From: Bradyrhizobium sp. CCBAU 051011
Lineage (GTDB): Bacteria; Pseudomonadota; Alphaproteobacteria; Rhizobiales; Xanthobacteraceae
Assembly (NCBI RefSeq): GCF_009930815.1
Contig: NZ_CP022222.1
Location: forward strand, 4,072,501 to 4,136,500
Direction: 5' to 3'
DNA length: 64,000 bases
In this document: piece by piece, positions 1 to 64,000 of the stretch
Numbering within the stretch: position 1 is the first letter of the stretch
How the letters are laid out: each line of letters starts with the position of its first letter
Notes under the pieces: model-generated
Told to the model about the DNA's origin: nothing
What the model saw: the letters and a program-made list of their open reading frames with translations, nothing else
The model's database searches: none
Translations under genes and position numbers: made by a program

Positions 1-327
1 GCGCTCGATGCGGCGGGAGATTTCGAGAACCTGGCTGTCATTGACGGCAGCCGGCGCCGTACGATCGGCATTGTCGATCGTCATGGTGACTTCGGCGTGG
101 TTGCGCGCGGGACGGTTGCCGGAACCGGCGAAGATCACCGCATCCATGTCGGCGGCGCGCAGCGATTTGTGCGAGGTTTCACCCATCGCCCAGCGCAGCG
201 CCTCGACCAGATTGGATTTGCCGCAGCCGTTCGGCCCGACCACCCCGGTGAGGCCGGGTTCGATCATGAAATCAGTGGGTTCGACGAACGACTTGAAACC
301 GTGGAGGCGGAGGCGCGTGAGTTTCAT
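1..327 (-). CDS. smc: Chromosome segregation protein SMC, N-terminal part (runs off left edge)
   Basis: Only the first 109 codons are in the window. They begin [14 protein letters not shown] and carry the ABC-type ATP-binding head with Walker [10 protein letters not shown] at about residues 33-41, followed by the [10 protein letters not shown] segment typical of SMC heads. SMC is a large coiled-coil ATPase that organises and segregates the chromosome. The ATG at 325-327 is the natural start because the SMC family begins with this KL-x-x-L-x-L-x-GFKSF strand. It lies downstream of the DsbA-like gene on the same strand. The identification is firm; the rest of the protein cannot be judged here. 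Confidence 0.95.
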
Positions 328-556
328 GAACACAAATCTCTGTTGGCCGGGCGCGAATCTCCCTGCCGTGACAATACCATAGAAGGCAATGTCGTGTGTG
401 GGCGGACAGCCGGCTGCGGCTCTTGTGGCCCGCGACAATGGCGAGGCCGGGGCCCGAGGGCAACGCCCCCGCAAGGCTTTTCCCAAGGGATTTGAGGCGC
501 TTGTGTGGCGCCTTTTGCTGGACTTATCGGCTCAAACGAATCAGGCCCCGCGCGAA

Positions 557-1210
557 TCAGCTTTTCAGCATCGCGTTGATGCGCTTTGCGAACTCTTCGA
601 AGCTCTGCTCGCCCTTGAGCATCTCGCCGTTGATGAAGAAGGTCGGCGTCGACTGCACCTTCAGCACCTCGGCGGCATATTTCTGGTCGGCCGCGATCTT
701 GTCGAGCAGCGCCTGATCCTTCAGGCAGTCCTCGACCTGCGTCTGGGTGAGGCCGGCCTGCTTGCCGATCCGGGTCAGCGTCTCCGTAGTGTTCTTCACC
801 ACCCAGTCGTTCTGCTGCTTGAACAAGAGGTCGATGACGGCGAAATATTTCGGCGCGTCGTCCTTGGCGATGCAGCGTGCCAGCATCGATCCGGCGGCCG
901 CCTTGATGTCGAGCGGGAATTCGCGGAACACGAACCGGATCTTGCCCGAGTCGATGAATTCCGACTTGATCTTCGGAAACACCTTTTCGGTAAAGGCCGC
1001 GCAATGCGGGCAGGTCATCGAGGCGTATTCGGTGATGGTCACGGTGGCGTTGGCCGGTCCAAGCGCCATGTCGGGCAGCGATTGCGGTTTGGCGACGTCG
1101 GCGGGGCTTTGCGCCATCGCGTCCGTGATCAACTGCAGCGGCGAGACGCCGGCGAGCAGGCCAAGCCCGGTCAGCGAAAGAGCGGCGGTGAAGGCGCGGC
1201 GCGTGATCAT
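557..1210 (-). CDS. DsbA-family thiol oxidoreductase (exported)
   Basis: The 217-aa protein has a signal peptide starting MITRRAFTAALSL, with an R-R-x-F pattern that could be a Tat signal, then a thioredoxin-fold DsbA domain. The redox motif C67-P-H-C70 and the later STPTFFINGE segment with the cis-proline identify the family. It probably oxidises or isomerises disulfides in periplasmic proteins; such genes are often annotated as DsbA or BdbD/Com1-like. The start at 1210 was chosen over an upstream in-frame codon at 1357 because it is preceded by GGGAG and begins directly with the signal peptide. It sits between smc and the DciA-like gene on the same strand. Confidence 0.9.
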   Translation of the reverse strand: MITRRAFTAALSLTGLGLLAGVSPLQLITDAMAQSPADVAKPQSLPDMALGPANATVTITEYASMTCPHCAAFTEKVFPKIKSEFIDSGKIRFVFREFPLDIKAAAGSMLARCIAKDDAPKYFAVIDLLFKQQNDWVVKNTTETLTRIGKQAGLTQTQVEDCLKDQALLDKIAADQKYAAEVLKVQSTPTFFINGEMLKGEQSFEEFAKRINAMLKS

Positions 1211-1331
1211 CAAAGTCTGCTCCCGAATGGCGCATTCACGCCCGAAAGAAGTTCCGAAAAAGAAGCCTTCGCTAGCTTGAAACGCCGGTTGTGGCAATGG
1301 CGCCTTGCGCCGGCCGCGCCGTGCAAAAGGC

Positions 1332-1826
1332 TCAATTTCGCTTGATCGCGGCGCCAAGCCGCGCCAGCGCGGCGCGCAGTTCCTCGTCCTCGACCGCCGA
1401 CAGCGTTTCGGCGACTTTCGCGACCGATTTCGGGTCCGGCGCGCGCCGCGGCGCGGAGCGGTTTCGGCGCGACAGCGGCGCCTGCCGCAATGCCAGTCGG
1501 CCGACCGCGCTCCAGCCGAAGAAGCGGTTGACCCGCTGTAGGATGACGTCGGACGAATGCTGGATCTCCAGCGCCATCGGGCCCTCCACCCGCAATACCA
1601 GCGTCGCCGGTTCCTGCGGCTGCCCCTCCACCGGCCGCGGCCATTGCATCTTCAAGGGCTCGGAGTGGGCGGCGATTTCGGCTCCCGCAATGTCGGCCCA
1701 GCGCGTCACCAGTTCGCGCGCGGCAAACCCCTGTTTTGCGTACGCGTCGGAAAACACGTCGCTGAGCAGGACGGAGAGGGGTTTTGCCGAGATCGGGCCG
1801 GGTTTGGACATGGGCGCTTGTATCAC
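1332..1826 (-). CDS. DUF721 / DciA-like protein
   Basis: The 164-aa protein has a DUF721 domain over roughly residues 15-115 (segments such as WADIAGAEIAAHSEPLK and LVLRVEGPMALEIQ) and a basic region, rich in Arg and Pro, around residues 115-140. Family knowledge: DciA proteins of this domain load the replicative helicase in bacteria lacking DnaC. It stands immediately upstream of the dsbA-like gene and divergent from mutY, an arrangement common in Rhizobiales. The first codon at 1826 is an ATG; a second ATG five codons in (MSKPGP, 1811) is an alternative start. The alphaproteobacterial branch is less studied than the gammaproteobacterial one, so the helicase-loading role is inferred. Confidence 0.8.
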   Translation of the reverse strand: MIQAPMSKPGPISAKPLSVLLSDVFSDAYAKQGFAARELVTRWADIAGAEIAAHSEPLKMQWPRPVEGQPQEPATLVLRVEGPMALEIQHSSDVILQRVNRFFGWSAVGRLALRQAPLSRRNRSAPRRAPDPKSVAKVAETLSAVEDEELRAALARLGAAIKRN

Positions 1827-1857
1827 TTTGCGCAGTGTGGACGTAACCTCCCTTAGT

Positions 1858-1982
1858 CGTCATGGCCGGGCATAGCCGTCCGAAGGACGGCGTCGCCGCC
1901 GCTCGCCTATGCCCGGCCATCCACGTCTTCGAGGCTTGCGTGAAGAAAGACGTGGATGCCCGGGACAAGCCCGGGCATGACG
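1858..1982. repeat. Intergenic palindromic repeat, family A copy 1
   Basis: Nested inverted repeats built from CGTCATGGCCGGGCAT and its complement, with inner CCACGTC/GACGTGG arms. The whole unit begins CGTCATG and ends CATGACG. Related copies lie at 11088-11180, 14905-15019, 32384-32536 and 43705-43793. It fills the space between the divergent DciA-like gene and mutY. Confidence 0.85.
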
Positions 1983-2017
1983 TGGAGAGATTCGTATCCC
2001 CGCCCTAGAATGTGCCG

Positions 2018-3115
2018 ATGAGTCCTGTTGCGGCGAAAATCAAACGTCCTGAAACGGCCAGCGTGGTGACCTCGCGCCCCGCACTGCTGCTCGACTGGTA
2101 TGACCGCCATCGCCGCCGGCTGCCGTGGCGGGCGGCGGCTGGCGAGCGGGCTGATCCGTACCGGGTGTGGCTGTCGGAGATCATGCTGCAGCAGACCGGC
2201 GTCAAAATGGTCGGGCCGTATTTCGAAAGATTTCTGGCGCGCTGGCCGGATGTCGCGTCGCTCGGACGCGCCTCGCAGGACGACGTGCTGCGGATGTGGG
2301 CGGGGCTCGGTTACTATTCGCGCGCACGCAATCTGCATGCCTGCGCGGTCGCAGTGCTACGCGACCATGGCGGGGTGTTTCCCGATAGCGAGGATGGTCT
2401 GCGCCAATTGCCGGGGATCGGGCCTTACACGGCGAAGGCCATTGCGGCGATCGCCTTCGACATCCAGACCATGCCGGTCGACGGCAATATCGAGCGGGTG
2501 GTGTCGCGGCTTTACGCGGTAGAAGAACCGCTGCCGCAGGCCAAGCCGCGCATCGGGGAACTGGCGGCGACGCTGCTCGGCTACTCCCGCGCCGGCGACA
2601 GCGCGCAGGCGCTGATGGACCTGGGCTCTTCGATCTGTACGCCGAAGAGGCCTACCTGCGCGCTGTGTCCGCTGAATGAGGACTGCGCCGCTCGCCTGCG
2701 CGGCGATCAGGAGATCTTTCCGCGCAAGGCGCCGAAGAAATCGGGGACGCTGCGCCGCGGAGCCGCCTTCATCGTCACGCGCGGCGACGAACTCCTGGTC
2801 CGCACCCGGGCGGAAAAGGGCCTGCTCGGCGGCATGACCGAAGTGCCGGGCTCGGACTGGCTGGCCGGGCAGGACGACAAGGCGGCGCTCAAGCAGGCGC
2901 CGGAGCTGAAAGGCGTGGCGCGCTGGCACCGCAAGGCCGGCGTCGTCAGCCACGTGTTCACGCATTTTCCGCTCGAGCTTGTGATCTACACCGCGGATGT
3001 CGTCGCGCGCACGCGGGCGCCGCAGGGCATGCGCTGGGTACCGATCGCGACGCTGGCTGACGAGGCGCTACCCAACGTGATGCGCAAGGCCATCGCGCAC
3101 GGGCTGGAGGAATGA
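2018..3115 (+). CDS. mutY: Adenine DNA glycosylase MutY
   Basis: The 365-aa protein removes adenine mispaired with 8-oxoguanine. The helix-hairpin-helix glycosylase domain includes LSEIMLQQTGV (catalytic Glu) and LPGIGPYTAKAIA, with the catalytic Asp in MPVDGNIERV. The four-cysteine iron-sulfur loop is intact as C-x6-C-x2-C-x5-C (CTPKRPTCALCPLNEDC). The C-terminal third is the NUDIX-like 8-oxoG recognition domain ending in PNVMRKAIAHGL. A GTG two codons upstream (2012) is an alternative start; neither has a clear Shine-Dalgarno. It is divergent from the DciA-like/dsbA/smc cluster. Confidence 0.95.
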   Translation: MSPVAAKIKRPETASVVTSRPALLLDWYDRHRRRLPWRAAAGERADPYRVWLSEIMLQQTGVKMVGPYFERFLARWPDVASLGRASQDDVLRMWAGLGYYSRARNLHACAVAVLRDHGGVFPDSEDGLRQLPGIGPYTAKAIAAIAFDIQTMPVDGNIERVVSRLYAVEEPLPQAKPRIGELAATLLGYSRAGDSAQALMDLGSSICTPKRPTCALCPLNEDCAARLRGDQEIFPRKAPKKSGTLRRGAAFIVTRGDELLVRTRAEKGLLGGMTEVPGSDWLAGQDDKAALKQAPELKGVARWHRKAGVVSHVFTHFPLELVIYTADVVARTRAPQGMRWVPIATLADEALPNVMRKAIAHGLEE

Positions 3116-3116
3116 C

Positions 3117-3144
3117 GCGTGCGCCACGGCTTGGCGACGCACGC
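3117..3144. terminator. Possible hairpin between convergent mutY and DUF2798 gene
   Basis: GCGTGCG (3117-3123) pairs with CGCACGC (3138-3144), with an inner CCA/TGG extension. It starts two bases after the mutY stop codon. There is no T-run, so it is only a weak candidate terminator. Confidence 0.35.
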
Positions 3145-3154
3145 TGATATGGGG

Positions 3155-3424
3155 CTAGTTGGAACGCGGCGTCTCGACGGCGAACGCCACGATCCTTCGC
3201 ACCAGCGGCAGCACCGCAAGCAGGGTCGGAAACGCCACCAGCCACGAGATCGCCCATGCGGCGGGCCATGTCGTGACAAAAGCGGGCGTCGGACCGAGAC
3301 TTCTCAGTGTCGAAATCGCTGATACGACGAACGTCATCAGCACCGATAGCACCAGCGGCATGACGATCGCCGCATAACGCGCGGGCAATTTTCCGCGCCG
3401 GCGCGGAGCAGGAGAGGGGATCAT
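3155..3424 (-). CDS. DUF2798-type small membrane protein
   Basis: The 89-aa protein has a basic N-terminus (PAPRRRGKLPARY) followed by two hydrophobic segments, AAIVMPLVLSVLMTFVVS and a second around WAISWLVAFPTLLAVLPLV. This two-helix layout with the MPLVLS-x-MT motif is that of DUF2798 proteins, whose role is unknown. The ATG at 3424 was chosen over an in-frame TTG at 3454 because AAAGAGTG lies just upstream. It is convergent with mutY. Confidence 0.7.
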   Translation of the reverse strand: MIPSPAPRRRGKLPARYAAIVMPLVLSVLMTFVVSAISTLRSLGPTPAFVTTWPAAWAISWLVAFPTLLAVLPLVRRIVAFAVETPRSN

Positions 3425-3707
3425 GATATCACTCTTTGAATTTCGGTCGGTCAATCACGGGCGCGTATGATGCATTCCACCTCGGTCGAGCCGACCGGTT
3501 GAATGCGTTGCCTGACGTGAGACGCTTACGGTGCGCAGGGCGCGCAGCACCGGCTTCATAGCCGCGGCAGTGGACGGGTACCAGCCAAATTCACGGCTCC
3601 GACCTGGAAACTGTCAAAACCGACAGCCGTTCCGCGGACGATGCTCATTCTGCTGACACCATGCTGGCAGCAGAGCTGCGCTAGGACGGAGCCTCACGGA
3701 GGTTCCC

Positions 3708-4160
3708 ATGGTCGCGACCGCTCTCGATAATCTTAAGCCCCCGCCGTCCTCAAGGCTGCTCGGCTGGCACCTGCTCGACGCGCGTCCGAAGGACGGCTGG
3801 ATCCGCATCGGCTTCGACGGCAAGCGGGATTTCTGCAATCCGGCCGGCTTCGTGCAAGGCGGCATTCTCTCGGCGATGCTCGACGACACGATGGGGCCAG
3901 CCGTGTTCGTCATGACCGAGGGGAAACTCTATACGGCGACCATCACCATGACGGTGAATTTTCTCAGCCCCGCCAGGCCGGGGCCGATCACAGGCGAGGC
4001 CAATGTCACCCAACTCGGCAAGACCGTTGCCTTTGTGGAAGGGCGGCTGATGGCCGAGGATGGCACCGTGCTGGCCACCGCCACGACCAGCGCGCGGCTG
4101 GTCGAGACGGCGAAGGCGATTGCGTCGGCTAGCCTGCAGCCCGCGGCGCTTCCCGCGTGA
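3708..4160 (+). CDS. PaaI-family hotdog thioesterase
   Basis: The 150-aa protein matches the single-domain hotdog fold: NPAGFVQGGILSAMLDDTMG carries the conserved Gly-rich turn and acidic residue, followed by strands TITMTVNFLSPARPG and a C-terminal AEDGTVLATATTSARLV. Such enzymes hydrolyse acyl-CoA thioesters, in PaaI of phenylacetyl-CoA type; the substrate here is not predictable. The start has a strong GGAGG seven bases upstream. Its last 32 bases overlap antiparallel with the end of the flavin monooxygenase gene. Confidence 0.8.
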   Translation: MVATALDNLKPPPSSRLLGWHLLDARPKDGWIRIGFDGKRDFCNPAGFVQGGILSAMLDDTMGPAVFVMTEGKLYTATITMTVNFLSPARPGPITGEANVTQLGKTVAFVEGRLMAEDGTVLATATTSARLVETAKAIASASLQPAALPA

Positions 4161-5415
4161 GCTGGACGATCGGCGGCTTGGCGTTGAGGCCCTCGACCTG
4201 GAAGCCGGCCACGCGCTTGTAATTGGCGGCGATGTCTTCCAGCTCCTTCAGCGACAGCACATCGGTGACGACATTGTAGCCGTTGGGCGCGCGCTCCTCG
4301 ACCATCTGCATCACCTGCTCGGGACCATTGCGGCGGTTGAGCATCACGAGGTCGGTTGTTGCCGGACGGCGCTCGGCTTCATATGCCACAAGCGCAGCAT
4401 TGGTCGGGCCATGCGCCAGAATCTCGCGGGTGATGACGCGGGCGTCCAGAATCGCCTGCGATGCGCCGTTGGAGCCGATCGGGTACATCGGATGCGCGGC
4501 ATCGCCCATCAACGTGACGCGGCCGAATGTCCATTGCGCAACGGGATCGCGATCGACCAGCGGATATTCGTAGGCGTGCGGGCAGTTCTCGATCAGGCCG
4601 GGCACGTCGAGCCAGTCGAACTTCCAGTCCTTGAACCAGGGCAGAAACTCTTCGAGTTTTGCGGTGCGGTTATAGTCTTCGCGCCGCCACTGGTAGGTCG
4701 GCGGCATGTGCCGCTCGGCCACCCAGTTGATCCTGAACCTGCCGGCGCTGTCTGCCTGCTTTGAGATAGGATAGCAGACGAACTTCAGGATTTCGTGCCC
4801 AGCCATGATCATGGTGCGGTCGGACAGGAAGGCATCGCTGTCGGTGATGCCGCGCCACAGGATGCGGCCGTTCCAGATCGGCGGACCTTCGTTGGGATAA
4901 AGTTTTTCGCGGACCGCTGAATGGATGCCGTCGGCCGCGATCAGCAGCACGCCGTCGTGACTGCCCTTCGATTTGCCGGTCGCCTTGTCGATGAATTCGG
5001 CGCGCACGCCATTGTCGGTTTCGGTCCAGCCGGAGAGGTGATGGCTGGTCAGGATGTTCTCTTTCCCCAGCCGCTCGATCGCCGCATCGAGCAGGATCTG
5101 CTGCAGCGTGCCGCGGTGGATCGAGAATTGCGGCCATTTGTAACCGGCCTCGATGCCGCGCGGCTCGCTCCAGATCGGCTTGCCGTGCTTGGAGAAATAG
5201 GCGAGCTCCTTCGTGCGCACGGCGGCCGCATCGAGCTTGTCGTGCAGGCCGAGCTCGATCAATTCGCGCACCGCATGCGGCAGCACGTTGATGCCGACGC
5301 CGAGCGGCCGCAGCTCCGGCACGCTCTCGAACACTTTGGCCTTAACGCCGATCTGGTGCAGGCTGAGCGCCAGCGTCAGCCCGCCGATACCGCCGCCAGC
5401 GATGAGAACAGTCAT
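4129..5415 (-). CDS. FAD-dependent aromatic-type monooxygenase
   Basis: The 428-aa protein is a group A flavoprotein monooxygenase (PHBH/UbiH type). The N-terminal dinucleotide-binding motif is VLIAGGGIGGLTLALSL, the middle motif is LLIAADGIHSAVRE (DG motif), and the second FAD motif is VTLMGDAAHPMYPIGSNG. These enzymes hydroxylate aromatic or similar substrates using NAD(P)H and O2; the substrate is unknown. The ATG at 5415 follows AGGGGCG and begins directly with the Rossmann strand. The 3' ends of this gene and the thioesterase gene overlap by 32 bp in opposite orientation. Confidence 0.85.
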   Translation of the reverse strand: MTVLIAGGGIGGLTLALSLHQIGVKAKVFESVPELRPLGVGINVLPHAVRELIELGLHDKLDAAAVRTKELAYFSKHGKPIWSEPRGIEAGYKWPQFSIHRGTLQQILLDAAIERLGKENILTSHHLSGWTETDNGVRAEFIDKATGKSKGSHDGVLLIAADGIHSAVREKLYPNEGPPIWNGRILWRGITDSDAFLSDRTMIMAGHEILKFVCYPISKQADSAGRFRINWVAERHMPPTYQWRREDYNRTAKLEEFLPWFKDWKFDWLDVPGLIENCPHAYEYPLVDRDPVAQWTFGRVTLMGDAAHPMYPIGSNGASQAILDARVITREILAHGPTNAALVAYEAERRPATTDLVMLNRRNGPEQVMQMVEERAPNGYNVVTDVLSLKELEDIAANYKRVAGFQVEGLNAKPPIVQLTREAPRAAG

Positions 5416-6358
5416 GGTACGCCCCTGTTGCTTCCCGGGCGTCATGGCATGAGGGAGGGCAGGGGGCAACTGCGAAGGGCCGGTAAGTCCCGGTAGGGTG
5501 TGGGCTCATTAATGCTCGCGGGCGTCCGGCCAAACACAATTCTCCCGGCTCGGTCACGGCACTGACGCTTTCGGGGCAAAGCGGACGTCGACCAGCAGAC
5601 ACGCTCCGCTGGATCGGTTGAAAATGACCCATTTGAGACATTCGCCCAACAGGCGAACACATTCACATGAGGAGCCGCTCCAAGTGACCGATCAGCCTGC
5701 AGCGCGAGAAAGTGTCGCTCGGCCTTGAGACTGCAGCCTCCGTCGGATTACACTGATTAGGTTCACCGGGACAACACAGTTCATCGCATGCAGGGCACAT
5801 TAGTTCTCGCCGTATTGGCCATTCGAAGTAGCTATGCACAACAGATCGAGGTGCCTTTGGGGGACCGCGAGGAGGTTCCGGACACGTTGCAGTGGTGGAT
5901 TGCGGCGACCGGCACTTGGCGCATTCGGACATATGCGATCGACCATGACATCCACACGCACCAAGTTGATGGCAAGCCCGATGACCTTCTCGTGCTCGCG
6001 TCCGAGAACACCCGGAAACACTATGATGATGTATTGAGGACCGAGCATATACTGCAATTCGCTGACTGCTATGACCGGTCTGAAGTACAAACCAAGTTCC
6101 ACGCGATTGGCCTTGAACCGAGATTTGAGATTGCGGCCGACCGCTTTGCGTTCTGGAAACCGGATGATCTCCAATACTCAACCAAAACAAGCCCTGGGTA
6201 GGCCGCCGCACAACACCGCGGTGTTACAGAGACTGGAGTGTCTGCTGCTGGCCCATCGCGACATATTGCATCGCCGCACGATTCAGGTCGCTTTGTGAGT
6301 AAAGCGGACATAGACTTCAGCGCTTCACGCAACCAAGTTTGCGGATACACGGCCTAGT
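5416..6358. other. Long gap without a confident gene; degenerate repeats and an unassigned ORF
   Basis: About 940 bases contain no recognisable protein. Near 5555-5660 and 6297-6350 the sequence reads, on the minus strand, into segments of the kind MSQMGHFQPIQRS and MSALLTKRP, which resemble widespread degenerate Bradyrhizobium intergenic repeats. Between them lie overlapping open frames on both strands (5788-6201 plus, 5800-6174 minus), neither with a convincing ribosome-binding site or domain. The base composition is visibly less GC-rich than the flanks. I read it as decayed or acquired DNA. Confidence 0.5.
5788..6201 (+). CDS. Doubtful hypothetical ORF
   Basis: This frame encodes 137 aa without any motif I recognise. 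The region from about residue 25 to 125 is rich in acidic and aromatic residues (for instance VDGKPDDLLVLASENTRKHY) and reads more like protein than the antisense frame does. There is no good Shine-Dalgarno, the composition differs from the neighbours, and an antiparallel frame of almost equal length exists. It could be a gene remnant. Confidence 0.2.
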   Translation: MQGTLVLAVLAIRSSYAQQIEVPLGDREEVPDTLQWWIAATGTWRIRTYAIDHDIHTHQVDGKPDDLLVLASENTRKHYDDVLRTEHILQFADCYDRSEVQTKFHAIGLEPRFEIAADRFAFWKPDDLQYSTKTSPG

Positions 6359-6733
6359 TCAGGGGAGAGGCGGGGCCGGGCCGAAGAATCCGACGATTTT
6401 GACCAGCCGGCCGTCGGGACCGACCTCGCCGAAGTCGATTGACGTATTGCCGCAGGTTCCGTCCGCGCGCACCAGGCGCCAGAGGAAGCGGACCATATTG
6501 TGGTGGATATCGATGCCGCTCATGAACTCGAGCCGCGCGCCGGGCCGGCCGGCCAGCACCTCGCCGATCTTCGTCGCCAGCGCGTCACGCCCGGCCAGCG
6601 AGACGTTCGGATCGAGATAGACGCCGGCCTCGCTCCAGCATTGCTCGAGCAAGGCGTGTCGGGCCGTATCATCAGGCTCGTTCCATGCCGCCATATATTG
6701 CGTGACGGTTGTCGAGATTGCGTTCTTGTCCAT
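6359..6733 (-). CDS. NTF2-fold / SnoaL-like protein
   Basis: The 124-aa protein begins MDKNAISTTVTQYMAAWNEP, typical of SnoaL-like NTF2 folds, and continues with the AGRDALATKIGEVLAG helix and the C-terminal strands VRFLWRLVRADG and LVKIVGFFGP. Family members bind or isomerise small polyketide-like molecules or act as accessory domains; no function can be assigned. GGGGAG precedes the ATG at 6733. It is divergent from the XRE regulator at 6848, and the dyad at 6799-6813 lies between them, so it is the likely target of that regulator. Confidence 0.75.
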   Translation of the reverse strand: MDKNAISTTVTQYMAAWNEPDDTARHALLEQCWSEAGVYLDPNVSLAGRDALATKIGEVLAGRPGARLEFMSGIDIHHNMVRFLWRLVRADGTCGNTSIDFGEVGPDGRLVKIVGFFGPAPPLP

Positions 6734-6798
6734 CAATGCTCCCCTCGAGCTTCGGTCTCCAAGGGGCTCACTCTGCAAGGAATTGCGGGGCTGGTCAC

Positions 6799-6813
6799 TT
6801 ACATCGGAGGTAA
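6799..6813. promoter_or_regulatory. Candidate operator of the MmyB-type XRE regulator
   Basis: The 15-mer TTACATCGGAGGTAA is a near-perfect dyad of the form TTAC-n-TC-n-GA-n-GTAA. It sits in the 114-bp divergent space, 34 bp before the regulator start and 65 bp before the NTF2-fold gene. Regulators of this family often control a divergent neighbour from such a site. Confidence 0.5.
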
Positions 6814-6847
6814 TTGCCGTTCTGATGCGATGGTCTAGATTGCCGGC

Positions 6848-7672
6848 ATGGCTGCTCCAGACACGAACGCGCACGAAATCCCGGCTGGACATTTCAGCCG
6901 CCTCTTGAAGCACTGGCGCGGCGTTCGCCGGCTGACCCAGATCGAACTCGCGGCGGATGCAAATGTCTCGGCCCGCCATCTGTGCTTTCTGGAAACCGGC
7001 CGCTCGCAGCCGAGCCGCGAGATGGTGCAATTGCTCGGCAGCGCCCTCGACCTGCCGCTCGAGGAGCGCAATGCCCTGCATGTCGCGGCGGGCTTCGTGC
7101 CGCCCTATGGCGACAAGGGGTTGGCGGCCGAAAACCTGCAGCCGGTGCGGCAGGCGCTGGATTTCATCCTGCGGCAGCAGGAGCCCTATCCGGGCATCGT
7201 GATCGACGGGCACTGGGACGTTCGCATCCGCAATCAGGCCTCGGCGCGTTTGCTCAAGCCGTTTCGCGATTCGTACGAGATGGAAAACGGTCTTGCCGAC
7301 AATGCCATGCACGTCGTCTTTCATCCAAAGGGCCTGCGGCAGTTCATGCTGAACTGGGACGAGTTCGCGCGGCAGTTGATCCAGATCCTGCATCGCGACG
7401 TTGCGCAAGGCAGCCGGGCCGCGGCGCAACTGCTCGATGAGATCATGGTCTATCCCGGGCTGTCGGCCGAATGGCGGCTGCCGCGCCATTCATCGGCGTC
7501 GTCGCCGGTCATGACGATGCAGCTCGCGAAAGGCGACTACCGCCTGGCGTTCTTTTCCACCTTCACGACGCTGGCGATGCCGACGGACGCTGCGCTGCAA
7601 CAGATCAAGATCGAGTGCTTCTTTCCGGCTGACGATGCGACCGCCGAGAAGGCGCGCCAGATGGCCCTTTGA
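6848..7672 (+). CDS. XRE-family regulator with MmyB-like ligand-binding domain
   Basis: The 274-aa protein has an N-terminal helix-turn-helix (GVRRLTQIELAADANVSARH, then FLETGRSQPSREMV) over residues 20-75, and a C-terminal MmyB-like PAS-type domain with the typical PYPGIVIDGHWDV segment near residue 120 and a late FFSTFTTLAMPTDAA motif. Such regulators usually bind a small hydrophobic ligand and repress or activate a divergent enzyme gene. Here the divergent gene is an NTF2-fold protein and the following gene is another one. The ligand is unknown. Confidence 0.85.
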   Translation: MAAPDTNAHEIPAGHFSRLLKHWRGVRRLTQIELAADANVSARHLCFLETGRSQPSREMVQLLGSALDLPLEERNALHVAAGFVPPYGDKGLAAENLQPVRQALDFILRQQEPYPGIVIDGHWDVRIRNQASARLLKPFRDSYEMENGLADNAMHVVFHPKGLRQFMLNWDEFARQLIQILHRDVAQGSRAAAQLLDEIMVYPGLSAEWRLPRHSSASSPVMTMQLAKGDYRLAFFSTFTTLAMPTDAALQQIKIECFFPADDATAEKARQMAL

Positions 7673-7690
7673 CAACCCCGGGAGATCGAG

Positions 7691-8167
7691 ATGCAGCCAG
7701 CTTTGCGTGATCATCAATCGGCCGAGACAATGAATGAGCTGCGTGCGTTAAATGCCCGCTTCATCCATAATTTCGTGACTAGCGACGTGCCCTCGCACGA
7801 CGCCATTCTGCATCCCAGTTTCATCAACATCTGGCCCACCGGCCAGCGCTGGGACCGTGCAACTTACCTGAAATACTGGGCGACCGCCTTCGACCCTGAT
7901 GTCATCGTCTACTGGGACGTCCGCGACGAACTGATCACGGTGGTCGGCGATGTCGCGCTCGTGCGTTCCACCAACAAATACATACGACGCCGCGACGGCA
8001 GCGAAGTAACCGGCATGACCACGTATACCGACACCTATCTGTTCGAGAACGGCGCGTGGAAATGCATCCAGGCGCAGCTCACGGCGGTGGCGCCCGAGCA
8101 CTATCCCGCTGACGATACGATCGTCAGCGTTTACATCGAGGGCAAGCTTCAGCCGCGGGCGAGTTGA
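7691..8167 (+). CDS. NTF2-fold (DUF4440-like) protein
   Basis: The 158-aa protein shows the NTF2 layout: an N-terminal helix (NELRALNARFIHNFVTSD), the SFINIWPTGQRWDRATYLKY segment and a C-terminal strand set TDTYLFENGAWKCIQAQLTAV. The DUF4440-type ending (G-x-W-K/R-C/V-x-x-Q) is clear. It follows the XRE regulator by 18 bp on the same strand, with GGGAG before the start, so the two are probably co-transcribed. Function unknown. Confidence 0.75.
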   Translation: MQPALRDHQSAETMNELRALNARFIHNFVTSDVPSHDAILHPSFINIWPTGQRWDRATYLKYWATAFDPDVIVYWDVRDELITVVGDVALVRSTNKYIRRRDGSEVTGMTTYTDTYLFENGAWKCIQAQLTAVAPEHYPADDTIVSVYIEGKLQPRAS

Positions 8168-8250
8168 ACCGCCAAAGGTTACTCCACCTACCGGGGGTGG
8201 ACGGCGCAGGGGCATGCCGGTAACGTCCGGCTTTCCCCATGAGGACCGCC

Positions 8251-8868
8251 ATGTTCAAGCTTTACTACGCCCCCGGCACCTGTGCACTGGCTTCGCATAT
8301 CGCCCTGGAAGAGGCCGGCGCGCCCTACACGGCGGAACGGCTCGACTTCAAGAAAAGCCAGCAGACCACCCCGGAATATCTCGCCATCAACCCGAAGGGG
8401 CGCGTGCCCGCGCTGGTGACGGACCGCGGCACCTTGACCGAGACGCCGGCGATCCTCGCCTTCGTCGCGAGCAGCTTTCCGAAAGCGAAGCTCGTGCCGG
8501 AAGACCCCTTCGCGTTCGCGCAGGCGCAGTCCTTCAACAGCTATCTCTGCTCGACGGTGCACATCAATCATGCCCACAAGATGCGCGGCTATCGCTGGGC
8601 CGTCGAGGAGTCCTCGTTCGCCGACATGAAGCGCAAGGTGCCGGAAACCATGGCCGCGAGTTTTGCGCTGATCGAGCGCGACATGCTGAAGGGGCCGTGG
8701 GTGATGGGTGAGCAGTACACGGTCTGCGATTCCTATCTCTACACGATCGGGCTCTGGCTCGAAGCCGACGGCGTTGATCTCGCAACGCTGCCCAAGGTGG
8801 CGGCTCACCGCCAGCGGATGTCGGAGCGGCCGGCCGTGCAGAAGGTCATGGTCGACCACAAGGCGTAG
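8251..8868 (+). CDS. Glutathione S-transferase family protein
   Basis: The 205-aa protein has the thioredoxin-like N-terminal domain of beta/nu-type GSTs (FKLYYAPGTCALASHIALEE, then NPKGRVPALVTDRGTLTE with the cis-Pro and GSH-binding residues) and an all-helical C-terminal domain ending PAVQKVMVDHKA. These enzymes conjugate or reduce electrophiles with glutathione. The ATG at 8251 is preferred over 8239 because GAGGA lies seven bases before it. No obvious operon partner. Confidence 0.85.
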   Translation: MFKLYYAPGTCALASHIALEEAGAPYTAERLDFKKSQQTTPEYLAINPKGRVPALVTDRGTLTETPAILAFVASSFPKAKLVPEDPFAFAQAQSFNSYLCSTVHINHAHKMRGYRWAVEESSFADMKRKVPETMAASFALIERDMLKGPWVMGEQYTVCDSYLYTIGLWLEADGVDLATLPKVAAHRQRMSERPAVQKVMVDHKA

Positions 8869-8880
8869 GATTCAAAACGC

Positions 8881-9005
8881 GTAGGGGGCAAAGCCAACGG
8901 GTCGCGCGTACGCGCGCCCGATGACAGGCTTCGCGTGCCCACCATTCACGATGAGTTTGTGGATAGATGGTGGGCACGGCGCAAACGCGCCTTTGCCCAC
9001 CCTAC
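8881..9005. repeat. Intergenic repeat, family B copy 1, carrying an extra module
   Basis: The outer arms are of the GTAGGGTGGGCA / TGCCCACCCTAC type, with inner GTGCCCACCAT / ATGGTGGGCAC. At 8893-8935 it contains an extra module (GCCAACGGGTCG, a small hairpin, CGCCCGATGACAGGCT) that also occurs inside a family C repeat at 40311-40354. Other family B copies are at 22374-22456, 28679-28768, 36292-36373 and 59550-59637. Confidence 0.8.
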
Positions 9006-9922
9006 GCAGCCTTTTTGCCGCGCTCCATCTCGCGGCCGATCGCGAGCATGATACTGCGCAGCCAGATCGAGCCGGGATCCATCTGCGCCCGTGTCGGGTA
9101 GAACATGTACTGTTCGTCGATCCCGGGGTCGAGCGGCGGCGCGATGGTCGAAAGCGACAATTGCTTCGACAGCGCGCCGATCAGGCGGCGCGGCACGAAG
9201 GCGACGAGATCGGTGCGCGCGGCAACGTGCAGCGCCTCGATATAGCCGGGCACGACCAGCGCGATCCGCCGCTCGATGCCCTTGGGGCGCAACCACATGT
9301 CGATCAGGTCCTCGCTCTGGCCGCGGATCACGACCGCGACGTGGCGCGCATCGAGAAAGGTTTCGATCCGCTTCAGTCGCGTGCCGGCGGGGTGACCGCG
9401 CCGCACCGCGAGCGCATCGCTGTCGGTGTAAAGCCGCTGCCGGTGGAATCCGGTGAAGGCGTTACCGATCGAGATCACGAGATCGATGGTGCGGGCGAAC
9501 TCCGCGGTGAAGATCGCCGGACCCCGCCACGGCACCACGTCGATCCGGACGTTCGGCGCGGCCTTGGTGATCTTCTCCATCAGTGGCGGCATCAGGAGTT
9601 CAACCGCCAGGTCCGGCATCATCAGGCGAAATTGACGTTCGCTTCTCGCAGCATCGAACTCGTCGGCGACGAACAGCGAGCGTACCTGGTCGAGCGCCTG
9701 CGCCAGCGGCGCGCGCAAGGCTTGCGCCCGCGGCGTCAGTTCCATGCGCGCCCCGGTTCGCACCAGCAGGGGATCGCCGATCAAATCGCGCAGCCGCTGC
9801 AGCGCGTGGCTCGCCGCCGGCTGCGACAACCCGATCCGCATCGCGGCGCGGCTGACGCTGGTTTCCTTCAGCAGTGCGTCGAGTGCGACCAGCAGGTTGA
9901 GGTCAAGCGAATTCAAATTCAT
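9002..9922 (-). CDS. LysR-family transcriptional regulator
   Basis: The 306-aa protein has the classic LysR winged helix-turn-helix at residues 1-65 (LDLNLLVALDALLKETSVSR, GLSQPAASHALQRLRD) and a NodD/DntR-like effector-binding domain after it. LysR proteins usually regulate a divergent target with a small aromatic or other metabolite as coinducer. The divergent neighbour is the carboxymuconolactone-decarboxylase-like gene at 10013, followed by an NTF2-fold gene, which are its likely targets. The ATG at 9922 gives the standard N-terminus. Confidence 0.9.
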   Translation of the reverse strand: MNLNSLDLNLLVALDALLKETSVSRAAMRIGLSQPAASHALQRLRDLIGDPLLVRTGARMELTPRAQALRAPLAQALDQVRSLFVADEFDAARSERQFRLMMPDLAVELLMPPLMEKITKAAPNVRIDVVPWRGPAIFTAEFARTIDLVISIGNAFTGFHRQRLYTDSDALAVRRGHPAGTRLKRIETFLDARHVAVVIRGQSEDLIDMWLRPKGIERRIALVVPGYIEALHVAARTDLVAFVPRRLIGALSKQLSLSTIAPPLDPGIDEQYMFYPTRAQMDPGSIWLRSIMLAIGREMERGKKAA

Positions 9923-10012
9923 TCAGTGTATATATATCATATTCTCTATCGATTGGAAGAATGGCGATGGATGCGCGAGATTTGATCCAGCAAACAACGA
10001 AGCTGGACTTGC
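9923..10012. promoter_or_regulatory. Divergent promoter region between LysR and CMD-like genes
   Basis: This 90-bp interval opens with an AT-rich block around 9926-9950 containing TGTATATATATCA, which stands out in GC-rich surroundings and suits a LysR box plus promoter. I cannot define the box exactly. Confidence 0.4.
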
Positions 10013-10570
10013 ATGACCGATCGCCTGAAGCCTGCCACCGAACCCTACGGCGCACGAGTGCAGGCCATCTTCGACCGCTTGCCGCGATCCTGGATGCCGC
10101 CGTTCCGGCTGTTCACGACGCTGGCACGTCATCCGACGCTGCTCGAACGCTTCATCAATGGCGCGCCTGCTTATCTCAGGGATTCGCACGTCAGCTTAAG
10201 GCAACGGGAAGTCTTCCTGCAGCGGGTCACGGCGCGGTGCGGCTGCGAGTACGAATGGGGCATGCGCGTGCACTATTTTGCCGAGGAGGCGCGGCTGACC
10301 GAGGCGCAAGTCAGCGCCACCGTGCATGGCAACGCCGCGAGCGCGTGCTGGGATGCGGCTGACGCCCTCCTGATCCGGCTTGCCGACGAATTGCATGAGC
10401 GTTGCGACGTCAGCGACGACCTATGGAGCGCGCTGCGTCCCGTGTTCGACGATGAGACCATTCTCGAACTGCTGGTGATGGCCGGCTACTACCGGACGGT
10501 CGGCTACGTGGCGAATGCCTTGCGACTGCCTCTCGAACCCGAAGTGGGCCGACCGTTTCCCAAAGCTTGA
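10013..10570 (+). CDS. Carboxymuconolactone decarboxylase-like (AhpD-fold) protein
   Basis: The 185-aa protein is an AhpD-fold, CMD-family protein. It has the LRQREVFLQRVTARCGCEYEW segment, in which the C-G-C-x-Y-E-W pattern resembles the redox or active-site helix of the family, and the C-terminal helix ETILELLVMAGYYRTVGYVAN. Members are decarboxylases or peroxidase-type enzymes. It is divergent from LysR and followed, after 32 bp, by an NTF2-fold gene, forming a small LysR-linked unit. The physiological substrate is unknown. Confidence 0.8.
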   Translation: MTDRLKPATEPYGARVQAIFDRLPRSWMPPFRLFTTLARHPTLLERFINGAPAYLRDSHVSLRQREVFLQRVTARCGCEYEWGMRVHYFAEEARLTEAQVSATVHGNAASACWDAADALLIRLADELHERCDVSDDLWSALRPVFDDETILELLVMAGYYRTVGYVANALRLPLEPEVGRPFPKA

Positions 10571-10602
10571 TCAACAGAGTGCTTATCAAAGGAGAAGCCG
10601 CC

Positions 10603-11037
10603 ATGAGCGCAGCAGCGAACAAGAAACTCGTCCAACAGGTTTATGCCGATTCCGCCAACCGGAGCGGGACAACCTTCCTCGACAACATAGCGGAGGATGT
10701 GACCTGGATCGTCACCGGCCAATATTCATGGTCGGGTGAATTCAAGGGCCGCGAGGCGATCAACAATGGGCTGATGGGTCACTTGCGCTCGCTCCTCGCC
10801 TCCGGGCGCCCGCGCACGCTCGCGTTCAACTTTATCGCGGAAGGCGACTACGTCGTCGTCGAAGCGCGCGGCGACAATTTGGCCAAGAGCGGAGAGCGCT
10901 ACGATAACCAATACTGCATGGTCTGGCGCATCGAGAACGGCAAGATCAAGGAGATCAAGGAATATTGCGACTCCGCACTGGTCGAGCGCGTGCTCGGGCC
11001 GTTTCCCGCTGAACTGAAGTTGGCGGCCGCGGTTTAA
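10603..11037 (+). CDS. NTF2-fold / SnoaL-like protein
   Basis: The 144-aa protein begins MSAAANKKLVQQVYAD and shows NTF2-fold strands FLDNIAEDVTWIVTGQ, FKGREAINNGL and a C-terminal YCMVWRIENGKIKEIKEYCD. That last segment is diagnostic of SnoaL-like proteins related to limonene epoxide hydrolase and ketosteroid isomerase folds. The ATG at 10603 has a strong AAGGAG upstream, which decides against the in-frame start at 10567 that would overlap the CMD gene. It is likely co-transcribed with that gene. Function unknown. Confidence 0.8.
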   Translation: MSAAANKKLVQQVYADSANRSGTTFLDNIAEDVTWIVTGQYSWSGEFKGREAINNGLMGHLRSLLASGRPRTLAFNFIAEGDYVVVEARGDNLAKSGERYDNQYCMVWRIENGKIKEIKEYCDSALVERVLGPFPAELKLAAAV

Positions 11038-11087
11038 GGAAAAGGGCAGTCTTGGAGCGGGGATGTCGCGGGACGCGCTGATGGAAA

Positions 11088-11180
11088 CGTCATGCCCGGC
11101 CTTGTGCCGGGCATCCACGTCTTTGTTAGGTGCTGAGGAGCGTTAAGGCGTGGATGGCCGGGACAAGCCCGGCCATGACG
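11088..11180. repeat. Intergenic palindromic repeat, family A copy 2
   Basis: Begins CGTCATGCCCGGC and ends GGCCATGACG, with inner CATCCACGTC and GCGTGGATGG arms. It lies between the convergent NTF2-fold and GST genes. Confidence 0.85.
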
Positions 11181-11198
11181 AGAACTGCGGAATGTTGG

Positions 11199-11891
11199 TC
11201 AGGCGGCCTTCACCGACATGTGCTTGAACATGTTGCTGCGGGCTTCGTCGTCCATCTCGGCTTTGAACTTGAAGTTATCCTTCAGCGCGATCGCCTTGGC
11301 GGCCGCGGGACGGGCCGAGATCTCGTCGACCAGCCGCTTGACGTTGGGATATTTGGCGGCGACGTCCTCGCTCATCACGAACGCGGCCATCCGCGCCCAG
11401 CCCCACAGCGCCATGTCGACGATGGTGTAGGTGTCGCCCACCATATATTTGCGGCCGGCGAGATGATCGTTGAGGACGGCGTAGTGGCGCTGCGCCTCGA
11501 ACTGATAGCGGTTATTGGAATAGTCGTGGTTCTGGTCCTTCGGCGCGAAATGTTTGAAGTGCACCGCCTGTCCCGAATATGGCCCGATGCCGGTCGCCAC
11601 GAACATCAGCCAGGACAGCATCTGCGCGCGATTTTGCGGCGTGTTCGCCGGGAGAAACTTGCCGGTCTTTTCGGCGAGATAGAGCAGGATGGCGTTGCTG
11701 TCGAACACGGTGACGCCGTCATCGTCGATCGCGGGCACCTTGGCGTTCGGATTGATGGCGAGATATTCCGGCTTGAACTGGTCGCCCTTGCGGGTATCGA
11801 CCGCGACCGGCTCGTAGGCGATGCCGGCTTCCTCGAGGAAGAGGGCGACCTTGGTCGGGTTGGGCGATCCGTTGAAGTAGAATTTGAGCAT
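11199..11891 (-). CDS. Glutathione S-transferase family protein
   Basis: The 230-aa protein starts MLKFYFNGSPNPTKVALFLE, the thioredoxin-like GST domain, with NPNAKVPAIDDDGVTVFDSN providing the cis-Pro and SN-type glutathione-binding motif. The remainder is the helical C-terminal domain, with the N-capping-like TIVDMALWGWARM motif. The layout resembles YghU/Ure2-like or nu-class GSTs. The ATG at 11891 has GGGGAGAA upstream; an in-frame extension to 11954 is not supported. It is the second GST in this 12-kb segment and not closely similar to the first by eye. Confidence 0.85.
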   Translation of the reverse strand: MLKFYFNGSPNPTKVALFLEEAGIAYEPVAVDTRKGDQFKPEYLAINPNAKVPAIDDDGVTVFDSNAILLYLAEKTGKFLPANTPQNRAQMLSWLMFVATGIGPYSGQAVHFKHFAPKDQNHDYSNNRYQFEAQRHYAVLNDHLAGRKYMVGDTYTIVDMALWGWARMAAFVMSEDVAAKYPNVKRLVDEISARPAAAKAIALKDNFKFKAEMDDEARSNMFKHMSVKAA

Positions 11892-12026
11892 TTTGGAATT
11901 CTCCCCATTGCTTTCTTGCAAGGAAACTGTTGCGGCACGCGGCGGCATTGCCACCGGGTGCCACGTCCATGCTCAAATTTTTGCCGGATGCACAAGGGAC
12001 GAGTTTGTGACCGGTCCGGGAGGCGC

Positions 12027-12353
12027 TTACGACAGGGCCAGACCGCCGATGCCGGCGACCGCCAGGCCCGCACCGGCAGCGATCATGACGGATGCGAAAC
12101 GCATTTCCGTACGCAGCGCCGTGCGCTGTCCCGCACGTTCCGATCCTTTCGCGTAGCCGTGGACGATGATCTGCTCGCTGAAGGTGCCGCTGGCATCGAG
12201 AATGTCGGTCAGCCCTGCGCAGGCGACCAGGATGCCGAGGATGATCAGTCCGGCGGGGCCCAGCAGACTCAACAGCAGCATCGGAAATATGCCGATCAGG
12301 AAGATCGGCAGCAGTGGCAGCACAATGAAGGACTCGGAGCCTCGGGTGCGCAT
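12027..12353 (-). CDS. Hypothetical membrane protein
   Basis: The 108-aa protein has a very hydrophobic N-terminal half (FIVLPLLPIFLIGIFPMLLL, LIILGILVACAGLTD), a short polar middle (YAKGSERAGQRTALRTEMR) and a final hydrophobic helix (MIAAGAGLAVAGIGGLAL). Three membrane segments are likely. I do not recognise the family. The ATG at 12353 was chosen over an in-frame TTG at 12425. No operon partner is evident. Confidence 0.5.
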   Translation of the reverse strand: MRTRGSESFIVLPLLPIFLIGIFPMLLLSLLGPAGLIILGILVACAGLTDILDASGTFSEQIIVHGYAKGSERAGQRTALRTEMRFASVMIAAGAGLAVAGIGGLALS

Positions 12354-12532
12354 GGCACTAGTCTCATATGGGATAATGAATGTAGCAAGTATTCGCTGAG
12401 ATATGGACCAAAAGTCGCACGACAACCCGCGCGCCTGACACGGCTGCCATGCCGCATACGCACGCTGTCGTGCGTTGCGGCGGCCAGAAAGCCCGCGCAG
12501 TCCGGACTTCTCGTGCTGAGGTAAGCTGCTTC

Positions 12533-13685
<1,153 letters not shown>

Positions 13686-13746
13686 AGGCGACGCTGTCGG
13701 CGACGCGGGACTAAACAACCGACTGGCGATACATTGACCCGCCAAA

Positions 13747-13762
13747 GTAAAAATCGACTTAA
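13747..13762 (-). promoter_or_regulatory. Near-consensus CtrA box upstream of ccrM
   Basis: Read toward ccrM the sequence is TTAA-N7-TTTAC, one mismatch from the CtrA consensus TTAA-N7-TTAAC. It lies 81-96 bp upstream of the ccrM start. Confidence 0.4.
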
Positions 13763-13945
13763 CCAAGAATGTTATCGACGCAGAATGCGAAGAGAGTTCA
13801 TCGGCAACATTGCCAGCAGAGATTGCGGCCGCTTGCGCACTAGGCAATTTTTGCCGGGCGGGCTATTGATTAATGGAATGGAAATTTTACGTGATTGCCG
13901 CGTTGGATAATTCGGGCCAACAGCCGGGGATGAGGAAACAGCGCC

Positions 13946-14881
13946 ATGCGTTACGATGATTTCCGCCGCAGCGACAGTATCGACGACCGTCGCGACGACG
14001 GCGGCGGCGGAATGGGTGGCGGCGGCGGTTTCGGCCTGCCGATGGGTGGCGGCGGGCTTGGCATCGGCACCATCATCGTGCTCGGCCTCGTCGGCTATGC
14101 CTTCGGCATCGATCCGCGCATCCTGATCGGCGGCGCCGAAATCCTGACTGGTGGCAACCAGGCGCCGACCTATCAGACCGATCGCCGCTCGGGCCCGGCC
14201 AAGACCGGCGCGCCGAAGGACGAAGTCGGCAGCATGATCGCCGGCATCCTCGGCGAGATCGACGATCGCTGGAGCGAGATCTTCCAGTCCAGCGGCCAAA
14301 ATTACACTGGGCCGCGCATCGTGCTGTTCCGCAACGCCACCAATGGCGGCCGCTGCGGCATGGCGCAGTCCGCGATGGGGCCGTTCTACTGCCCGCCGGA
14401 CAAGCAGATATTCCTCGACACCTCTTTCTTCCGCGAAGTCGAAACGCGGTTTCGCGGCTGTTCGGGCAGTGCCTGCAAATTCACGACGGCCTATATCATC
14501 GCGCATGAAGCGGGGCATCACATCCAGAACCTGCTCGGCATCCTGCCGCGCGTGCAGCGGCTGCAACAGCAGGCCGGCAGCAAGGCGGAAGCCAACGCGC
14601 TGCAGGTCAAGGTCGAGCTGCAGGCGGATTGTCTTTCGGGCGTCTGGGTCAACCGCGAGGAGAAGAAACGTCCGGGCTTCATCGAACCCGGCGACATCGA
14701 TGCAGCACTGAGGACGGCGACGGCGATTGGCGACGACACGCTGCAGCGGCAGTCGACGGGCAGGGTGGTGCCGGACAGCTTCACTCACGGCTCCGCGGCG
14801 CAGCGAAAGCAATGGTTCATGACCGGCTACCAGCAGGGCACGGTGCAGGCCTGCAACACGTTTGCCGCAGGAGCGTTGTGA
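13946..14881 (+). CDS. YpfJ-family neutral zinc metallopeptidase
   Basis: The 311-aa protein has an acidic, Asp/Arg-rich start, a Gly-rich stretch (GGGGMGGGGGFG), a single membrane-spanning segment (IGTIIVLGLVGYAFGI), then a peptidase domain with the zinc motif H187-E-A-G-H191. Family knowledge: these YpfJ/KPN_02809-type proteins are predicted membrane-anchored metallopeptidases with poorly known substrates. ELQADCLSGVW supplies the downstream conserved Glu/Asp. The intergenic space to the divergent ccrM gene is 279 bp. Confidence 0.9.
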   Translation: MRYDDFRRSDSIDDRRDDGGGGMGGGGGFGLPMGGGGLGIGTIIVLGLVGYAFGIDPRILIGGAEILTGGNQAPTYQTDRRSGPAKTGAPKDEVGSMIAGILGEIDDRWSEIFQSSGQNYTGPRIVLFRNATNGGRCGMAQSAMGPFYCPPDKQIFLDTSFFREVETRFRGCSGSACKFTTAYIIAHEAGHHIQNLLGILPRVQRLQQQAGSKAEANALQVKVELQADCLSGVWVNREEKKRPGFIEPGDIDAALRTATAIGDDTLQRQSTGRVVPDSFTHGSAAQRKQWFMTGYQQGTVQACNTFAAGAL

Positions 14882-14904
14882 GTTGAAGCCAGGAAGTATT
14901 TTGC

Positions 14905-15019
14905 CGTCATGGCCGGGCAAGAGCGCGAAGCGCGCCTTCGCGCAGACGTCCCGGCCATCCACGTCGATACTTCCTGGAGATTGAAGGCGTGGATGCCCGG
15001 GACAAGCCCGGGCATGACG
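14905..15019. repeat. Intergenic palindromic repeat, family A copy 3
   Basis: Begins CGTCATGGCCGGGCAA and ends CCGGGCATGACG, with internal CATCCACGTC and GCGTGGATGC arms. It ends 17 bp before the moaB start, so the transcript leader of moaB may include part of this hairpin. Confidence 0.85.
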
Positions 15020-15036
15020 AGAACAAAAGTAAAGTC

Positions 15037-15597
15037 ATGTCCCTCGACGAAACAAAACAATTCGTGCCGCTCAACATCGCGGTGCTGACGGTCTCGGATA
15101 CCCGTTCGCTGGCCGACGACAAATCCGGCGCCACGCTGGCGGATAGGTTAACGGCGGCGGGCCATCGTCTGGCCGCGCGCGAGATCATCGTCGACGACGT
15201 CGATGCGATCCGCTTCATCGTCAAGCGGTGGATCGCCGACGAAGGCATCGATGCGATCATCACCACCGGCGGCACCGGCTTCACCGGCCGCGATGTAACA
15301 CCGGAAGCGATCGAGCCGCTGTTCGAAAAGCGGATGGATGGTTTTTCCATCGCCTTCCACATGCTGAGCCACGCCAAGATCGGAACCTCGACAGTGCAAA
15401 GCCGCGCCACCGCGGGCGTAGCGGGCGCGACCTTTATCTTCTGCCTGCCGGGATCGCCGGGCGCCTGCCGCGACGCCTGGGACGGTATTCTCGCCGCCCA
15501 GCTCGACTACCGCACACGCCCCTGCAATTTCGTCGAGATCATGCCACGGCTGGACGAGCACCTGCGGCGGCCTAAAGCACAAGGCGCTTCAGCCTGA
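15037..15597 (+). CDS. moaB: Molybdenum cofactor biosynthesis protein MoaB
   Basis: The 186-aa protein is a MoaB/MogA-type fold: NIAVLTVSDTRSLADDKSG at the N-terminus, the MPT-binding TTGGTGFTGRD segment near residue 85, and FCLPGSPGACRDAWDGIL near the C-terminus. The family binds molybdopterin and adenylates it during cofactor synthesis. The ATG at 15037 begins the family-typical N-terminus; longer in-frame starts would run into the repeat element. Its last 26 bases overlap antiparallel with a 51-aa ORF. Confidence 0.9.
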   Translation: MSLDETKQFVPLNIAVLTVSDTRSLADDKSGATLADRLTAAGHRLAAREIIVDDVDAIRFIVKRWIADEGIDAIITTGGTGFTGRDVTPEAIEPLFEKRMDGFSIAFHMLSHAKIGTSTVQSRATAGVAGATFIFCLPGSPGACRDAWDGILAAQLDYRTRPCNFVEIMPRLDEHLRRPKAQGASA

Positions 15598-15727
15598 CCA
15601 GCAGCGTCCACAGCCCACGCCACATGTTGCGCCAGGCCTCAATGCGCAATTGATGCGCGCGCCCGATATGGAAGTCGAGGAGTTCTGGCGTGATGCGCCG
15701 CGTACTGTCGCGACGCCCGGGCTTCAC
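15572..15727 (-). CDS. Small basic protein ORF coupled to the MarR-GNAT gene
   Basis: This 51-codon frame starts GTG within a GTGA overlap with the stop codon of the MarR-GNAT gene (stop 15724-15726, start 15725-15727). The peptide is basic and helix-prone, with TRRITPELLDFHIGRAHQLR followed by IEAWRNMWRGLWTLLVRL. The R-x-I-T-P-E-L-L-x-F-H-x-x-R-A-H pattern resembles short rhizobial proteins I have seen without assigned function. The overlap suggests translational coupling. No stronger evidence is available. Confidence 0.55.
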   Translation of the reverse strand: MKPGRRDSTRRITPELLDFHIGRAHQLRIEAWRNMWRGLWTLLVRLKRLVL

Positions 15728-16659
15728 AGTTCCATTTCCCAGGTTTCGCCGATCAGGCTTTGGCCGAAACTGCGGTGTGGCTCGGTGGCGACCAGCTTGA
15801 AGCCGGCTTCCTGATAGATCTTGCGGGCGGCGACGAGGATGCTCTGGGTCCAGAGCGTCATTTTCTTGTAGCCTTTCTCACGCGCCGCGCGGATGCATTG
15901 CTCGACGAGTGCGTGGCCGACGCCGAGCCCGCGCGCTTTTTTCTCCACCAGCAACAGCCGCAGCTTTGCGACGTCGTCACTCCCCTTCACCAGAAAGATC
16001 GAGCCGAGCGGCTCGCCGCCTGCTTCCGCAATCCAGCAATGCTCGCGCGAGGCGTCATAGTTCTTGATGAACTCCGCGCAGATCTCGGCGACCAATGCCT
16101 CGTAGCTGATGTCCCAGCCATACTCCGCGGCATAGGCTTTTGCCTGGCTCGAGATCACCCAGCCGATGTCGCCGGGACGGTGGCTGCGCAAGAGAAAAGC
16201 GGCCGGCTTCTTCTCCGTAGGCCGTTCCAGCGCCTGCTCGATCGTCGTCATCGCCTGCACGACGGCGGCGCGCTGACTGTCTTCGAGCGAGACGAGCAGG
16301 CTTCCGACCTCCTCGCGCGCGCGGCGCTCAAGCTCGACAGAGGTGGCACGGCCTTTGGCGGTCAGCGAGAGCTCGTTGATGCGGCCATCGTCCTTTGACG
16401 GCTTTCGCGTCAGGATCTGGCGGCGTTGCAGCGCCTGCAAGGTCCGGCTCAGGAAGCCGGGATCGAGGCCGAGGTCGCGGGCGAGGTCGGTGGCGGTGCA
16501 GGTCGGGCGATGCGCGATCTCGTAAATGACGCGCGCTTCCTGCAGCGTGAAGGCGCTGTGCAGGAGCTTCGGCTCGATGATTCCGAGCTTTCGGGTATAG
16601 AAGCGGCTGAATCCGCGGATAGCGTCGATCTGGCCGTCCAGGGCGTTATTTGATTTCAT
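15724..16659 (-). CDS. MarR regulator fused to a GNAT acetyltransferase
   Basis: The 311-aa protein joins an N-terminal MarR winged helix (residues about 10-150; TATDLARDLGLDPGFLSRTL and KPSKDDGRINELSLTAKG, the wing) to a C-terminal GNAT domain (about 160-311; LLLVEKKARGLGVGHALVEQ is the acetyl-CoA loop). Such bifunctional HTH/GNAT proteins are common in rhizobia; ligand and acetyl acceptor are unknown. The ATG at 16659 lies inside the first of two dyads (16649-16663, 16670-16684) that look like an autoregulatory operator. A downstream 51-aa ORF overlaps its stop by 4 nt. Confidence 0.85.
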   Translation of the reverse strand: MKSNNALDGQIDAIRGFSRFYTRKLGIIEPKLLHSAFTLQEARVIYEIAHRPTCTATDLARDLGLDPGFLSRTLQALQRRQILTRKPSKDDGRINELSLTAKGRATSVELERRAREEVGSLLVSLEDSQRAAVVQAMTTIEQALERPTEKKPAAFLLRSHRPGDIGWVISSQAKAYAAEYGWDISYEALVAEICAEFIKNYDASREHCWIAEAGGEPLGSIFLVKGSDDVAKLRLLLVEKKARGLGVGHALVEQCIRAAREKGYKKMTLWTQSILVAARKIYQEAGFKLVATEPHRSFGQSLIGETWEMEL

Positions 16660-16684
16660 CAAATTATTATTTGACGGAATCAAG
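16649..16684. promoter_or_regulatory. Twin dyads, candidate MarR autoregulatory operator
   Basis: TTTGATTTCATCAAA (16649-16663) is a perfect 6+3+6 inverted repeat. TTTGACGGAATCAAG (16670-16684) is a related imperfect one. Their centres are 21 bp apart, two helical turns, and the first covers the start codon of the MarR-GNAT gene. Confidence 0.6.
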
Positions 16685-16739
16685 TAAATTGCAAGCCCGT
16701 TGCGGCGTCGCTTGGGCCCCTTTTTGTTGCAGGTCGATC

Positions 16740-16767
16740 GACTCAGGCCGTCTGACTCAGGCCGTCA
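16740..16767. repeat. Tandem 14-bp duplication
   Basis: GACTCAGGCCGTCT is followed directly by GACTCAGGCCGTCA. The second copy contains the stop codon of the glycosyltransferase gene. Both copies contain a GANTC site. Confidence 0.8.
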
Positions 16768-17337
16768 GGCGACGACCATGATCCGGCTGCGCAACTGGGT
16801 GCGTGCCGAGCGGCCGAGCTGGCGCAACAGCCTTGTCTCGGAGCGGCGGGAATCCGGCCGGTAGCCGCCAAGCCGCTCGTAATGATCGCGCGCGATCAGG
16901 AGCCCCTGTTCTGCCGACGGGCCGGCAATCATGCGGGCGACGAATTTGAAGCCGTCGCGCAGCCGCGCGTCCGAATAGGGCGAGCGGGCATAGCGAAAGA
17001 CCCCGGCGCGCGGTCGGCCGCTGCCCGATACGGTCTGGATGAACTGTGTGGTCTCGTCGATCCAGCCGCTGTCGAGCACCGCGCCGGCGTGCAGGAACAT
17101 CAGCCATGGCGAGCGCGCCGCGCGGGCGCCGGCGGCCAGCGCCGCGGCGCGTGTTCCCTCGAACTTCAGAAAGCGGCAGCCGGCTACGTCGGCCACCCGC
17201 TCGATCACGCCATTGCCGGCCCCGTCGACCAGCAGCACCTCGCTGATGACGCCGGCCGCGGCGCCCGGCACCAGCGCCGCCAGCGTTGCGACGGCCGGCT
17301 GTTCTATTCCTTCGGTCGGAACGATCACGCTCAACAT
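16765..17337 (-). CDS. Family 2-like glycosyltransferase
   Basis: The 190-aa protein begins MLSVIVPTEGIEQPAVATLA, the N-terminal strand of GT-A glycosyltransferases, with VLLVDGAGNGVIERVAD and the PWLMFLHAGAVLDSGW segment that corresponds to the nucleotide-sugar DxD region (here H-A-G in place of a clear DxD). It is shorter than many GT2 enzymes. The ATG at 17337 was preferred over 17388 because the domain starts there. It lies upstream of, and divergent from, the radical SAM gene. The missing DxD makes catalytic activity uncertain. Confidence 0.7.
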   Translation of the reverse strand: MLSVIVPTEGIEQPAVATLAALVPGAAAGVISEVLLVDGAGNGVIERVADVAGCRFLKFEGTRAAALAAGARAARSPWLMFLHAGAVLDSGWIDETTQFIQTVSGSGRPRAGVFRYARSPYSDARLRDGFKFVARMIAGPSAEQGLLIARDHYERLGGYRPDSRRSETRLLRQLGRSARTQLRSRIMVVA

Positions 17338-17528
17338 GGGATGAGGCTTCGCTGGCTCAAACGGTGAAAAACGCCGCACTGTTATCACCTTGTCACAATC
17401 AAAACAGCCGTTTGCGTGCAGTTTTTTAAGGCATGCGGCGCTAGTGTCCTTTCCGGCACACGGGCATCACTGCGAATTGTTGTCGATGATGTTCTTGATT
17501 TGTTCTTATCTCGTGCTATGTTCGCTTT

Positions 17529-18689
17529 ATGAGCCGAGCATCCTCTCATGCCCTCAAGCACCCGCCGGTCACGCCGCCCTCCGAGCCGGCGGGTGCGACA
17601 CCTTTTTCTGAGCTTGCGGTCGGCATCGAACGCCAGCGGCGGCGCGGCCGCGGCGCGCAGTCGAACCAGAGCGGCCGATTTGAGGCCGAGGCGCGGGTTG
17701 CCTTCGACGATGGCTGGCAGAGCCTCGACGATCTGCCGCCATTCAAGACGACGGTGTCGATCGATACCTCGCGCAAGGTCATTACCCGCAACGACTCGCC
17801 CGACATCGGCTTCGATCGCTCGATCAATCCCTATCGCGGCTGTGAGCATGGCTGTGTCTATTGCTTCGCGCGGCCGACCCACGCCTTTCTCGGCCTTTCG
17901 CCCGGGCTCGATTTCGAATCCAAACTGCTCGCCAAGCCCGACGCGCCGGAGCTGCTCGAAAAGGAGTTGGCCGCATCAGGCTACGAGCCGCGCATGATCG
18001 CGATCGGCACCAATACCGATCCGTATCAGCCGATCGAGCGCGAGCACAAAATCATGCGCGGCATTCTCGAAGTGCTGGATCGCGCCGGCCATCCCGTCGG
18101 CATCGTCACCAAATCGGCGCTGGTAACGCGCGACATCGACATTCTGCAGCGGATGGCAAAGCGCAACCTGGCCAAGGTCGCGATTTCAGTGACCACGCTC
18201 GATCCCAAGCTCGCCCGCACCATGGAGCCGCGCGCCTCAACGCCGCCGAAGCGGCTGGAGGCGCTGCGGCAATTGTCGGAGGCCGGAATCCCCGCGACCG
18301 TGATGGTCGCTCCCGTCATCCCCGCGCTGAACGATTCCGAGATCGAGCGCATTCTCGATGCCGCGGCCCATGCCAGCGTCAAGGAAGCAAGCTACGTGCT
18401 GCTGCGGCTGCCGCTGGAGGTGCGCGACCTGTTTCGCGAATGGCTGATGGCGAACTATCCCGACCGCTACCGCCACGTCTTCACCCTGATCCGCGACATG
18501 CGCGGCGGGCGCGATTACGATTCGCAATGGGGAACGCGGATGAAGGGAACAGGCCCGATGGCCTGGATGATCGGACGCCGCTTCGAAATCGCCTGCGAGA
18601 AGCTCGGCCTCAACAAGCGGCGCTCCAAACTGACGACCGATCATTTCGTCAAACCGAAGCGCAGCGGGCAGCAACTGAGTTTGTTCTGA
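17529..18689 (+). CDS. PA0069-family radical SAM protein
   Basis: The 386-aa protein has the radical SAM cluster motif C105-x3-C109-x2-C112 (CEHGCVYC) and the PYRGCEHGC context typical of PA0069/Rv2578c-type proteins, which resemble spore photoproduct lyase. The first 70 residues are basic and variable. The extreme C-terminus reads QQLSLF, an exact match to the beta-clamp binding pentapeptide QL[S/D]LF. Reaction unknown in the family; the clamp motif and SPL-like fold suggest DNA-related chemistry, which is inference. Confidence 0.88.
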   Translation: MSRASSHALKHPPVTPPSEPAGATPFSELAVGIERQRRRGRGAQSNQSGRFEAEARVAFDDGWQSLDDLPPFKTTVSIDTSRKVITRNDSPDIGFDRSINPYRGCEHGCVYCFARPTHAFLGLSPGLDFESKLLAKPDAPELLEKELAASGYEPRMIAIGTNTDPYQPIEREHKIMRGILEVLDRAGHPVGIVTKSALVTRDIDILQRMAKRNLAKVAISVTTLDPKLARTMEPRASTPPKRLEALRQLSEAGIPATVMVAPVIPALNDSEIERILDAAAHASVKEASYVLLRLPLEVRDLFREWLMANYPDRYRHVFTLIRDMRGGRDYDSQWGTRMKGTGPMAWMIGRRFEIACEKLGLNKRRSKLTTDHFVKPKRSGQQLSLF

Positions 18690-18697
18690 GAACCGGC

Positions 18698-18829
18698 CTT
18701 GCGAGCGCAAGTGACTTGTCCGCCGTAGCTCGAAGAGTGAAGGCGGAAGCAATCCTCGCCATGGAACAATGGATTGCTTCGTCGCTTACGCCTTGCGCAA
18801 ACGCTTCGCGTTTGTCGCAGGCAATGACG
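18698..18829. repeat. Intergenic repeat, family C copy 1 with a second motif
   Basis: Contains GAAGCAATCC and GGATTGCTTCGTCGC arms and ends GGCAATGACG. The left part holds GTCCGCCGTAGCTCGAAGAG facing GAAGGCGGA, a further inverted pair. Related copies are at 40301-40420 and around the IS element at 55039. Confidence 0.7.
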
Positions 18830-18841
18830 TTGGAGAGTAAG

Positions 18842-19297
18842 ATGAGCGGAAAATCCCCGAAACCCGTCCCCCGGTTCACAGTCATCACGCTCGGCGTAAC
18901 GGACATGCGCGCCAGCATCGCCTTTTATGAAGCGCTCGGCTTTGCCCGAAAAATGAGCGAAACCGGCGAGGCGGTCGCTTTCTTCGACACCGGCGGCACT
19001 GTCATCGCGCTTTTCCCGTGGGATCAACTGGCGCGCGACGCCACGCTGCCGGACCAGCCGCGGTCGAAAACCTTTCGCGGAACGACGCTCGCCTGGAATT
19101 GCGGCTCCGCCGAGGAGGTCGACGCAGCGCTGGATTTCGCAATTGCCTGCGGCGCATCGCTATTGAAGCCTGCGCACAAGACCGAATATGGCGGTTACTC
19201 CGGCTATTTCGGCGACCCCGACAACCACGCCTGGGAAGTCGTGGTCGCGCCCGGCATCGAGGTCGGCGACGACCGGCGGGTTCATCTGCCTGATTAA
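18842..19297 (+). CDS. VOC-family (glyoxalase/dioxygenase-fold) protein
   Basis: The 151-aa protein has paired beta-alpha-beta modules of the vicinal oxygen chelate fold: FTVITLGVTDMRASIAFYEA at the start and YSGYFGDPDNHAWEVVVAPG at the end, with a Glu near the end as a likely metal ligand. No specific function can be assigned. GGAGAGTAAG precedes the ATG at 18842, which favours this start over 18827. It sits directly after a family C repeat and 12 bp before a GNAT gene, probably co-transcribed with it. Confidence 0.8.
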   Translation: MSGKSPKPVPRFTVITLGVTDMRASIAFYEALGFARKMSETGEAVAFFDTGGTVIALFPWDQLARDATLPDQPRSKTFRGTTLAWNCGSAEEVDAALDFAIACGASLLKPAHKTEYGGYSGYFGDPDNHAWEVVVAPGIEVGDDRRVHLPD

Positions 19298-19309
19298 ACC
19301 GGTGGTGTT

Positions 19310-19933
19310 ATGGCGGCGCCGCTTCTCTCTGGCGGCGAATTGCCGTATTGCGGCTCGATGGACCGGAAGCCCACGCCAGCATCGGAGAAGCAGCCGCTCG
19401 TCATTTTGACGACGCCGCGTCTCGTTCTGCGCGCTGCGGCCGACGAGGATATATCGATTCTGCAGAATCTTATCCTTGGCGACAGCGACGTGATGCGCTT
19501 TGCATTTTCCGGAGCGCCGATGGCAGAGGACGCCGCCGAAGACTTCATCCGGAGATCATTCACCTTCGGCGGAAGCCTCACGGGGATTGCGGTTCTGACC
19601 GAAAAGCCCACCCTCGAAGTTATCGGCTTTGCCGGCTTGTCGCCATGTGACGCGCTGGGAGCCGACGATTTTGAGATCGGGTTTGTCCTTGCGCGCCGGG
19701 CGTGGGGGAGGGGGATAGCCACCGAAATCGGCGAGGCGCAGCTCGCTTTCGGGTTCGAGCAACTCAAATGCGGCAGATTGCTCGGGCTTGTCGATCCGCG
19801 AAATGCACCGTCCATTCACGCGCTCCAGAAGCTCGGAATGTGCTATCTGGAGACGATAGCCGACCCCAAGCGCGGAAGCCGGAGCGTTTATGTGATTGAG
19901 GTTGGGGAATGGCGGCGGCGGCGCGCTGAATAA
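19310..19933 (+). CDS. GNAT-family acetyltransferase (RimJ/RimL type)
   Basis: The 207-aa protein has the RimJ-like layout: [19 protein letters not shown], then [20 protein letters not shown] with the acetyl-CoA-binding R-x-x-x-G-x-G/A loop, and [15 protein letters not shown] near the end. RimJ/L-like enzymes acetylate ribosomal proteins or small amines; the acceptor here is unknown. An alternative start lies at 19358. It follows the VOC gene closely. Confidence 0.8.
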
Positions 19934-19992
19934 CGGGTATTGTGCACGGTTCCCGGTTGCGCGCGGGCGCACGCTTTCGCAGGATCCCGGCC

Positions 19993-20766
19993 ATGATTCG
20001 GGACAAGTCCGCCAAGAAAACTGACAAGAAAGCCGGCAAGGAACAGGCCGAGCTCCCCAAGGGCGTGATCGCGGTCGCGCCGCCGAGCTTTCGCCGGGAG
20101 CGGGCACTGATCAAGCGCGGGGTCTGGCCGGTCGCCGGCTGCGACGAGGCCGGACGCGGGCCGCTGGCGGGCCCGGTGGTGGCCGCCGCCGTCATCCTCG
20201 ATCCCAAGCGAATCCCCAAAGGCATCGACGATTCCAAGCGGCTGACGGCGGAGCGCCGCGAGGAGCTGTTCGAGGAGATCTGCGCGACCTCGTCCTTCGC
20301 GGTTGCCTTCGCTTCGCCGGCGCGGATCGATCGCGACAATATCCTGCGCGCCTCGCTCTGGGCGCTGGCGCGCTCCGTGCGCGCGTTGCCGGAACTGCCG
20401 AAGCACGTATTCGTCGATGGCCGCGACAAGATCGATGCGCCCTGCGACTGTGACGCCGTGATCGGCGGCGACGGCATCGTGATGTCGATCGCAGCCGCCT
20501 CGATCATCGCCAAGGTGACGCGCGACCGCCTGATGAGCGCCTTGGCGCTGGATTGCCCGGGCTACGGCTTCGAGACCCACAAGGGCTACGCCGTGCCGGA
20601 GCATCGCGAGGCGCTGGACCGGCTCGGTCCGAGCATCCATCACCGCCGCTTTTTCGCCCCGGTCATTGCCGCGCGGCAGAAGCATTTTCCGGAGACGGTC
20701 GAAGTCGAGCCCGATCTTTTCACGGTGGATGGGGAGATCGCTTCCGATATCTCCATCACGATCTAA
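19993..20766 (+). CDS. rnhB: Ribonuclease HII
   Basis: The 257-aa protein carries the RNase HII signature [20 protein letters not shown], with the acidic pair D-E, and the further acidic residue in [10 protein letters not shown], plus the [15 protein letters not shown] and [10 protein letters not shown] motifs. It cleaves the RNA strand of RNA-DNA hybrids and single embedded ribonucleotides. The N-terminus has a Lys-rich extension ([14 protein letters not shown]) before the domain. The ATG at 19993 is preferred to a GTG at 19942. Confidence 0.95.
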
Positions 20767-20847
20767 GATCGGTTGCTTCGGCGCGTCCTGCGCTCTATCA
20801 AATGTCTTGGGGGACAGGGCCGCCAGGCCCGGGCATTCGGACGTTTC

Positions 20848-22356
20848 ATGCGTTTCACCTCGCTCGTTGTCGAACTGATCCGCGCCCGGCCGCGGCTGGT
20901 GGTCTTGCTCGTGGTGCTGGTCCAGGCCGGACTCTGGTTGTTCCTGCCGATGCTGCTCTATCGCAGCCCGCCGGGCGACCTCGCGACTGTGCTGGCCTTC
21001 GGCCGGGAATATCAGGTCGGAACCTCGCTCGGTCCGCCGCTGGCGTTCTGGCTCGCCGACATCGCCTTTCGCGCCGCCGGCAACAGCATGTTCGGCGTCT
21101 ATCTCCTGGCGCAGGTCTGCGCGGTCGTCACTTTCTGGATCTACTATCAACTGGCGCGCGCGATTGTCGGCGGGCAGCAGGCGGTGCTCGCGGTGCTGCT
21201 GTCGATGACGGTCGTGGCCTTCAGCTCGCCCGGCGTCGAATTCGGACCCATGGTGCTGGCGCGTCCGCTATGGGCGCTGCTGCTCCTCCATTCCTGGCAA
21301 TTGATCGGCCAGAACCGGCGCAACGCCTGGTTCGCCTGGTCGATCGAGGCCGGGCTGTTGCTGCTGACGACGCCGGCGGCGCTCGGATTGTTGCTGCTGC
21401 TCGCCGGATTTGCCGTGGCCACGGAGCGGAGGCGGCGCGTCTTGATGTCGCTCGATCCACTCTATGCGCTGCTCGTGATCGCCGTCCTGGTCTTGCCCTA
21501 TCTGATCTGGCTGATCCGCGCCGATGCGCTCGCGATGCCGCCATGGCCGGCGTTCTCCGACCTTGGCGCGCGCGCGATGCAATGGGGCTGGCTGCTCGTC
21601 GGCCTGGTGCTGGCGATGTCCGCCATCGTGATGCTGGCGCTCCTCAACTCCGGCTGGTTCGCCCGTCACGCCGAGGATGCGCCAATCATCTACCGGCCGC
21701 CGGTCGATCCGCTGGCGCGCGACTTCGTCTATTTCTTCGCATTGGCGCCCGCGCTGCTTGGAAGCCTGATTGCGGGTATCTTCAACCTCGATCATGTGGT
21801 GGGCGGGGCCGGCGTCGCCCTGTTGATGTCGGGGCTGGCCGTGATCGTGGCGACCGGCGATCTGCTTCATCTGCGGCGCCAGCGCCTGTTGCGAACGGTA
21901 TGGGCAGCGGCCGTTATCGCACCGGCCGTGGCGACGATTGCGACGAGCCTGTTCCTGCCCTGGACCGGGGACAACGAAGTGCCGACCGCGCTGCCGGCGA
22001 AGGCGATCGCGAGTTTCTTCGGCGACAACTTTGAGCGTCGAACCAACCAGCGGCTGCGCGCGGTGGCCGGCGATCCGCAACTGGCGAGCTTCATCGCCAT
22101 GAACCGCGGACGTCCGCATCTGTTGCTCGATGCCACGCCGGAAAAAACCCCGTGGCTGTCGGTTGCGAAATTCAACGAAACCGGCGGCGTCGTGGTCTGG
22201 CGCGCTTCCGACACCTCAGGCGCGCCGCCGCCCGATATCGCCCAACGCTTTCCCGGCCTGGTGCCCGAAGTGCCGCGCGTCTTCGAGTGGATGGTGAACG
22301 GTCGTCAGCCCTTGCTGCGGGTCGGCTGGGCGATCGTGCGGCCGAAGACGCCGTAG
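20848..22356 (+). CDS. GT39-like membrane glycosyltransferase
   Basis: The 502-aa protein has about ten hydrophobic segments (for example LVVLLVVLVQAGLWLFLPML and GLLLLTTPAALGLLLLLAGF) and a first periplasmic loop LYRSPPGDLATVLAFGREYQ, where the acidic residue matches the dolichyl-/undecaprenyl-phosphate-sugar glycosyltransferase pattern (ArnT/PMT superfamily). The soluble C-terminus follows the last helix. Such enzymes transfer sugars from a lipid carrier to lipid A or proteins. The start at 20848 is an ATG; a TTG at 20773 would add 25 residues. Confidence 0.8.
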   Translation: MRFTSLVVELIRARPRLVVLLVVLVQAGLWLFLPMLLYRSPPGDLATVLAFGREYQVGTSLGPPLAFWLADIAFRAAGNSMFGVYLLAQVCAVVTFWIYYQLARAIVGGQQAVLAVLLSMTVVAFSSPGVEFGPMVLARPLWALLLLHSWQLIGQNRRNAWFAWSIEAGLLLLTTPAALGLLLLLAGFAVATERRRRVLMSLDPLYALLVIAVLVLPYLIWLIRADALAMPPWPAFSDLGARAMQWGWLLVGLVLAMSAIVMLALLNSGWFARHAEDAPIIYRPPVDPLARDFVYFFALAPALLGSLIAGIFNLDHVVGGAGVALLMSGLAVIVATGDLLHLRRQRLLRTVWAAAVIAPAVATIATSLFLPWTGDNEVPTALPAKAIASFFGDNFERRTNQRLRAVAGDPQLASFIAMNRGRPHLLLDATPEKTPWLSVAKFNETGGVVVWRASDTSGAPPPDIAQRFPGLVPEVPRVFEWMVNGRQPLLRVGWAIVRPKTP

Positions 22357-22373
22357 CGTCTCTGCGGTGACAA

Positions 22374-22456
22374 GGGTGGGCACAGCGAAGCGTGCCCACC
22401 ATCACGGCACCGATGGGAGCGGGGGCACGGCGCGTTCGCGCCTTTGCCTACCCTAC
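22374..22456. repeat. Intergenic repeat, family B copy 2
   Basis: Begins GGGTGGGCACAGCGAAGCG and ends GCCTACCCTAC, with GTGCCCACCAT facing a degenerate GGGGGCACGG arm. Lies between convergent GT39 and uracil-DNA glycosylase genes. Confidence 0.8.
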
Positions 22457-22468
22457 GAAGCTACGAAG

Positions 22469-23296
22469 CTACGAAGCCTCCAACACCTTCGCGATCGCGC
22501 GCAGGTCCTGCCACGACATTCGCTTGTAGGACGGCGAACGCAGCAGATACGCCGGGTGGAACGTCGCCATGGCGCGGATGGTGCGGGTGCCGGTGTCGTA
22601 ATCGAACCATTTTCCGCGGGTTCTCATGATGCCCTCGCGGGTCGACAGCAGCGTCTGCGTCGAGGGATTGCCGAGCGTCACCAGCACGTCGGGATTCACC
22701 AGCTCGATCTGCCGCTGGACGAAGGGCAGGCAGATTTGGGTTTCCTGCGGCGTCGGCGTTCGGTTGCCCGGCGGCCGCCAGGGGATCACGTTGGCGATGT
22801 AGGCCTTGCTGCGGTCGAGACCGATCGCCGCGATCATCCGGTCGAGCAATTTTCCCGAGCGGCCGACGAAGGGCAGGCCCTCGATGTCCTCGTCGCGCCC
22901 GGGCGCCTCGCCGACGAACATGATCCGCGCCTTGGGATTGCCGTCGGCAAATACCAGCCGCGTCGCGGTGTTCCTCAGCGCGCAGCCTTCGAATTTTTCC
23001 AGGAGCGCGCGCAGCGCTTCCAGCGTCGGCGCGCTTCGTGCCGCTTCGCGGGCGGAAGCAATCGCGACTTCCGGAGCGGGCGCGATTTCGCTGCGCGGAA
23101 CAGCCGGCATCGCCGCCGGCATTTCCCGGACCGGAGGAGGTGGCGCAGTCTCACGCGCCACGACCGCGGGGGCGGGCGCATCCGCTTCGGCAAGGCGGTC
23201 GACCGGATCCTCCGCCAGCGTGCAATCGACCCCGGCCTCCAGATAAAAGGCCAGCAATTGCCTGACATTAGGTGCAGGTTCGGGGATGAAATCCAT
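22469..23296 (-). CDS. Family 4-like uracil-DNA glycosylase
   Basis: The 275-aa protein has an Ala/Pro-rich linker (residues about 35-90) before the UDG domain. The active-site motif is GEAPGRDEDIEGLPFVG and the later motif is FHPAYLLRSP, both typical of family 4/5. It excises uracil from DNA. Only three cysteines occur in the whole protein (C25, C105, C189), so the usual four-cysteine iron-sulfur cluster cannot be complete; the C-x-x-C position reads CALR. Start ATG at 23296. It is divergent from the ETF-QO gene. Confidence 0.88.
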   Translation of the reverse strand: MDFIPEPAPNVRQLLAFYLEAGVDCTLAEDPVDRLAEADAPAPAVVARETAPPPPVREMPAAMPAVPRSEIAPAPEVAIASAREAARSAPTLEALRALLEKFEGCALRNTATRLVFADGNPKARIMFVGEAPGRDEDIEGLPFVGRSGKLLDRMIAAIGLDRSKAYIANVIPWRPPGNRTPTPQETQICLPFVQRQIELVNPDVLVTLGNPSTQTLLSTREGIMRTRGKWFDYDTGTRTIRAMATFHPAYLLRSPSYKRMSWQDLRAIAKVLEAS

Positions 23297-23424
23297 TATG
23301 CCAATCTAGGATGGATCGGGCGGATGGGAAACCGCCTCACATTGCATTTCCATGGTTGTCCTCCCTCCAAAAATCGTAAACAAGGACGCCTTAGAGCCGT
23401 TCTCAATTGGGCTGAGATCAGATC

Positions 23425-25083
23425 ATGAGCGCAGAAGAACTCCCTCCCCGCGAATCCATGGAATTCGACGTCGTGATCGTCGGTGCCGGGCCGTCCGGCC
23501 TCGCCGCGGCGATCCGGCTGAAGCAGCTCAATGCGGACCTCAGCATCGTGGTGGTGGAGAAGGGTTCCGAGGTTGGCGCGCACATCCTGTCGGGCGCGGT
23601 GATCGATCCGGTGTCGCTCGACAAACTGATCCCGGATTGGCGTGAGGACGCCGATTGTCCGCTGAAGACGCAGGTCAAGGACGACCGCTTCTACTGGACC
23701 ACCGCGACCAGCGCGATCCGGCTGCCGAACTTCGCGATGCCGCCGCTGATGGACAATCATCACTGCTATATCGGCTCGCTCGGCGATGTCTGCCGCTGGC
23801 TGGGGCCGAAGGCGGAGGCGCTCGGCGTCGAAATCTATCCGGGCTTTGCTGCCGCCGAGGTACTTTATGACGACAAGGGCGCGGTGCGGGGTATCGCGAC
23901 CGGCGACATGGGCATCGCCAGGGATGGCAGCCTCAAGGATTCTTTCACGCGCGGCATGGAGCTGCTCGGCAAGTACACGCTGTTCGCTGAAGGCGCGCGC
24001 GGCAGCCTGAGCAAGCAATTGATCGCGAAATACTCGCTCGATGCCAACAGCGAGCCGTCGAAATTCGGCATCGGGCTCAAGGAAGTCTGGGAGATCGATC
24101 CCGCCAAACACCACAAGGGCCTGATCCAGCATTCGTTCGGCTGGCCGCTGAACAACAAGACCGGCGGCGGCTCGTTCCTCTACCATTACGACGACAACAA
24201 GGTGGCGGTAGGTTTCGTCGTGCATCTCAATTACGACGATCCGTATCTGTCGCCGTTCGACGAATTCCAGCGCTTCAAGACGCATCCCGCCATTCGCACC
24301 GTGTTCGAAGGCGGTAAGCGCATCTCCTATGGCGCGCGCGCCATCACCGAGGGCGGCTATCAGTCGGTGCCGCGCCTGAGTTTCCCGGGCGGCGCGCTGA
24401 TCGGCTGCGCGGCGGGTTTTGTGAATGTGCCGCGCATCAAGGGCGTGCACAACGCGATGGGCAGCGGCATGCTCGCGGCCGAACATGTCGCGGAAGCGCT
24501 CGGCGCGGGCCGCGCCAATGACGAACTGGTCAGTTACGAAAACGCTTGGCGTGATTCCGCCGTCGGCAAGGATTTGCACCGGGTACGCAACGTCAAGCCG
24601 CTGTGGTCGAAGTTTGGCACCATCATCGGCGTGGCGCTCGGCGGCTTCGACATGTGGTGCAACACGCTGGGCTTCTCACTGTTCGGAACCCAGTCGCACG
24701 CCAAGCCCGACCGCAAGACGCTGGATGCGGCGAAGGCGCACACCCCGATCGCCTACCCGAAGCCGGATGGCAAGCTGACCTTCGACAAACTGTCCTCGGT
24801 GTTCCTTTCCAACACCAACCACGAAGAGGACCAGCCGGTTCATCTCAAGGTCGCCGACATGAGCCTGCAGAAGACGTCGGAGCACGACGTCTATGCCGGT
24901 CCGTCGAACCGCTATTGCCCGGCCGGCGTCTATGAATGGGTCGAGGAGACCTCCGGTCCGCGCTTCCAGATCAACGCCCAGAACTGCGTCCACTGCAAAA
25001 CCTGCGACGTGAAAGACCCGAACGGCAATATCACCTGGGTTCCGCCGGAAGGCGGCGGCGGCCCCAACTACCAGGGCATGTAG
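23425..25083 (+). CDS. Electron transfer flavoprotein-ubiquinone oxidoreductase
   Basis: The 552-aa protein has an N-terminal FAD site (FDVVIVGAGPSGLAAAIRL), a central membrane-associated quinone-binding region (GSGMLAAEHVAEAL) and a C-terminal 4Fe-4S domain with CPAGVYEW and CVHCKTCDVKDP. It passes electrons from acyl-CoA and other dehydrogenases via ETF to ubiquinone. The length fits the family (about 550-600 aa). The ETF subunit genes are not in this window. It shares a 128-bp divergent space with the UDG gene. Confidence 0.95.
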   Translation: MSAEELPPRESMEFDVVIVGAGPSGLAAAIRLKQLNADLSIVVVEKGSEVGAHILSGAVIDPVSLDKLIPDWREDADCPLKTQVKDDRFYWTTATSAIRLPNFAMPPLMDNHHCYIGSLGDVCRWLGPKAEALGVEIYPGFAAAEVLYDDKGAVRGIATGDMGIARDGSLKDSFTRGMELLGKYTLFAEGARGSLSKQLIAKYSLDANSEPSKFGIGLKEVWEIDPAKHHKGLIQHSFGWPLNNKTGGGSFLYHYDDNKVAVGFVVHLNYDDPYLSPFDEFQRFKTHPAIRTVFEGGKRISYGARAITEGGYQSVPRLSFPGGALIGCAAGFVNVPRIKGVHNAMGSGMLAAEHVAEALGAGRANDELVSYENAWRDSAVGKDLHRVRNVKPLWSKFGTIIGVALGGFDMWCNTLGFSLFGTQSHAKPDRKTLDAAKAHTPIAYPKPDGKLTFDKLSSVFLSNTNHEEDQPVHLKVADMSLQKTSEHDVYAGPSNRYCPAGVYEWVEETSGPRFQINAQNCVHCKTCDVKDPNGNITWVPPEGGGGPNYQGM

Positions 25084-25348
25084 AGAGGCCGGATCAACCA
25101 CGATTGCGTGAGATGGAGGAGGGTGATACCGCCTCCAGCCACGATACCGCCACAGTAAGAGCGTTTCCGGGTTAGGCCGGCGAAATCGGAGCCCTAAGGG
25201 CCTCATCTGCCAATCGATTCGCCAGCCCGTATCCTTGCGGTTGAGGGCCAAACGCGGCATTGTCGCTGCCCGAGATGCCGCCGCTTGGGTTTGCATTCGA
25301 GACCGATCGTAACGATCCCGCCATCATCCTGGAGCTAGGCGAACCGTG

Positions 25349-27130
25349 ATGCTTTCCACCCGTATGAATCGTTGGACCATCGCCGCAATCACTTTCGCCG
25401 CACTGGCCGCACCGGCTGCGGTCTCGGCGCAGACGCCCGACCATCCGGCCGATAGCGCTGCGCAATTTCCCACCAAGGCCGACCTGAAATCGCTGACGAC
25501 GGCGGGCAGCTATCTCGCCGCGCGGCATGCCAGCGTCGAGCGCGACGCGGCCTCGGCTGCGGCCTTCTATCGCTCCGCGCTACGCACCGATCCGAAGAAT
25601 AACGAGCTCTTGGATCGCGCCTTCATTTCCTCGCTCGCCGATGGCGACATCGACGAAGCGGTTAAGCTTGCCGATCGCATCCTGACGATGGACAAGGCCA
25701 ACCGCGTCGCGCGGCTGGTGGTCGGCGTCCGCGACCTCAAGCAGAAGAAATATCCGGCCGCGCAGCTCAACATCAACCAGTCGATCCGCGGACCGATCAC
25801 GGACCTGGTGGCGACGTTGCTGTCGGGATGGGCGAGCTACGGCGCCGGCGACGCCAAGGCCGCGGTTGCCAGCATCGACAAGCTCACCGGCCCCGAATGG
25901 TATCCGATCTTCAAGGATCTCCACACCGGCATGATCATGGAGATCTCGGGCAAGGACAAGGAAGCCGGCACGCGGTTCGAGCGCGCCTACAAGCTCGACG
26001 ATTCGATGCTGCGCGTTTCCGATGCCTATGCGCGTTGGCTGTCGCGCAACAAGGATGGCGCGGCGGCGGCCGGCATCTACGAAGCCTTCGACAAGAAATT
26101 GCCGCGGCACCCGCTGGTGCAGGAAGGCCTGCGCGACACCCGGGCCGGCAAGAAACTGCCGCCGCTGGTGGATTCGGCGCAAGCCGGCGCGGCCGAGGCG
26201 CTCTACGGCATCGGCGCCACGCTGACCCGCCGCGGCGGCGAGGATCTGGCGCTGGTCTATCTGCAGCTCGCGCTCTACCTGCAGCCCAATCATCCACTGG
26301 CGCTGCTCTCGCTCGCCGATCTCTATGAATCGGTCAAGAAGCCGAAGATGGCGATCAAGGTCTACGAGCGCATGCCGGCCACTTCGCCGCTCAAGCGCAA
26401 CGCGCAGATCCAGCTTGCCACCAATCTCGACGCCGCCGACCGCAGCGACGAGGCGATCAAGATCCTGAAGGGCGTCACCGCAGAGGCTCCGAAGGACATC
26501 GAGGCGATCATGGCGCTCGGCAATATTGAGCGCGGCCGCAAGAAATTCAACGATTGCGCCAACACCTATTCGCTGGCGATCGACGCGCAGCCCGGCGTGA
26601 CCGACAAGAATACCTGGGTCACCTACTATTATCGCGGCATCTGCGAGGAGCGTTCCAAGCAGTGGAACAAGGCCGAGGCCGACATGCGCAAGGCGCTCGA
26701 ACTGCAGCCCGAGCAGCCGCATGTCCTGAACTATCTCGGCTATTCCTGGATCGACCAGGGCATCAATCTCGACGAAGGCATGAAGATGATCCGCCGCGCC
26801 GTCGATCAGCGCCCGGATGACGGCTACATCGTCGATTCGCTGGGCTGGGCGTTCTACCGGATCGGCAATTTCGAAGACGCGGTGAAGCATCTCGAGCGCG
26901 CGATCGATCTCAAGCCCGAGGATCCGACTATCAACGACCATCTCGGCGATGCCTATTGGCGCGTCGGCCGGACGCTGGAAGCGAAATTCCAGTGGGCCCA
27001 TGCCCGCGACCTCAAGCCCGAGGCGGAAGAGCTGCCGAAGATCGAAGCCAAGATTGCCAATGGCCTGCCCGAAGACACTTCTTCTGCGGCTTCTGCCGAC
27101 AAGAAGAAAGAAGACGGCAAGGGCGGCTGA
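25349..27130 (+). CDS. Exported TPR-repeat protein
   Basis: The 593-aa protein has a cleavable signal peptide (WTIAAITFAALAAPAAVSAQ, then a polar start) and at least eight tetratricopeptide repeats from about residue 50 to 560; clear ones are AEADMRKALELQPEQPHVLN, EGMKMIRRAVDQRPDDGYIV and DAVKHLERAIDLKPEDPTIN. It ends with a Lys/Asp/Ser-rich tail. TPR proteins of this alphaproteobacterial type probably act as scaffolds in the periplasm or outer membrane. ATG at 25349 was chosen over GTG at 25346. It precedes ispE by 24 bp and is probably co-transcribed with it. Confidence 0.85.
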   Translation: MLSTRMNRWTIAAITFAALAAPAAVSAQTPDHPADSAAQFPTKADLKSLTTAGSYLAARHASVERDAASAAAFYRSALRTDPKNNELLDRAFISSLADGDIDEAVKLADRILTMDKANRVARLVVGVRDLKQKKYPAAQLNINQSIRGPITDLVATLLSGWASYGAGDAKAAVASIDKLTGPEWYPIFKDLHTGMIMEISGKDKEAGTRFERAYKLDDSMLRVSDAYARWLSRNKDGAAAAGIYEAFDKKLPRHPLVQEGLRDTRAGKKLPPLVDSAQAGAAEALYGIGATLTRRGGEDLALVYLQLALYLQPNHPLALLSLADLYESVKKPKMAIKVYERMPATSPLKRNAQIQLATNLDAADRSDEAIKILKGVTAEAPKDIEAIMALGNIERGRKKFNDCANTYSLAIDAQPGVTDKNTWVTYYYRGICEERSKQWNKAEADMRKALELQPEQPHVLNYLGYSWIDQGINLDEGMKMIRRAVDQRPDDGYIVDSLGWAFYRIGNFEDAVKHLERAIDLKPEDPTINDHLGDAYWRVGRTLEAKFQWAHARDLKPEAEELPKIEAKIANGLPEDTSSAASADKKKEDGKGG

Positions 27131-27154
27131 CAAGAGTTTGGGGGCTGTTCGGCA

Positions 27155-28039
27155 ATGCCGCTATTGAGTGACGAGGGACGCGCCAAGGTCAACCTGACCT
27201 TGCGGGTCAATGGACGCCGCGCCGACGGCTATCATGATCTCGAAAGCGTGGTGGCGTTCGCCGATTGCGCCGACCGCCTGACGCTGTCGCTGGGCTCCGA
27301 TCTGGATTTGAAGATGTCCGGACCGCTGGCGCAGGCCTGCGGCGACACCTCGGACAATCTGGTAATCAAGGCCGCGCGTCTGTTGGCTGAACGCGTGCCC
27401 GGCATGAAGGCGGGCAGCTTCACGCTCGACAAGGTCCTGCCGGTGGCGGCCGGCATCGGCGGCGGCTCGGCCGATGCCGCGGCGGCGCTGCGGCTGCTTG
27501 CGCAGGTGAACGGGCTCTCGCTCGACGATCCCCGCATCATCGAGGTCGCGCAACTGACCGGCGCCGACGTGCCGGTCTGCGTCAACTCGCGCGGCTGCGT
27601 CATGACCGGCGTCGGCGAAGCGCTGCAGCCGCTCAGCCTGCCGAAAATGCCCTGCGTGATGGTCAATCCGGGCGTTCCCGTCGCAACCCGCGACGTGTTC
27701 AACGCGCTGGGCTTACGCAATGGCGAACTATTGGTCGGCGTCACCGACGTGCTGCTGAGGGATCGCTGGCCCGACGACAAGGCATCGCTGGAAGAATGGG
27801 TTGAAGCGCTCGCTGCCAACTCCAACGATCTAGAGGCGCCGGCCATGCGCGTCCAGCCCGTGATCGGCGACGTCATCGCGGCGCTCAACGCCACCAACGG
27901 CGCCTGGCTGGCGCGGATGTCCGGATCGGGCGCCACCTGCTTTGCAATCTACGAGAACACCGCCGAAGCCGGCCGTGCGGCAGAGAAGATCCGCCGCGAT
28001 CACCCTGGCTGGTGGGTGCATGCGGGCACGCTGAGCTAG
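27155..28039 (+). CDS. ispE: 4-diphosphocytidyl-2-C-methyl-D-erythritol kinase
   Basis: The 294-aa GHMP kinase phosphorylates CDP-methylerythritol in the non-mevalonate isoprenoid pathway. It has the N-terminal RAKVNLTLRVNGRRADGYHD motif, the glycine-rich ATP loop PVAAGIGGGSADAAAALR around residue 105, and the C-terminal MSGSGATCFAIYE motif. Length is standard. Its last 4 bases overlap the stop codon of the convergent LysE-family gene. The polyprenyl diphosphate synthase nearby is a downstream user of the same pathway. Confidence 0.95.
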   Translation: MPLLSDEGRAKVNLTLRVNGRRADGYHDLESVVAFADCADRLTLSLGSDLDLKMSGPLAQACGDTSDNLVIKAARLLAERVPGMKAGSFTLDKVLPVAAGIGGGSADAAAALRLLAQVNGLSLDDPRIIEVAQLTGADVPVCVNSRGCVMTGVGEALQPLSLPKMPCVMVNPGVPVATRDVFNALGLRNGELLVGVTDVLLRDRWPDDKASLEEWVEALAANSNDLEAPAMRVQPVIGDVIAALNATNGAWLARMSGSGATCFAIYENTAEAGRAAEKIRRDHPGWWVHAGTLS

Positions 28040-28665
28040 CTCGCGGGCCGCCGCGCCAGCGCCAGCGAAATGCCGAGGCCGGCGATGAACAGCCCCGACC
28101 CCTGCCGCAACCGTTGAAGCAAATTCGGCCTGCGCGTGAGACTATCGCGCGCGGTCGTGGCCATCATCACCACAATGACATCGACGAGCGTATTCAGCGC
28201 CACCGAGATCAGTCCCAGCACCATGAACTGGAGCGCCGGATAGCTGCCGGCCGGGTCGAGGAATTGCGGAATGAAGGCCAGAAAGAACGCGGCGGTCTTC
28301 GGATTTAAGGCTTCGACCAGCACGCCTTCCCGAAATACGCGTTGCGTGCCGACGGCGCTGTTCTGCTCCAACACCCATTTCCCGGCTTCGCGAAATGTCC
28401 TGATGCCGAGCCACACGAGATAGATGGCGCCAGCGAATTTCAGCGCAGTAAACAGCTCGGCACTGGCAAGGATGATCGCCGAGACGCCAAGCCCGCCTGC
28501 GATGACATGCACGAGCCCGCCGAGCGCCGTACCGAATGTCGAGGCGATGCCGGCTCGCTTGCCGCCGGAAAGCGTGCGTGCCGCGACGTAAAAGATTCCC
28601 GGGCCGGGGACGGCGGCGATGACGAGGGCCGCTGCAAGAAATAGCGTGAAGCTAGCGCCGTTCAT
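28036..28665 (-). CDS. LysE/RhtB-family exporter
   Basis: The 209-aa protein has six hydrophobic segments and the family motif LVIAAVPGPGIFYVAARTLS at the N-terminus, followed by GGKRAGIASTFGTALGGLVH and NPKTAAFFLAFIPQFLDP. LysE-type permeases export basic or other amino acids; the substrate is unknown. The start ATG at 28665 lies just before a family B repeat. Its 3' end overlaps ispE by 4 bp in opposite orientation. Confidence 0.9.
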   Translation of the reverse strand: MNGASFTLFLAAALVIAAVPGPGIFYVAARTLSGGKRAGIASTFGTALGGLVHVIAGGLGVSAIILASAELFTALKFAGAIYLVWLGIRTFREAGKWVLEQNSAVGTQRVFREGVLVEALNPKTAAFFLAFIPQFLDPAGSYPALQFMVLGLISVALNTLVDVIVVMMATTARDSLTRRPNLLQRLRQGSGLFIAGLGISLALARRPAS

Positions 28666-28678
28666 TTAATCGCCTTTC

Positions 28679-28768
28679 GTAGGGTGGGCAAAGCGAAGCG
28701 TGCCCACCAAAGCATGTCCTCAAATCGGGTGAAATTGGTGGGCACGGCGCTGCGCGCCTTTGCCCACC
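28679..28768. repeat. Intergenic repeat, family B copy 3
   Basis: Begins GTAGGGTGGGCAAAGCGAAG and ends CCTTTGCCCACC, with GTGCCCACCAA facing TTGGTGGGCAC. It separates the LysE gene from polyprenyl diphosphate synthase. Confidence 0.85.
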
Positions 28769-28772
28769 GGAC

Positions 28773-29780
28773 TTAATGCGACCGCGCCAGGCAGAACGCC
28801 ACCACCTGCTCGAGCGCGGTCTTCATCGGCGAGGCCGGGAATAGCGCCAGCGCATCCACCGCCATCGCGCCGTAATGCTGGGCGCGGCTGATCGTGTCTT
28901 CCAGCGCGCGGTGCTTGGTCATCAACCCGATGGCATGATCGAGGTCGCTGTCGCCGATCTCGCCGCGCTCCAGTGCCTTGATCCAGAACTTGCGCTCGCT
29001 GTCATTGCCGCGGCGGAACGCCAACACCACCGGCAGCGTGATCTTGCCCTCGCGGAAATCGTCGCCGATGTTCTTGCCGAGTTTCGCGGCCTTGCCGCCA
29101 TAGTCGAGCACGTCATCGACGAGCTGGAACGCGATGCCGAGATTCATGCCGACCGAGCGGCACGCGGTCTGTTCGGCCTTGGGCCGGTTCGCGATTACGG
29201 GACCGACCTCGCAGGCGGCGGCGAACAGTTCGGCCGTCTTGCCGCGGATGACGGCAAGGTATTCGTCCTCAGTGGTCGCGGTGTTCTTGGCCGCCGCAAG
29301 CTGCATCACTTCGCCTTCGGCGATGGTGGCGGCTGCGGAGGAGAGGATGTCCAGCGCGCGCAGCGAGCCGACCTCGACCATCATGCGGAAGGCCTGGCCG
29401 AGCAGGAAGTCGCCGACCAGCACGCTGGCCTCATTGCCCCACAGCATCCGCGCCGACAGCTTGCCGCGGCGCAGCTCGCTCTCGTCGACGACGTCATCAT
29501 GCAAGAGCGTCGCGGTGTGCATGAATTCGACCGCGGCGGCGAGCTTGATATGACCATCGCCGGAATAGTTGGAGAGCTGGGCCATCGCCAGCGTCAGCAT
29601 CGGACGCAGGCGTTTGCCGCCGGAGGAGATCAGGTGATTGGCGACCTCCGGGATCATGGTGACTTCCGACCCGGTCCGCGACAGTATTGTGGCGTTGACC
29701 CGTTCCATGTCGGCGGCGACGAGCCCGACCAGCGCGTCTATCGAAGCGTTCGGGCTCTCGAAGGGTACAATAACCGCCAC
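28773..29780 (-). CDS. Long-chain polyprenyl diphosphate synthase
   Basis: The 335-aa protein is a class I trans-prenyltransferase with both aspartate-rich motifs: LLHDDVVDESELRRG (first) and FQLVDDVLDYGG (second), plus the conserved GGKRLRPMLTL. The product is probably the octaprenyl or decaprenyl side chain of ubiquinone; chain length cannot be read from sequence. The GTG at 29780 was chosen because GGAGA precedes it and the protein then begins AVIVPFESPNASIDALVG as in related bacteria; a TTG at 29792 is less likely. It is divergent from the DUF2007 gene. Confidence 0.92.
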   Translation of the reverse strand: MAVIVPFESPNASIDALVGLVAADMERVNATILSRTGSEVTMIPEVANHLISSGGKRLRPMLTLAMAQLSNYSGDGHIKLAAAVEFMHTATLLHDDVVDESELRRGKLSARMLWGNEASVLVGDFLLGQAFRMMVEVGSLRALDILSSAAATIAEGEVMQLAAAKNTATTEDEYLAVIRGKTAELFAAACEVGPVIANRPKAEQTACRSVGMNLGIAFQLVDDVLDYGGKAAKLGKNIGDDFREGKITLPVVLAFRRGNDSERKFWIKALERGEIGDSDLDHAIGLMTKHRALEDTISRAQHYGAMAVDALALFPASPMKTALEQVVAFCLARSH

Positions 29781-29914
29781 GCGGGTCTCCAATTTTGGCC
29801 AATTCGCACTATCCTTGTTCTACAATAGAAAGTGCCGGTGATGGCGGCAAGGGCACGAAGCGGTTGACAGGCCCGGTGCCGCCGTCGCACCCGGGGCAAA
29901 AAGGAGCACATCCA

Positions 29915-30142
29915 TTGCGGGAATTGGTCAGGACCAACGATATCGTGCTGGTTTCCGCGATCGGCGCGCTGCTCGACGGCGCCAATATCCATCATCTGGT
30001 GTTGGATCAGAACATGAGCGTGATCGAGGGATCGCTCGGCATCCTGCCGCGCCGCATCCTGGTTCACGAGGACGACAATCGCGCGGCCCGCCAATTGCTG
30101 TCGGAAGCGGGCCTGGCCCACGAATTGCGCCCCGATGAGTGA
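29915..30142 (+). CDS. DUF2007 protein
   Basis: The 75-aa protein contains the DUF2007 fold: MRELVRTNDIVLVSAIGALL at the start, then DQNMSVIEGSLGILPRRILV and a C-terminal DNRAARQLLSEAGL helix. Family members are small putative signal-transducing or PII-like proteins with unknown ligand. A TTG start at 29915 is supported by AAGGAG eight bases upstream; longer in-frame starts have no such site. It overlaps the TrmN6-like gene by 8 bp, so the two are translationally linked. Confidence 0.75.
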   Translation: MRELVRTNDIVLVSAIGALLDGANIHHLVLDQNMSVIEGSLGILPRRILVHEDDNRAARQLLSEAGLAHELRPDE

Positions 30143-30902
30143 CCCCGTTCTCGAACTCACCGAGGATGCGTTTCTCGGCGGGCAATTGCGTCTGAAGCAA
30201 CTGAAATCGGGACACCGCGCCGGTCACGATGCGGTGCTGCTGGCGGCGGCGAGTTCGGCCCGTCCGGGCGACCGCGTTGCCGATCTCGGCGCCGGCATCG
30301 GGGCCGCGGGACTGGCAGTGGCGAGGCGTATCGCCGGCATCGATCTGATCCTGGTCGAGATCGATCCGGCGCTGGCGGGCCTTGCGCGCGCCAATGCGGA
30401 GACGAATGCGATTCAAGCCGACGTGATCGTGCTCGATGTCGAAGCCGATGCCACAGCTTTTGCTGCGGCCGGCCTGGCTCCCGACAGCGTCGATGCAGTG
30501 CTGATGAATCCGCCCTTCAACGATCCGGCGCGGCACCGCGTTTCGCCGGACACCGCACGCGGCATCGCGCACATGGCGACCGCGACGACGCTTCCAAAAT
30601 GGGTGCACGCGGCGCGGCGCATCCTCAAATCGAGGGGAGCGTTGACGCTGATCTGGCGCGCCGATGGTCTTGCCGAGGTGCTCTCGGCGCTCGATCACGG
30701 TTTCGGGAGCGTGCAACTTTTGCCGGTTCACGGCGACGCACGCTCGCCCGCCAACCGCATTCTCGTCCGCGCCATCAAGGGTGGCCGGGCGCCGACCCAA
30801 ATCCGTCCCGCCTTGATGCTCAATGACGAGCCAGGCGTACCCAATCAAAGGGTGCAGGACATTCTGGCCGGAAAGGGAACCTTGCCGCTTGCGAGCCCGT
30901 AA
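30135..30902 (+). CDS. TrmN6-like tRNA/DNA N6-adenine methyltransferase
   Basis: The 255-aa protein has a Rossmann AdoMet-binding region (DRVADLGAGIGAAGLAVARR) and the N-terminal QLKSGHRAGHDAVLLAAA segment found in tRNA1(Val) A37 N6-methyltransferases. The catalytic motif is NPPF (LMNPPFNDPARHR). It probably methylates adenine in tRNA, but this family has also been given other roles. It overlaps the DUF2007 gene by 8 bp. A 32-aa ORF lies on the other strand just beyond its stop. Confidence 0.8.
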   Translation: MSDPVLELTEDAFLGGQLRLKQLKSGHRAGHDAVLLAAASSARPGDRVADLGAGIGAAGLAVARRIAGIDLILVEIDPALAGLARANAETNAIQADVIVLDVEADATAFAAAGLAPDSVDAVLMNPPFNDPARHRVSPDTARGIAHMATATTLPKWVHAARRILKSRGALTLIWRADGLAEVLSALDHGFGSVQLLPVHGDARSPANRILVRAIKGGRAPTQIRPALMLNDEPGVPNQRVQDILAGKGTLPLASP

Positions 30903-30937
30903 GCGGTCCGCGCCTCCCAAATTCGCCGTGCAGGACG

Positions 30938-31036
30938 CTATTGCGGAAGCGTCTCTGACTGTTGTTTGGGCGACGATGTAAAGTGGATCGCGGCCAGAAG
31001 GCTGCCGATGAGCATTATCAGCAGGTAGATTTTCAT
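30938..31036 (-). CDS. 32-aa putative membrane peptide
   Basis: The short frame encodes MKIYLLIMLIGSLLAAIHFT, a single hydrophobic helix, followed by a polar tail SSPKQQSETLPQ. A Shine-Dalgarno GGAGA lies five bases before the ATG at 31036. It is divergent from the S49 peptidase gene (127 bp apart) and convergent with the TrmN6-like gene. The helix and RBS together make it a credible small membrane protein; no family is known to me. Confidence 0.5.
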   Translation of the reverse strand: MKIYLLIMLIGSLLAAIHFTSSPKQQSETLPQ

Positions 31037-31162
31037 GTCAGTCTCCGCTGCACCATTGCAGCTTTAACATCTGCAAGGCAAAAGGCGTTCCGGCCGAAAA
31101 CGGCGTTTCGTCTTTGCAATGCCACCGGTGCGATAAAAAAATGGTTAATTCGAGGTAACGGC

Positions 31163-32074
31163 ATGAGTGAACAATTAAGTGATCGCGCGGGATTGCCGAA
31201 CCTCATTGACCGGATGAAGCAACTCATTCCGGCAAGATTCCGGCGCGACGCCGCGGTCGTCCCCGTCGTGCGCCTGTCGGGTGTCATCGGTGCGGTGACG
31301 CCGTTGCGGCCAGGCCTGACGCTGGCCAGCATTGCCAAGACGCTCGAACGCGCCTTCGCCACCCGCCATGCCAAGGCCGTGGCGCTGGTAATCAACTCGC
31401 CCGGCGGCTCGCCGGTGCAATCGCGGCAAATCTATTTGCGGATCAGGCAGCTTGCCGCGGAAAAGAAGCTGCCGGTGCTGGTGTTTGTCGAGGATGTCGC
31501 GGCGTCCGGCGGCTACATGATCGCCTGTGCGGGCGATGAGATTTTTTGCGACCCGTCCTCGATCCTCGGCTCGATCGGCGTGGTCGGCGGCAGTTTCGGC
31601 TTTCAGGACCTGATCAAGCGGATCGGCGTGGAACGGCGGCTCTACACGGCAGGCGAGCACAAGGCGATGCTGGATCCGTTCCTGCCCGAGGACCCCGATG
31701 ATGTGGCGCGCCTCAAGACGCTTCAGCGCGAGATCCACGCCATCTTCATCGCACTGGTCAAAGGCAGCCGCGGCGCGCGCCTCAATGGCGGCGACGATGT
31801 CCTGTTCACCGGCGAGTACTGGGCGGGCGAGAAGTCGGTCTCGCTGGGCCTGGCCGACAAGGTCGGCGATATCAGATCGACGCTGCGCGAGCGTTACGGC
31901 GAGAAAGTGCTGACGCCGGTCATCGCGCCGGCAAGCGGGATGCTGGCCGGGCTGCTCGGCCGCAGATCGCCGGGTGCGGGCTCCCTGGGAGCATTCGACG
32001 GTATCGGAGGACTGCCGGACGACCTGATTTCCGCGCTGGAGACAAGGGCGATTTGGGCCAAATTCGGATTCTAA
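31163..32074 (+). CDS. S49-family (SppA/SohB-like) serine peptidase
   Basis: The 303-aa protein carries the SppA-type signature: ALVINSPGGSPVQSRQIYLR, the nucleophile Ser in VAASGGYMIACAGD, and the general-base Lys in TAGEHKAMLDPF. It probably degrades cleaved signal peptides or other membrane-associated peptides. There is no clear signal anchor; the N-terminus is MSEQLSDRAGLPNLIDRMKQ, so a cytoplasmic location is possible. The ATG at 31163 was chosen from many in-frame codons because the domain starts shortly after. A 70-aa gene follows after 88 bp. Confidence 0.88.
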   Translation: MSEQLSDRAGLPNLIDRMKQLIPARFRRDAAVVPVVRLSGVIGAVTPLRPGLTLASIAKTLERAFATRHAKAVALVINSPGGSPVQSRQIYLRIRQLAAEKKLPVLVFVEDVAASGGYMIACAGDEIFCDPSSILGSIGVVGGSFGFQDLIKRIGVERRLYTAGEHKAMLDPFLPEDPDDVARLKTLQREIHAIFIALVKGSRGARLNGGDDVLFTGEYWAGEKSVSLGLADKVGDIRSTLRERYGEKVLTPVIAPASGMLAGLLGRRSPGAGSLGAFDGIGGLPDDLISALETRAIWAKFGF

Positions 32075-32162
32075 CGCGTAAGTGAGCGCGCCATTTAGTC
32101 CCAAAAGCGCAATTGCGGCGCAGCCCGGCTTCGGCGAGAATGCGCTTATTGGGGGCTGATAC

Positions 32163-32375
32163 GTGAACGACAAGGATCGACCGATGCCGCCGCTGATCGC
32201 ATTCGCGGGTGCCCTGGGAGGGCTCGCCGTGGTCCGCTGGGCCTACAAGACTGCTATCCGCATCAACAGGGAACTGGAAGAAGCGCGGCTGGCACGCGTT
32301 GCCGAGACTACGCAAACCGCCGACATTCCGACATTGCGCCGCGACCCGGTCACCGGGGCGTATCGGCCGGGCTAG
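32163..32375 (+). CDS. Conserved hypothetical, 70 aa
   Basis: A short protein with a hydrophobic N-terminal segment (PMPPLIAFAGALGGLAVVRW) followed by a charged helix (RINRELEEARLARVAET) and a C-terminal TLRRDPVTGAYRPG. It starts GTG at 32163. I recall similar proteins next to S49 peptidase and glyQ in this group, but no domain name. It probably sits at the membrane. Confidence 0.6.
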   Translation: MNDKDRPMPPLIAFAGALGGLAVVRWAYKTAIRINRELEEARLARVAETTQTADIPTLRRDPVTGAYRPG

Positions 32376-32383
32376 CCTGAATT

Positions 32384-32536
32384 CGTCATGCCCGGGCAAA
32401 AAGCGCGAAGCGCGTCTTCGCGCTGGATGTCCCGGGCATCCACGTCTTTGGCTCGACGATAAAAAGAACGTGGATGGCCGGGCATAGGCGAGCGGAAGCG
32501 ACGCCGTCCTTCAGACGGCTAAGCCCGGCCATGACG
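32384..32536. repeat. Intergenic palindromic repeat, family A copy 4
   Basis: The longest family A copy: starts CGTCATGCCCGGGCAA, contains CATCCACGTC and AACGTGGATGGCCGGGCA, and ends CCGGCCATGACG. It separates the 70-aa gene from glyQ. Confidence 0.85.
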
Positions 32537-32647
32537 GAGAGAAGGCGAATTCTGACGCTTTAGCCCCCCGCCATCGCCTTGATTCCCTGCCTCCGCGCCG
32601 ATACGGTCCCGCGCTTCTAAAACCCCCTCGCGAGCCCGATTCCGCCG

Positions 32648-33583
32648 ATGGACGCCCTGCCTGACCACATGCGCCCGGAACGTTCGTTCCAGGGCTTTAT
32701 TCTTGCCCTCCAGCGGTTCTGGGCGGAGCAGGGCTGCGTGATCCTGCAGCCCTACGACATGGAAATGGGCGCGGGCACCTTTCATCCGGCGACGACGCTC
32801 CGCGCGCTCGGGCCGAAGCGCTGGAACGCGGCCTATGTGCAGCCCTCGCGCCGGCCCAAGGACGGCCGCTATGGCGAAAATCCCAACCGGATGCAGCACT
32901 ATTACCAGTTTCAGGTGATCATGAAGCCGTCGCCGCCGAACTTGCAGGACCTGTACCTGAAGTCGCTCGCCGCCATCGGCATCGATTCCAGTGTCCATGA
33001 CATCCGCTTTGTCGAGGACGATTGGGAAAGTCCGACGCTCGGCGCTTGGGGGCTCGGCTGGGAATGCTGGTGCGACGGCATGGAAGTCAGCCAGTTCACT
33101 TACTTCCAGCAGGTCGCGGGCGTCGAATGCGCGCCGGTCTCCGGCGAACTCACCTACGGGCTCGAACGCCTCGCGATGTATGTGCAGGGCGTCGACCGCG
33201 TCTACGATCTCAATTTCAACGGCCGCGAGGGCGACGAGAAAGTCACCTATGGCGACGTCTTCCTGCAGGCCGAGCAGGAATATTCCCGGCATAATTTCGA
33301 GCACGCCGACACCGCAATGCTGTTCGAGCAGTTCAGGATGGCGGAAGACGCCTGCAAAAAATATCTCGCGGCTGGCTGGAAGGAGGGCGGCAATCAGAAG
33401 GAGCATCTGATGGCGCTGCCGGCCTATGATCAGTGCATCAAGGCGAGCCATGTCTTCAACCTGCTGGATGCCCGCGGCGTGATCTCGGTGACGGAGCGGC
33501 AGAGCTACATCATGCGGGTGCGCGAACTGGCAAAAGCCTGCGGTGACGCCTGGGTCCACACCGAAGCGGGCAGGGCGGTCTGA
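32648..33583 (+). CDS. glyQ: Glycyl-tRNA synthetase alpha subunit
   Basis: The 311-aa protein is the catalytic subunit of the alpha2beta2 glycyl-tRNA synthetase. Class II motifs are visible: [60 protein letters not shown], and [18 protein letters not shown]. The end overlaps the glyS start codon by one base (TGATG), the usual arrangement. A family A repeat lies just upstream. Confidence 0.97.
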
Positions 33584-35682
33584 TGCCTGATCTTCTGCTG
33601 GAACTGTTTTCCGAGGAAATCCCCGCGCGCATGCAGGCGAAGGCGGCGGACGATCTGCGCCGCATGGTCACCGACAAGCTCGTCGCCGAGGGCCTCGTCT
33701 ATGAAGGCGCAAAAGCGTTCGCGACGCCGCGGCGGCTGGCGCTGACCGTGCACGGCATTCCCCAGCGGCAATCCGACCTGAAGGAAGAACGCCGCGGCCC
33801 GCGCGTCGGCGGCCCCGATGCCGCGATCCAGGGTTTCCTGAAGGCGACAGGCCTTGCCCGGATCGAAGACGCCAAGGTTCAAACCGACCCGAAGAAGGGT
33901 GATTTCTATATCGCGCTGATCGAAAAGCCGGGACGCGCCACGATCGACGTCCTCGCCGAGATATTGCCGGTCATTGTGAGAACCTTCCCGTGGCCGAAAT
34001 CGATGCGCTGGGGCGAGCGGTCGGCCAAATCGGGCTCGCTCTCCTGGGTGCGGCCGCTGCATTCGATCATCGCGACCTTCGGTCCCGAGACCGAAGACCC
34101 CGATGTCGTGAAGTTTGCCGTCGACGGCATCGAGACCGGGCAGACCACGTTCGGCCACCGCTTCATGGCGCCGGCTGCGATCTCCGTGCGCCGCTTCGAG
34201 GATTACGAAGCCAAGCTGAAGGCCGCAAAGGTCGTGCTCGATCCGCAGGCGCGCAAGGACATCATCCTCGCGGATGCCACGGAGCTGGCGTTCGCCCAGG
34301 GCTATGAACTGGTCGAGGATCAGGTACTGCTGGATGAGGTCGCCGGCCTCGTCGAATGGCCGGTCGCGCTGATGGGATCGTTCGACGAGGAATTTTTGTC
34401 GATCCCGGACGAGGTGATCCGCGCCACCATCAGAAACAACCAGAAATGTTTTGTGGTGCGCGATCCCAAGACGGGCAAGCTCGCCAACAAGTTCATCCTG
34501 ACCGCCAACATCGAGGCGACCGACAGCGGCAAGGTGATCGTCGCCGGCAACGAGCGCGTCATCCGCGCGCGTCTGTCGGACGCGAAATTCTTCTACGAGA
34601 CCGACCTGAAGACGAAGCTGGAGAGCCGGCTGCCCAAGTTCGAGCAGATCGTGTTCCATGAGAAGCTGGGCACGCAGGCTGCGCGGATCAAGCGCATCGA
34701 ACGGCTGGCCGCCGAGATCGCGCCGCTTGTCGGCGCCGACGTCGAAAAGGCCAAGCGGGCCGCGCGTCTGGCAAAGGCCGATTTGTTGACCGAAGTCGTC
34801 GGCGAATTCCCCGAGTTGCAAGGCTTGATGGGGAAGTACTACGCGCAGGCGCAGGGCGAAGACGCTGCCGTCGCCGCCGCAAGCGAGGATCATTACAAGC
34901 CGCAGGGCCCCGCCGATCGCGTTCCGACCGATGCGGTGAGCGTGGCGGTGGCGCTCGCGGACAAGATCGATACGCTGGTTGGGTTCTGGGCGATCGACGA
35001 GAAGCCGACGGGAAGCAAGGATCCGTATGCGTTGCGGCGCGCGGCGCTGGGCGTGATCAGGCTCATCGTCGACAATACGTTGCGGCTGCCGATCCTGGCC
35101 GTGGCGAAGTCGGCATTGGCTGGTTTGCCGAAAAAGGACGATGCCCAAAAACTTCCGGACGACCTCCTCGCCTTCTTCGCCGATCGCCTGAAGGTCCAGC
35201 TCCGCGACCAGGGCGCGCGGCACGATCTCGTCGACGCCGTGTTTTCGCTCGGCGGCCAGGACGATCTGCTGCTTGTCGTCCGCCGCGTCGACGCGCTTGG
35301 CAAGTTCCTCGACACCGACGACGGCAAGAACCTGCTTGCAGGGACCAAGCGCGCGAGTAACATCCTTGCGATTGAGGAAAAAAAGGACAAGCGCACGTTT
35401 GACGGCGCGCCGGATGCCGGGCTGTATAAGTTGCCCGAGGAAAAGGCGCTCGCCAAGGCTATAGATCAGGTCAAGAGCGAAGCCGGTGCTGCAGTCGCGA
35501 AGGAAGATTTCGCCAGCGCAATGAGCGCGATGGCCAAGTTGCGTCCGGCCGTCGATGCGTTCTTTGACGAGGTCAAGGTCAATGACGATGAACCCAAGGT
35601 GCGCGAGAACCGACTAAAACTTCTGAACGAAATCCGCGCGGCCACCCGCGCGGTGGCGGATTTTTCCAAGATCGAAGGCTAG
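33583..35682 (+). CDS. glyS: Glycyl-tRNA synthetase beta subunit
   Basis: The 699-aa beta subunit binds tRNA and is required with GlyQ to charge tRNA-Gly. Family segments seen include [20 protein letters not shown] at the N-terminus, [20 protein letters not shown] in the middle, and the DALRxR-like [19 protein letters not shown] towards the C-terminus. Length is standard. One-base overlap with glyQ; a SAM methyltransferase follows after 3 bp, suggesting one transcription unit. Confidence 0.97.
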
Positions 35683-35685
35683 ACC

Positions 35686-36288
35686 ATGGATCGTCAGACG
35701 CTCGCCGCTTATGACCAGGATGCGGTGGCGTTCGCGAACGACTGGCTCGGTCAGCCGGCCCCCGTCGACCTGCAGGAAATCGTCGAGCGGTTTTTTGTGC
35801 GCGGCGGCAATTCGGCCGATATCGGCTGCGGTTGCGGCCGCGAGGTCGCCTGGCTTCAAGCGAACGGTTTTTCGGCCGCCGGCTTCGATGCCTCGGAAGG
35901 CCTGCTCAACGAAGCGCGCCGGCGTTATCCCTCCTTCAAGTTCGCGCATGCGGAATTGCCCGAGCTGCGCGGCATCGGCAGCTTCGACAACGTGCTGTGC
36001 GAAACCGTGATCATGCATCTCGACCGAAAGCAGATCGCCGCATCGGTTCGCCGTCTGCTCGATATCGTCAAGCCCAGCGGCATTCTCTATCTGAGCTGGC
36101 GCGTTACCGAGGGCGCGGATCAGCGCGACGCGCAGGGCCGGCTCTACGTCGCGTTCGATCCGGCGGTCGTGCGGGCGGAGCTGAAGGATGCGACTGTGCT
36201 GCTCGACGAAGAGGTCGTCAGCGCCTCATCGGGGAAGAAGGTCCATCGGCTCGTGGTGAAGAAGCCGGGGCTGGAAATCCGCGAGTAG
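35686..36288 (+). CDS. Class I SAM-dependent methyltransferase
   Basis: The 200-aa protein has AdoMet motif I as SADIGCGCGREVAWLQANGF, followed by FDASEGLLNEARRRYP (motif II acidic residue) and IVKPSGILYLSWRV. The acceptor is unknown. It begins 3 bp after the glyS stop with no other promoter visible, so it is probably translated from the glyQS transcript. The terminator at 36413-36448 lies beyond it, after a family B repeat. Confidence 0.85.
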   Translation: MDRQTLAAYDQDAVAFANDWLGQPAPVDLQEIVERFFVRGGNSADIGCGCGREVAWLQANGFSAAGFDASEGLLNEARRRYPSFKFAHAELPELRGIGSFDNVLCETVIMHLDRKQIAASVRRLLDIVKPSGILYLSWRVTEGADQRDAQGRLYVAFDPAVVRAELKDATVLLDEEVVSASSGKKVHRLVVKKPGLEIRE

Positions 36289-36291
36289 CCC

Positions 36292-36373
36292 GTAGGGCGG
36301 GCAAAGCGCAGCGTGCCCACCATCAGAGCAATGGTTCGGAGAGATGGTGGGCACACGCCTTTGCCCACCCTAC
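36292..36373. repeat. Intergenic repeat, family B copy 4
   Basis: Begins GTAGGGCGGGCAAAGCGCAG and ends TTTGCCCACCCTAC, with GTGCCCACCATC facing GATGGTGGGCAC. It begins four bases after the methyltransferase stop codon. Confidence 0.85.
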
Positions 36374-36412
36374 GGCACCGCGCCCGGCACACGAGTGTGT
36401 AAACGCAAAACG

Positions 36413-36448
36413 AAAGCCCCGCCCGGAGGGGACGCCGGGCGGGGCTTT
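36413..36448. terminator. Strong intrinsic terminator, probably bidirectional
   Basis: AAAGCCCCGCCCGG (36413-36426) pairs perfectly with CCGGGCGGGGCTTT (36435-36448) over 14 bp with an 8-nt loop, followed by a T run. It lies between the glyQS-methyltransferase unit and the convergent DUF1236 gene and has A and T tracts on both sides. Confidence 0.9.
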
Positions 36449-36515
36449 TGTCCGGTCGTATCTCGCGCACATCCGCTTGCGCGGCGCCCGGACCGATCGT
36501 TCAGGCTACTGAGGT

Positions 36516-36872
36516 CTAATCGACCACCTGAACGATGCGACGTGAACGCGGTTCGACCAGCACCGTCTGGCCATTCACCACGGTGTAGCGGTAGGGCGTC
36601 ATGCCGAACGATTGCGGCACATCGTAAACGGTCACGCCGGTCTCCGGCAGCACGCTACCGACGATCACGCGTTCGGAGATCGTGTAGTTCGGCACGCGTT
36701 CACGCACGATGTATTCGCGGAAGGCCGGCCGCTGATCGGCTGCGATGCCTTCATGTTCGCCGATGACGACCGTGCTGCCGCCGGCTGTGCCGATCGTGGT
36801 CTGCGCCTGAGCCGCAATAGGGACGGCCATCGCGCCGGCGATCGCCGCGATGGCAAATAGTCTGTTCCGCAT
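36516..36872 (-). CDS. Secreted DUF1236 protein
   Basis: The 118-aa protein has a signal peptide (MRNRLFAIAAIAGAMAVPIA, cleavage after AQA) and a DUF1236 domain, with FREYIVRERVPNYTISERVI and VYDVPQSFGMTPYRYTVVNG leading to a final LVEPRSRRIVQVVD. Function is unknown; these proteins are probably periplasmic. The start is the ATG at 36872. It is convergent with the glyQS unit across the strong terminator. Confidence 0.85.
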   Translation of the reverse strand: MRNRLFAIAAIAGAMAVPIAAQAQTTIGTAGGSTVVIGEHEGIAADQRPAFREYIVRERVPNYTISERVIVGSVLPETGVTVYDVPQSFGMTPYRYTVVNGQTVLVEPRSRRIVQVVD

Positions 36873-37004
36873 GGTCTACTCCTTCGCGAGAGAGGCGCCG
36901 GCTTTGCCAGCGCACACAATGCGGGCCAATTCATCGCGTGCCGCATTGTTCCGGCAAAATGGCAGCCTCATACGCGGCATTTCTGGGGAATTGTTGCGGA
37001 GGCT

Positions 37005-37031
37005 GGAACCCCTTGAAGGGCTGAGCGTCTT
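37005..37031 (+). promoter_or_regulatory. Weak candidate EcfG-type promoter
   Basis: GGAAC (37005-37009), 16 bases, then CGTC (37026-37029) resembles the EcfG general-stress promoter GGAAC-N16/17-CGTT with one mismatch in the -10. It lies 79 bp before the DUF3096 gene. One mismatch makes it only a possibility. Confidence 0.25.
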
Positions 37032-37104
37032 GCTATTCCCGCACGGCGCCAGCGGCTAAGTTGCCGCCCTCGATTCGATTTCCCCCGTCATCCCGGAGAT
37101 TTCA

Positions 37105-37260
37105 ATGACTATCACTGCTGCGCACATTTCCCCGATCATCGCCCTGATCGCGGGAGTCTTGATTCTGATTATGCCGCGGTTCCTCAATTTCATCGTCGCC
37201 ATCTACTTGATCGTAGTCGGCCTGGCCGGCCTGGGCGTGTTCAGGATGTTGAAGTTCTAG
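37105..37260 (+). CDS. DUF3096-like small membrane protein
   Basis: The 51-aa protein starts MTITAAHISPIIALIAGVLI and continues LIMPRFLNFIVAIYLIVVGL, giving two membrane helices with a short turn containing MPR-F-LN. This is the pattern of DUF3096 proteins. GGAGATTTCAATG provides a good ribosome-binding site. Function is unknown. It precedes ppdK by 91 bp. Confidence 0.8.
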   Translation: MTITAAHISPIIALIAGVLILIMPRFLNFIVAIYLIVVGLAGLGVFRMLKF

Positions 37261-37351
37261 CGCGGGAAAGCGGGGTTTCGCGGCTTGCGCGGAACCCCTC
37301 AAAATGGTGTAAGGCGCGCAATCTTCTCCCTTTTTCGGATAGTTGGAATCC

Positions 37352-40225
<2,874 letters not shown>

Positions 40226-40259
40226 GCCTTCTTCGATACCGATAACTCAATACGACCTA

Positions 40260-40283
40260 ATGCCCGGGCCCAATCCCGGGCAT
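40260..40283. terminator. Probable terminator after ppdK
   Basis: ATGCCCGGG (40260-40268) pairs with CCCGGGCAT (40275-40283) around a 6-nt loop, with TTAGCGTTTTA after it. The T run is interrupted. It lies 35 bp after the ppdK stop. Confidence 0.6.
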
Positions 40284-40300
40284 TAGCGTTTTATGCAGCC

Positions 40301-40420
40301 GTCATTGCGAGCCAACGGGTCGGCGCGAAGCGCCGCCCGATGACAGGCTCCGCGAAGCAATCCATAGCGCGGCATAACGGATAGATGGATTGCTTCGTCG
40401 CTTCCTCCTCGCAATGACGG
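40301..40420. repeat. Intergenic repeat, family C copy 2, carrying an extra module
   Basis: Begins GTCATTGCGAG and ends TCGCAATGACGG with GAAGCAATCCATA facing TGGATTGCTTCGTCGC. The module at 40311-40354 (GCCAACGGGTCG, small hairpin, CGCCCGATGACAGGCT) is shared with the family B copy at 8881-9005. Confidence 0.8.
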
Positions 40421-40717
40421 CTTCAGCACGATGGAGTGAATAGGAACTCGCAACACCCATTGCGATGAACGCAAGCGCACGCACGCATGCGCGAAAATTT
40501 CTTCATCATCTTCGTTGACGGGATATTTACCACTTTCATCGCGCGCCTGTTTACCAACACTTCTCATGCATCTCGCAAAATTCGTGCGATGTCTTGCGTG
40601 TAGCGCACGCGCCACGCCGATTAACTCCCCGGCAACCTAAATTCGATACCAACAAAAGAGGTCGAATTGCACGGATGTACTGACGTTCGACCCGTGTAAG
40701 CGTTGCGTGAGCGTACA
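40421..40717. other. Gene-free spacer upstream of the SleB-like gene
   Basis: About 300 bases with no convincing ORF. It contains alternating GC-rich and AT-rich blocks, including a CGCACGCACGCATGCGCG stretch at about 40470, but I cannot place a promoter. It presumably holds the promoter of the hydrolase gene. Confidence 0.5.
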
Positions 40718-42148
40718 ATGTTTGTGTTGCGTAACCAGCCGAAGGGCGCGCGGTTCGCGCTCTTCGGCTTCGGTCTCTGCATCTTCGCATTGATGCCGAC
40801 CGAGATCGGATATCAGGATATCGCCTCGCTGCTGGCGCGCCAGCCGGGCGTCGCCGAGCGCTGGCAGAAGCGCGTGTTCTCTTCCACCGGCACTATACAG
40901 GTCGCGACGTTCTCCTTCGGCCGTCCGATTGGAACCTCCTCGCCGCAAACCGCGACCTACCGCCTTGCCAGCCTCGACAATCAGGGCATCGACATCACGG
41001 GTTCAGTGACCCGCAATCCGATCGTCGCGCCGCCGCCGCGCTATCACGCCGCCGACTTTCCCAAGGTAGATCGCACGCTGAAGGGCGACCGCCTCGTCAT
41101 CGCGCCGCCGCCGCCGGCAGCGGAGACGACAAGCCCGGCCGAGCGCGCACCGGCGATCGAGGATCCCGCAAGCTCGAATGCATTGGTCAAGGGCGCCAGG
41201 ACTGCCGAAACGGCGCCTCCGGTCGAGCGCGCGCCGCTCGATCCTGAGCTGCAGGCCGCGCTGAACGCGCCGCCGCTGGATATGTCGCTGTCGCTCGAGA
41301 GCAAACCGCAGGACGATCTCAAGATCGCGCCGAAGGCGGCCACGCCACCGCGCGATGGTTTTTCCTTCAAGACCTCAAGCCTGTTCTTCGGTTCGTCGCT
41401 CGGCTCGCCCGAGAGCATCGAACGCTGGCAGCCCGGCGAAGAGCCGGTCATCGTCATGCCGGTTACGCCTCCCGATCCCGACATGAAGGTGATGGCCTCG
41501 CTGCCGGTCGATGCCGATGGTCCGGTGCGGGCCGGCGAGATGGGCGAGAGCGTCGCGCCGAAGGGCGAGGTCAACGCCGACAACCAGCGCGCCAAGACGC
41601 CGGCCGAACGGCTCGGCCTGTTCGACGAGAAGTCGCGCGCCAAGTCGGAGAAATGTCTGGCCGAAGCGATCTATTTCGAAGCCCGCGGCGAAGCCGTGCG
41701 CGGCCAGATGGCAGTGGCGCAGGTAGTCTTGAACCGCGCCTTCTCCGGCAAATATCCGGACACCGTGTGCGGCGTCGTCTATCAGAACAAACACCGCCAT
41801 CTGGCGTGCCAGTTCACCTTCGCTTGCGACAACAACAAGGACGTCATCCGCGAGCCCGACATGTGGGAGCGGGCGAAGAAGATCGCGAAGGCGATGCTCG
41901 ACGGCCAGCTCTGGCTGCCGGAGGTCGACAAGTCGACGCACTATCACGCCTATTGGGTGCGCCCGTCCTGGGTCAATGAAATGAGGAAGATGTACAAGAC
42001 CGGCGTACATACCTTCTATCGGCCGCGTGCGTGGGGCAATGGCAGTGATGCGCCGAGCTGGGGCAGCGCCGCCGAGACCGCCGCCATCTCCGCCAAGCTC
42101 GCCGAAGCCGCGCAAAGCTCGGCCGAGCAGGCCAGCGTGAAGCGGTAG
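40718..42148 (+). CDS. SleB-like cell-wall hydrolase, membrane anchored
   Basis: The 476-aa protein starts with a hydrophobic N-terminal segment (FALFGFGLCIFALMPTEIGY) that could anchor it, followed by a long Pro/Ala-rich linker (about residues 90-300). The C-terminal Hydrolase_2 domain (about residues 310-440) has CLAEAIYFEARGEAVRGQMA with the catalytic Glu, VLNRAFSGKYPDTVCGVVYQ, and HYHAYWVRPSW. Such enzymes cut peptidoglycan. An in-frame TTG at 40703 is a less likely start. Confidence 0.88.
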   Translation: MFVLRNQPKGARFALFGFGLCIFALMPTEIGYQDIASLLARQPGVAERWQKRVFSSTGTIQVATFSFGRPIGTSSPQTATYRLASLDNQGIDITGSVTRNPIVAPPPRYHAADFPKVDRTLKGDRLVIAPPPPAAETTSPAERAPAIEDPASSNALVKGARTAETAPPVERAPLDPELQAALNAPPLDMSLSLESKPQDDLKIAPKAATPPRDGFSFKTSSLFFGSSLGSPESIERWQPGEEPVIVMPVTPPDPDMKVMASLPVDADGPVRAGEMGESVAPKGEVNADNQRAKTPAERLGLFDEKSRAKSEKCLAEAIYFEARGEAVRGQMAVAQVVLNRAFSGKYPDTVCGVVYQNKHRHLACQFTFACDNNKDVIREPDMWERAKKIAKAMLDGQLWLPEVDKSTHYHAYWVRPSWVNEMRKMYKTGVHTFYRPRAWGNGSDAPSWGSAAETAAISAKLAEAAQSSAEQASVKR

Positions 42149-42164
42149 GCAAACCGTCGTCCTT

Positions 42165-42253
42165 GTAGCCCGGATGTAGCGTAGCGAAATCCGGGAACGG
42201 TCGCTCTACACGTGAGATCGCCCCCGGATTGCGCTTCGCTCCATCCGGGCTAC
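42165..42253. repeat. Intergenic inverted repeat, family D
   Basis: GTAGCCCGGATG at the left faces CATCCGGGCTAC at the right. Inner arms AGCGTAGCGAAATCCGGG and CCCCCGGATTGCGCTTCGCT extend the hairpin. It begins 17 bp after the hydrolase stop. Confidence 0.85.
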
Positions 42254-42418
42254 CGCTACATCCCCAATTGCTCTCATTGCCCTCGCCAATTTTGCAGAGC
42301 TGCCCTGCAGCGGAAAATTTTTCTCTTCCGCCCCTTGGGCTTTTCATGCATCTGCATTAACTCACCGTAACATTTTGCCCGCCAATGCCGGGCGTGGGTT
42401 CGCCCAGGGGGAAACCAA

Positions 42419-43675
42419 ATGGCTGCAACGACCGGCGACACCAGTCCTTCTTCCGGCCTCGGCACCTGGCGCACGCCGCTCGTCATCATCATTTGCGGCT
42501 GCGCGATCGCGCTGTTGAGCTTCGGGCCGCGCTCCAGCCTCGGTTTCTTCGTTCAGCCGATGAGCCGCGAGTTCGCCTGGGGCCGCGACGTCTTCGGTCT
42601 TGCGCTGGCGCTGCAGAACCTGTTGTGGGGGCTGGGGCAGCCGATTGCAGGCGCCATCGCCGATCGCTTCGGCATCCTGCGGGTGATGATCGTCGGCGCG
42701 TTGCTCTATGCCGGCGGCCTAATCCTGATGCGCTACTCCACGGCGCCGCTGTCGCTCGATATCGGCGCCGGCGTCCTGATCGGCTTCGGGCTGTCGGGCT
42801 GTTCGTTCAATCTCGTGCTGTCGGCGTTCAGCAAGCTTTTGCCACCGGAGCGGCGCGGCATTGCGCTCGGCGCCGGCACCGCGGCGGGCTCATTCGGCCA
42901 GTTCCTGTTCGCGCCGTTTGGCGTCGCCATGATCGACAATTTCGGCTGGCAGGCGGCGCTGACGGTATTTGCGCTTCTGATGCTGTTGATCGTGCCGCTG
43001 TCGCTGGCGATTGCGACCCCGCCGTCGACTTCGTCGTCGTCGAACGTTTCTGCCGCCGATCAGCAATCGTTCAAGACCGCGCTGGCGGAAGCGTTCGGCC
43101 ATCGCTCCTATGTTCTGCTGGTGCTGGGCTTCTTTACCTGCGGCTTTCAACTCGCCTTCATCACGGTGCATCTGCCGGCCTATCTGGCCGATCAGGGCGT
43201 GTCGTCACAGACCGGCGGCTGGGTTGTCGCGGCGATCGGCCTGTTCAACATCATCGGCTCGCTCGGCGTCGGCTGGCTACAGAATCTGTTTCCGAAGCGC
43301 TATATCCTGTCGCTGATCTATTTGACGCGCGCGCTTGCCATCGTCGCATTCATCTCGTTTCCGATCACGACATTCTCGGCGATCATGTTCGGCGCGGTCT
43401 CCGGCCTGACCTGGCTCTCGACGGTGCCGCCGACCTCGGCGCTGGTGGCGCTGATGTTCGGCACGCGCTGGTTCGCGACGCTGTATGGCTTCGCCTTTGT
43501 CAGCCATCAGGTCGGCGGTTTCCTCGGCGTCTGGCTCGGCGGCATTGTATTCGAGCAGTTCGGCTCCTACACGCCGATCTGGTGGCTCTCGATCCTGTTC
43601 GGTGTGCTGTCGGCGCTGATCAACCTGCCGATCGTCGAGCAGCCGGTCGCGCGCCCGGTTGCACAACCCGCCTGA
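42419..43675 (+). CDS. MFS transporter
   Basis: The 418-aa protein has about twelve membrane segments, the loop 2-3 motif PIAGAIADRFGILRVMIVGA and a second-half loop around VGWLQNLFPKRYILSLIYL. It resembles monocarboxylate- or oxalate-type MFS carriers (for instance GPRSSLGFFVQPMSREFAWG at the start), but the substrate is not known. A central polar loop (PPSTSSSSNVSAADQ) separates the halves. Confidence 0.85.
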   Translation: MAATTGDTSPSSGLGTWRTPLVIIICGCAIALLSFGPRSSLGFFVQPMSREFAWGRDVFGLALALQNLLWGLGQPIAGAIADRFGILRVMIVGALLYAGGLILMRYSTAPLSLDIGAGVLIGFGLSGCSFNLVLSAFSKLLPPERRGIALGAGTAAGSFGQFLFAPFGVAMIDNFGWQAALTVFALLMLLIVPLSLAIATPPSTSSSSNVSAADQQSFKTALAEAFGHRSYVLLVLGFFTCGFQLAFITVHLPAYLADQGVSSQTGGWVVAAIGLFNIIGSLGVGWLQNLFPKRYILSLIYLTRALAIVAFISFPITTFSAIMFGAVSGLTWLSTVPPTSALVALMFGTRWFATLYGFAFVSHQVGGFLGVWLGGIVFEQFGSYTPIWWLSILFGVLSALINLPIVEQPVARPVAQPA

Positions 43676-43704
43676 TGCGGTAAACAGCCTCTCAAACCGC
43701 TTTT

Positions 43705-43793
43705 CGTCATGCCCGGGCTTGTCCCGGGCATCCACGTCATTACTGTCTTCGGCAAGCAAGACGTGGATGGCCGGGACAAGCCCGGCCATGACG
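43705..43793. repeat. Intergenic palindromic repeat, family A copy 5
   Basis: Begins CGTCATGCCCGGGCTTGTC and ends GGCCATGACG with CATCCACGTC and GACGTGGATGG arms. It is 32 bp upstream of the AcuI-like start. Confidence 0.85.
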
Positions 43794-43825
43794 CGGGCGA
43801 TCAACGCAAGTCCGGGGAGGTTGCC

Positions 43826-44812
43826 GTGGGAACGTTCAAGGCCATCAGGATCGACAAGGCGGACAAGGGCACCACCGCCGCGCTGACGCAGTTCGACGAA
43901 GCCGAGTTGATGGAAGGCGACGTCACGGTCGCGGTCGAGTGGTCGACGCTGAACTACAAGGATGGCCTTGCCGTCACCGGCAAGGCGCCGGTGGTACGAC
44001 GATTCCCGATGATCGCCGGTATCGATTTCGCCGGCACCGTCCAGCAATCCTCTCACCCCGCGTGGCAGGCTGGCGACAAGGTCGTCTGCAACGGCTGGGG
44101 CATGGGGGAGACCCATCTCGGCGCCTATGCCGAGAAGGCGCGCGTCAAGGGTGACTGGCTGGTGCGACTGCCTGACGGAATCTCCACGCGCGATGCGATG
44201 GCGATCGGCACCGCCGGCTACACCGCGATGCTGTCGGTGCTGGCGCTGGAGAAGCACGGTCTGACGCCGAAGAGTGGTCCGGTTGTGGTGACGGGCGCTG
44301 CCGGCGGCGTCGGCTCGGTCGCTACCGCCGTGCTTTCGAAACTCGGCTACCACGTCATCGCTTCCACGGGGCGGATGTCGGAAGCGGACTATCTCAAGGG
44401 GCTCGGCGCCGCCGAGGTCATCGATCGCGCTGAACTCGCCGGGCCCGCCAAACCGCTGGCAAAGGAGCGTTGGGCGGGCGGCGTCGACAGCGTCGGCTCG
44501 ACCACGCTCGCCAACCTGCTTTCGATGACCAAATATGGCGGCGCCATCGCCGCGTGCGGCCTCGCGGCGGGCATGGATTTACCGTCGTCGGTCGCGCCGT
44601 TTATTTTACGTGGGGTGTGCCTTCTCGGCATCGATTCCGTGATGTGTCCGATCGAGCAGCGCAAGCTTGCCTGGAACCGTCTTGCCAGCGATTTGGATAA
44701 GGGTAAACTAGCTGATATTACTCACGAAATAGGTCTGGACCAGGTGATCGGCGCAGGCGCTGAAATCCTCGCAGGCAAGGTCCGCGGTCGAATCGTGGTA
44801 AAAATTCTCTAA
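43826..44812 (+). CDS. AcuI/YhdH-type NADPH-dependent acrylyl-CoA (quinone) reductase
   Basis: The 328-aa protein is a zinc-free medium-chain reductase: [20 protein letters not shown], the Rossmann motif [20 protein letters not shown], and [20 protein letters not shown] near the end are typical of YhdH/AcuI. AcuI reduces acryloyl-CoA in DMSP or 3-hydroxypropionate metabolism; YhdH acts as a quinone reductase, so the substrate is uncertain. The GTG at 43826 is preceded by GGGGAGG five bases away and is much better supported than in-frame codons inside the repeat. Confidence 0.88.
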
Positions 44813-44919
44813 GGGTGTTCAGACTTTACCAACCAACGTGCTCCAATGTTGCCACGGTTGGTATGGTAAGCACGGGGTAAAGGCGGGCGCCCGCGCTATT
44901 GTTAAGTTGGAGTAGCTGC

Positions 44920-45522
44920 ATGCTTGCGCGTTTGATTCTGGGGGCCGTCGCGGCAGTCGCGATGATCGTTCCTGCGATGGCCGGGATGATGAACGCCGAC
45001 GAGGCGCGCAGGTTCGTATCCGGCAAGGTCTTCGCCTTTACCTGCTTTGACGGCACCCGCGGAGCGGGCCGCATCCTCGACGATCTCGGCGCGGCCGGTT
45101 CCATCCAGTTCAGCGGCTCGGGGCCGATCCGCCATGTCCGCCTGCCCGGTAACACGCTGCAGATTCGCGGCCAGGCCGTCTGCGCTTCCATCAAGGGGCT
45201 GCCGTTCGAGCCATGCTTCAATCTCGACAAGCGTGACGACCGTTCGTTCCGCGGTTCTGTCTCGGGCATGGGCTTCGCGTATTGCGATTTCCGCCATCAG
45301 GGCGCCTCGCAGATGCTGATGGCGCGCTCGGTTGCGCGGCCGCGCTCGCTGCATCGCCGGGAGGAGCCGTCGCGTGGAGCGGCGGATGCACGCGCCGAGG
45401 TCACCGCACGGGTCGAAACGCCCGCGGTCGAGAGTGCCAAGCTCGAGCCGGTGAAGTCCGAGCCGAAGGCGGAGCCGGCCAAGGCCGAGGGCGCGCCGGA
45501 GCTGCGCCGCTCGACCGATTGA
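44920..45522 (+). CDS. Secreted hypothetical protein with Pro/Glu/Lys tail
   Basis: The 200-aa protein has a signal peptide (MLARLILGAVAAVAMIVPAM, then AG) and a compact central domain with four cysteines (FTCFDGTRGAG, AVCASIKG, EPCFNLDKRDD, AYCDFRHQG), probably forming two disulfides. The last 60 residues are rich in Arg, Glu, Ala and Lys. I do not recognise the family. GGAG precedes the ATG at 44920. Confidence 0.7.
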   Translation: MLARLILGAVAAVAMIVPAMAGMMNADEARRFVSGKVFAFTCFDGTRGAGRILDDLGAAGSIQFSGSGPIRHVRLPGNTLQIRGQAVCASIKGLPFEPCFNLDKRDDRSFRGSVSGMGFAYCDFRHQGASQMLMARSVARPRSLHRREEPSRGAADARAEVTARVETPAVESAKLEPVKSEPKAEPAKAEGAPELRRSTD

Positions 45523-45722
45523 CACGCAGCAACCGGGACGGCGGACCGGCCGCCCCGCGGAGGCCATAGCGCAGCCGGCGGATCATCTACCATCCCCCAC
45601 CTAATTGGCTAATGCGAACCCGTAGTCATACGGGCTGGCGCATTCATGTCCTGGTAGCGAATCTCGTTCGAAGTGGTGGCCGGCAGGGGAAGGCCGGGGC
45701 GGTCCAACACATGAGAACAATC

Positions 45723-45956
45723 ATGCCGCTGTATTTTTTTCGGATCAGCCACGGTCGCTACACCGGCGCGTCTGATCAGGGGTCCGAATTTGAAAGCCGC
45801 GAGGCTGCCTGGTCCGAAATGACCAAGGTTTGCGGCAACCTTCTCGGCAGCCTTTCACGCAGCCTCAAACAGAACGCCGAATGGCAGATGGAGCTTCTGG
45901 ACGAAGCCAAGAAGCCGGTATTCAGAATCCGGCTTGTCGCCGAATCCGTCGGTTAG
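45723..45956 (+). CDS. DUF6894-like small protein
   Basis: The 77-aa protein starts MPLYFFRISHGRYTGASDQG, the opening of DUF6894-type proteins, with an internal helix EMTKVCGNLLGSLSRSLKQ and ends RIRLVAESVG. These are small rhizobial proteins of unknown function. The ATG at 45723 was chosen because this is the usual N-terminus. Confidence 0.75.
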   Translation: MPLYFFRISHGRYTGASDQGSEFESREAAWSEMTKVCGNLLGSLSRSLKQNAEWQMELLDEAKKPVFRIRLVAESVG

Positions 45957-45981
45957 CACCTCATCGCGACGGCGCTTGTAT

Positions 45982-46013
45982 CCAGGTAGTTTTACGCATC
46001 CGGGTAATTTTAC
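45982..46013. promoter_or_regulatory. Direct repeat upstream of the chemoreceptor gene
   Basis: GGTAGTTTTAC (45985-45995) and GGTAATTTTAC (46003-46013) are repeated at an 18-bp interval, each preceded by TCC. A TTAACCAT half-site follows at 46025-46032. This may be a regulator site for the methyl-accepting chemotaxis gene. Confidence 0.35.
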
Positions 46014-46144
46014 TGAGCTTCCGGTTAACCATCGCTTGGAAGATGATGCGTTACGGCTGCCGAATATTCCCGGCGCATCGAAGATTAGACGGCAGTTCCT
46101 CATAATTCAGCGGCGCCTGTCTCCAACGCTTGAGAGAGCCAGCC

Positions 46145-47833
46145 ATGTCCGCACTTTCCATTCGCGCCAAGGTCATCGCCGTGATCGCATTCATGCTGAT
46201 CGCAATGTCCGGCATGGGGCTGCTGGCAATCCGCAGCATGCAGGTGATTAACGCCCACACGGTGGAGATCGCCACGAGCTGGCTGCCGAGCGTCCGCGTG
46301 CTTGGCGAGCTGCGCGCCGACATCAACCTGTTCCGGGTTGCGCTGCGCGCCCACGTGATGGCGGAAACGCTGGAGGCGAAGGCCGCCAACGACAAGCGGC
46401 TGGCCGGAATCCTCGAGCGGATTGCGAAAGATCGTAAGGCTTACGAGCCGTTGATCTCCACTCCCGAAGAGCGCTCGATCTACGAGAACTGGGCGCGTGC
46501 CTGGGACAGGTACATCACCGGCGTTCAGGAAGTCATCGAGCTGTCGCGCCAGAGCATCGGGCGGATTCCGCATGAGGCGAGCGAGGCCATCTCCAAGAAG
46601 GTTGCGGTGATCGCCGCCGAATCCGATGCGTTCCTGGAAAAGGCGATCAACCTCAACAATGCGGGTGCGGACACCGCGATCAGGCAGGCCGCGGAAGGTT
46701 ATAACTTCGCGTTCTGGATCGTCCTGGGCATTGTCGCAGGCGTCGTCATCTGCGGAGTCGGCGTCGGCATGTATCTGGTTCGCGATCTCTCGCGCGGGAT
46801 TACTTCCATCGTGAAGCCGATGCAGGCGCTCGGAAGCGGGGATCTGTCCGCCGAAGTGACACGCCGCGGCGAGAAGACCGAAATCGGCGCCATGGCCGAC
46901 GCCTTGCAGGTGTTCAAGGATGCGCTGATCGCCAAGAAGGCAGCCGATGAAGCCGCTGCCCGCGACGCCGAGGCCAAAATCGAGCGCGGCCGCCGCGTCG
47001 ACGGCATCACGCGGAATTTCGAAGCCATGATCGGCGAGATCGTCGAAACCGTTTCCTCGGCCTCGACCGAGCTCGAGGCTTCCGCAGGCACGCTGACCTC
47101 GACCGCGGAGCGCGCGCAGGAGCTCGCCACCACGGTCTCGGCAGCCTCGGAAGAGGCCTCCACCAACGTGCAGTCGGTCGCATCCGCCACCGAGGAGATG
47201 GCGTCTTCCGTCAACGAGATCAGCCGGCAGGTTCAGGAATCCGCGCGGATGGCGAGCGATGCGGTGGATCAGGCCGCGAGGACCAACGATCGCGTCGGCG
47301 AATTGTCGAAAGCCGCTGCCCGCATCGGCGACGTGATCGAGCTGATCAATACCATCGCCGGCCAGACCAATCTGCTCGCCCTCAACGCGACGATCGAGGC
47401 GGCGCGCGCCGGTGAAGCCGGCCGCGGCTTTGCGGTCGTTGCGTCGGAAGTTAAGGCGCTCGCCGAACAGACCGCGAAGGCGACCGGCGAGATCGGCCAG
47501 CAGGTCACCGACATCCAGGCGGCAACACAGGATTCGGTGAACGCCATCCAGGAGATATCGGGAACGATCGCAAAGCTGTCTGAAATTTCCTCGGCGATCG
47601 CGGCTGCCGTGGAAGAGCAGGGCGCGGCCACGCAGGAAACCTCCCGCAACGTGCAGCAGGCGGCACAAGGCACGCAGATGGTCTCCGCCAACATCACCGA
47701 CGTGCAGCGCGGCGCAACCGAAACCGAGACCGCCTCATCGCACGTTCTCTCGGCGGCGCAGTTGCTGTCGGGCGACAGCAACCGTCTCAAGGTCGAGGTT
47801 GCCAAATTCCTCGAGTCGGTGCGCGCCGCCTAG
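46145..47833 (+). CDS. Methyl-accepting chemotaxis protein
   Basis: The 562-aa receptor has an N-terminal membrane helix ([20 protein letters not shown]), a periplasmic four-helix-bundle-type sensory domain (about residues 30-185), a second membrane segment ([20 protein letters not shown]), a HAMP domain ([18 protein letters not shown]), and a long coiled-coil signalling domain with the hairpin tip [19 protein letters not shown]. It senses a ligand and controls CheA. The ligand is unknown. Confidence 0.93.
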
Positions 47834-47935
47834 AGCTCCGTTTCGATGATATCGAAACAGAGCTCCAGATTCTTGGTTTGACGCGTTTTCTTAACGCGAA
47901 CCGGTTGCCACTTCGCTTGAAAACGCTCTGGTTGA
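47833..47935. repeat. Inverted repeat and intergenic repeat after the chemoreceptor gene
   Basis: GAGCTCCGTTTCGAT (47833-47847) pairs with ATCGAAACAGAGCTC (47851-47865), 14 of 15 positions. The stretch to 47935 (with CGCGAACCGGTTGCCACTTC) resembles another common intergenic repeat of this group. A role in termination is possible but there is no T run. Confidence 0.6.
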
Positions 47936-50656
47936 TCAGCTTCCCGGGGAAGCAGCCGGCGCAGGCGGCGGCGCAGCCGCTTGCCTGCGGAACAGGATCC
48001 GCTGGTACAGCCAACCGATCGCCACCAGCACCAGGCCGAGGCACATGAACGACAGCGCGCGATAGACGCCGGTCAGTGTCGACATGTCGATCAGGAAGGC
48101 TTTCAGGATCGTCAGCCCGATCACCACCGCGGACGCCAGGCGTGCGCGTTGCGAGTTGAAGAGAATACCGACGCCGAGCAGTATGACGCCGAACGCGAGA
48201 TACGCGATCGAATAGGTGTACTGCTCCGCGCCGGTGGTTGGGCCGACCGAGATCGCCGGGCCGTGGTACATTCTCCTGATCTCGAACGTCACATAGGCCA
48301 GCGCGAGAATGAGCGCCGCTCCCGCGATCGTGTTGGCGTAGGTGACCGGACGGTGGCCCGCGACCGCATAGGACAACAGCAGCGCGAGCAGGGCGGGCAG
48401 GGCGTAGCCGAGCAGCAGGAGGTTGATGACGACGCCGCCGACTTCGATCCATCGCAGCATCGGGTTATCCAGCAGCAGCAGTCCGAACACGGTCGCGAGG
48501 CCGGCAAACGCCGTGAGCAGGATCGCGCCGGCATTGTGAATAACGCTGCCGGTGCGAATGCGCAGACGCTCCAGTCCGATCGCCATCGCCAACGTAACGC
48601 AGACCTGCAGCGCGACTTCGGTGAGTCCGGCGCTCTGCTTGTACACATCGCCATTGTTGACGGCGTGGCGGATCTCCATGAATGCCAGCAGCACCGTGAA
48701 GAGGATCGCTGCCGCCTCCACCGTTCGCAGCGGCCCGTCATCGCCGCCGCGGCGCAGGAAGATGCTGCCGGCCCAGAACGACGCCGCCGGAATGCCGTAG
48801 CCCCACAGCAGCCAGTTGAAGATCGGCGTGGTGCCGACAGCGTGGCCTACGATGCGGGGCTCGTAGCCGATCCGCAGCACCACGATGCCGGCGAGGATGG
48901 CAGCGAGCGCGCGCAGGAACGGAATCGGCCGCTGTGTCGAAATCCAGGCGGTGCCTGCCGACATCAAAGCCAACGAAATCGTCAGCCAGCCTTTCTCCAG
49001 CGCAAAGGTTAGCGCCAGCGCGAGCGCGGCGAGCGTGCCGGTTGCAAACAGCGCGATCGAGGCCGGCAATCCCGGACGGTCCTCGCGCTTAGAGAGGATC
49101 TCGGTCGCGGCGGCAAAGGCCGCGGCCAGCATCACGGCGAGGATCGCGAACGGGATCGAGCGGTCGAGATGAGCGATCCGGGCGTAGAGCGCGACCAGAA
49201 GCGCCAGCGGCGTGAACACCGCCGCGGCCGACCAGATCACGGGTATGACCGGCCCCATCGAACGTCCCTGCGCGAGGAATCCCGCCACGCCGAAGCCTGT
49301 GGCGAAGATCGCGGCCGAGATCAGGTGCAGCGACACCGATCCGTCCGTGACGTTCGGCCCGATGCCTTGCGGCGGGCCGCCGGGCAGTACCAGCATGTCG
49401 GGATTGGCGCGAATGGCCCATTCGGCGAACACGACGAACACCAGCGCGGCGGCGGCGCCGACTGCACCGGCGGCGGCATCACTGCGCCAGGCAATCGCGA
49501 GGCTGCCGGCCACCAGCAGGCCGAACACGATCAGCGCGGTGTCGGCATGGAAACTGTTCAGCACGATGAGGGTCGCGCCGAGCAAATAGGCCGCCAGCGA
49601 GCCGGACGAGATCGGCTCGACCTCGCCCTGATGGGCGGGCGGGCCGAACATGAAACCGCACACCACGAGCAGCGCGGCGAGAATGAATCCGACGAGGACG
49701 TGGAACGCATGCGGCCCGACCATCGAGGGGCCGCACTGCAGGCACGGGAAGGTCCAGAGCAGTGCAAACACGATGGTGGTGACCGCGAGCCAGCGCCATA
49801 GCCTGACGCGTGCGAGGCCGAAGGCCGCAGCGGTGACGATGGCGAGATAGATGTAGAGTGCCCAGTAATCGGCATTGCCGGAGGAGACCAGGACCGGCGT
49901 CACGAAGGCGCCGACGACGCCAAGGCCGGCGAGCGCCGGGCCATGCAGGAGCGCCGCGGCCAGCGTGCCGAGCGCCACCAGCCCGAGCATGATGAACGCG
50001 GTGGCGGGCACCAGAAAGCCGTACAGCGCGTAGGCTGCGTACACCGTGGCAAACGCCACGGCCGTTCCGGCGGCGGTCAGGATCGCCGGGATATTGGCAA
50101 TCGGCAGCGCGGCAATGGAAGATACGCTCTCCTTGCGGCGCGTCCATTCGCCGGCCAACAGCAGGGCCAGCGCGAACAGACCGCCGAGTGCCGTGCGGAT
50201 TTCGTTGCTGAGCAGGTTCGCCTCGATCGAATAGCGGACCATGAAGAAGCCACCGAGCGCCAGCGTCAGCCCGCCGACCCACACCACCCAGCGGGTGCCG
50301 ATCGTTTCTTCGAAGCCGCGGTCGGGTTGCGGCAGCGGTGGCGGCGGGGGCGTCGCGCCGCCTGCGGCTTGTGCCGGAAGCTCGGGGGGAGCAACGGGCG
50401 CGATGGATTCGACCTCGGGAAGAATGGGTGGCGGTGTTGGAGCGGTGGCCCCGGTCGAAGCCGGCGGCAGGGTCTGCTCGAATGCTTCAAATGGCGTGAG
50501 TGGTGGAGGCACGGGCGCGGCGGCGGTCGCCGGCGCCGTCTGGATCGCGCCCAGACGCTGGCGCAACTCCGCTACCTGATTCATGGCCTTTCGCGCGAAA
50601 ATCAAAGCGACGATCGCGATCACAAGCGCGAAGAAAACGAAGGGGTCGTCGAACAT
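47936..50656 (-). CDS. Large DUF2339 multi-spanning membrane protein
   Basis: The 906-aa protein has a first helix (DPFVFFALVIAIVALIFARK), a Pro-rich loop (about residues 40-115, PPPPLPQPDRGFEETIGTRW at its end), and then more than twenty hydrophobic segments. The W-V-x-W-x-G-G-L-x-L-x-L-G-G motif after the Pro-rich loop and the long helical body match DUF2339. Function is unknown; some members are predicted membrane enzymes. No co-transcribed neighbour is evident. Confidence 0.85.
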   Translation of the reverse strand: MFDDPFVFFALVIAIVALIFARKAMNQVAELRQRLGAIQTAPATAAAPVPPPLTPFEAFEQTLPPASTGATAPTPPPILPEVESIAPVAPPELPAQAAGGATPPPPPLPQPDRGFEETIGTRWVVWVGGLTLALGGFFMVRYSIEANLLSNEIRTALGGLFALALLLAGEWTRRKESVSSIAALPIANIPAILTAAGTAVAFATVYAAYALYGFLVPATAFIMLGLVALGTLAAALLHGPALAGLGVVGAFVTPVLVSSGNADYWALYIYLAIVTAAAFGLARVRLWRWLAVTTIVFALLWTFPCLQCGPSMVGPHAFHVLVGFILAALLVVCGFMFGPPAHQGEVEPISSGSLAAYLLGATLIVLNSFHADTALIVFGLLVAGSLAIAWRSDAAAGAVGAAAALVFVVFAEWAIRANPDMLVLPGGPPQGIGPNVTDGSVSLHLISAAIFATGFGVAGFLAQGRSMGPVIPVIWSAAAVFTPLALLVALYARIAHLDRSIPFAILAVMLAAAFAAATEILSKREDRPGLPASIALFATGTLAALALALTFALEKGWLTISLALMSAGTAWISTQRPIPFLRALAAILAGIVVLRIGYEPRIVGHAVGTTPIFNWLLWGYGIPAASFWAGSIFLRRGGDDGPLRTVEAAAILFTVLLAFMEIRHAVNNGDVYKQSAGLTEVALQVCVTLAMAIGLERLRIRTGSVIHNAGAILLTAFAGLATVFGLLLLDNPMLRWIEVGGVVINLLLLGYALPALLALLLSYAVAGHRPVTYANTIAGAALILALAYVTFEIRRMYHGPAISVGPTTGAEQYTYSIAYLAFGVILLGVGILFNSQRARLASAVVIGLTILKAFLIDMSTLTGVYRALSFMCLGLVLVAIGWLYQRILFRRQAAAPPPAPAASPGS

Positions 50657-50787
50657 CGGGCCTCCAGGAGGGCGCGTCAGAGCGTTAACCGGCCACGTCC
50701 GCAGCCCGGTTGCAATCCTGTGTGCGTCGTTGTCCGCTAAAAGTTCAAATCAAGCCCGTGAGGCAATGTCGCACGCTTCGCAGCAAA

Positions 50788-50813
50788 GGATATGGCATTT
50801 TCGTGCCATATCC
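50788..50813. terminator. Perfect inverted repeat, possible terminator of the phosphatase gene
   Basis: GGATATGGCA (50788-50797) pairs perfectly with TGCCATATCC (50804-50813) around a 6-nt loop. It lies 18 bases after the stop of the tyrosine phosphatase gene (minus strand). The tail CTTTGC on that strand is a weak T run. Confidence 0.5.
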
Positions 50814-50831
50814 TGCAGGAGCGCACAGGCT

Positions 50832-51338
50832 CTATTCCAGATCGAGCCGGAATGGCCGGCCTTCGACCGTCATGCTGCCCGGGCCCATTTCGTCCAGCGC
50901 GCGTAGCATCCGCCCCTCGCGCCCGAGCGCCCTGTCGGCGAGGCTGACGATCAGCCGGTTAGGGGAAGCGATCGGCGAACGGGCGCGAATTTGCCGGGCG
51001 ATCTCGATCTCGTCGCGGTGCGGATTGAGCGCGCAGGCGGCGGCAAAGGCGCTCGCCGTCGAGCGGCTGATGCCGGCATAGCAATGCACCACCATCGGCG
51101 CGCTGCGGTCCCAGCCTCGGACGAAGTTCAAGACCCTCTCGATGTGCTGCTCCGACGGCGCGACAAAGCCATCCATCTGTTCGGTGATGTCGTCCATCGA
51201 CACCCTTAGATGGTTGGCCTCGAGTATCGAAGCGGGGCGCAGCACTTGATCGACATTGGCCATCACGGTCAGAATGTGGCTGGCGCCGGTTGCCCTGACG
51301 GTCTCGGGAAGTGCGGCAAGCGAACAGACGTGAAGCAT
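50832..51338 (-). CDS. Tyrosine/dual-specificity phosphatase-like protein
   Basis: The 168-aa protein has the C-x5-R signature C-Y-A-G-I-S-R in MVVHCYAGISRSTASAF, with the preceding Asp-containing loop VSMDDITEQMDGFVAPS. It has the short length of bacterial cysteine phosphatases of the DSP type. Substrate unknown. The ATG at 51338 begins the domain (MLHVCSLAALPETVRATG). It lies 99 bp downstream of the HD-hydrolase stop and on the same strand. Confidence 0.8.
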   Translation of the reverse strand: MLHVCSLAALPETVRATGASHILTVMANVDQVLRPASILEANHLRVSMDDITEQMDGFVAPSEQHIERVLNFVRGWDRSAPMVVHCYAGISRSTASAFAAACALNPHRDEIEIARQIRARSPIASPNRLIVSLADRALGREGRMLRALDEMGPGSMTVEGRPFRLDLE

Positions 51339-51437
51339 GGTGATCCTGCGAAGCGTTCCCTGGTGGGTTTCTTTTGGCACAATTATGCAATTATAGGCTC
51401 GCGAGTGGGGCGGTGAAAGCAGGTTTGCGGGCGGCGA

Positions 51438-52049
51438 TCAGCCAAGCAGCAGCGTAAATCGTGCCAAAAACTGCTTCTCTGCCCGGGCCGCGGTCCACGG
51501 CGTCAGGTAGTCGCGCACCGTGGCCTCGGGCAGGCCGGGATCCCGTCCGAACAGGCGCTTTGCTTCACTGACCGAAAATCCTGCGAGATGGGTGGCTTCG
51601 AGATAGGCCGCGCCACGATCGGCCGCCTTGATGGCTTTGGTGATTTCGTCGGCGATCGTCGGCGGCAGGCCGAAGCGAATATGGATCGCCGCCAGCAGCC
51701 GTTTCTCCACCACCTTGTAGTCGCCGCCGAGCACGGCCTTGAACGGCGAAATCATGTCGCCAATGACATATTCGGGAGCGTCGTGGAGCATCGCGGCGAG
51801 GCGGAAGCGGGCATCGACGCGCGGCATCTGCTCGCGCATCACGGCTTCGACCAATAGCGTGTGCTGCGCCACAGAGAAAATATGCGCGCCGCTGGTCTGC
51901 CCGTTCCAGCGCGCCACGCGCGCCAGGCCATGGGCGATGTCGGCGATCTCGATATCGAGCGGGGAGGGGTCGAGCAGGTCGAGCCGCCGCCCCGACAGCA
52001 TCCGCTGCCAGGCCCGGGTGGCGACTTGGGACGATTTTCGCGGCGTCAT
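51438..52049 (-). CDS. HD-domain phosphohydrolase (YfbR/YGK1-like)
   Basis: The 203-aa protein has the HD signature: HIFSVAQHTLLVEAVM supplies the first His, and AAMLHDAPEYVIGDMISPFK the His-Asp pair and following acidic residue. Such enzymes are nucleotide 5'-phosphohydrolases, for example acting on dNMPs. The ATG overlaps the stop of tag in an ATGA overlap (52046-52049), so it is translationally coupled to tag and ygfZ. A longer frame reaching 52505 is a shadow of tag. Confidence 0.82.
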   Translation of the reverse strand: MTPRKSSQVATRAWQRMLSGRRLDLLDPSPLDIEIADIAHGLARVARWNGQTSGAHIFSVAQHTLLVEAVMREQMPRVDARFRLAAMLHDAPEYVIGDMISPFKAVLGGDYKVVEKRLLAAIHIRFGLPPTIADEITKAIKAADRGAAYLEATHLAGFSVSEAKRLFGRDPGLPEATVRDYLTPWTAARAEKQFLARFTLLLG

Positions 52050-52672
52050 TTGGCCTTGAGGCGGGGCTTGCGGAGTTTGCCGCTGCAGATCTCGTGGCAG
52101 AAGCAGGTGACCAGGTGGTCGTTGACCATGCCGGTGGCCTGCATGAAGGCGTAGACGATGGTCGGACCGACGAATTTGAAGCCGCGCGCGCCGAGCTCCT
52201 TGGAGATCTTGACAGAGAGCGGCGTCGAGGCCGGCACGCTCGCGGTGGTCTTGAACTGGTTGACGACGGGCTTGCCGTCGACGAAGTCCCACAGGAATTT
52301 GGAGAAGCCCGCGCCTTCTTCCATGATCTTCAGATAGCCCTTGGCGCTGTTGACGGCGCCCTCGATCTTGGCGCGGTTGCGCACGATGCCGGCATCGTTC
52401 ATCAGGGCGTGGATTTTCTTGTCGCTGTAGCGCGCGATCTTCTCGGGTTGGAAATCGTCGAATGCCTTGCGGAAGTTTTCGCGCTTGCGCAGGATCGTGA
52501 TCCACGACAGTCCGGCCTGGAAGCCGTCGAGGATCAGCTTCTCGTACAGCGCACGGTCGTCATACTCGGGCACGCCCCATTCGGTGTCGTGGTAGGCCAT
52601 GTAGAACGGGTCTTCGCCGGGCCACGGGCACCGAATCTTGCCGTCAGGGTGCAGGCGCGCAGATTTGCTCAT
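52046..52672 (-). CDS. tag: DNA-3-methyladenine glycosylase I
   Basis: The 208-aa protein removes 3-methyladenine from DNA. Family segments are CPWPGEDPFYMAYHDTEWGV (Cys and His zinc ligands, active-site Glu), the long GFQAGLSWITILRKRENFRK, and the C-terminal VNDHLVTCFCHEICSG (second His and Cys ligands). Length matches the family. It overlaps ygfZ by 4 nt and the HD hydrolase by 4 nt, forming a coupled operon. Confidence 0.95.
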   Translation of the reverse strand: MSKSARLHPDGKIRCPWPGEDPFYMAYHDTEWGVPEYDDRALYEKLILDGFQAGLSWITILRKRENFRKAFDDFQPEKIARYSDKKIHALMNDAGIVRNRAKIEGAVNSAKGYLKIMEEGAGFSKFLWDFVDGKPVVNQFKTTASVPASTPLSVKISKELGARGFKFVGPTIVYAFMQATGMVNDHLVTCFCHEICSGKLRKPRLKAK

Positions 52673-53550
52673 GCGACGGTCTGCTTCGGCGGGACGCGAA
52701 TCTCGTTCGGATCGGTCAGCTGGATCGCAAGGCCGCCGGCAGTCAACGAAAGCCCGGCATCGAGCGCATCCGCAACGCGATCGATCCGGACCAGCGCGAG
52801 GCCGTGGCCGCCGGCGGTCGATCCCATGGTGCCGACCTGCTTGTCGCCGCCGAGAACGGCGACACCGGTTTCAGGTGAAAAATCTTCAAGCGTGATCCGC
52901 ACGATCCGAGTCCGCGCGGTGCCACGATGCTGCATCCGCGACACCACTTCCTGGCCGACATAGCAGCCCTTGTCGAAATCGACGCCGTGCAGACGGTCCA
53001 TGTTGGTCTCATGCGGGAACGCGTCGCTGTACATGAAATCGAGCCCGCCGCGCGGCACGCCCAGCGCGATGCGATGCACCTCGTAGGCGTCGCTGCCGAC
53101 GAGATCGGCGCCGATCAGGTCGGCGACCTTCTGCTTGAGATCTTCGGGTACGAGAATGCGCCAGCCGAGAGCTTCATGCCGCGGATCGGCAAAAGCCAGA
53201 TCGGGCTTCATCGCGGGTTCGCCGTCCCAGGCCGCCAGCACGCCCATGCTGTCGGAGATGTTCTCCACCGCGACCTTGGCGCGCAGCTTGTAGAAGCCGA
53301 GCTTGTCAGTGAGGTTCTGCGCCAGCGCGCGGGGCGCGTCGATCAGGAAGCCGCCGCCATGGCCGGGCGGGGCTTCCGTGATCAGGAAGTCGAACGTGAT
53401 CTTGCCCTGCGGCGTCAACAGCGCGCCGAACCGGCCGTGCCCGGGCTGCAGCAGCGAGACGTCGGTGGTGATGAGGCCGTTGAGGAAGTTGCGGGCATCC
53501 TCGCCGCTCACCTTGACCACGCCCCGGTCTGGAAGAAACGCTGCTTTCAT
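52669..53550 (-). CDS. ygfZ: YgfZ/GcvT-domain iron-sulfur assembly protein
   Basis: The 293-aa protein contains the signature K194-G-C-Y-V-G-Q-E201, the defining motif of YgfZ/IBA57-type folate-binding proteins that help mature iron-sulfur enzymes. The N-terminus VVKVSGEDARNFLNGLITTD matches the family. It is the first gene of the coupled ygfZ-tag-HD operon and is divergent from the dihydroorotase-like gene (138 bp between them). Confidence 0.92.
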   Translation of the reverse strand: MKAAFLPDRGVVKVSGEDARNFLNGLITTDVSLLQPGHGRFGALLTPQGKITFDFLITEAPPGHGGGFLIDAPRALAQNLTDKLGFYKLRAKVAVENISDSMGVLAAWDGEPAMKPDLAFADPRHEALGWRILVPEDLKQKVADLIGADLVGSDAYEVHRIALGVPRGGLDFMYSDAFPHETNMDRLHGVDFDKGCYVGQEVVSRMQHRGTARTRIVRITLEDFSPETGVAVLGGDKQVGTMGSTAGGHGLALVRIDRVADALDAGLSLTAGGLAIQLTDPNEIRVPPKQTVA

Positions 53551-53688
53551 AAGCTAAATCGGCCTCTTTTGACGTGTTTTTGAAGTTCCTGGGAAAACAT
53601 AGGTGATGGATATCCCATGCGAAGTTAAGGCGCTAAGGTGCCGCCAACAAGCCCTGCACGAGAGCCTTAAAGCGGGCGTCGAGGACCG

Positions 53689-55023
53689 ATGAATCAACGA
53701 TTTGATACCATTCTAAAATCCGGCACCGTGGTCAATCAGGACGGCGAGGGCGTCCGCGACATCGGCATTTCCAATGGCCGGATCGCGGCGATCGGCGGGC
53801 TCGGACAGGCTTCCGCCGCCGAGACCATCGACTGCAAGGGGCTGCACATCCTGCCTGGCGTGATGGATACGCAGGTGCATTTCCGCGAGCCGGGGCTGAC
53901 GCACAAGGAAGACCTCGAGACCGGCTCGCGCAGCGCCGTGATGGGCGGCGTCACCGCGGTGTTCGAGATGCCGAACACCAATCCGCTGACGGTCACCGAG
54001 GAGACGTTCACCGCCAAGATCAAGGCCGGCCACCATCGCATGCATTGCGATTTTGCCTTCTTTATCGGTGGCACCCGCGAGAATGTGAACCATCTGCCTG
54101 AACTGGAGCGCGCTCCGGGTTGCGCCGGCGTCAAAGTGTTCATCGGCTCCTCCACCGGCGCGCTGTTGGTCGAGGACGACGAAAGCCTGCGGCGCATCTT
54201 CCAGGTGATCCGCCGCCGCGCCGCCTTTCATGCCGAGGACGAATACCGCCTCAACGATCGCAAGCCGATCCGCGTCGAGGGCGATCCGCGCTCGCATCCG
54301 ATATGGCGGGACGAGACCGCGGCGCTGATGGCGACCCAGCGGCTGGTCAATCTGGCGCGCGAGTCGGGAAAGCGTATCCACGTCCTGCACATCTCGACCA
54401 AGCAGGAGATCGAGTATCTGCGCGACCACAAGGACGTCGCATCCTGCGAGGCGACGCCGCATCATCTGACGATGGCCGCGCCGGAATGCTATGAGCGGCT
54501 CGGCACGCTGGCCCAAATGAACCCGCCGGTGCGCTCGGCCGATCACCGCGAAGGCATCTGGTATGGCATCGAGCAGGGCATCATCGACGTCCTGGGCTCC
54601 GACCACGCGCCGCATACGCTGGAGGAGAAGGGCAAGACCTATCCGGCTTCGCCCTCGGGCATGACCGGGGTGCAGACGCTGGTGCCGTTGATGCTCGATC
54701 ACGTCAATGCCGGGCGGCTATCGCTGGCGCGTTTCGTCGATCTCACCAGCGCGGGTCCCGCGCGGCTGTTCAACATTGCCTGCAAGGGCCGCATCGCGGC
54801 CGGCTATGACGCCGATTTCACCGTCGTCGATCTGAAGCGTAGCGAGACCATCACCAACAAATGGGTGGCCTCGCGCGCGGGCTGGACGCCCTATGACGGC
54901 GTCCGCGTCACTGGCTGGCCGGTCGGCACCATCGTTCGCGGCAAGCGCGTGATGTGGCAGGGTGAGGTGACGACGCCGTCCACCGGCGAGCCGGTGCGGT
55001 TCCTGGAGACGTTGAAGGCGTAG
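53689..55023 (+). CDS. Dihydroorotase-like amidohydrolase with altered first metal motif
   Basis: The 444-aa cyclic amidohydrolase has the family frame GVMDTQVHFREPGLTHKEDL, then GVKVFIGSS (possible carboxylated Lys), FHAEDEYRL, HVLHISTKQEIE and GSDHAPHTLEEKGK. In the first motif the usual H-x-H-x-R reads Q62-V-H64-x-R, so one metal-binding His is replaced by Gln. The best label is dihydroorotase of the rhizobial type (pyrimidine synthesis), but related hydantoinase or allantoinase roles are possible. It ends just before a family C repeat. Confidence 0.8.
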   Translation: MNQRFDTILKSGTVVNQDGEGVRDIGISNGRIAAIGGLGQASAAETIDCKGLHILPGVMDTQVHFREPGLTHKEDLETGSRSAVMGGVTAVFEMPNTNPLTVTEETFTAKIKAGHHRMHCDFAFFIGGTRENVNHLPELERAPGCAGVKVFIGSSTGALLVEDDESLRRIFQVIRRRAAFHAEDEYRLNDRKPIRVEGDPRSHPIWRDETAALMATQRLVNLARESGKRIHVLHISTKQEIEYLRDHKDVASCEATPHHLTMAAPECYERLGTLAQMNPPVRSADHREGIWYGIEQGIIDVLGSDHAPHTLEEKGKTYPASPSGMTGVQTLVPLMLDHVNAGRLSLARFVDLTSAGPARLFNIACKGRIAAGYDADFTVVDLKRSETITNKWVASRAGWTPYDGVRVTGWPVGTIVRGKRVMWQGEVTTPSTGEPVRFLETLKA

Positions 55024-55120
55024 GGCAGGATCTCACCCCGTCATTGCGAGCGCAGCGAAGCAATCCACGGCTCGGCATAACGGATGGGTGGATTGCTTCG
55101 TCGCTATCGCTCCTCGCAAT

Positions 55121-56171
55121 TGTGCATGTTCACTAATTCGCTGATTGGATCGCTCCTCTGGAGGACGATCCGATGCGCGACAATAGCTACGACCGGACGA
55201 TTGAACGCAACTATCTGCAGAAGTGGCGGTTTCTGATCCCGGAATATGAGGCGGTGAAGGCTGGTCGATCCCCGCTGTTCAAGCGGGTCGGCGACTTCTA
55301 CCGCCATCACGGGACCTGCTCGCAGACCTTCCGCAAGTATTACAATCGCTATCTGCAGAGCGGTGAGGAAGCGGACCTGCTGCCGCGCCGGCGCGGGCCC
55401 AAATGGCGGGAACGGCGCGAGCCGGAAGGGATCGAGGCGGAGATCGTCGCCCACCGCAGGCGGGGGATGAACCGCTACGAGATTCATGCCGTCTTGCGTG
55501 AGAAGCGCGACACGGTACCTTCGCCCGTAACGATCTACCGGGTGCTGAGACGCTACCAGCTGAACCGCCGCACGGTGGCGATGCGTGAGGAGAAACGTCG
55601 CATTATCAAGGACAAGCTCGGGGAGCTGGGCCACGTCGATCTGCATCAATTGCCGCGCGATATGTTCCTCGCGCCACCCCCGGTCACGGCCTACATCATC
55701 AGCCTGATCGACAGCTGCTCGCGGCTGGCCTGGGCCGAGGTCCTGACGTCCAAGAAGGCGCTGCCGGTCATGTTCAAGACCCTGAAGATGATCAACACCC
55801 TCAACGTCACCTATGGGCTCGTCTTCCAGGAAATCCTGTCCGACAACGGCGCCGAGTTCGCCGCCCGCACCAAGCCGGACGAGCATCCGTTCGAGGCCAT
55901 GCTGCTCGAGCTTGGCATCAAACACCGCTACTCCAGGCCCTATCGACCGCAGACCAATGGCAAGGTCGAACGCTTCTGGCGCACCCTCGACGAGGACGTT
56001 ATCGAGGGCGCCACCTTCGACAATCTCGATCACTTTGCCAACGAACTGTTCGAGTACCTAATCTACTACAACAACCACAGGCCCCATCAGGCCTTGGCGG
56101 GGCAAACTCCCAAGGCCTTCGCCGCTACCAAGACCACTGCGATCCAATCAGCGAATTAGTGAACATCGACA
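55121..56171 (+). mobile_element. IS481-family insertion sequence, 1051 bp
   Basis: The ends are 33-bp inverted repeats (55121-55153 and 56139-56171) that differ at only two adjacent positions: both start TGT, then GC against CG, then a common ATGTTCACTAATTCG run. They are flanked by the 5-bp direct repeat GCAAT (55116-55120 and 56172-56176). One transposase gene fills the interior. The element looks complete and recent. Confidence 0.93.
55173..56159 (+). CDS. IS481-family transposase
   Basis: The 328-aa protein has an N-terminal HTH region (SPLFKRVGDFYRHHGTCSQT) and a DDE integrase core: first Asp in LGHVDLHQLPRDMFLAP, second in LSDNGAEFAARTKPDEHPF, and Glu in PQTNGKVERFWRTLDEDV. It catalyses transposition of the surrounding element. 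The reading frame is intact, and its stop codon lies inside the right inverted repeat. GAGG precedes the ATG. Confidence 0.93.
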   Translation: MRDNSYDRTIERNYLQKWRFLIPEYEAVKAGRSPLFKRVGDFYRHHGTCSQTFRKYYNRYLQSGEEADLLPRRRGPKWRERREPEGIEAEIVAHRRRGMNRYEIHAVLREKRDTVPSPVTIYRVLRRYQLNRRTVAMREEKRRIIKDKLGELGHVDLHQLPRDMFLAPPPVTAYIISLIDSCSRLAWAEVLTSKKALPVMFKTLKMINTLNVTYGLVFQEILSDNGAEFAARTKPDEHPFEAMLLELGIKHRYSRPYRPQTNGKVERFWRTLDEDVIEGATFDNLDHFANELFEYLIYYNNHRPHQALAGQTPKAFAATKTTAIQSAN

Positions 56172-56201
56172 GCAATGACGGTGGGAGCTTTAGCGGCCCT
56201 C

Positions 56202-56468
56202 TTACTGCTTCGCCAACGCCAGCGAAAACTCGCCGTTGCGCACGCGGGCGGACAGACCTTCCGTGAATTTCGCCACCGCATCCTCGCCATAGGTCGAGAC
56301 CAGTTCGGCCAGCGCCGCAAACAGGCTCGCCTGCGCCAGGCAGTCGCCATCGACGCCGTCGTGCCGCGCTTCCGCCCAGGCTTCGCTGAGGTAACCGAGC
56401 GCAGTCTGCTTCTGTTCGTGGTCGGGAAGCGGGTCGCGGGCGAGCGGGAAGGTGGCTGGGCGGCTCAT
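56202..56468 (-). CDS. Conserved hypothetical, 88 aa
   Basis: The protein starts MSRPATFPLARDPLPDHEQK and is mostly helical (LGYLSEAWAEARHDGVDGDC, LAQASLFAALAELVSTYGED). The C-terminus is SARVRNGEFSLALAKQ. I recall similar short proteins in Bradyrhizobium without a domain name. It sits just right of the IS element, whose end is 30 bp beyond its stop. Confidence 0.6.
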   Translation of the reverse strand: MSRPATFPLARDPLPDHEQKQTALGYLSEAWAEARHDGVDGDCLAQASLFAALAELVSTYGEDAVAKFTEGLSARVRNGEFSLALAKQ

Positions 56469-56621
56469 GAAGCTCAACGAAATCTGCGCGCGAACCAGGG
56501 CGGAACGCATCCTAACGCGATAAGCTGTAGCACGCGGTGCCGGCGCGCCTAGGCCACATCTTTAGGAAAGGTTAACGGCGCTGCTGATATTTGCGGCGAC
56601 GGTTCCATGAGGTCGCTGAGC

Positions 56622-57260
56622 TCAGGAAATGCAGCCAAGAATCGCGCCCGGCGTCGCGCAAACATGGTGCGCGCCGGCGCCCAGCAATTCGTCGCGGCTG
56701 CCGTAGCCGTACAGCACGCCGATGCCCTTCATGCCGTTGTTTTTCGCGCCGACCATGTCGTGGCTGCGATCGCCGATCATCAGGTTTTTGGACGGATCGA
56801 CGCCGACTTCTTTCAACGCGTATTCCAGCAGATGCGATTTGTCGGCGCGGGTGCCGTCGTACTCGGCGCCGAACACGCGCTCGAAGTGCTTGCGCAATCC
56901 GAAATGGTCGATGATGCGCTCGGCGAACACGTGCGCCTTGCTGGTGGCGACGAACAGCCGGTGACCGGACGCACGGAGCGCCGTCAGCACCTCGTCGATC
57001 CCGTCGTAGACGCCGTTCTCATAGAGGCCGATGTCGGAAAATCGCTCACGGTAGAGCGCCACCGCGCGGTCGGCGGAATGATCGCCGCCGAGCAATCTGA
57101 CAAAGCTCGAGCGCAGCGGCGGGCCGATGCACCAGGTCAGGTCGTCGGCGGTCGGGATCGTTGGATGATCGAGCCGCTGCAGCGCATACTGAATCGAGCG
57201 GGTGATGCCCAGTTTCGGATCGGTCAGCGTTCCGTCGAGGTCGAAATAGATCGCGTCCAT
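56622..57260 (-). CDS. HAD-family phosphatase, phosphoglycolate-phosphatase-like
   Basis: The 212-aa protein has all HAD motifs: I in AIYFDLDGTLTDPKLG, II in LFVATSKAHVFAERIIDHFG, III Lys in RADKSHLLEYALKEVG and IV in NLMIGDRSHDMVGAKNNGMK. The cap domain is alpha-helical (residues about 15-85). It resembles Gph-type phosphatases and pyrophosphatase PpaX. Substrate uncertain. The gene start is 6 bp from the stop of the TIGR02301 gene. Confidence 0.88.
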   Translation of the reverse strand: MDAIYFDLDGTLTDPKLGITRSIQYALQRLDHPTIPTADDLTWCIGPPLRSSFVRLLGGDHSADRAVALYRERFSDIGLYENGVYDGIDEVLTALRASGHRLFVATSKAHVFAERIIDHFGLRKHFERVFGAEYDGTRADKSHLLEYALKEVGVDPSKNLMIGDRSHDMVGAKNNGMKGIGVLYGYGSRDELLGAGAHHVCATPGAILGCIS

Positions 57261-57266
57261 GGGCCC

Positions 57267-57644
57267 TCAGTTCGCGTAGCGCGCGGTGAGGTCGCGCGAG
57301 ATCTTTGAACCTTCCTCAATATATCTGCGAATCGCGACCGAAGCTGCGGGGGTGCAGGTCCGGTAGGTCTGTTGAAAACCGTTATAGCCGCGGTTGAAGC
57401 CGGCGATCATGCGGGCGCGGCGGTCGCCGGAGGGGGTTTCGGCGTCGATCAGCGCCTGCATTTCGTTGCGCCATTTCGCCCCTTCGTTGGCGCCGCAAAT
57501 GCCCCGGAGGTAGTGCAGGGTGCCGAGTATCTCGGCCAGCCGCTGCAGGTCGCCGTCAAATGGCGCGGCCGCATCCTGGGCCCGCGCCGGGGCCAGATGG
57601 CATGCCGAAATCAGGATAAGGGCGGCGAGGGCGTGTTTTAGCAT
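57267..57644 (-). CDS. TIGR02301-family secreted protein
   Basis: The 125-aa protein has a signal peptide (MLKHALAALILISACHLAPA, cleaved near ARAQ) and the alphaproteobacterial TIGR02301 motif: DLQRLAEILGTLHYLRGICG, with GANEGAKWRNEMQALIDAE and YNGFQQTYRTCTPAA following. The two cysteines may form a disulfide. Function unknown. The ATG at 57644 begins the signal peptide. It probably forms an operon with HAD and NUDIX genes. Confidence 0.85.
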   Translation of the reverse strand: MLKHALAALILISACHLAPARAQDAAAPFDGDLQRLAEILGTLHYLRGICGANEGAKWRNEMQALIDAETPSGDRRARMIAGFNRGYNGFQQTYRTCTPAASVAIRRYIEEGSKISRDLTARYAN

Positions 57645-57687
57645 CTGAGGGCCGATATGCCCCCTCGGGACGCCCGAGGCAAGGCGT

Positions 57688-58107
57688 CTAGACGAGCTTC
57701 CGGGCGGCCTCGATGACCTCCAGAAGGCCGCCGGTGACCTTGAGGTCGCCAAGCCCATCGGGGGCCAGCCATTTGAAATCGTCGTGCTCGTCGTTCAGGA
57801 CCGGCTCCCGGGCCGTCCAGCGCGCCGCGAATGACATGATCAGATAGTGCCCGCCGCCGCCGGCTCCGGGCAGCACCTCGCGCCAGCCGGCCAAGCCCAA
57901 AATCTCGATTCTGAGCCCCGTTTCCTCGTCCACCTCTCGGTGGAGCGCCGCGTGCAGGGATTCGCCGAATTCGACCCGGCCGCCGGGGAGCGAGTAAAAA
58001 CCCTTGCCGGGTGAGCGGGCGCGGCGGACCAGCAGCACCTTGCCGTCGCGAAAAATCGCGCCGCTGACGGCGAGCTGGGGGCGGGTCGGATGGACAGGCG
58101 AGGTCAA
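57688..58107 (-). CDS. NUDIX hydrolase
   Basis: The 139-aa protein has an intact Nudix box (GRVEFGESLHAALHREVDEE followed by TGL), preceded by LLVRRARSPGKGFYSLPG. It is a MutT/NudE-sized pyrophosphohydrolase; the substrate may be a damaged nucleotide or an ADP-ribose-type compound. The start is the ATG at 58107. It is 43 bp upstream of the TIGR02301 start. Confidence 0.88.
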   Translation of the reverse strand: MTSPVHPTRPQLAVSGAIFRDGKVLLVRRARSPGKGFYSLPGGRVEFGESLHAALHREVDEETGLRIEILGLAGWREVLPGAGGGGHYLIMSFAARWTAREPVLNDEHDDFKWLAPDGLGDLKVTGGLLEVIEAARKLV

Positions 58108-58194
58108 GGGACGGTCCGATAAGCAGGTTCCTGTGGAACGATCATGCCCGATCGGTCTGCGCAGGTCTAATTGCAGCGGCTGGAGCCAGGCGGC

Positions 58195-58710
58195 TTAGTT
58201 CGTCAGCGCGGATTCGATGTCGGTATCGGAATTGCCGTTGATGACGCCGCCGGCCAGCGCCACCAGCGGCTTGACCCAGGCGGTGGCCTGCTCGGCCAGC
58301 GTGGAGCGGGTCTTGTCCTGCTGGGCTTCACGCATCGCCTTGCCCACCGCTGACAGAATCGAGGTCATGGTAGCCGTGAGCTTGTCGAAATCGGCCCGGA
58401 CCTTGGGGTCGGCGCATTCATAGGCCTCGATCGCGAGGTCGCGGGCCTTGAAGTTGGAGGCCCAGAAATGCTCGGCGTAGGACAGTGGCGTCCATGTGAG
58501 AAAATCCTCCGCGCATTCCGGCATGTCCGGAACCATTTCGAGCAGCATGATGGCTTCGTTGAAATGATTCAGATAGTCGGTGGCGAGCCCGGTGCGGGGA
58601 TTGATGTTGGCCGCACGCAATTGCTCCGCACGGGCCTCGTCTATACGGACCGTCGTCGGTGGCGGCATCGGGCGATCGGATCGCACTTCTGTGGCGGCCG
58701 TAGCATTCAT
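58195..58710 (-). CDS. Conserved hypothetical, 171 aa
   Basis: The protein is largely helical. The middle contains NPRTGLATDYLNHFNEAIML, then PECAEDFLTWTPLSYAEHFW and RDLAIEAYECADPKVRADFD. The C-terminal part is Ala/Gly-rich (WVKPLVALAGGVINGNSDTD). I know it only as a conserved Bradyrhizobium-type protein. The ATG at 58710 follows GTGGAACGG; an in-frame ATG at 58728 is an alternative. It is divergent from the YedK gene. Confidence 0.6.
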   Translation of the reverse strand: MNATAATEVRSDRPMPPPTTVRIDEARAEQLRAANINPRTGLATDYLNHFNEAIMLLEMVPDMPECAEDFLTWTPLSYAEHFWASNFKARDLAIEAYECADPKVRADFDKLTATMTSILSAVGKAMREAQQDKTRSTLAEQATAWVKPLVALAGGVINGNSDTDIESALTN

Positions 58711-58772
58711 CCGTTCCACTGTTAACATGCTGGGTTAACACCCATTAAACGGAAGCTTATGTTGGTCAGATA

Positions 58773-59537
58773 ATGTGCGGACGTTTCGTCATTACCTCGC
58801 CGCCGGCGGCGCTTCGGCAGATCTTCGGCTATATCGAGCAACCTAATTTCCCGCCGCGGTATAATATCGCGCCGACTCAACCTGTTCCGGTGGTCATTCT
58901 GGAAAATGGCGGCCGCCATTTTCGGCTGATGCGCTGGGGGCTGGTGCCGGCCTGGGTCAAAGACCCTCGTAAATTTACCCTCCTGATCAACGCGCGCTCC
59001 GAGACGGTGCTCGACAAGCCCGCGTTCAAGAACGCGATCAAGCGACGGCGCGTCCTGATCCCGGCCGACGGTTATTACGAATGGCAGGATGCTGATGGAC
59101 GCAAGCGGCCGTTCTTCATCCACCGACGCGACGGCCATCCGGTCGGCTTTGCCGCGCTCGCGGAGACCTGGATGGGGCCGAACGGCGAGGAGACCGACAG
59201 CGTCGCCATCGTCACCGCGCCCGCCAGCCACGATCTCGCCACGCTGCATCATCGCGTGCCCGTGACGATCGCGCCCGAGGAATTCGAACGCTGGCTCGAT
59301 GGCCGGACCAATGACGCCAACGACGTGATGCCGCTGCTGCGCGGGCCGGCCGAGGGCGAATTCGCCTGGCACGAGATTTCCACCCGCGTCAACCGTGTCG
59401 TCAATGACGACGCGCAATTGCTGCTGCCGATCACCGACGAGCAGCGGGCCGCGGAGGAGCCGAAGCCGAAGAAGGCCGCGCCGCGCAAGGCGGCATCGGT
59501 GGCGCCGGAGGATGACGGGCAGGGCTCGTTGTTTTGA
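58773..59537 (+). CDS. YedK/HMCES abasic-site sensor (SRAP protein)
   Basis: The 254-aa SRAP protein has the catalytic Cys2 (MCGRFVI), the conserved FPPRYNIAPTQPVPVV, FTLLINARSETVLDKPAF, GYYEW with the Glu, and the HHRVPV His motif. These proteins form a covalent crosslink to abasic sites in single-stranded DNA. The C-terminal tail is KPKKAAPRKAASVAPE followed by DDGQGSLF; the final QGSLF resembles a weak beta-clamp motif. The gene is divergent from a hypothetical gene, 62 bp apart. Confidence 0.93.
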   Translation: MCGRFVITSPPAALRQIFGYIEQPNFPPRYNIAPTQPVPVVILENGGRHFRLMRWGLVPAWVKDPRKFTLLINARSETVLDKPAFKNAIKRRRVLIPADGYYEWQDADGRKRPFFIHRRDGHPVGFAALAETWMGPNGEETDSVAIVTAPASHDLATLHHRVPVTIAPEEFERWLDGRTNDANDVMPLLRGPAEGEFAWHEISTRVNRVVNDDAQLLLPITDEQRAAEEPKPKKAAPRKAASVAPEDDGQGSLF

Positions 59538-59549
59538 GGCATCAGTTCT

Positions 59550-59637
59550 GTAGGGTGGGCAAAGCGCAGCGTACCCACCATTTCCACCGCGTAATTCCGC
59601 TCGCAATGGTGGGCACGCTTCGCTTTGCCCACCCTAC
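59550..59637. repeat. Intergenic repeat, family B copy 5
   Basis: Begins GTAGGGTGGGCAAAGCGCAG and ends CTTTGCCCACCCTAC with GTACCCACCATT facing AATGGTGGGCAC. It separates the convergent yedK-type and nudK genes. Confidence 0.85.
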
Positions 59638-59642
59638 GGCCC

Positions 59643-60224
59643 TTACTTAAAAATATTCAGCGCCGCGTATTGCAACAGCATGATGGTCTTGGCGTCGACG
59701 ATGCGGCCGTCCGATATCATCGCGAGCGCCTGGTCGATCGGCAATTCGAGCACCTCGATGTCCTCGCCTTCCTCGACGAGGCCGCCGCCGTCACCGATGC
59801 GCATCGCGGCTTCATATTCGGCGACGAAGAAGTGCAGTTTCTCGGTGACAGAGCCCGGGCTCATGAAGGCTTCGAAGATCTTGCGGACCTCGCCGAGCCG
59901 ATAGCCGATTTCTTCCTCGGCCTCGGCGCGAATGCGCTCCTCCGGTGAAGCGTCATCGAGCATGCCGGCCGCGGCCTCGATCATCAGCTCGTCGTAGCCG
60001 GCAAGGTAGGTCGGCAGGCGGAACTGGCGCGTCAGCACGACGGTGCGACTTGCGACACGATACGCCAGCAGCGCCGCGGCATGGCCGCGGTCGAACACTT
60101 CGCGCTTCATCGTCTGCCACTCGCCGCTGCCGCGGCGATACTCGAACTCGACTTCGTTCAACCGGTAATGCCGGTCGGAGAGCACGTTGATGTTCTTGAC
60201 GCGGACACGATCGGAAATGGTCAT
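59643..60224 (-). CDS. nudK: NudK-like GDP-mannose pyrophosphatase
   Basis: The 193-aa NUDIX protein has the domain-swapped layout of NudK: VKNINVLSDRHYRLNEVEFE at the start, RQFRLPTYLAGYDELMIEAA before the box, and a degenerate Nudix box G-M-L-D-D-A-S-P-E-E-R-I-R-A-E-A-E-E-E-I-G, in which the usual Arg is Ala, as is common in this subfamily. It probably hydrolyses GDP-mannose or ADP-ribose. It lies 14 bp downstream of the GNAT gene on the same strand. Confidence 0.82.
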   Translation of the reverse strand: MTISDRVRVKNINVLSDRHYRLNEVEFEYRRGSGEWQTMKREVFDRGHAAALLAYRVASRTVVLTRQFRLPTYLAGYDELMIEAAAGMLDDASPEERIRAEAEEEIGYRLGEVRKIFEAFMSPGSVTEKLHFFVAEYEAAMRIGDGGGLVEEGEDIEVLELPIDQALAMISDGRIVDAKTIMLLQYAALNIFK

Positions 60225-60238
60225 GAAAATCCTTCAGC

Positions 60239-60697
60239 TCACCGCGGCTCGCGGCCGTCGAGCCATTTGGTGAAGAACAAGATCTTCTGCTCGCCGAAGC
60301 CGATCGACTGGTAGAACGCGGCAACGCCGGAGTTTTCGGGGCGCACCAGCAATTGCAGTTTCGGTACCCCAGCGGCGCGCAGCCAGTCCTCGGCCGCATT
60401 CATAATGGCGCGGCCATAGCCCTTCGCGCGGCGATCGGGATCGGTGGCGACGTAATAGACCCAGCCGCGGTGGCCGTCATGGCCGACCATCGCGGTGGCG
60501 ACGATCGCGCCACCGTCGCGGCCGATCAGCACGGTCGAATGCGGTCCGCGACGGGCGAGGGCAATGTCAGCGGCGGGATCGTTCCAGGGTCGCGTCAGGC
60601 CGCAGGCCTGCCACAGCGCGATTACGGTCGCAACGTCAGCGTCCACGATGTCCGCGATCGCGAGCGCGGGCGTTGTCTTCATTGCAGGCGCAGTCAC
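60239..60697 (-). CDS. YpeA-like GNAT acetyltransferase
   Basis: The 152-aa GNAT protein has WVYYVATDPDRRAKGYGRAI with the R-x-K-G-Y-G acetyl-CoA loop and the late segment KLQLLVRPENSGVAAFYQSI. YpeA-type proteins are small acetyltransferases of unknown acceptor. The GTG at 60697 overlaps the stop codon of the upstream oxidase gene in a GTGA sequence, with GGAAGG before it; an ATG at 60682 is an alternative. Confidence 0.85.
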   Translation of the reverse strand: MTAPAMKTTPALAIADIVDADVATVIALWQACGLTRPWNDPAADIALARRGPHSTVLIGRDGGAIVATAMVGHDGHRGWVYYVATDPDRRAKGYGRAIMNAAEDWLRAAGVPKLQLLVRPENSGVAAFYQSIGFGEQKILFFTKWLDGREPR

Positions 60698-62121
60698 AGC
60701 ACCTTCCCAGGATTCATAATGCCGAGAGGATCGAGCATCGCCTTGATGCCGCGCATCAGCTCGATCGCGACCTTGTCTTTCACGTCGGGCAGTTCATCGC
60801 GCTTGAGCACGCCGATGCCGTGCTCGGCCGATATCGATCCGCCCATCCGCAGCACGATCTCGAACACGACTTCGTTGACCTCATGCCAGCGCGACATGAA
60901 GTCGGCGGTGTTGCCACCGACCGGCTGGCTGACATTGTAGTGGATGTTGCCGTCGCCGAGATGGCCGAACGGCACCGGCCGCGAGCCGGGGATCAATTTC
61001 ACGACGGCCGCATTGGCTTCTTCGATAAACGCAGGGACCGCGGCAACCGGCACCGAGATATCGTGCTTGATCGAGCCGCCCTCCGGCTTCTGCGCCGCCG
61101 ACATTTCATCGCGCAGTTTCCAGAATCCGGCGCGCTGCGTCAGGCTAGCCGCGATCACGGCGTCGTCGACGATGCCTTCGTCCATGCCTTTTGCGAGGAT
61201 CGATTCCAGCGCGGCACTGGCGTCGTCGCGCGAGGACGACAATTCCATCAACACGTACCAGGGGTGCTTGGTCGTGAGGGGATCGCGGATGTCGATGCCG
61301 TGACGCAGGCTGAAATCGACGGCGATATCGGCCAGCAATTCGAAGCTGGTCAGGCTGCCGGCGGCCTCGTTCTGCGCAATTGACAACAGTTTGAGCGCTT
61401 GCGCCGGGGATTGAAGGCCGACATAGGCGGTCTCCACCGCGTGCGGCTTCGGAAACAGTTTTAGCGTCGCCGCGGTGATGATGCCGAGCGTGCCCTCGGC
61501 GCCGATGAAGAGGTTGCGCAGATCGTAGCCGGTATTGTCCTTCTTCAGTTTTGACAATCCGTTCAGGATGCGGCCGTCGGCCAGCACGACTTCCAGCCCG
61601 AGCGCCATCTCGCGCGCCACGCCATACGCCAAGGCAGCCGTGCCGCCGGCATTGGTGGAGAGATTGCCGCCGATGGTGCAGCTTCCTTCCGCGCCGAGCG
61701 ACAGCGGGAACAGGCGATCGACCTCGGCCGCGCGCTGCTGCGCGATTTGCAGCACGACGCCGGCTTCGCAGGTCATGGTGTTGGAGGCAGGATCGATTTC
61801 GCGAATCTTGTCCAGCCGTCGCAGCGAGACGACGACCTCGCCATTGTGCGGGGTCTGGCCGCCGACGAGGCCGGTATTGCCGCCCTGCGGCACCAGGGCA
61901 ATCTTGTGCTCGCTGGCGAGCTTGCAGATTGCGGATACTTCCGCCGTCGAGCCGGGCCGCAGCACCAGCGGCGAGCGGCCGTGGAACAGGTCGCGTTCCT
62001 CGGTGACGTAGGGCGCAATATCGGCCGCATCGGTCACCGCATATTTGTCGCCAACGATGGCGCGGAATTTTGCGATCAGCTCGGCGGGAAGCGGCGGCAC
62101 GGAATTCTGGACGACATTCAT
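60694..62121 (-). CDS. FAD-binding oxidoreductase, D-2-hydroxyacid dehydrogenase (GlcD-like)
   Basis: The 475-aa protein has a PCMH-type FAD domain (VPQGGNTGLVGGQTPHNGEV, GGNLSTNAGGTAALAYGVAR) and a C-terminal FAD-linked oxidase domain (FGHLGDGNIHYNVSQPVGGN, HGIGVLKRDELPDVK). It oxidises D-2-hydroxyacids such as D-lactate or D-2-hydroxyglutarate, passing electrons to the respiratory chain. The ATG at 62121 was chosen; six extra residues from 62139 (MKEKKK) are possible. It overlaps the GNAT gene and follows sua5 by 28 bp. Confidence 0.88.
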   Translation of the reverse strand: MNVVQNSVPPLPAELIAKFRAIVGDKYAVTDAADIAPYVTEERDLFHGRSPLVLRPGSTAEVSAICKLASEHKIALVPQGGNTGLVGGQTPHNGEVVVSLRRLDKIREIDPASNTMTCEAGVVLQIAQQRAAEVDRLFPLSLGAEGSCTIGGNLSTNAGGTAALAYGVAREMALGLEVVLADGRILNGLSKLKKDNTGYDLRNLFIGAEGTLGIITAATLKLFPKPHAVETAYVGLQSPAQALKLLSIAQNEAAGSLTSFELLADIAVDFSLRHGIDIRDPLTTKHPWYVLMELSSSRDDASAALESILAKGMDEGIVDDAVIAASLTQRAGFWKLRDEMSAAQKPEGGSIKHDISVPVAAVPAFIEEANAAVVKLIPGSRPVPFGHLGDGNIHYNVSQPVGGNTADFMSRWHEVNEVVFEIVLRMGGSISAEHGIGVLKRDELPDVKDKVAIELMRGIKAMLDPLGIMNPGKVL

Positions 62122-62149
62122 TTTCTTTTTCTCTTTCATTCTCGCCCAT

Positions 62150-63142
62150 TCATTCTCGGCCGACTGCTGCGCGGCGCAGCCGGTCGTTAATGGCTTCGCC
62201 CAATCCCTCGTCCGGGATGGGCATCACTGCGATGGTGCGCGCCCCCTTGGCGTCGAGCGCGCGAAGATGGCCGAACAGGTTGGCGGCGGCCTCGTCGAGA
62301 TCGCCGCGCTCCGACAGATTCATCACGTGAGAGGCGGCGTCAATTCCCGAAATTGCTCCGAGCCCGAACGCGAGCAATGCTTCGCCGGGCTCGAGCCCGA
62401 CCGCGTTCAGCCGGACACGCGCGCGCGGTGCGTAGTGCGAGGCCAGCATGCCCGGCGCCAGCGGCTGCCCGTTGTCGCTTTCGGCATCAGCCGGCGGCTG
62501 CGCAAGGGCGCGGCCGAGCACGCGCTCAATCTCGGCGCGCGGCAGGCCGCCGGGTCGCAGCAGCATCGGCTCGCCAAAGCAGCCGACGATGGTCGATTCA
62601 ACGCCGACCTCGACCGCGCCGCCGTCGACGATCAGGTCGATCCGCCCTGCGAGGTCGCTCTGCACATGGGCGGCCGCGGTCGGTGAGACGTGGCCCGAAA
62701 TGTTCGCGGATGGCGCCACCACCGGGCCGCCGAACACGCGCAGAATGTCGCGTGCGATCCTGTGGGCAGGGATGCGGACCGCGACCGTATCAAGGCCCGC
62801 GGTCGCGAGATCAGCGACCGCGCAATCTTCCGTCTTCGGCAGCACCAGCGTCAGCGGACCCGGCCAGAACGCTTCGGCCAGCGCCGCCGCCGCGGCGTCA
62901 AAACGGGCGATCAGTCGCGCGGCGGTGATATCACCGACATGGGCGATCAGCGGGTTGAAGGCCGGCCGGCCCTTGGCCTGGTAGAGGCGGGCGATCGCGG
63001 CCGGATTGGTGGCGTCGGCGCCGAGGCCGTAGACGGTCTCGGTCGGGAACGCGACCAGCCCGCCTGCCGCCAGCGCGCGCGCGGCAGCCACCACGGCGGT
63101 CTCGCTGGCGGGCAAAATCTGGGTTTTCAGACCAACATTCAC
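62150..63142 (-). CDS. sua5: L-threonylcarbamoyladenylate synthase (Sua5 type)
   Basis: The 330-aa protein makes threonylcarbamoyl-AMP for tRNA t6A37. The YrdC domain shows LVAFPTETVYGLGADATNPA, the Lys-Arg motif YQAKGRPAFNPLIAHV, and VVAPSANISGHVSPTAAAHV. A C-terminal Sua5 domain (about residues 230-330) is present. A GTG at 63142 (VNVGLKTQILPAS) was chosen; the longer frame upstream runs through the tRNA gene antisense and is spurious. It heads the cluster of oxidase, GNAT and nudK genes. Confidence 0.9.
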   Translation of the reverse strand: MNVGLKTQILPASETAVVAAARALAAGGLVAFPTETVYGLGADATNPAAIARLYQAKGRPAFNPLIAHVGDITAARLIARFDAAAAALAEAFWPGPLTLVLPKTEDCAVADLATAGLDTVAVRIPAHRIARDILRVFGGPVVAPSANISGHVSPTAAAHVQSDLAGRIDLIVDGGAVEVGVESTIVGCFGEPMLLRPGGLPRAEIERVLGRALAQPPADAESDNGQPLAPGMLASHYAPRARVRLNAVGLEPGEALLAFGLGAISGIDAASHVMNLSERGDLDEAAANLFGHLRALDAKGARTIAVMPIPDEGLGEAINDRLRRAAVGRE

Positions 63143-63211
63143 TGTGATTAATTTCCTTAATTCGGCTGCTTGCGGTCGCCGAAACCCAAGGCTATAAGCC
63201 GCGTTCCAAGT

Positions 63212-63288
63212 CGGAGTGTGGCTCAGCCCGGTAGAGCACTGCGTTCGGGACGCAGGGGTCGCAGGTTCGAATCCTGCCACTCCGACCA
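63212..63288 (+). tRNA. tRNA-Pro, anticodon CGG
   Basis: The 77-nt gene folds as a cloverleaf. The acceptor stem is CGGAGTG / CACTCCG, the anticodon stem-loop is CTGCG-TTCGGGA-CGCAG with anticodon CGG, and the T arm is GCAGG-TTCGAAT-CCTGC. The CCA end is encoded. It is divergent from sua5 and is the likely integration site of the downstream integrase gene. Confidence 0.95.
63261..63288. other. Likely attL core: 3' part of tRNA-Pro
   Basis: Tyrosine recombinases of this type insert at the 3' end of a tRNA gene and leave the gene intact. The stretch from GCAGGTTCGAATCCTGCC to the CCA end is the expected core. A direct repeat of it should lie beyond the right edge of the window. Confidence 0.5.
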
Positions 63289-63296
63289 TGAAATTC

Positions 63297-64000
63297 TTAT
63301 GCTTTTCGTCTTTTTTCACGATAGGCAGCCAAGTCAACCCCGGGAATAACCCCAGATACGCTGTTCTCCTTTGGTTTCGATGTGATTGCGGTGGCCGCGT
63401 CGCGTAAGAACTCCGGATGGTGATGGCCGTAGGTGTCGAGCAGAACCTCGACGGACATGCCGAGGAACCCGGCCGCTTTCCAGGGATCAGCCCCGCGCTG
63501 CATCAGCCTCGTTGCAGCCGTGTGCCGCAAGGTGTGGGGCGTGACCTTTCCCTGCTCGGTGGATAGGCGCGCAAGCCTGACCGCACTCCGGGATCCGGTC
63601 TTCACGGATTTCACGGCCGCTCCATTGAACTCAACGAAGTGCGATATGATTGCATCCGTTCGAACCCAGCGCCGCATATGTGCGAGCAGGCGATCGGGTA
63701 ATGGCGCCGGTGGCTGGCGCTTCTTGGTGCCTGTCTGACCCTGTGCAAGCCGGTAGAAGATGCCGTGCTCCAGATCGACATATGATCGACCTTCATCGCG
63801 ATACGGCGACGCGGATGCGATGGCGCCGGCACGCGTGCCCGTGTAGAGGCCAATCAGGATGAAGCGTGCGATATGACGCAGCGGACGCCTATCCGTTTCT
63901 ATTTTCTGATTTTTCAAGGCGCCGCGATGTTGCGTCTGCACCTCGCGATATCGCCAGCAGGTCCACAAAAGAGCAGCCGCTTCGCTGCGGGTTAGCCATC
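63297..64000 (-). CDS. Tyrosine recombinase (site-specific integrase), runs off right edge
   Basis: The visible C-terminal 234 codons form the catalytic domain of a phage-type integrase: the first Arg in [17 protein letters not shown], the H-x-L-R-H motif in [18 protein letters not shown], and the tyrosine in [17 protein letters not shown]. Downstream of the stop there are only 8 bp to the tRNA-Pro end. The reading frame stays open to the window edge ([15 protein letters not shown] at the visible N-terminus), so the gene is partial by truncation of the window, not by mutation. It marks a genomic island or prophage lying to the right. Confidence 0.92.

Follow-up and report, generated by a model that had tools for sequence, protein, structure and literature searches.

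Islander recognizes tRNA-gene islands by a signature comprising a tDNA, a displaced fragment of it, and an integrase gene, and includes an anticodon-centred class, according to the available portion of the source (PMC4383910). In Bradyrhizobium, a symbiosis integrative and conjugative element (symICE) of 0.33 Mb at tRNA-Pro (PMC9174649) and a tRNA-Pro ICE (PMC9239051) are mentioned in the accessible parts of two reports. In Mesorhizobium, ICEs devoid of symbiosis genes are placed at tRNA-Pro and tRNA-Met in the excerpted text of a third report (PMC8627217). The locus analyzed here, in Bradyrhizobium sp. CCBAU 051011, resembles the 3′-fragment, anticodon-centred islands in having an intact tDNA, a displaced 3′ fragment in the same orientation, an integrase aboard, and a length of less than 200 kb, and nothing essential separates it from tRNA-gene islands as the available Islander text defines them (PMC4383910). 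With the Bradyrhizobium tRNA-Pro ICE and symICE it shares the genus, the target (the likeness is by tRNA type), and an integrase adjoining an att site, although these elements are conjugative and one, of 0.33 Mb, carries symbiosis genes in the parts of the reports at hand (PMC9239051, PMC9174649), whereas a TrbI fragment was all that was found in the island. The Mesorhizobium ICEs related to ICEMlSymR7A likewise combine tRNA-targeting integrases with a trb-type gene, which is a remnant in the island, but the conserved conjugation backbone that the excerpt attributes to them was not found there (PMC8627217).

The window, which designates the whole 64,000-nucleotide stretch analyzed, corresponds to G000:C1:4072501-4136500, G000 being the 9.10-Mb genome of strain CCBAU 051011, assembled as a single contig. 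The only tRNA gene detected in the window by ARAGORN was an intact tRNA-Pro(CGG) gene (positions 63212-63288, + strand), which is the integration target and the left edge of the island. To its left, and outside the island, lies a threonylcarbamoyl-AMP synthase gene of the Sua5/YrdC type (62150-63139, − strand; PF01300 and PF03481). This gene is a conserved chromosomal neighbour of the tRNA gene; the segment comprising both (tsaC-tRNA), used as a query against 146 genomes of the same genus, was matched in 145. To the right, the 3′ part of a tyrosine integrase gene (63297-64000, − strand; Phage_integrase, PF00589) faces the tRNA gene. The first-pass annotation had reported 8 bp between the end of the intact tRNA gene (63288) and the integrase stop codon (63297-63299) and a reading frame leaving the window; both points were confirmed, the whole gene (G000:C1:4135797-4137044, − strand; L004:297-1544) encoding 415 residues with a Phage_integrase match. 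Farther left in the window, a 328-aa ORF (55173-56159, + strand) looks by eye like an IS-type transposase.

A second ORF (L004:1370-1747, − strand), outside the window, overlaps the integrase start and is excisionase-like. It was kept in the six close carriers compared. Homology at E ≤ 0.001 was detected for 964 of 1005 candidates, and 5 of the 120 listed were named excisionase by their source; its Pfam match was below the cut-off only, and NCBIfam gave no match.

The tRNA 3′ end had been predicted to recur, in the same direction, to the right of the window. Searching the genome with window positions 63000-64000 located this repeat at G000:C1:4286516-4286567 (+ strand). This displaced copy of the tRNA 3′ half, attR, matches the 52-bp attL core (63238-63289, + strand), which extends one base past the tRNA 3′ half, in the same orientation with one mismatch. 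The single difference is at tRNA position 31, and the copies are identical at positions 32 to 78 (47 in a row); position 32 is, as we read it, the last anticodon-stem pair, and position 78 is the first base past the tRNA. The second copy is judged to lie far beyond chance, since at E ≤ 0.001 the genome has just one other match of tRNA-Pro, located in a tRNA-Trp gene at 74-76% identity. Apart from a 28-base match on the opposite strand with 5 mismatches, the 180 kb searched contained no other repeat of the tRNA 3′ half. The repeat bounds 150.8 kb (150,778 bp measured between the right-hand ends of the two copies, G000:C1:4135790-4286567). The G+C content of this interval is 59.35%, versus 63.67% to the left of the tRNA gene and 62.07% in the 28.9 kb to the right, the right flank being plain chromosomal DNA in CCBAU 051011. 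The locus thus combines an intact tRNA gene and a same-orientation displaced 3′ fragment, as in tRNA-located genomic islands, with a tyrosine integrase inside the interval that adjoins one att site.

Twenty of the 145 matched tRNA-Pro loci were fetched and inspected for site occupancy. In seven of them (L043, L044, L045, L046, L047, L050, and L052), the DNA found after attR in CCBAU 051011 directly follows an intact tRNA gene; in L045 (genome G114), this likeness begins with the base next to the tRNA and extends over 1.5 kb at 87% identity. Relatives therefore offer the empty site that had been sought for a tRNA-located island. The outcome named beforehand as contrary to this reading, namely no repeat within about 200 kb together with one and the same gene order in every relative, did not arise. 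As far as sequence comparison goes, integration at tRNA-Pro is demonstrated by the displaced repeat and the empty sites, which delimit an island bounded by attL and attR. The proposal of a tRNA-integrated island with its left edge at the end of the window and acquired DNA to the right is borne out by the same evidence.

In three other loci (L048, L053, and L057), the tRNA gene is followed by an integrase of the focal type, and in L051 by a more distant relative. Contiguous likeness to the island ends about 2 kb from the tRNA gene in the first three loci and sooner in L051; L053 additionally contains two patches (0.9 and 0.65 kb, 71-76% identity) resembling the polymerase/SRAP part of the island. 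Since similarity ends so close to the tRNA gene and resumes only in the patches of L053, the cargo following the same integrase is judged to be largely, although not wholly, different between strains. In L054 (G137) and L055 (G102), at about 1137-2262, the tRNA gene is followed within 100 bp by DNA located 21 kb to the right of attR in CCBAU 051011, presumably the hemC region by protein reading. Because the tRNA gene adjoins this distant DNA in two genomes, the 21 kb to the right of attR are themselves considered variable in the genus. The seven remaining loci include those of G038 and G025, which have lineage-B integrase matches.

The displaced tRNA half was present in seven of the eight integrase carriers examined; none was found in the draft genome G150, which carries the integrase. 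A copy covering tRNA positions 32 to 78 at ≥90% identity was found in none of the seven empty-site genomes; the lesser matches there were one of 45 bases at 84% in G087 and short ones of 28 and 23 bases in G114 and G087. The displaced copies start to match at tRNA positions 27 to 32, at the edge of the anticodon loop. Five of the seven have in common the inner arm ATAAC[T/C]GG, as would be expected for an attP arm; G031 and G148 (L122) do not have it. Two displaced tRNA-Pro halves occur 4.3 kb apart in G148 (B. cytisi CTAW11, C68:69192-69241 and 73469-73515), which we read as stacked or remnant elements.

The closest named relative of the integrase is that of Bradyrhizobium jicamae PAC68 (95% identity). 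Among 39 integrase loci from named genomes, all six at ≥85% identity adjoin tRNA-Pro(CGG) at the spacing found in the window, 11 bases from the match with the stop codon counted. The 33 others comprise 15 with tRNA-Met(CAT) within 108 bp, two with tRNA-Thr within 85 bp, two (32-33% identity) with tRNA-Pro(CGG) at 289-325 bp, and 14 with no tRNA gene within 325 bp. In a quick tree from which L081, L095, and L101 were omitted, and in which L067 and L092 are long branches whose positions mean little, the lineage-A Pro group forms a clade (support 1.0, L067 excluded); the integrase reading frame of L067 is broken in the copy from the same genome. This clade lies next to the Met-targeting integrase L069, surrounded by relatives that mostly target tRNA-Met, and the second Pro group stands apart. 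Since the two Pro groups are separate on this tree, integrases in the sample seem to have come to use tRNA-Pro(CGG) on two or more occasions.

The active-site residues of the integrase family are kept: in the best 120 of 5290 homologues, the five residues were conserved in 120 (Arg), 120 (Lys), 120 (His), 118 (Arg), and 118 (Tyr) sequences. At the position where tyrosine recombinases usually carry His or Trp, Met (Met363 in the focal integrase) was present in 117 of the same best 120. In the residue alignment, which took in 36 of the 39 loci, this position was occupied by Met (32), Thr (3), or a gap (1), and the first His position by His (31), Gln (4), or Tyr (1). The Met residue is characteristic of the family and does not represent damage.

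The use of the tRNA gene in the genus was assessed by counting integrase matches within 8 kb of it. The tRNA position was available for 142 of the 146 genomes; G136 had no match, and no listed match reached the tRNA in G045, G073, and G090. An integrase match was present near tRNA-Pro in at least 41 of the 142 genomes, a lower bound, as 48 integrase rows were chosen by eye among the matches listed, and one that takes in CCBAU 051011 itself and short partial matches (e.g., of 39 to 61 residues in G091, G036, G043, and G011). All the listed matches point at the tRNA gene and belong to one of two lineages, some of them being remnants. Eighteen of these genomes have a match at ≥60% identity within 120 bp of the tRNA gene; in the rest, the matches are mostly 37-42% identical at about 250-430 bp or farther, or are short pieces. 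On these counts, tRNA-Pro(CGG) is an integration hotspot for integrases of two lineages. To the right of the displaced copy, G031 and G151 carry a C-terminal portion of a lineage-B integrase (79% and 90-96% identical, respectively, to L100), an arrangement read as one element standing before another; no such lineage-B integrase was found to the right of the five other copies examined.

We considered whether the interval might instead be an intact self-transmissible ICE, such as a tRNA-Pro symbiosis ICE. The tRNA-Pro ICEs and the 0.33-Mb tRNA-Pro symICE reported in Bradyrhizobium, as the accessible text presents them (PMC9174649, PMC9239051), lend this reading some plausibility, as does a TrbI match (PF03743) inside the island. 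However, this match falls in a 130-aa frame with a stop codon inside it, indicating a fragment, and a whole-genome search for VirB4/TrbE (PF03135) and the coupling protein (PF02534), both of which an ICE would carry inside the element, gave matches only at 7.916-7.921 Mb and none in the island. Moreover, no nodulation or nitrogenase domain was found among the 69 of the 135 called island ORFs scanned with Pfam, and we regard the ICE reading as improbable. The one relaxase family searched, PF03432, had no match anywhere in the genome, so that this result is not specific to the island. As VirB4/TrbE and the coupling protein occur only elsewhere in the genome, the island probably cannot transfer itself; it is probably a decayed or non-autonomous element.

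Other TrbI matches were located at 7.91 Mb (477-aa frame) and 5.43 Mb (220-aa frame). The former belongs to a trb-type conjugation cluster (G000:C1:7909669-7921089) with frames of 477 aa for TrbI, 939 aa for TrbE/VirB4, and 679 aa for the coupling protein; between 7.84 and 7.96 Mb, no integrase of the query lineages was detected at E ≤ 0.05, and tRNA-Trp was the sole tRNA gene. A recent origin of the island TrbI fragment from this cluster found no support, the DNA match being only 108 bp at 70% identity. The match at 5.43 Mb (G000:C1:5433668-5434084) possibly marks another decayed element.

An integrated prophage or phage satellite would account for a P4-type primase fragment with a D5_N domain (L009:6559-7383), which was above the Pfam cut-off and below the NCBIfam primase cut-off. 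No structural or packaging family was detected beyond chance among the Pfam-scanned proteins, the lone Terminase_5 match falling on the helix-turn-helix of a transposase, and the length of the island and its catabolic cargo also speak against a phage origin, which is highly improbable. Finally, integrase remnants are commonly found next to tRNA genes, so that the integrase could adjoin tRNA-Pro by chance, with no island at all. The displaced repeat, the empty sites, and the joint presence of integrase and displaced copy in different strains make such a coincidence scarcely credible. With high confidence, we therefore retain the interpretation of a 150.8-kb island that its own tyrosine integrase inserted at tRNA-Pro(CGG) and that is probably decayed or non-autonomous. 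In the proposed mechanism, a circular form bearing a copy of the tRNA 3′ half would recombine with the chromosomal tRNA gene, so that a whole tRNA gene would stand at the left edge and the 3′ half present beforehand would end up at the right one. The most likely place of the crossover is the anticodon loop. Excision would involve the integrase and the excisionase-like protein, and transfer might proceed with outside help.

The DNA to the right of the window had been expected to carry novel genes. This expectation found little support, as the cargo that was typed (69 of the 135 island ORFs delineated by a crude home-made caller, plus the excisionase-like ORF, scanned with Pfam) consists mostly of familiar catabolic, transport, and transposase genes. 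The left end encodes a Crp-type regulator, a sulfatase, a formylglycine-generating enzyme (FGE), an SAM synthetase, and an SulP transporter. Additional cargo comprises molybdenum hydroxylase subunits, a dihydroxyacetone kinase set (Dak1, Dak2, and a PEP-utilising enzyme), branched-chain transporter genes, a Y-family polymerase and SRAP, cyclase/AAA proteins, DUF3604, and transposases. The right end encodes both subunits of a ring-hydroxylating dioxygenase, an SDR, an acyl-CoA dehydrogenase, an AMP-binding enzyme, and a TetR regulator. Comparison of 10 proteins with PADLOC for defence functions gave one weak match (22 bits). Two further proteins were noted: a Sll1717-family P-loop ATPase above the NCBIfam cut-off (L004:14215-15942, − strand), which has a weak PADLOC match to mad8, and a TIGR04141/DUF6119 protein above the cut-off (L009:8674-9621, + strand), for which only the later half of the profiles was matched.

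The cargo looks like a mosaic, and the 150.8 kb may have been acquired in more than one step. The right 15.7 kb (dioxygenase, acyl-CoA, and transporter genes) are collinear with chromosomal places in G114, G054, and G019 (86-90% identity) and mostly with one in G137; the first three of these genomes have an empty tRNA-Pro site. The left 10.6 kb (sulfatase/FGE/SAM-synthetase) are collinear with a chromosomal place in G114 (87.6%). The dioxygenase gene is present at ≥84% identity in 32 of the 146 genomes, CCBAU 051011 counted. In the dioxygenase tree, the focal copy groups with G054 (0.963) and G012 (0.937), whereas CCBAU 051011 groups with G001 and G114 (0.964) in the tree of the tsaC-tRNA core segment; compared with G001, the dioxygenase is 85.9% identical and the core segment 93.0%. 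Since the two trees conflict, the dioxygenase gene was probably acquired laterally from another member of the genus, and the terminal operon to which it belongs probably spread among Bradyrhizobium. The same conflict, between one cargo gene and one core segment, disfavours vertical descent of the right-end operon followed by a later move. For the FGE gene, G001 and G114 show 82% identity, as against 92-93% for the core segment. A 6.6-kb transporter block in the middle of the island is matched in two integrase carriers, G001 (93% identity) and G103 (79% over 5 kb). In the remaining 10 of the 12 genomes searched, among them the carrier G120, its match is much weaker. Part of the cargo may therefore be old in the element, given that two carriers share this block.

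Islands of this kind are well known, Bradyrhizobium elements at tRNA-Pro have already been published, and knowledge of tRNA-targeting islands is left unchanged. Three features go slightly past routine: the use of the hotspot by two lineages, an integrase family that bears Met, and a likely traffic of catabolic operons inside the genus. For CCBAU 051011, the exact attL and attR and the natural empty sites allow acquired and core DNA to be separated at this place. A more tentative idea, which we hold to be rather doubtful, is that the island acts as a shuttle for whole operons of the genus: at a single tRNA gene, catabolic operons would be picked up and redistributed among Bradyrhizobium lineages by an integrase/excisionase cassette that conserves little beyond itself. 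For the genus, the hotspot, with variable cargo following one constant integrase/excisionase cassette, offers a tidy case for the exchange of catabolic operons among soil bacteria.
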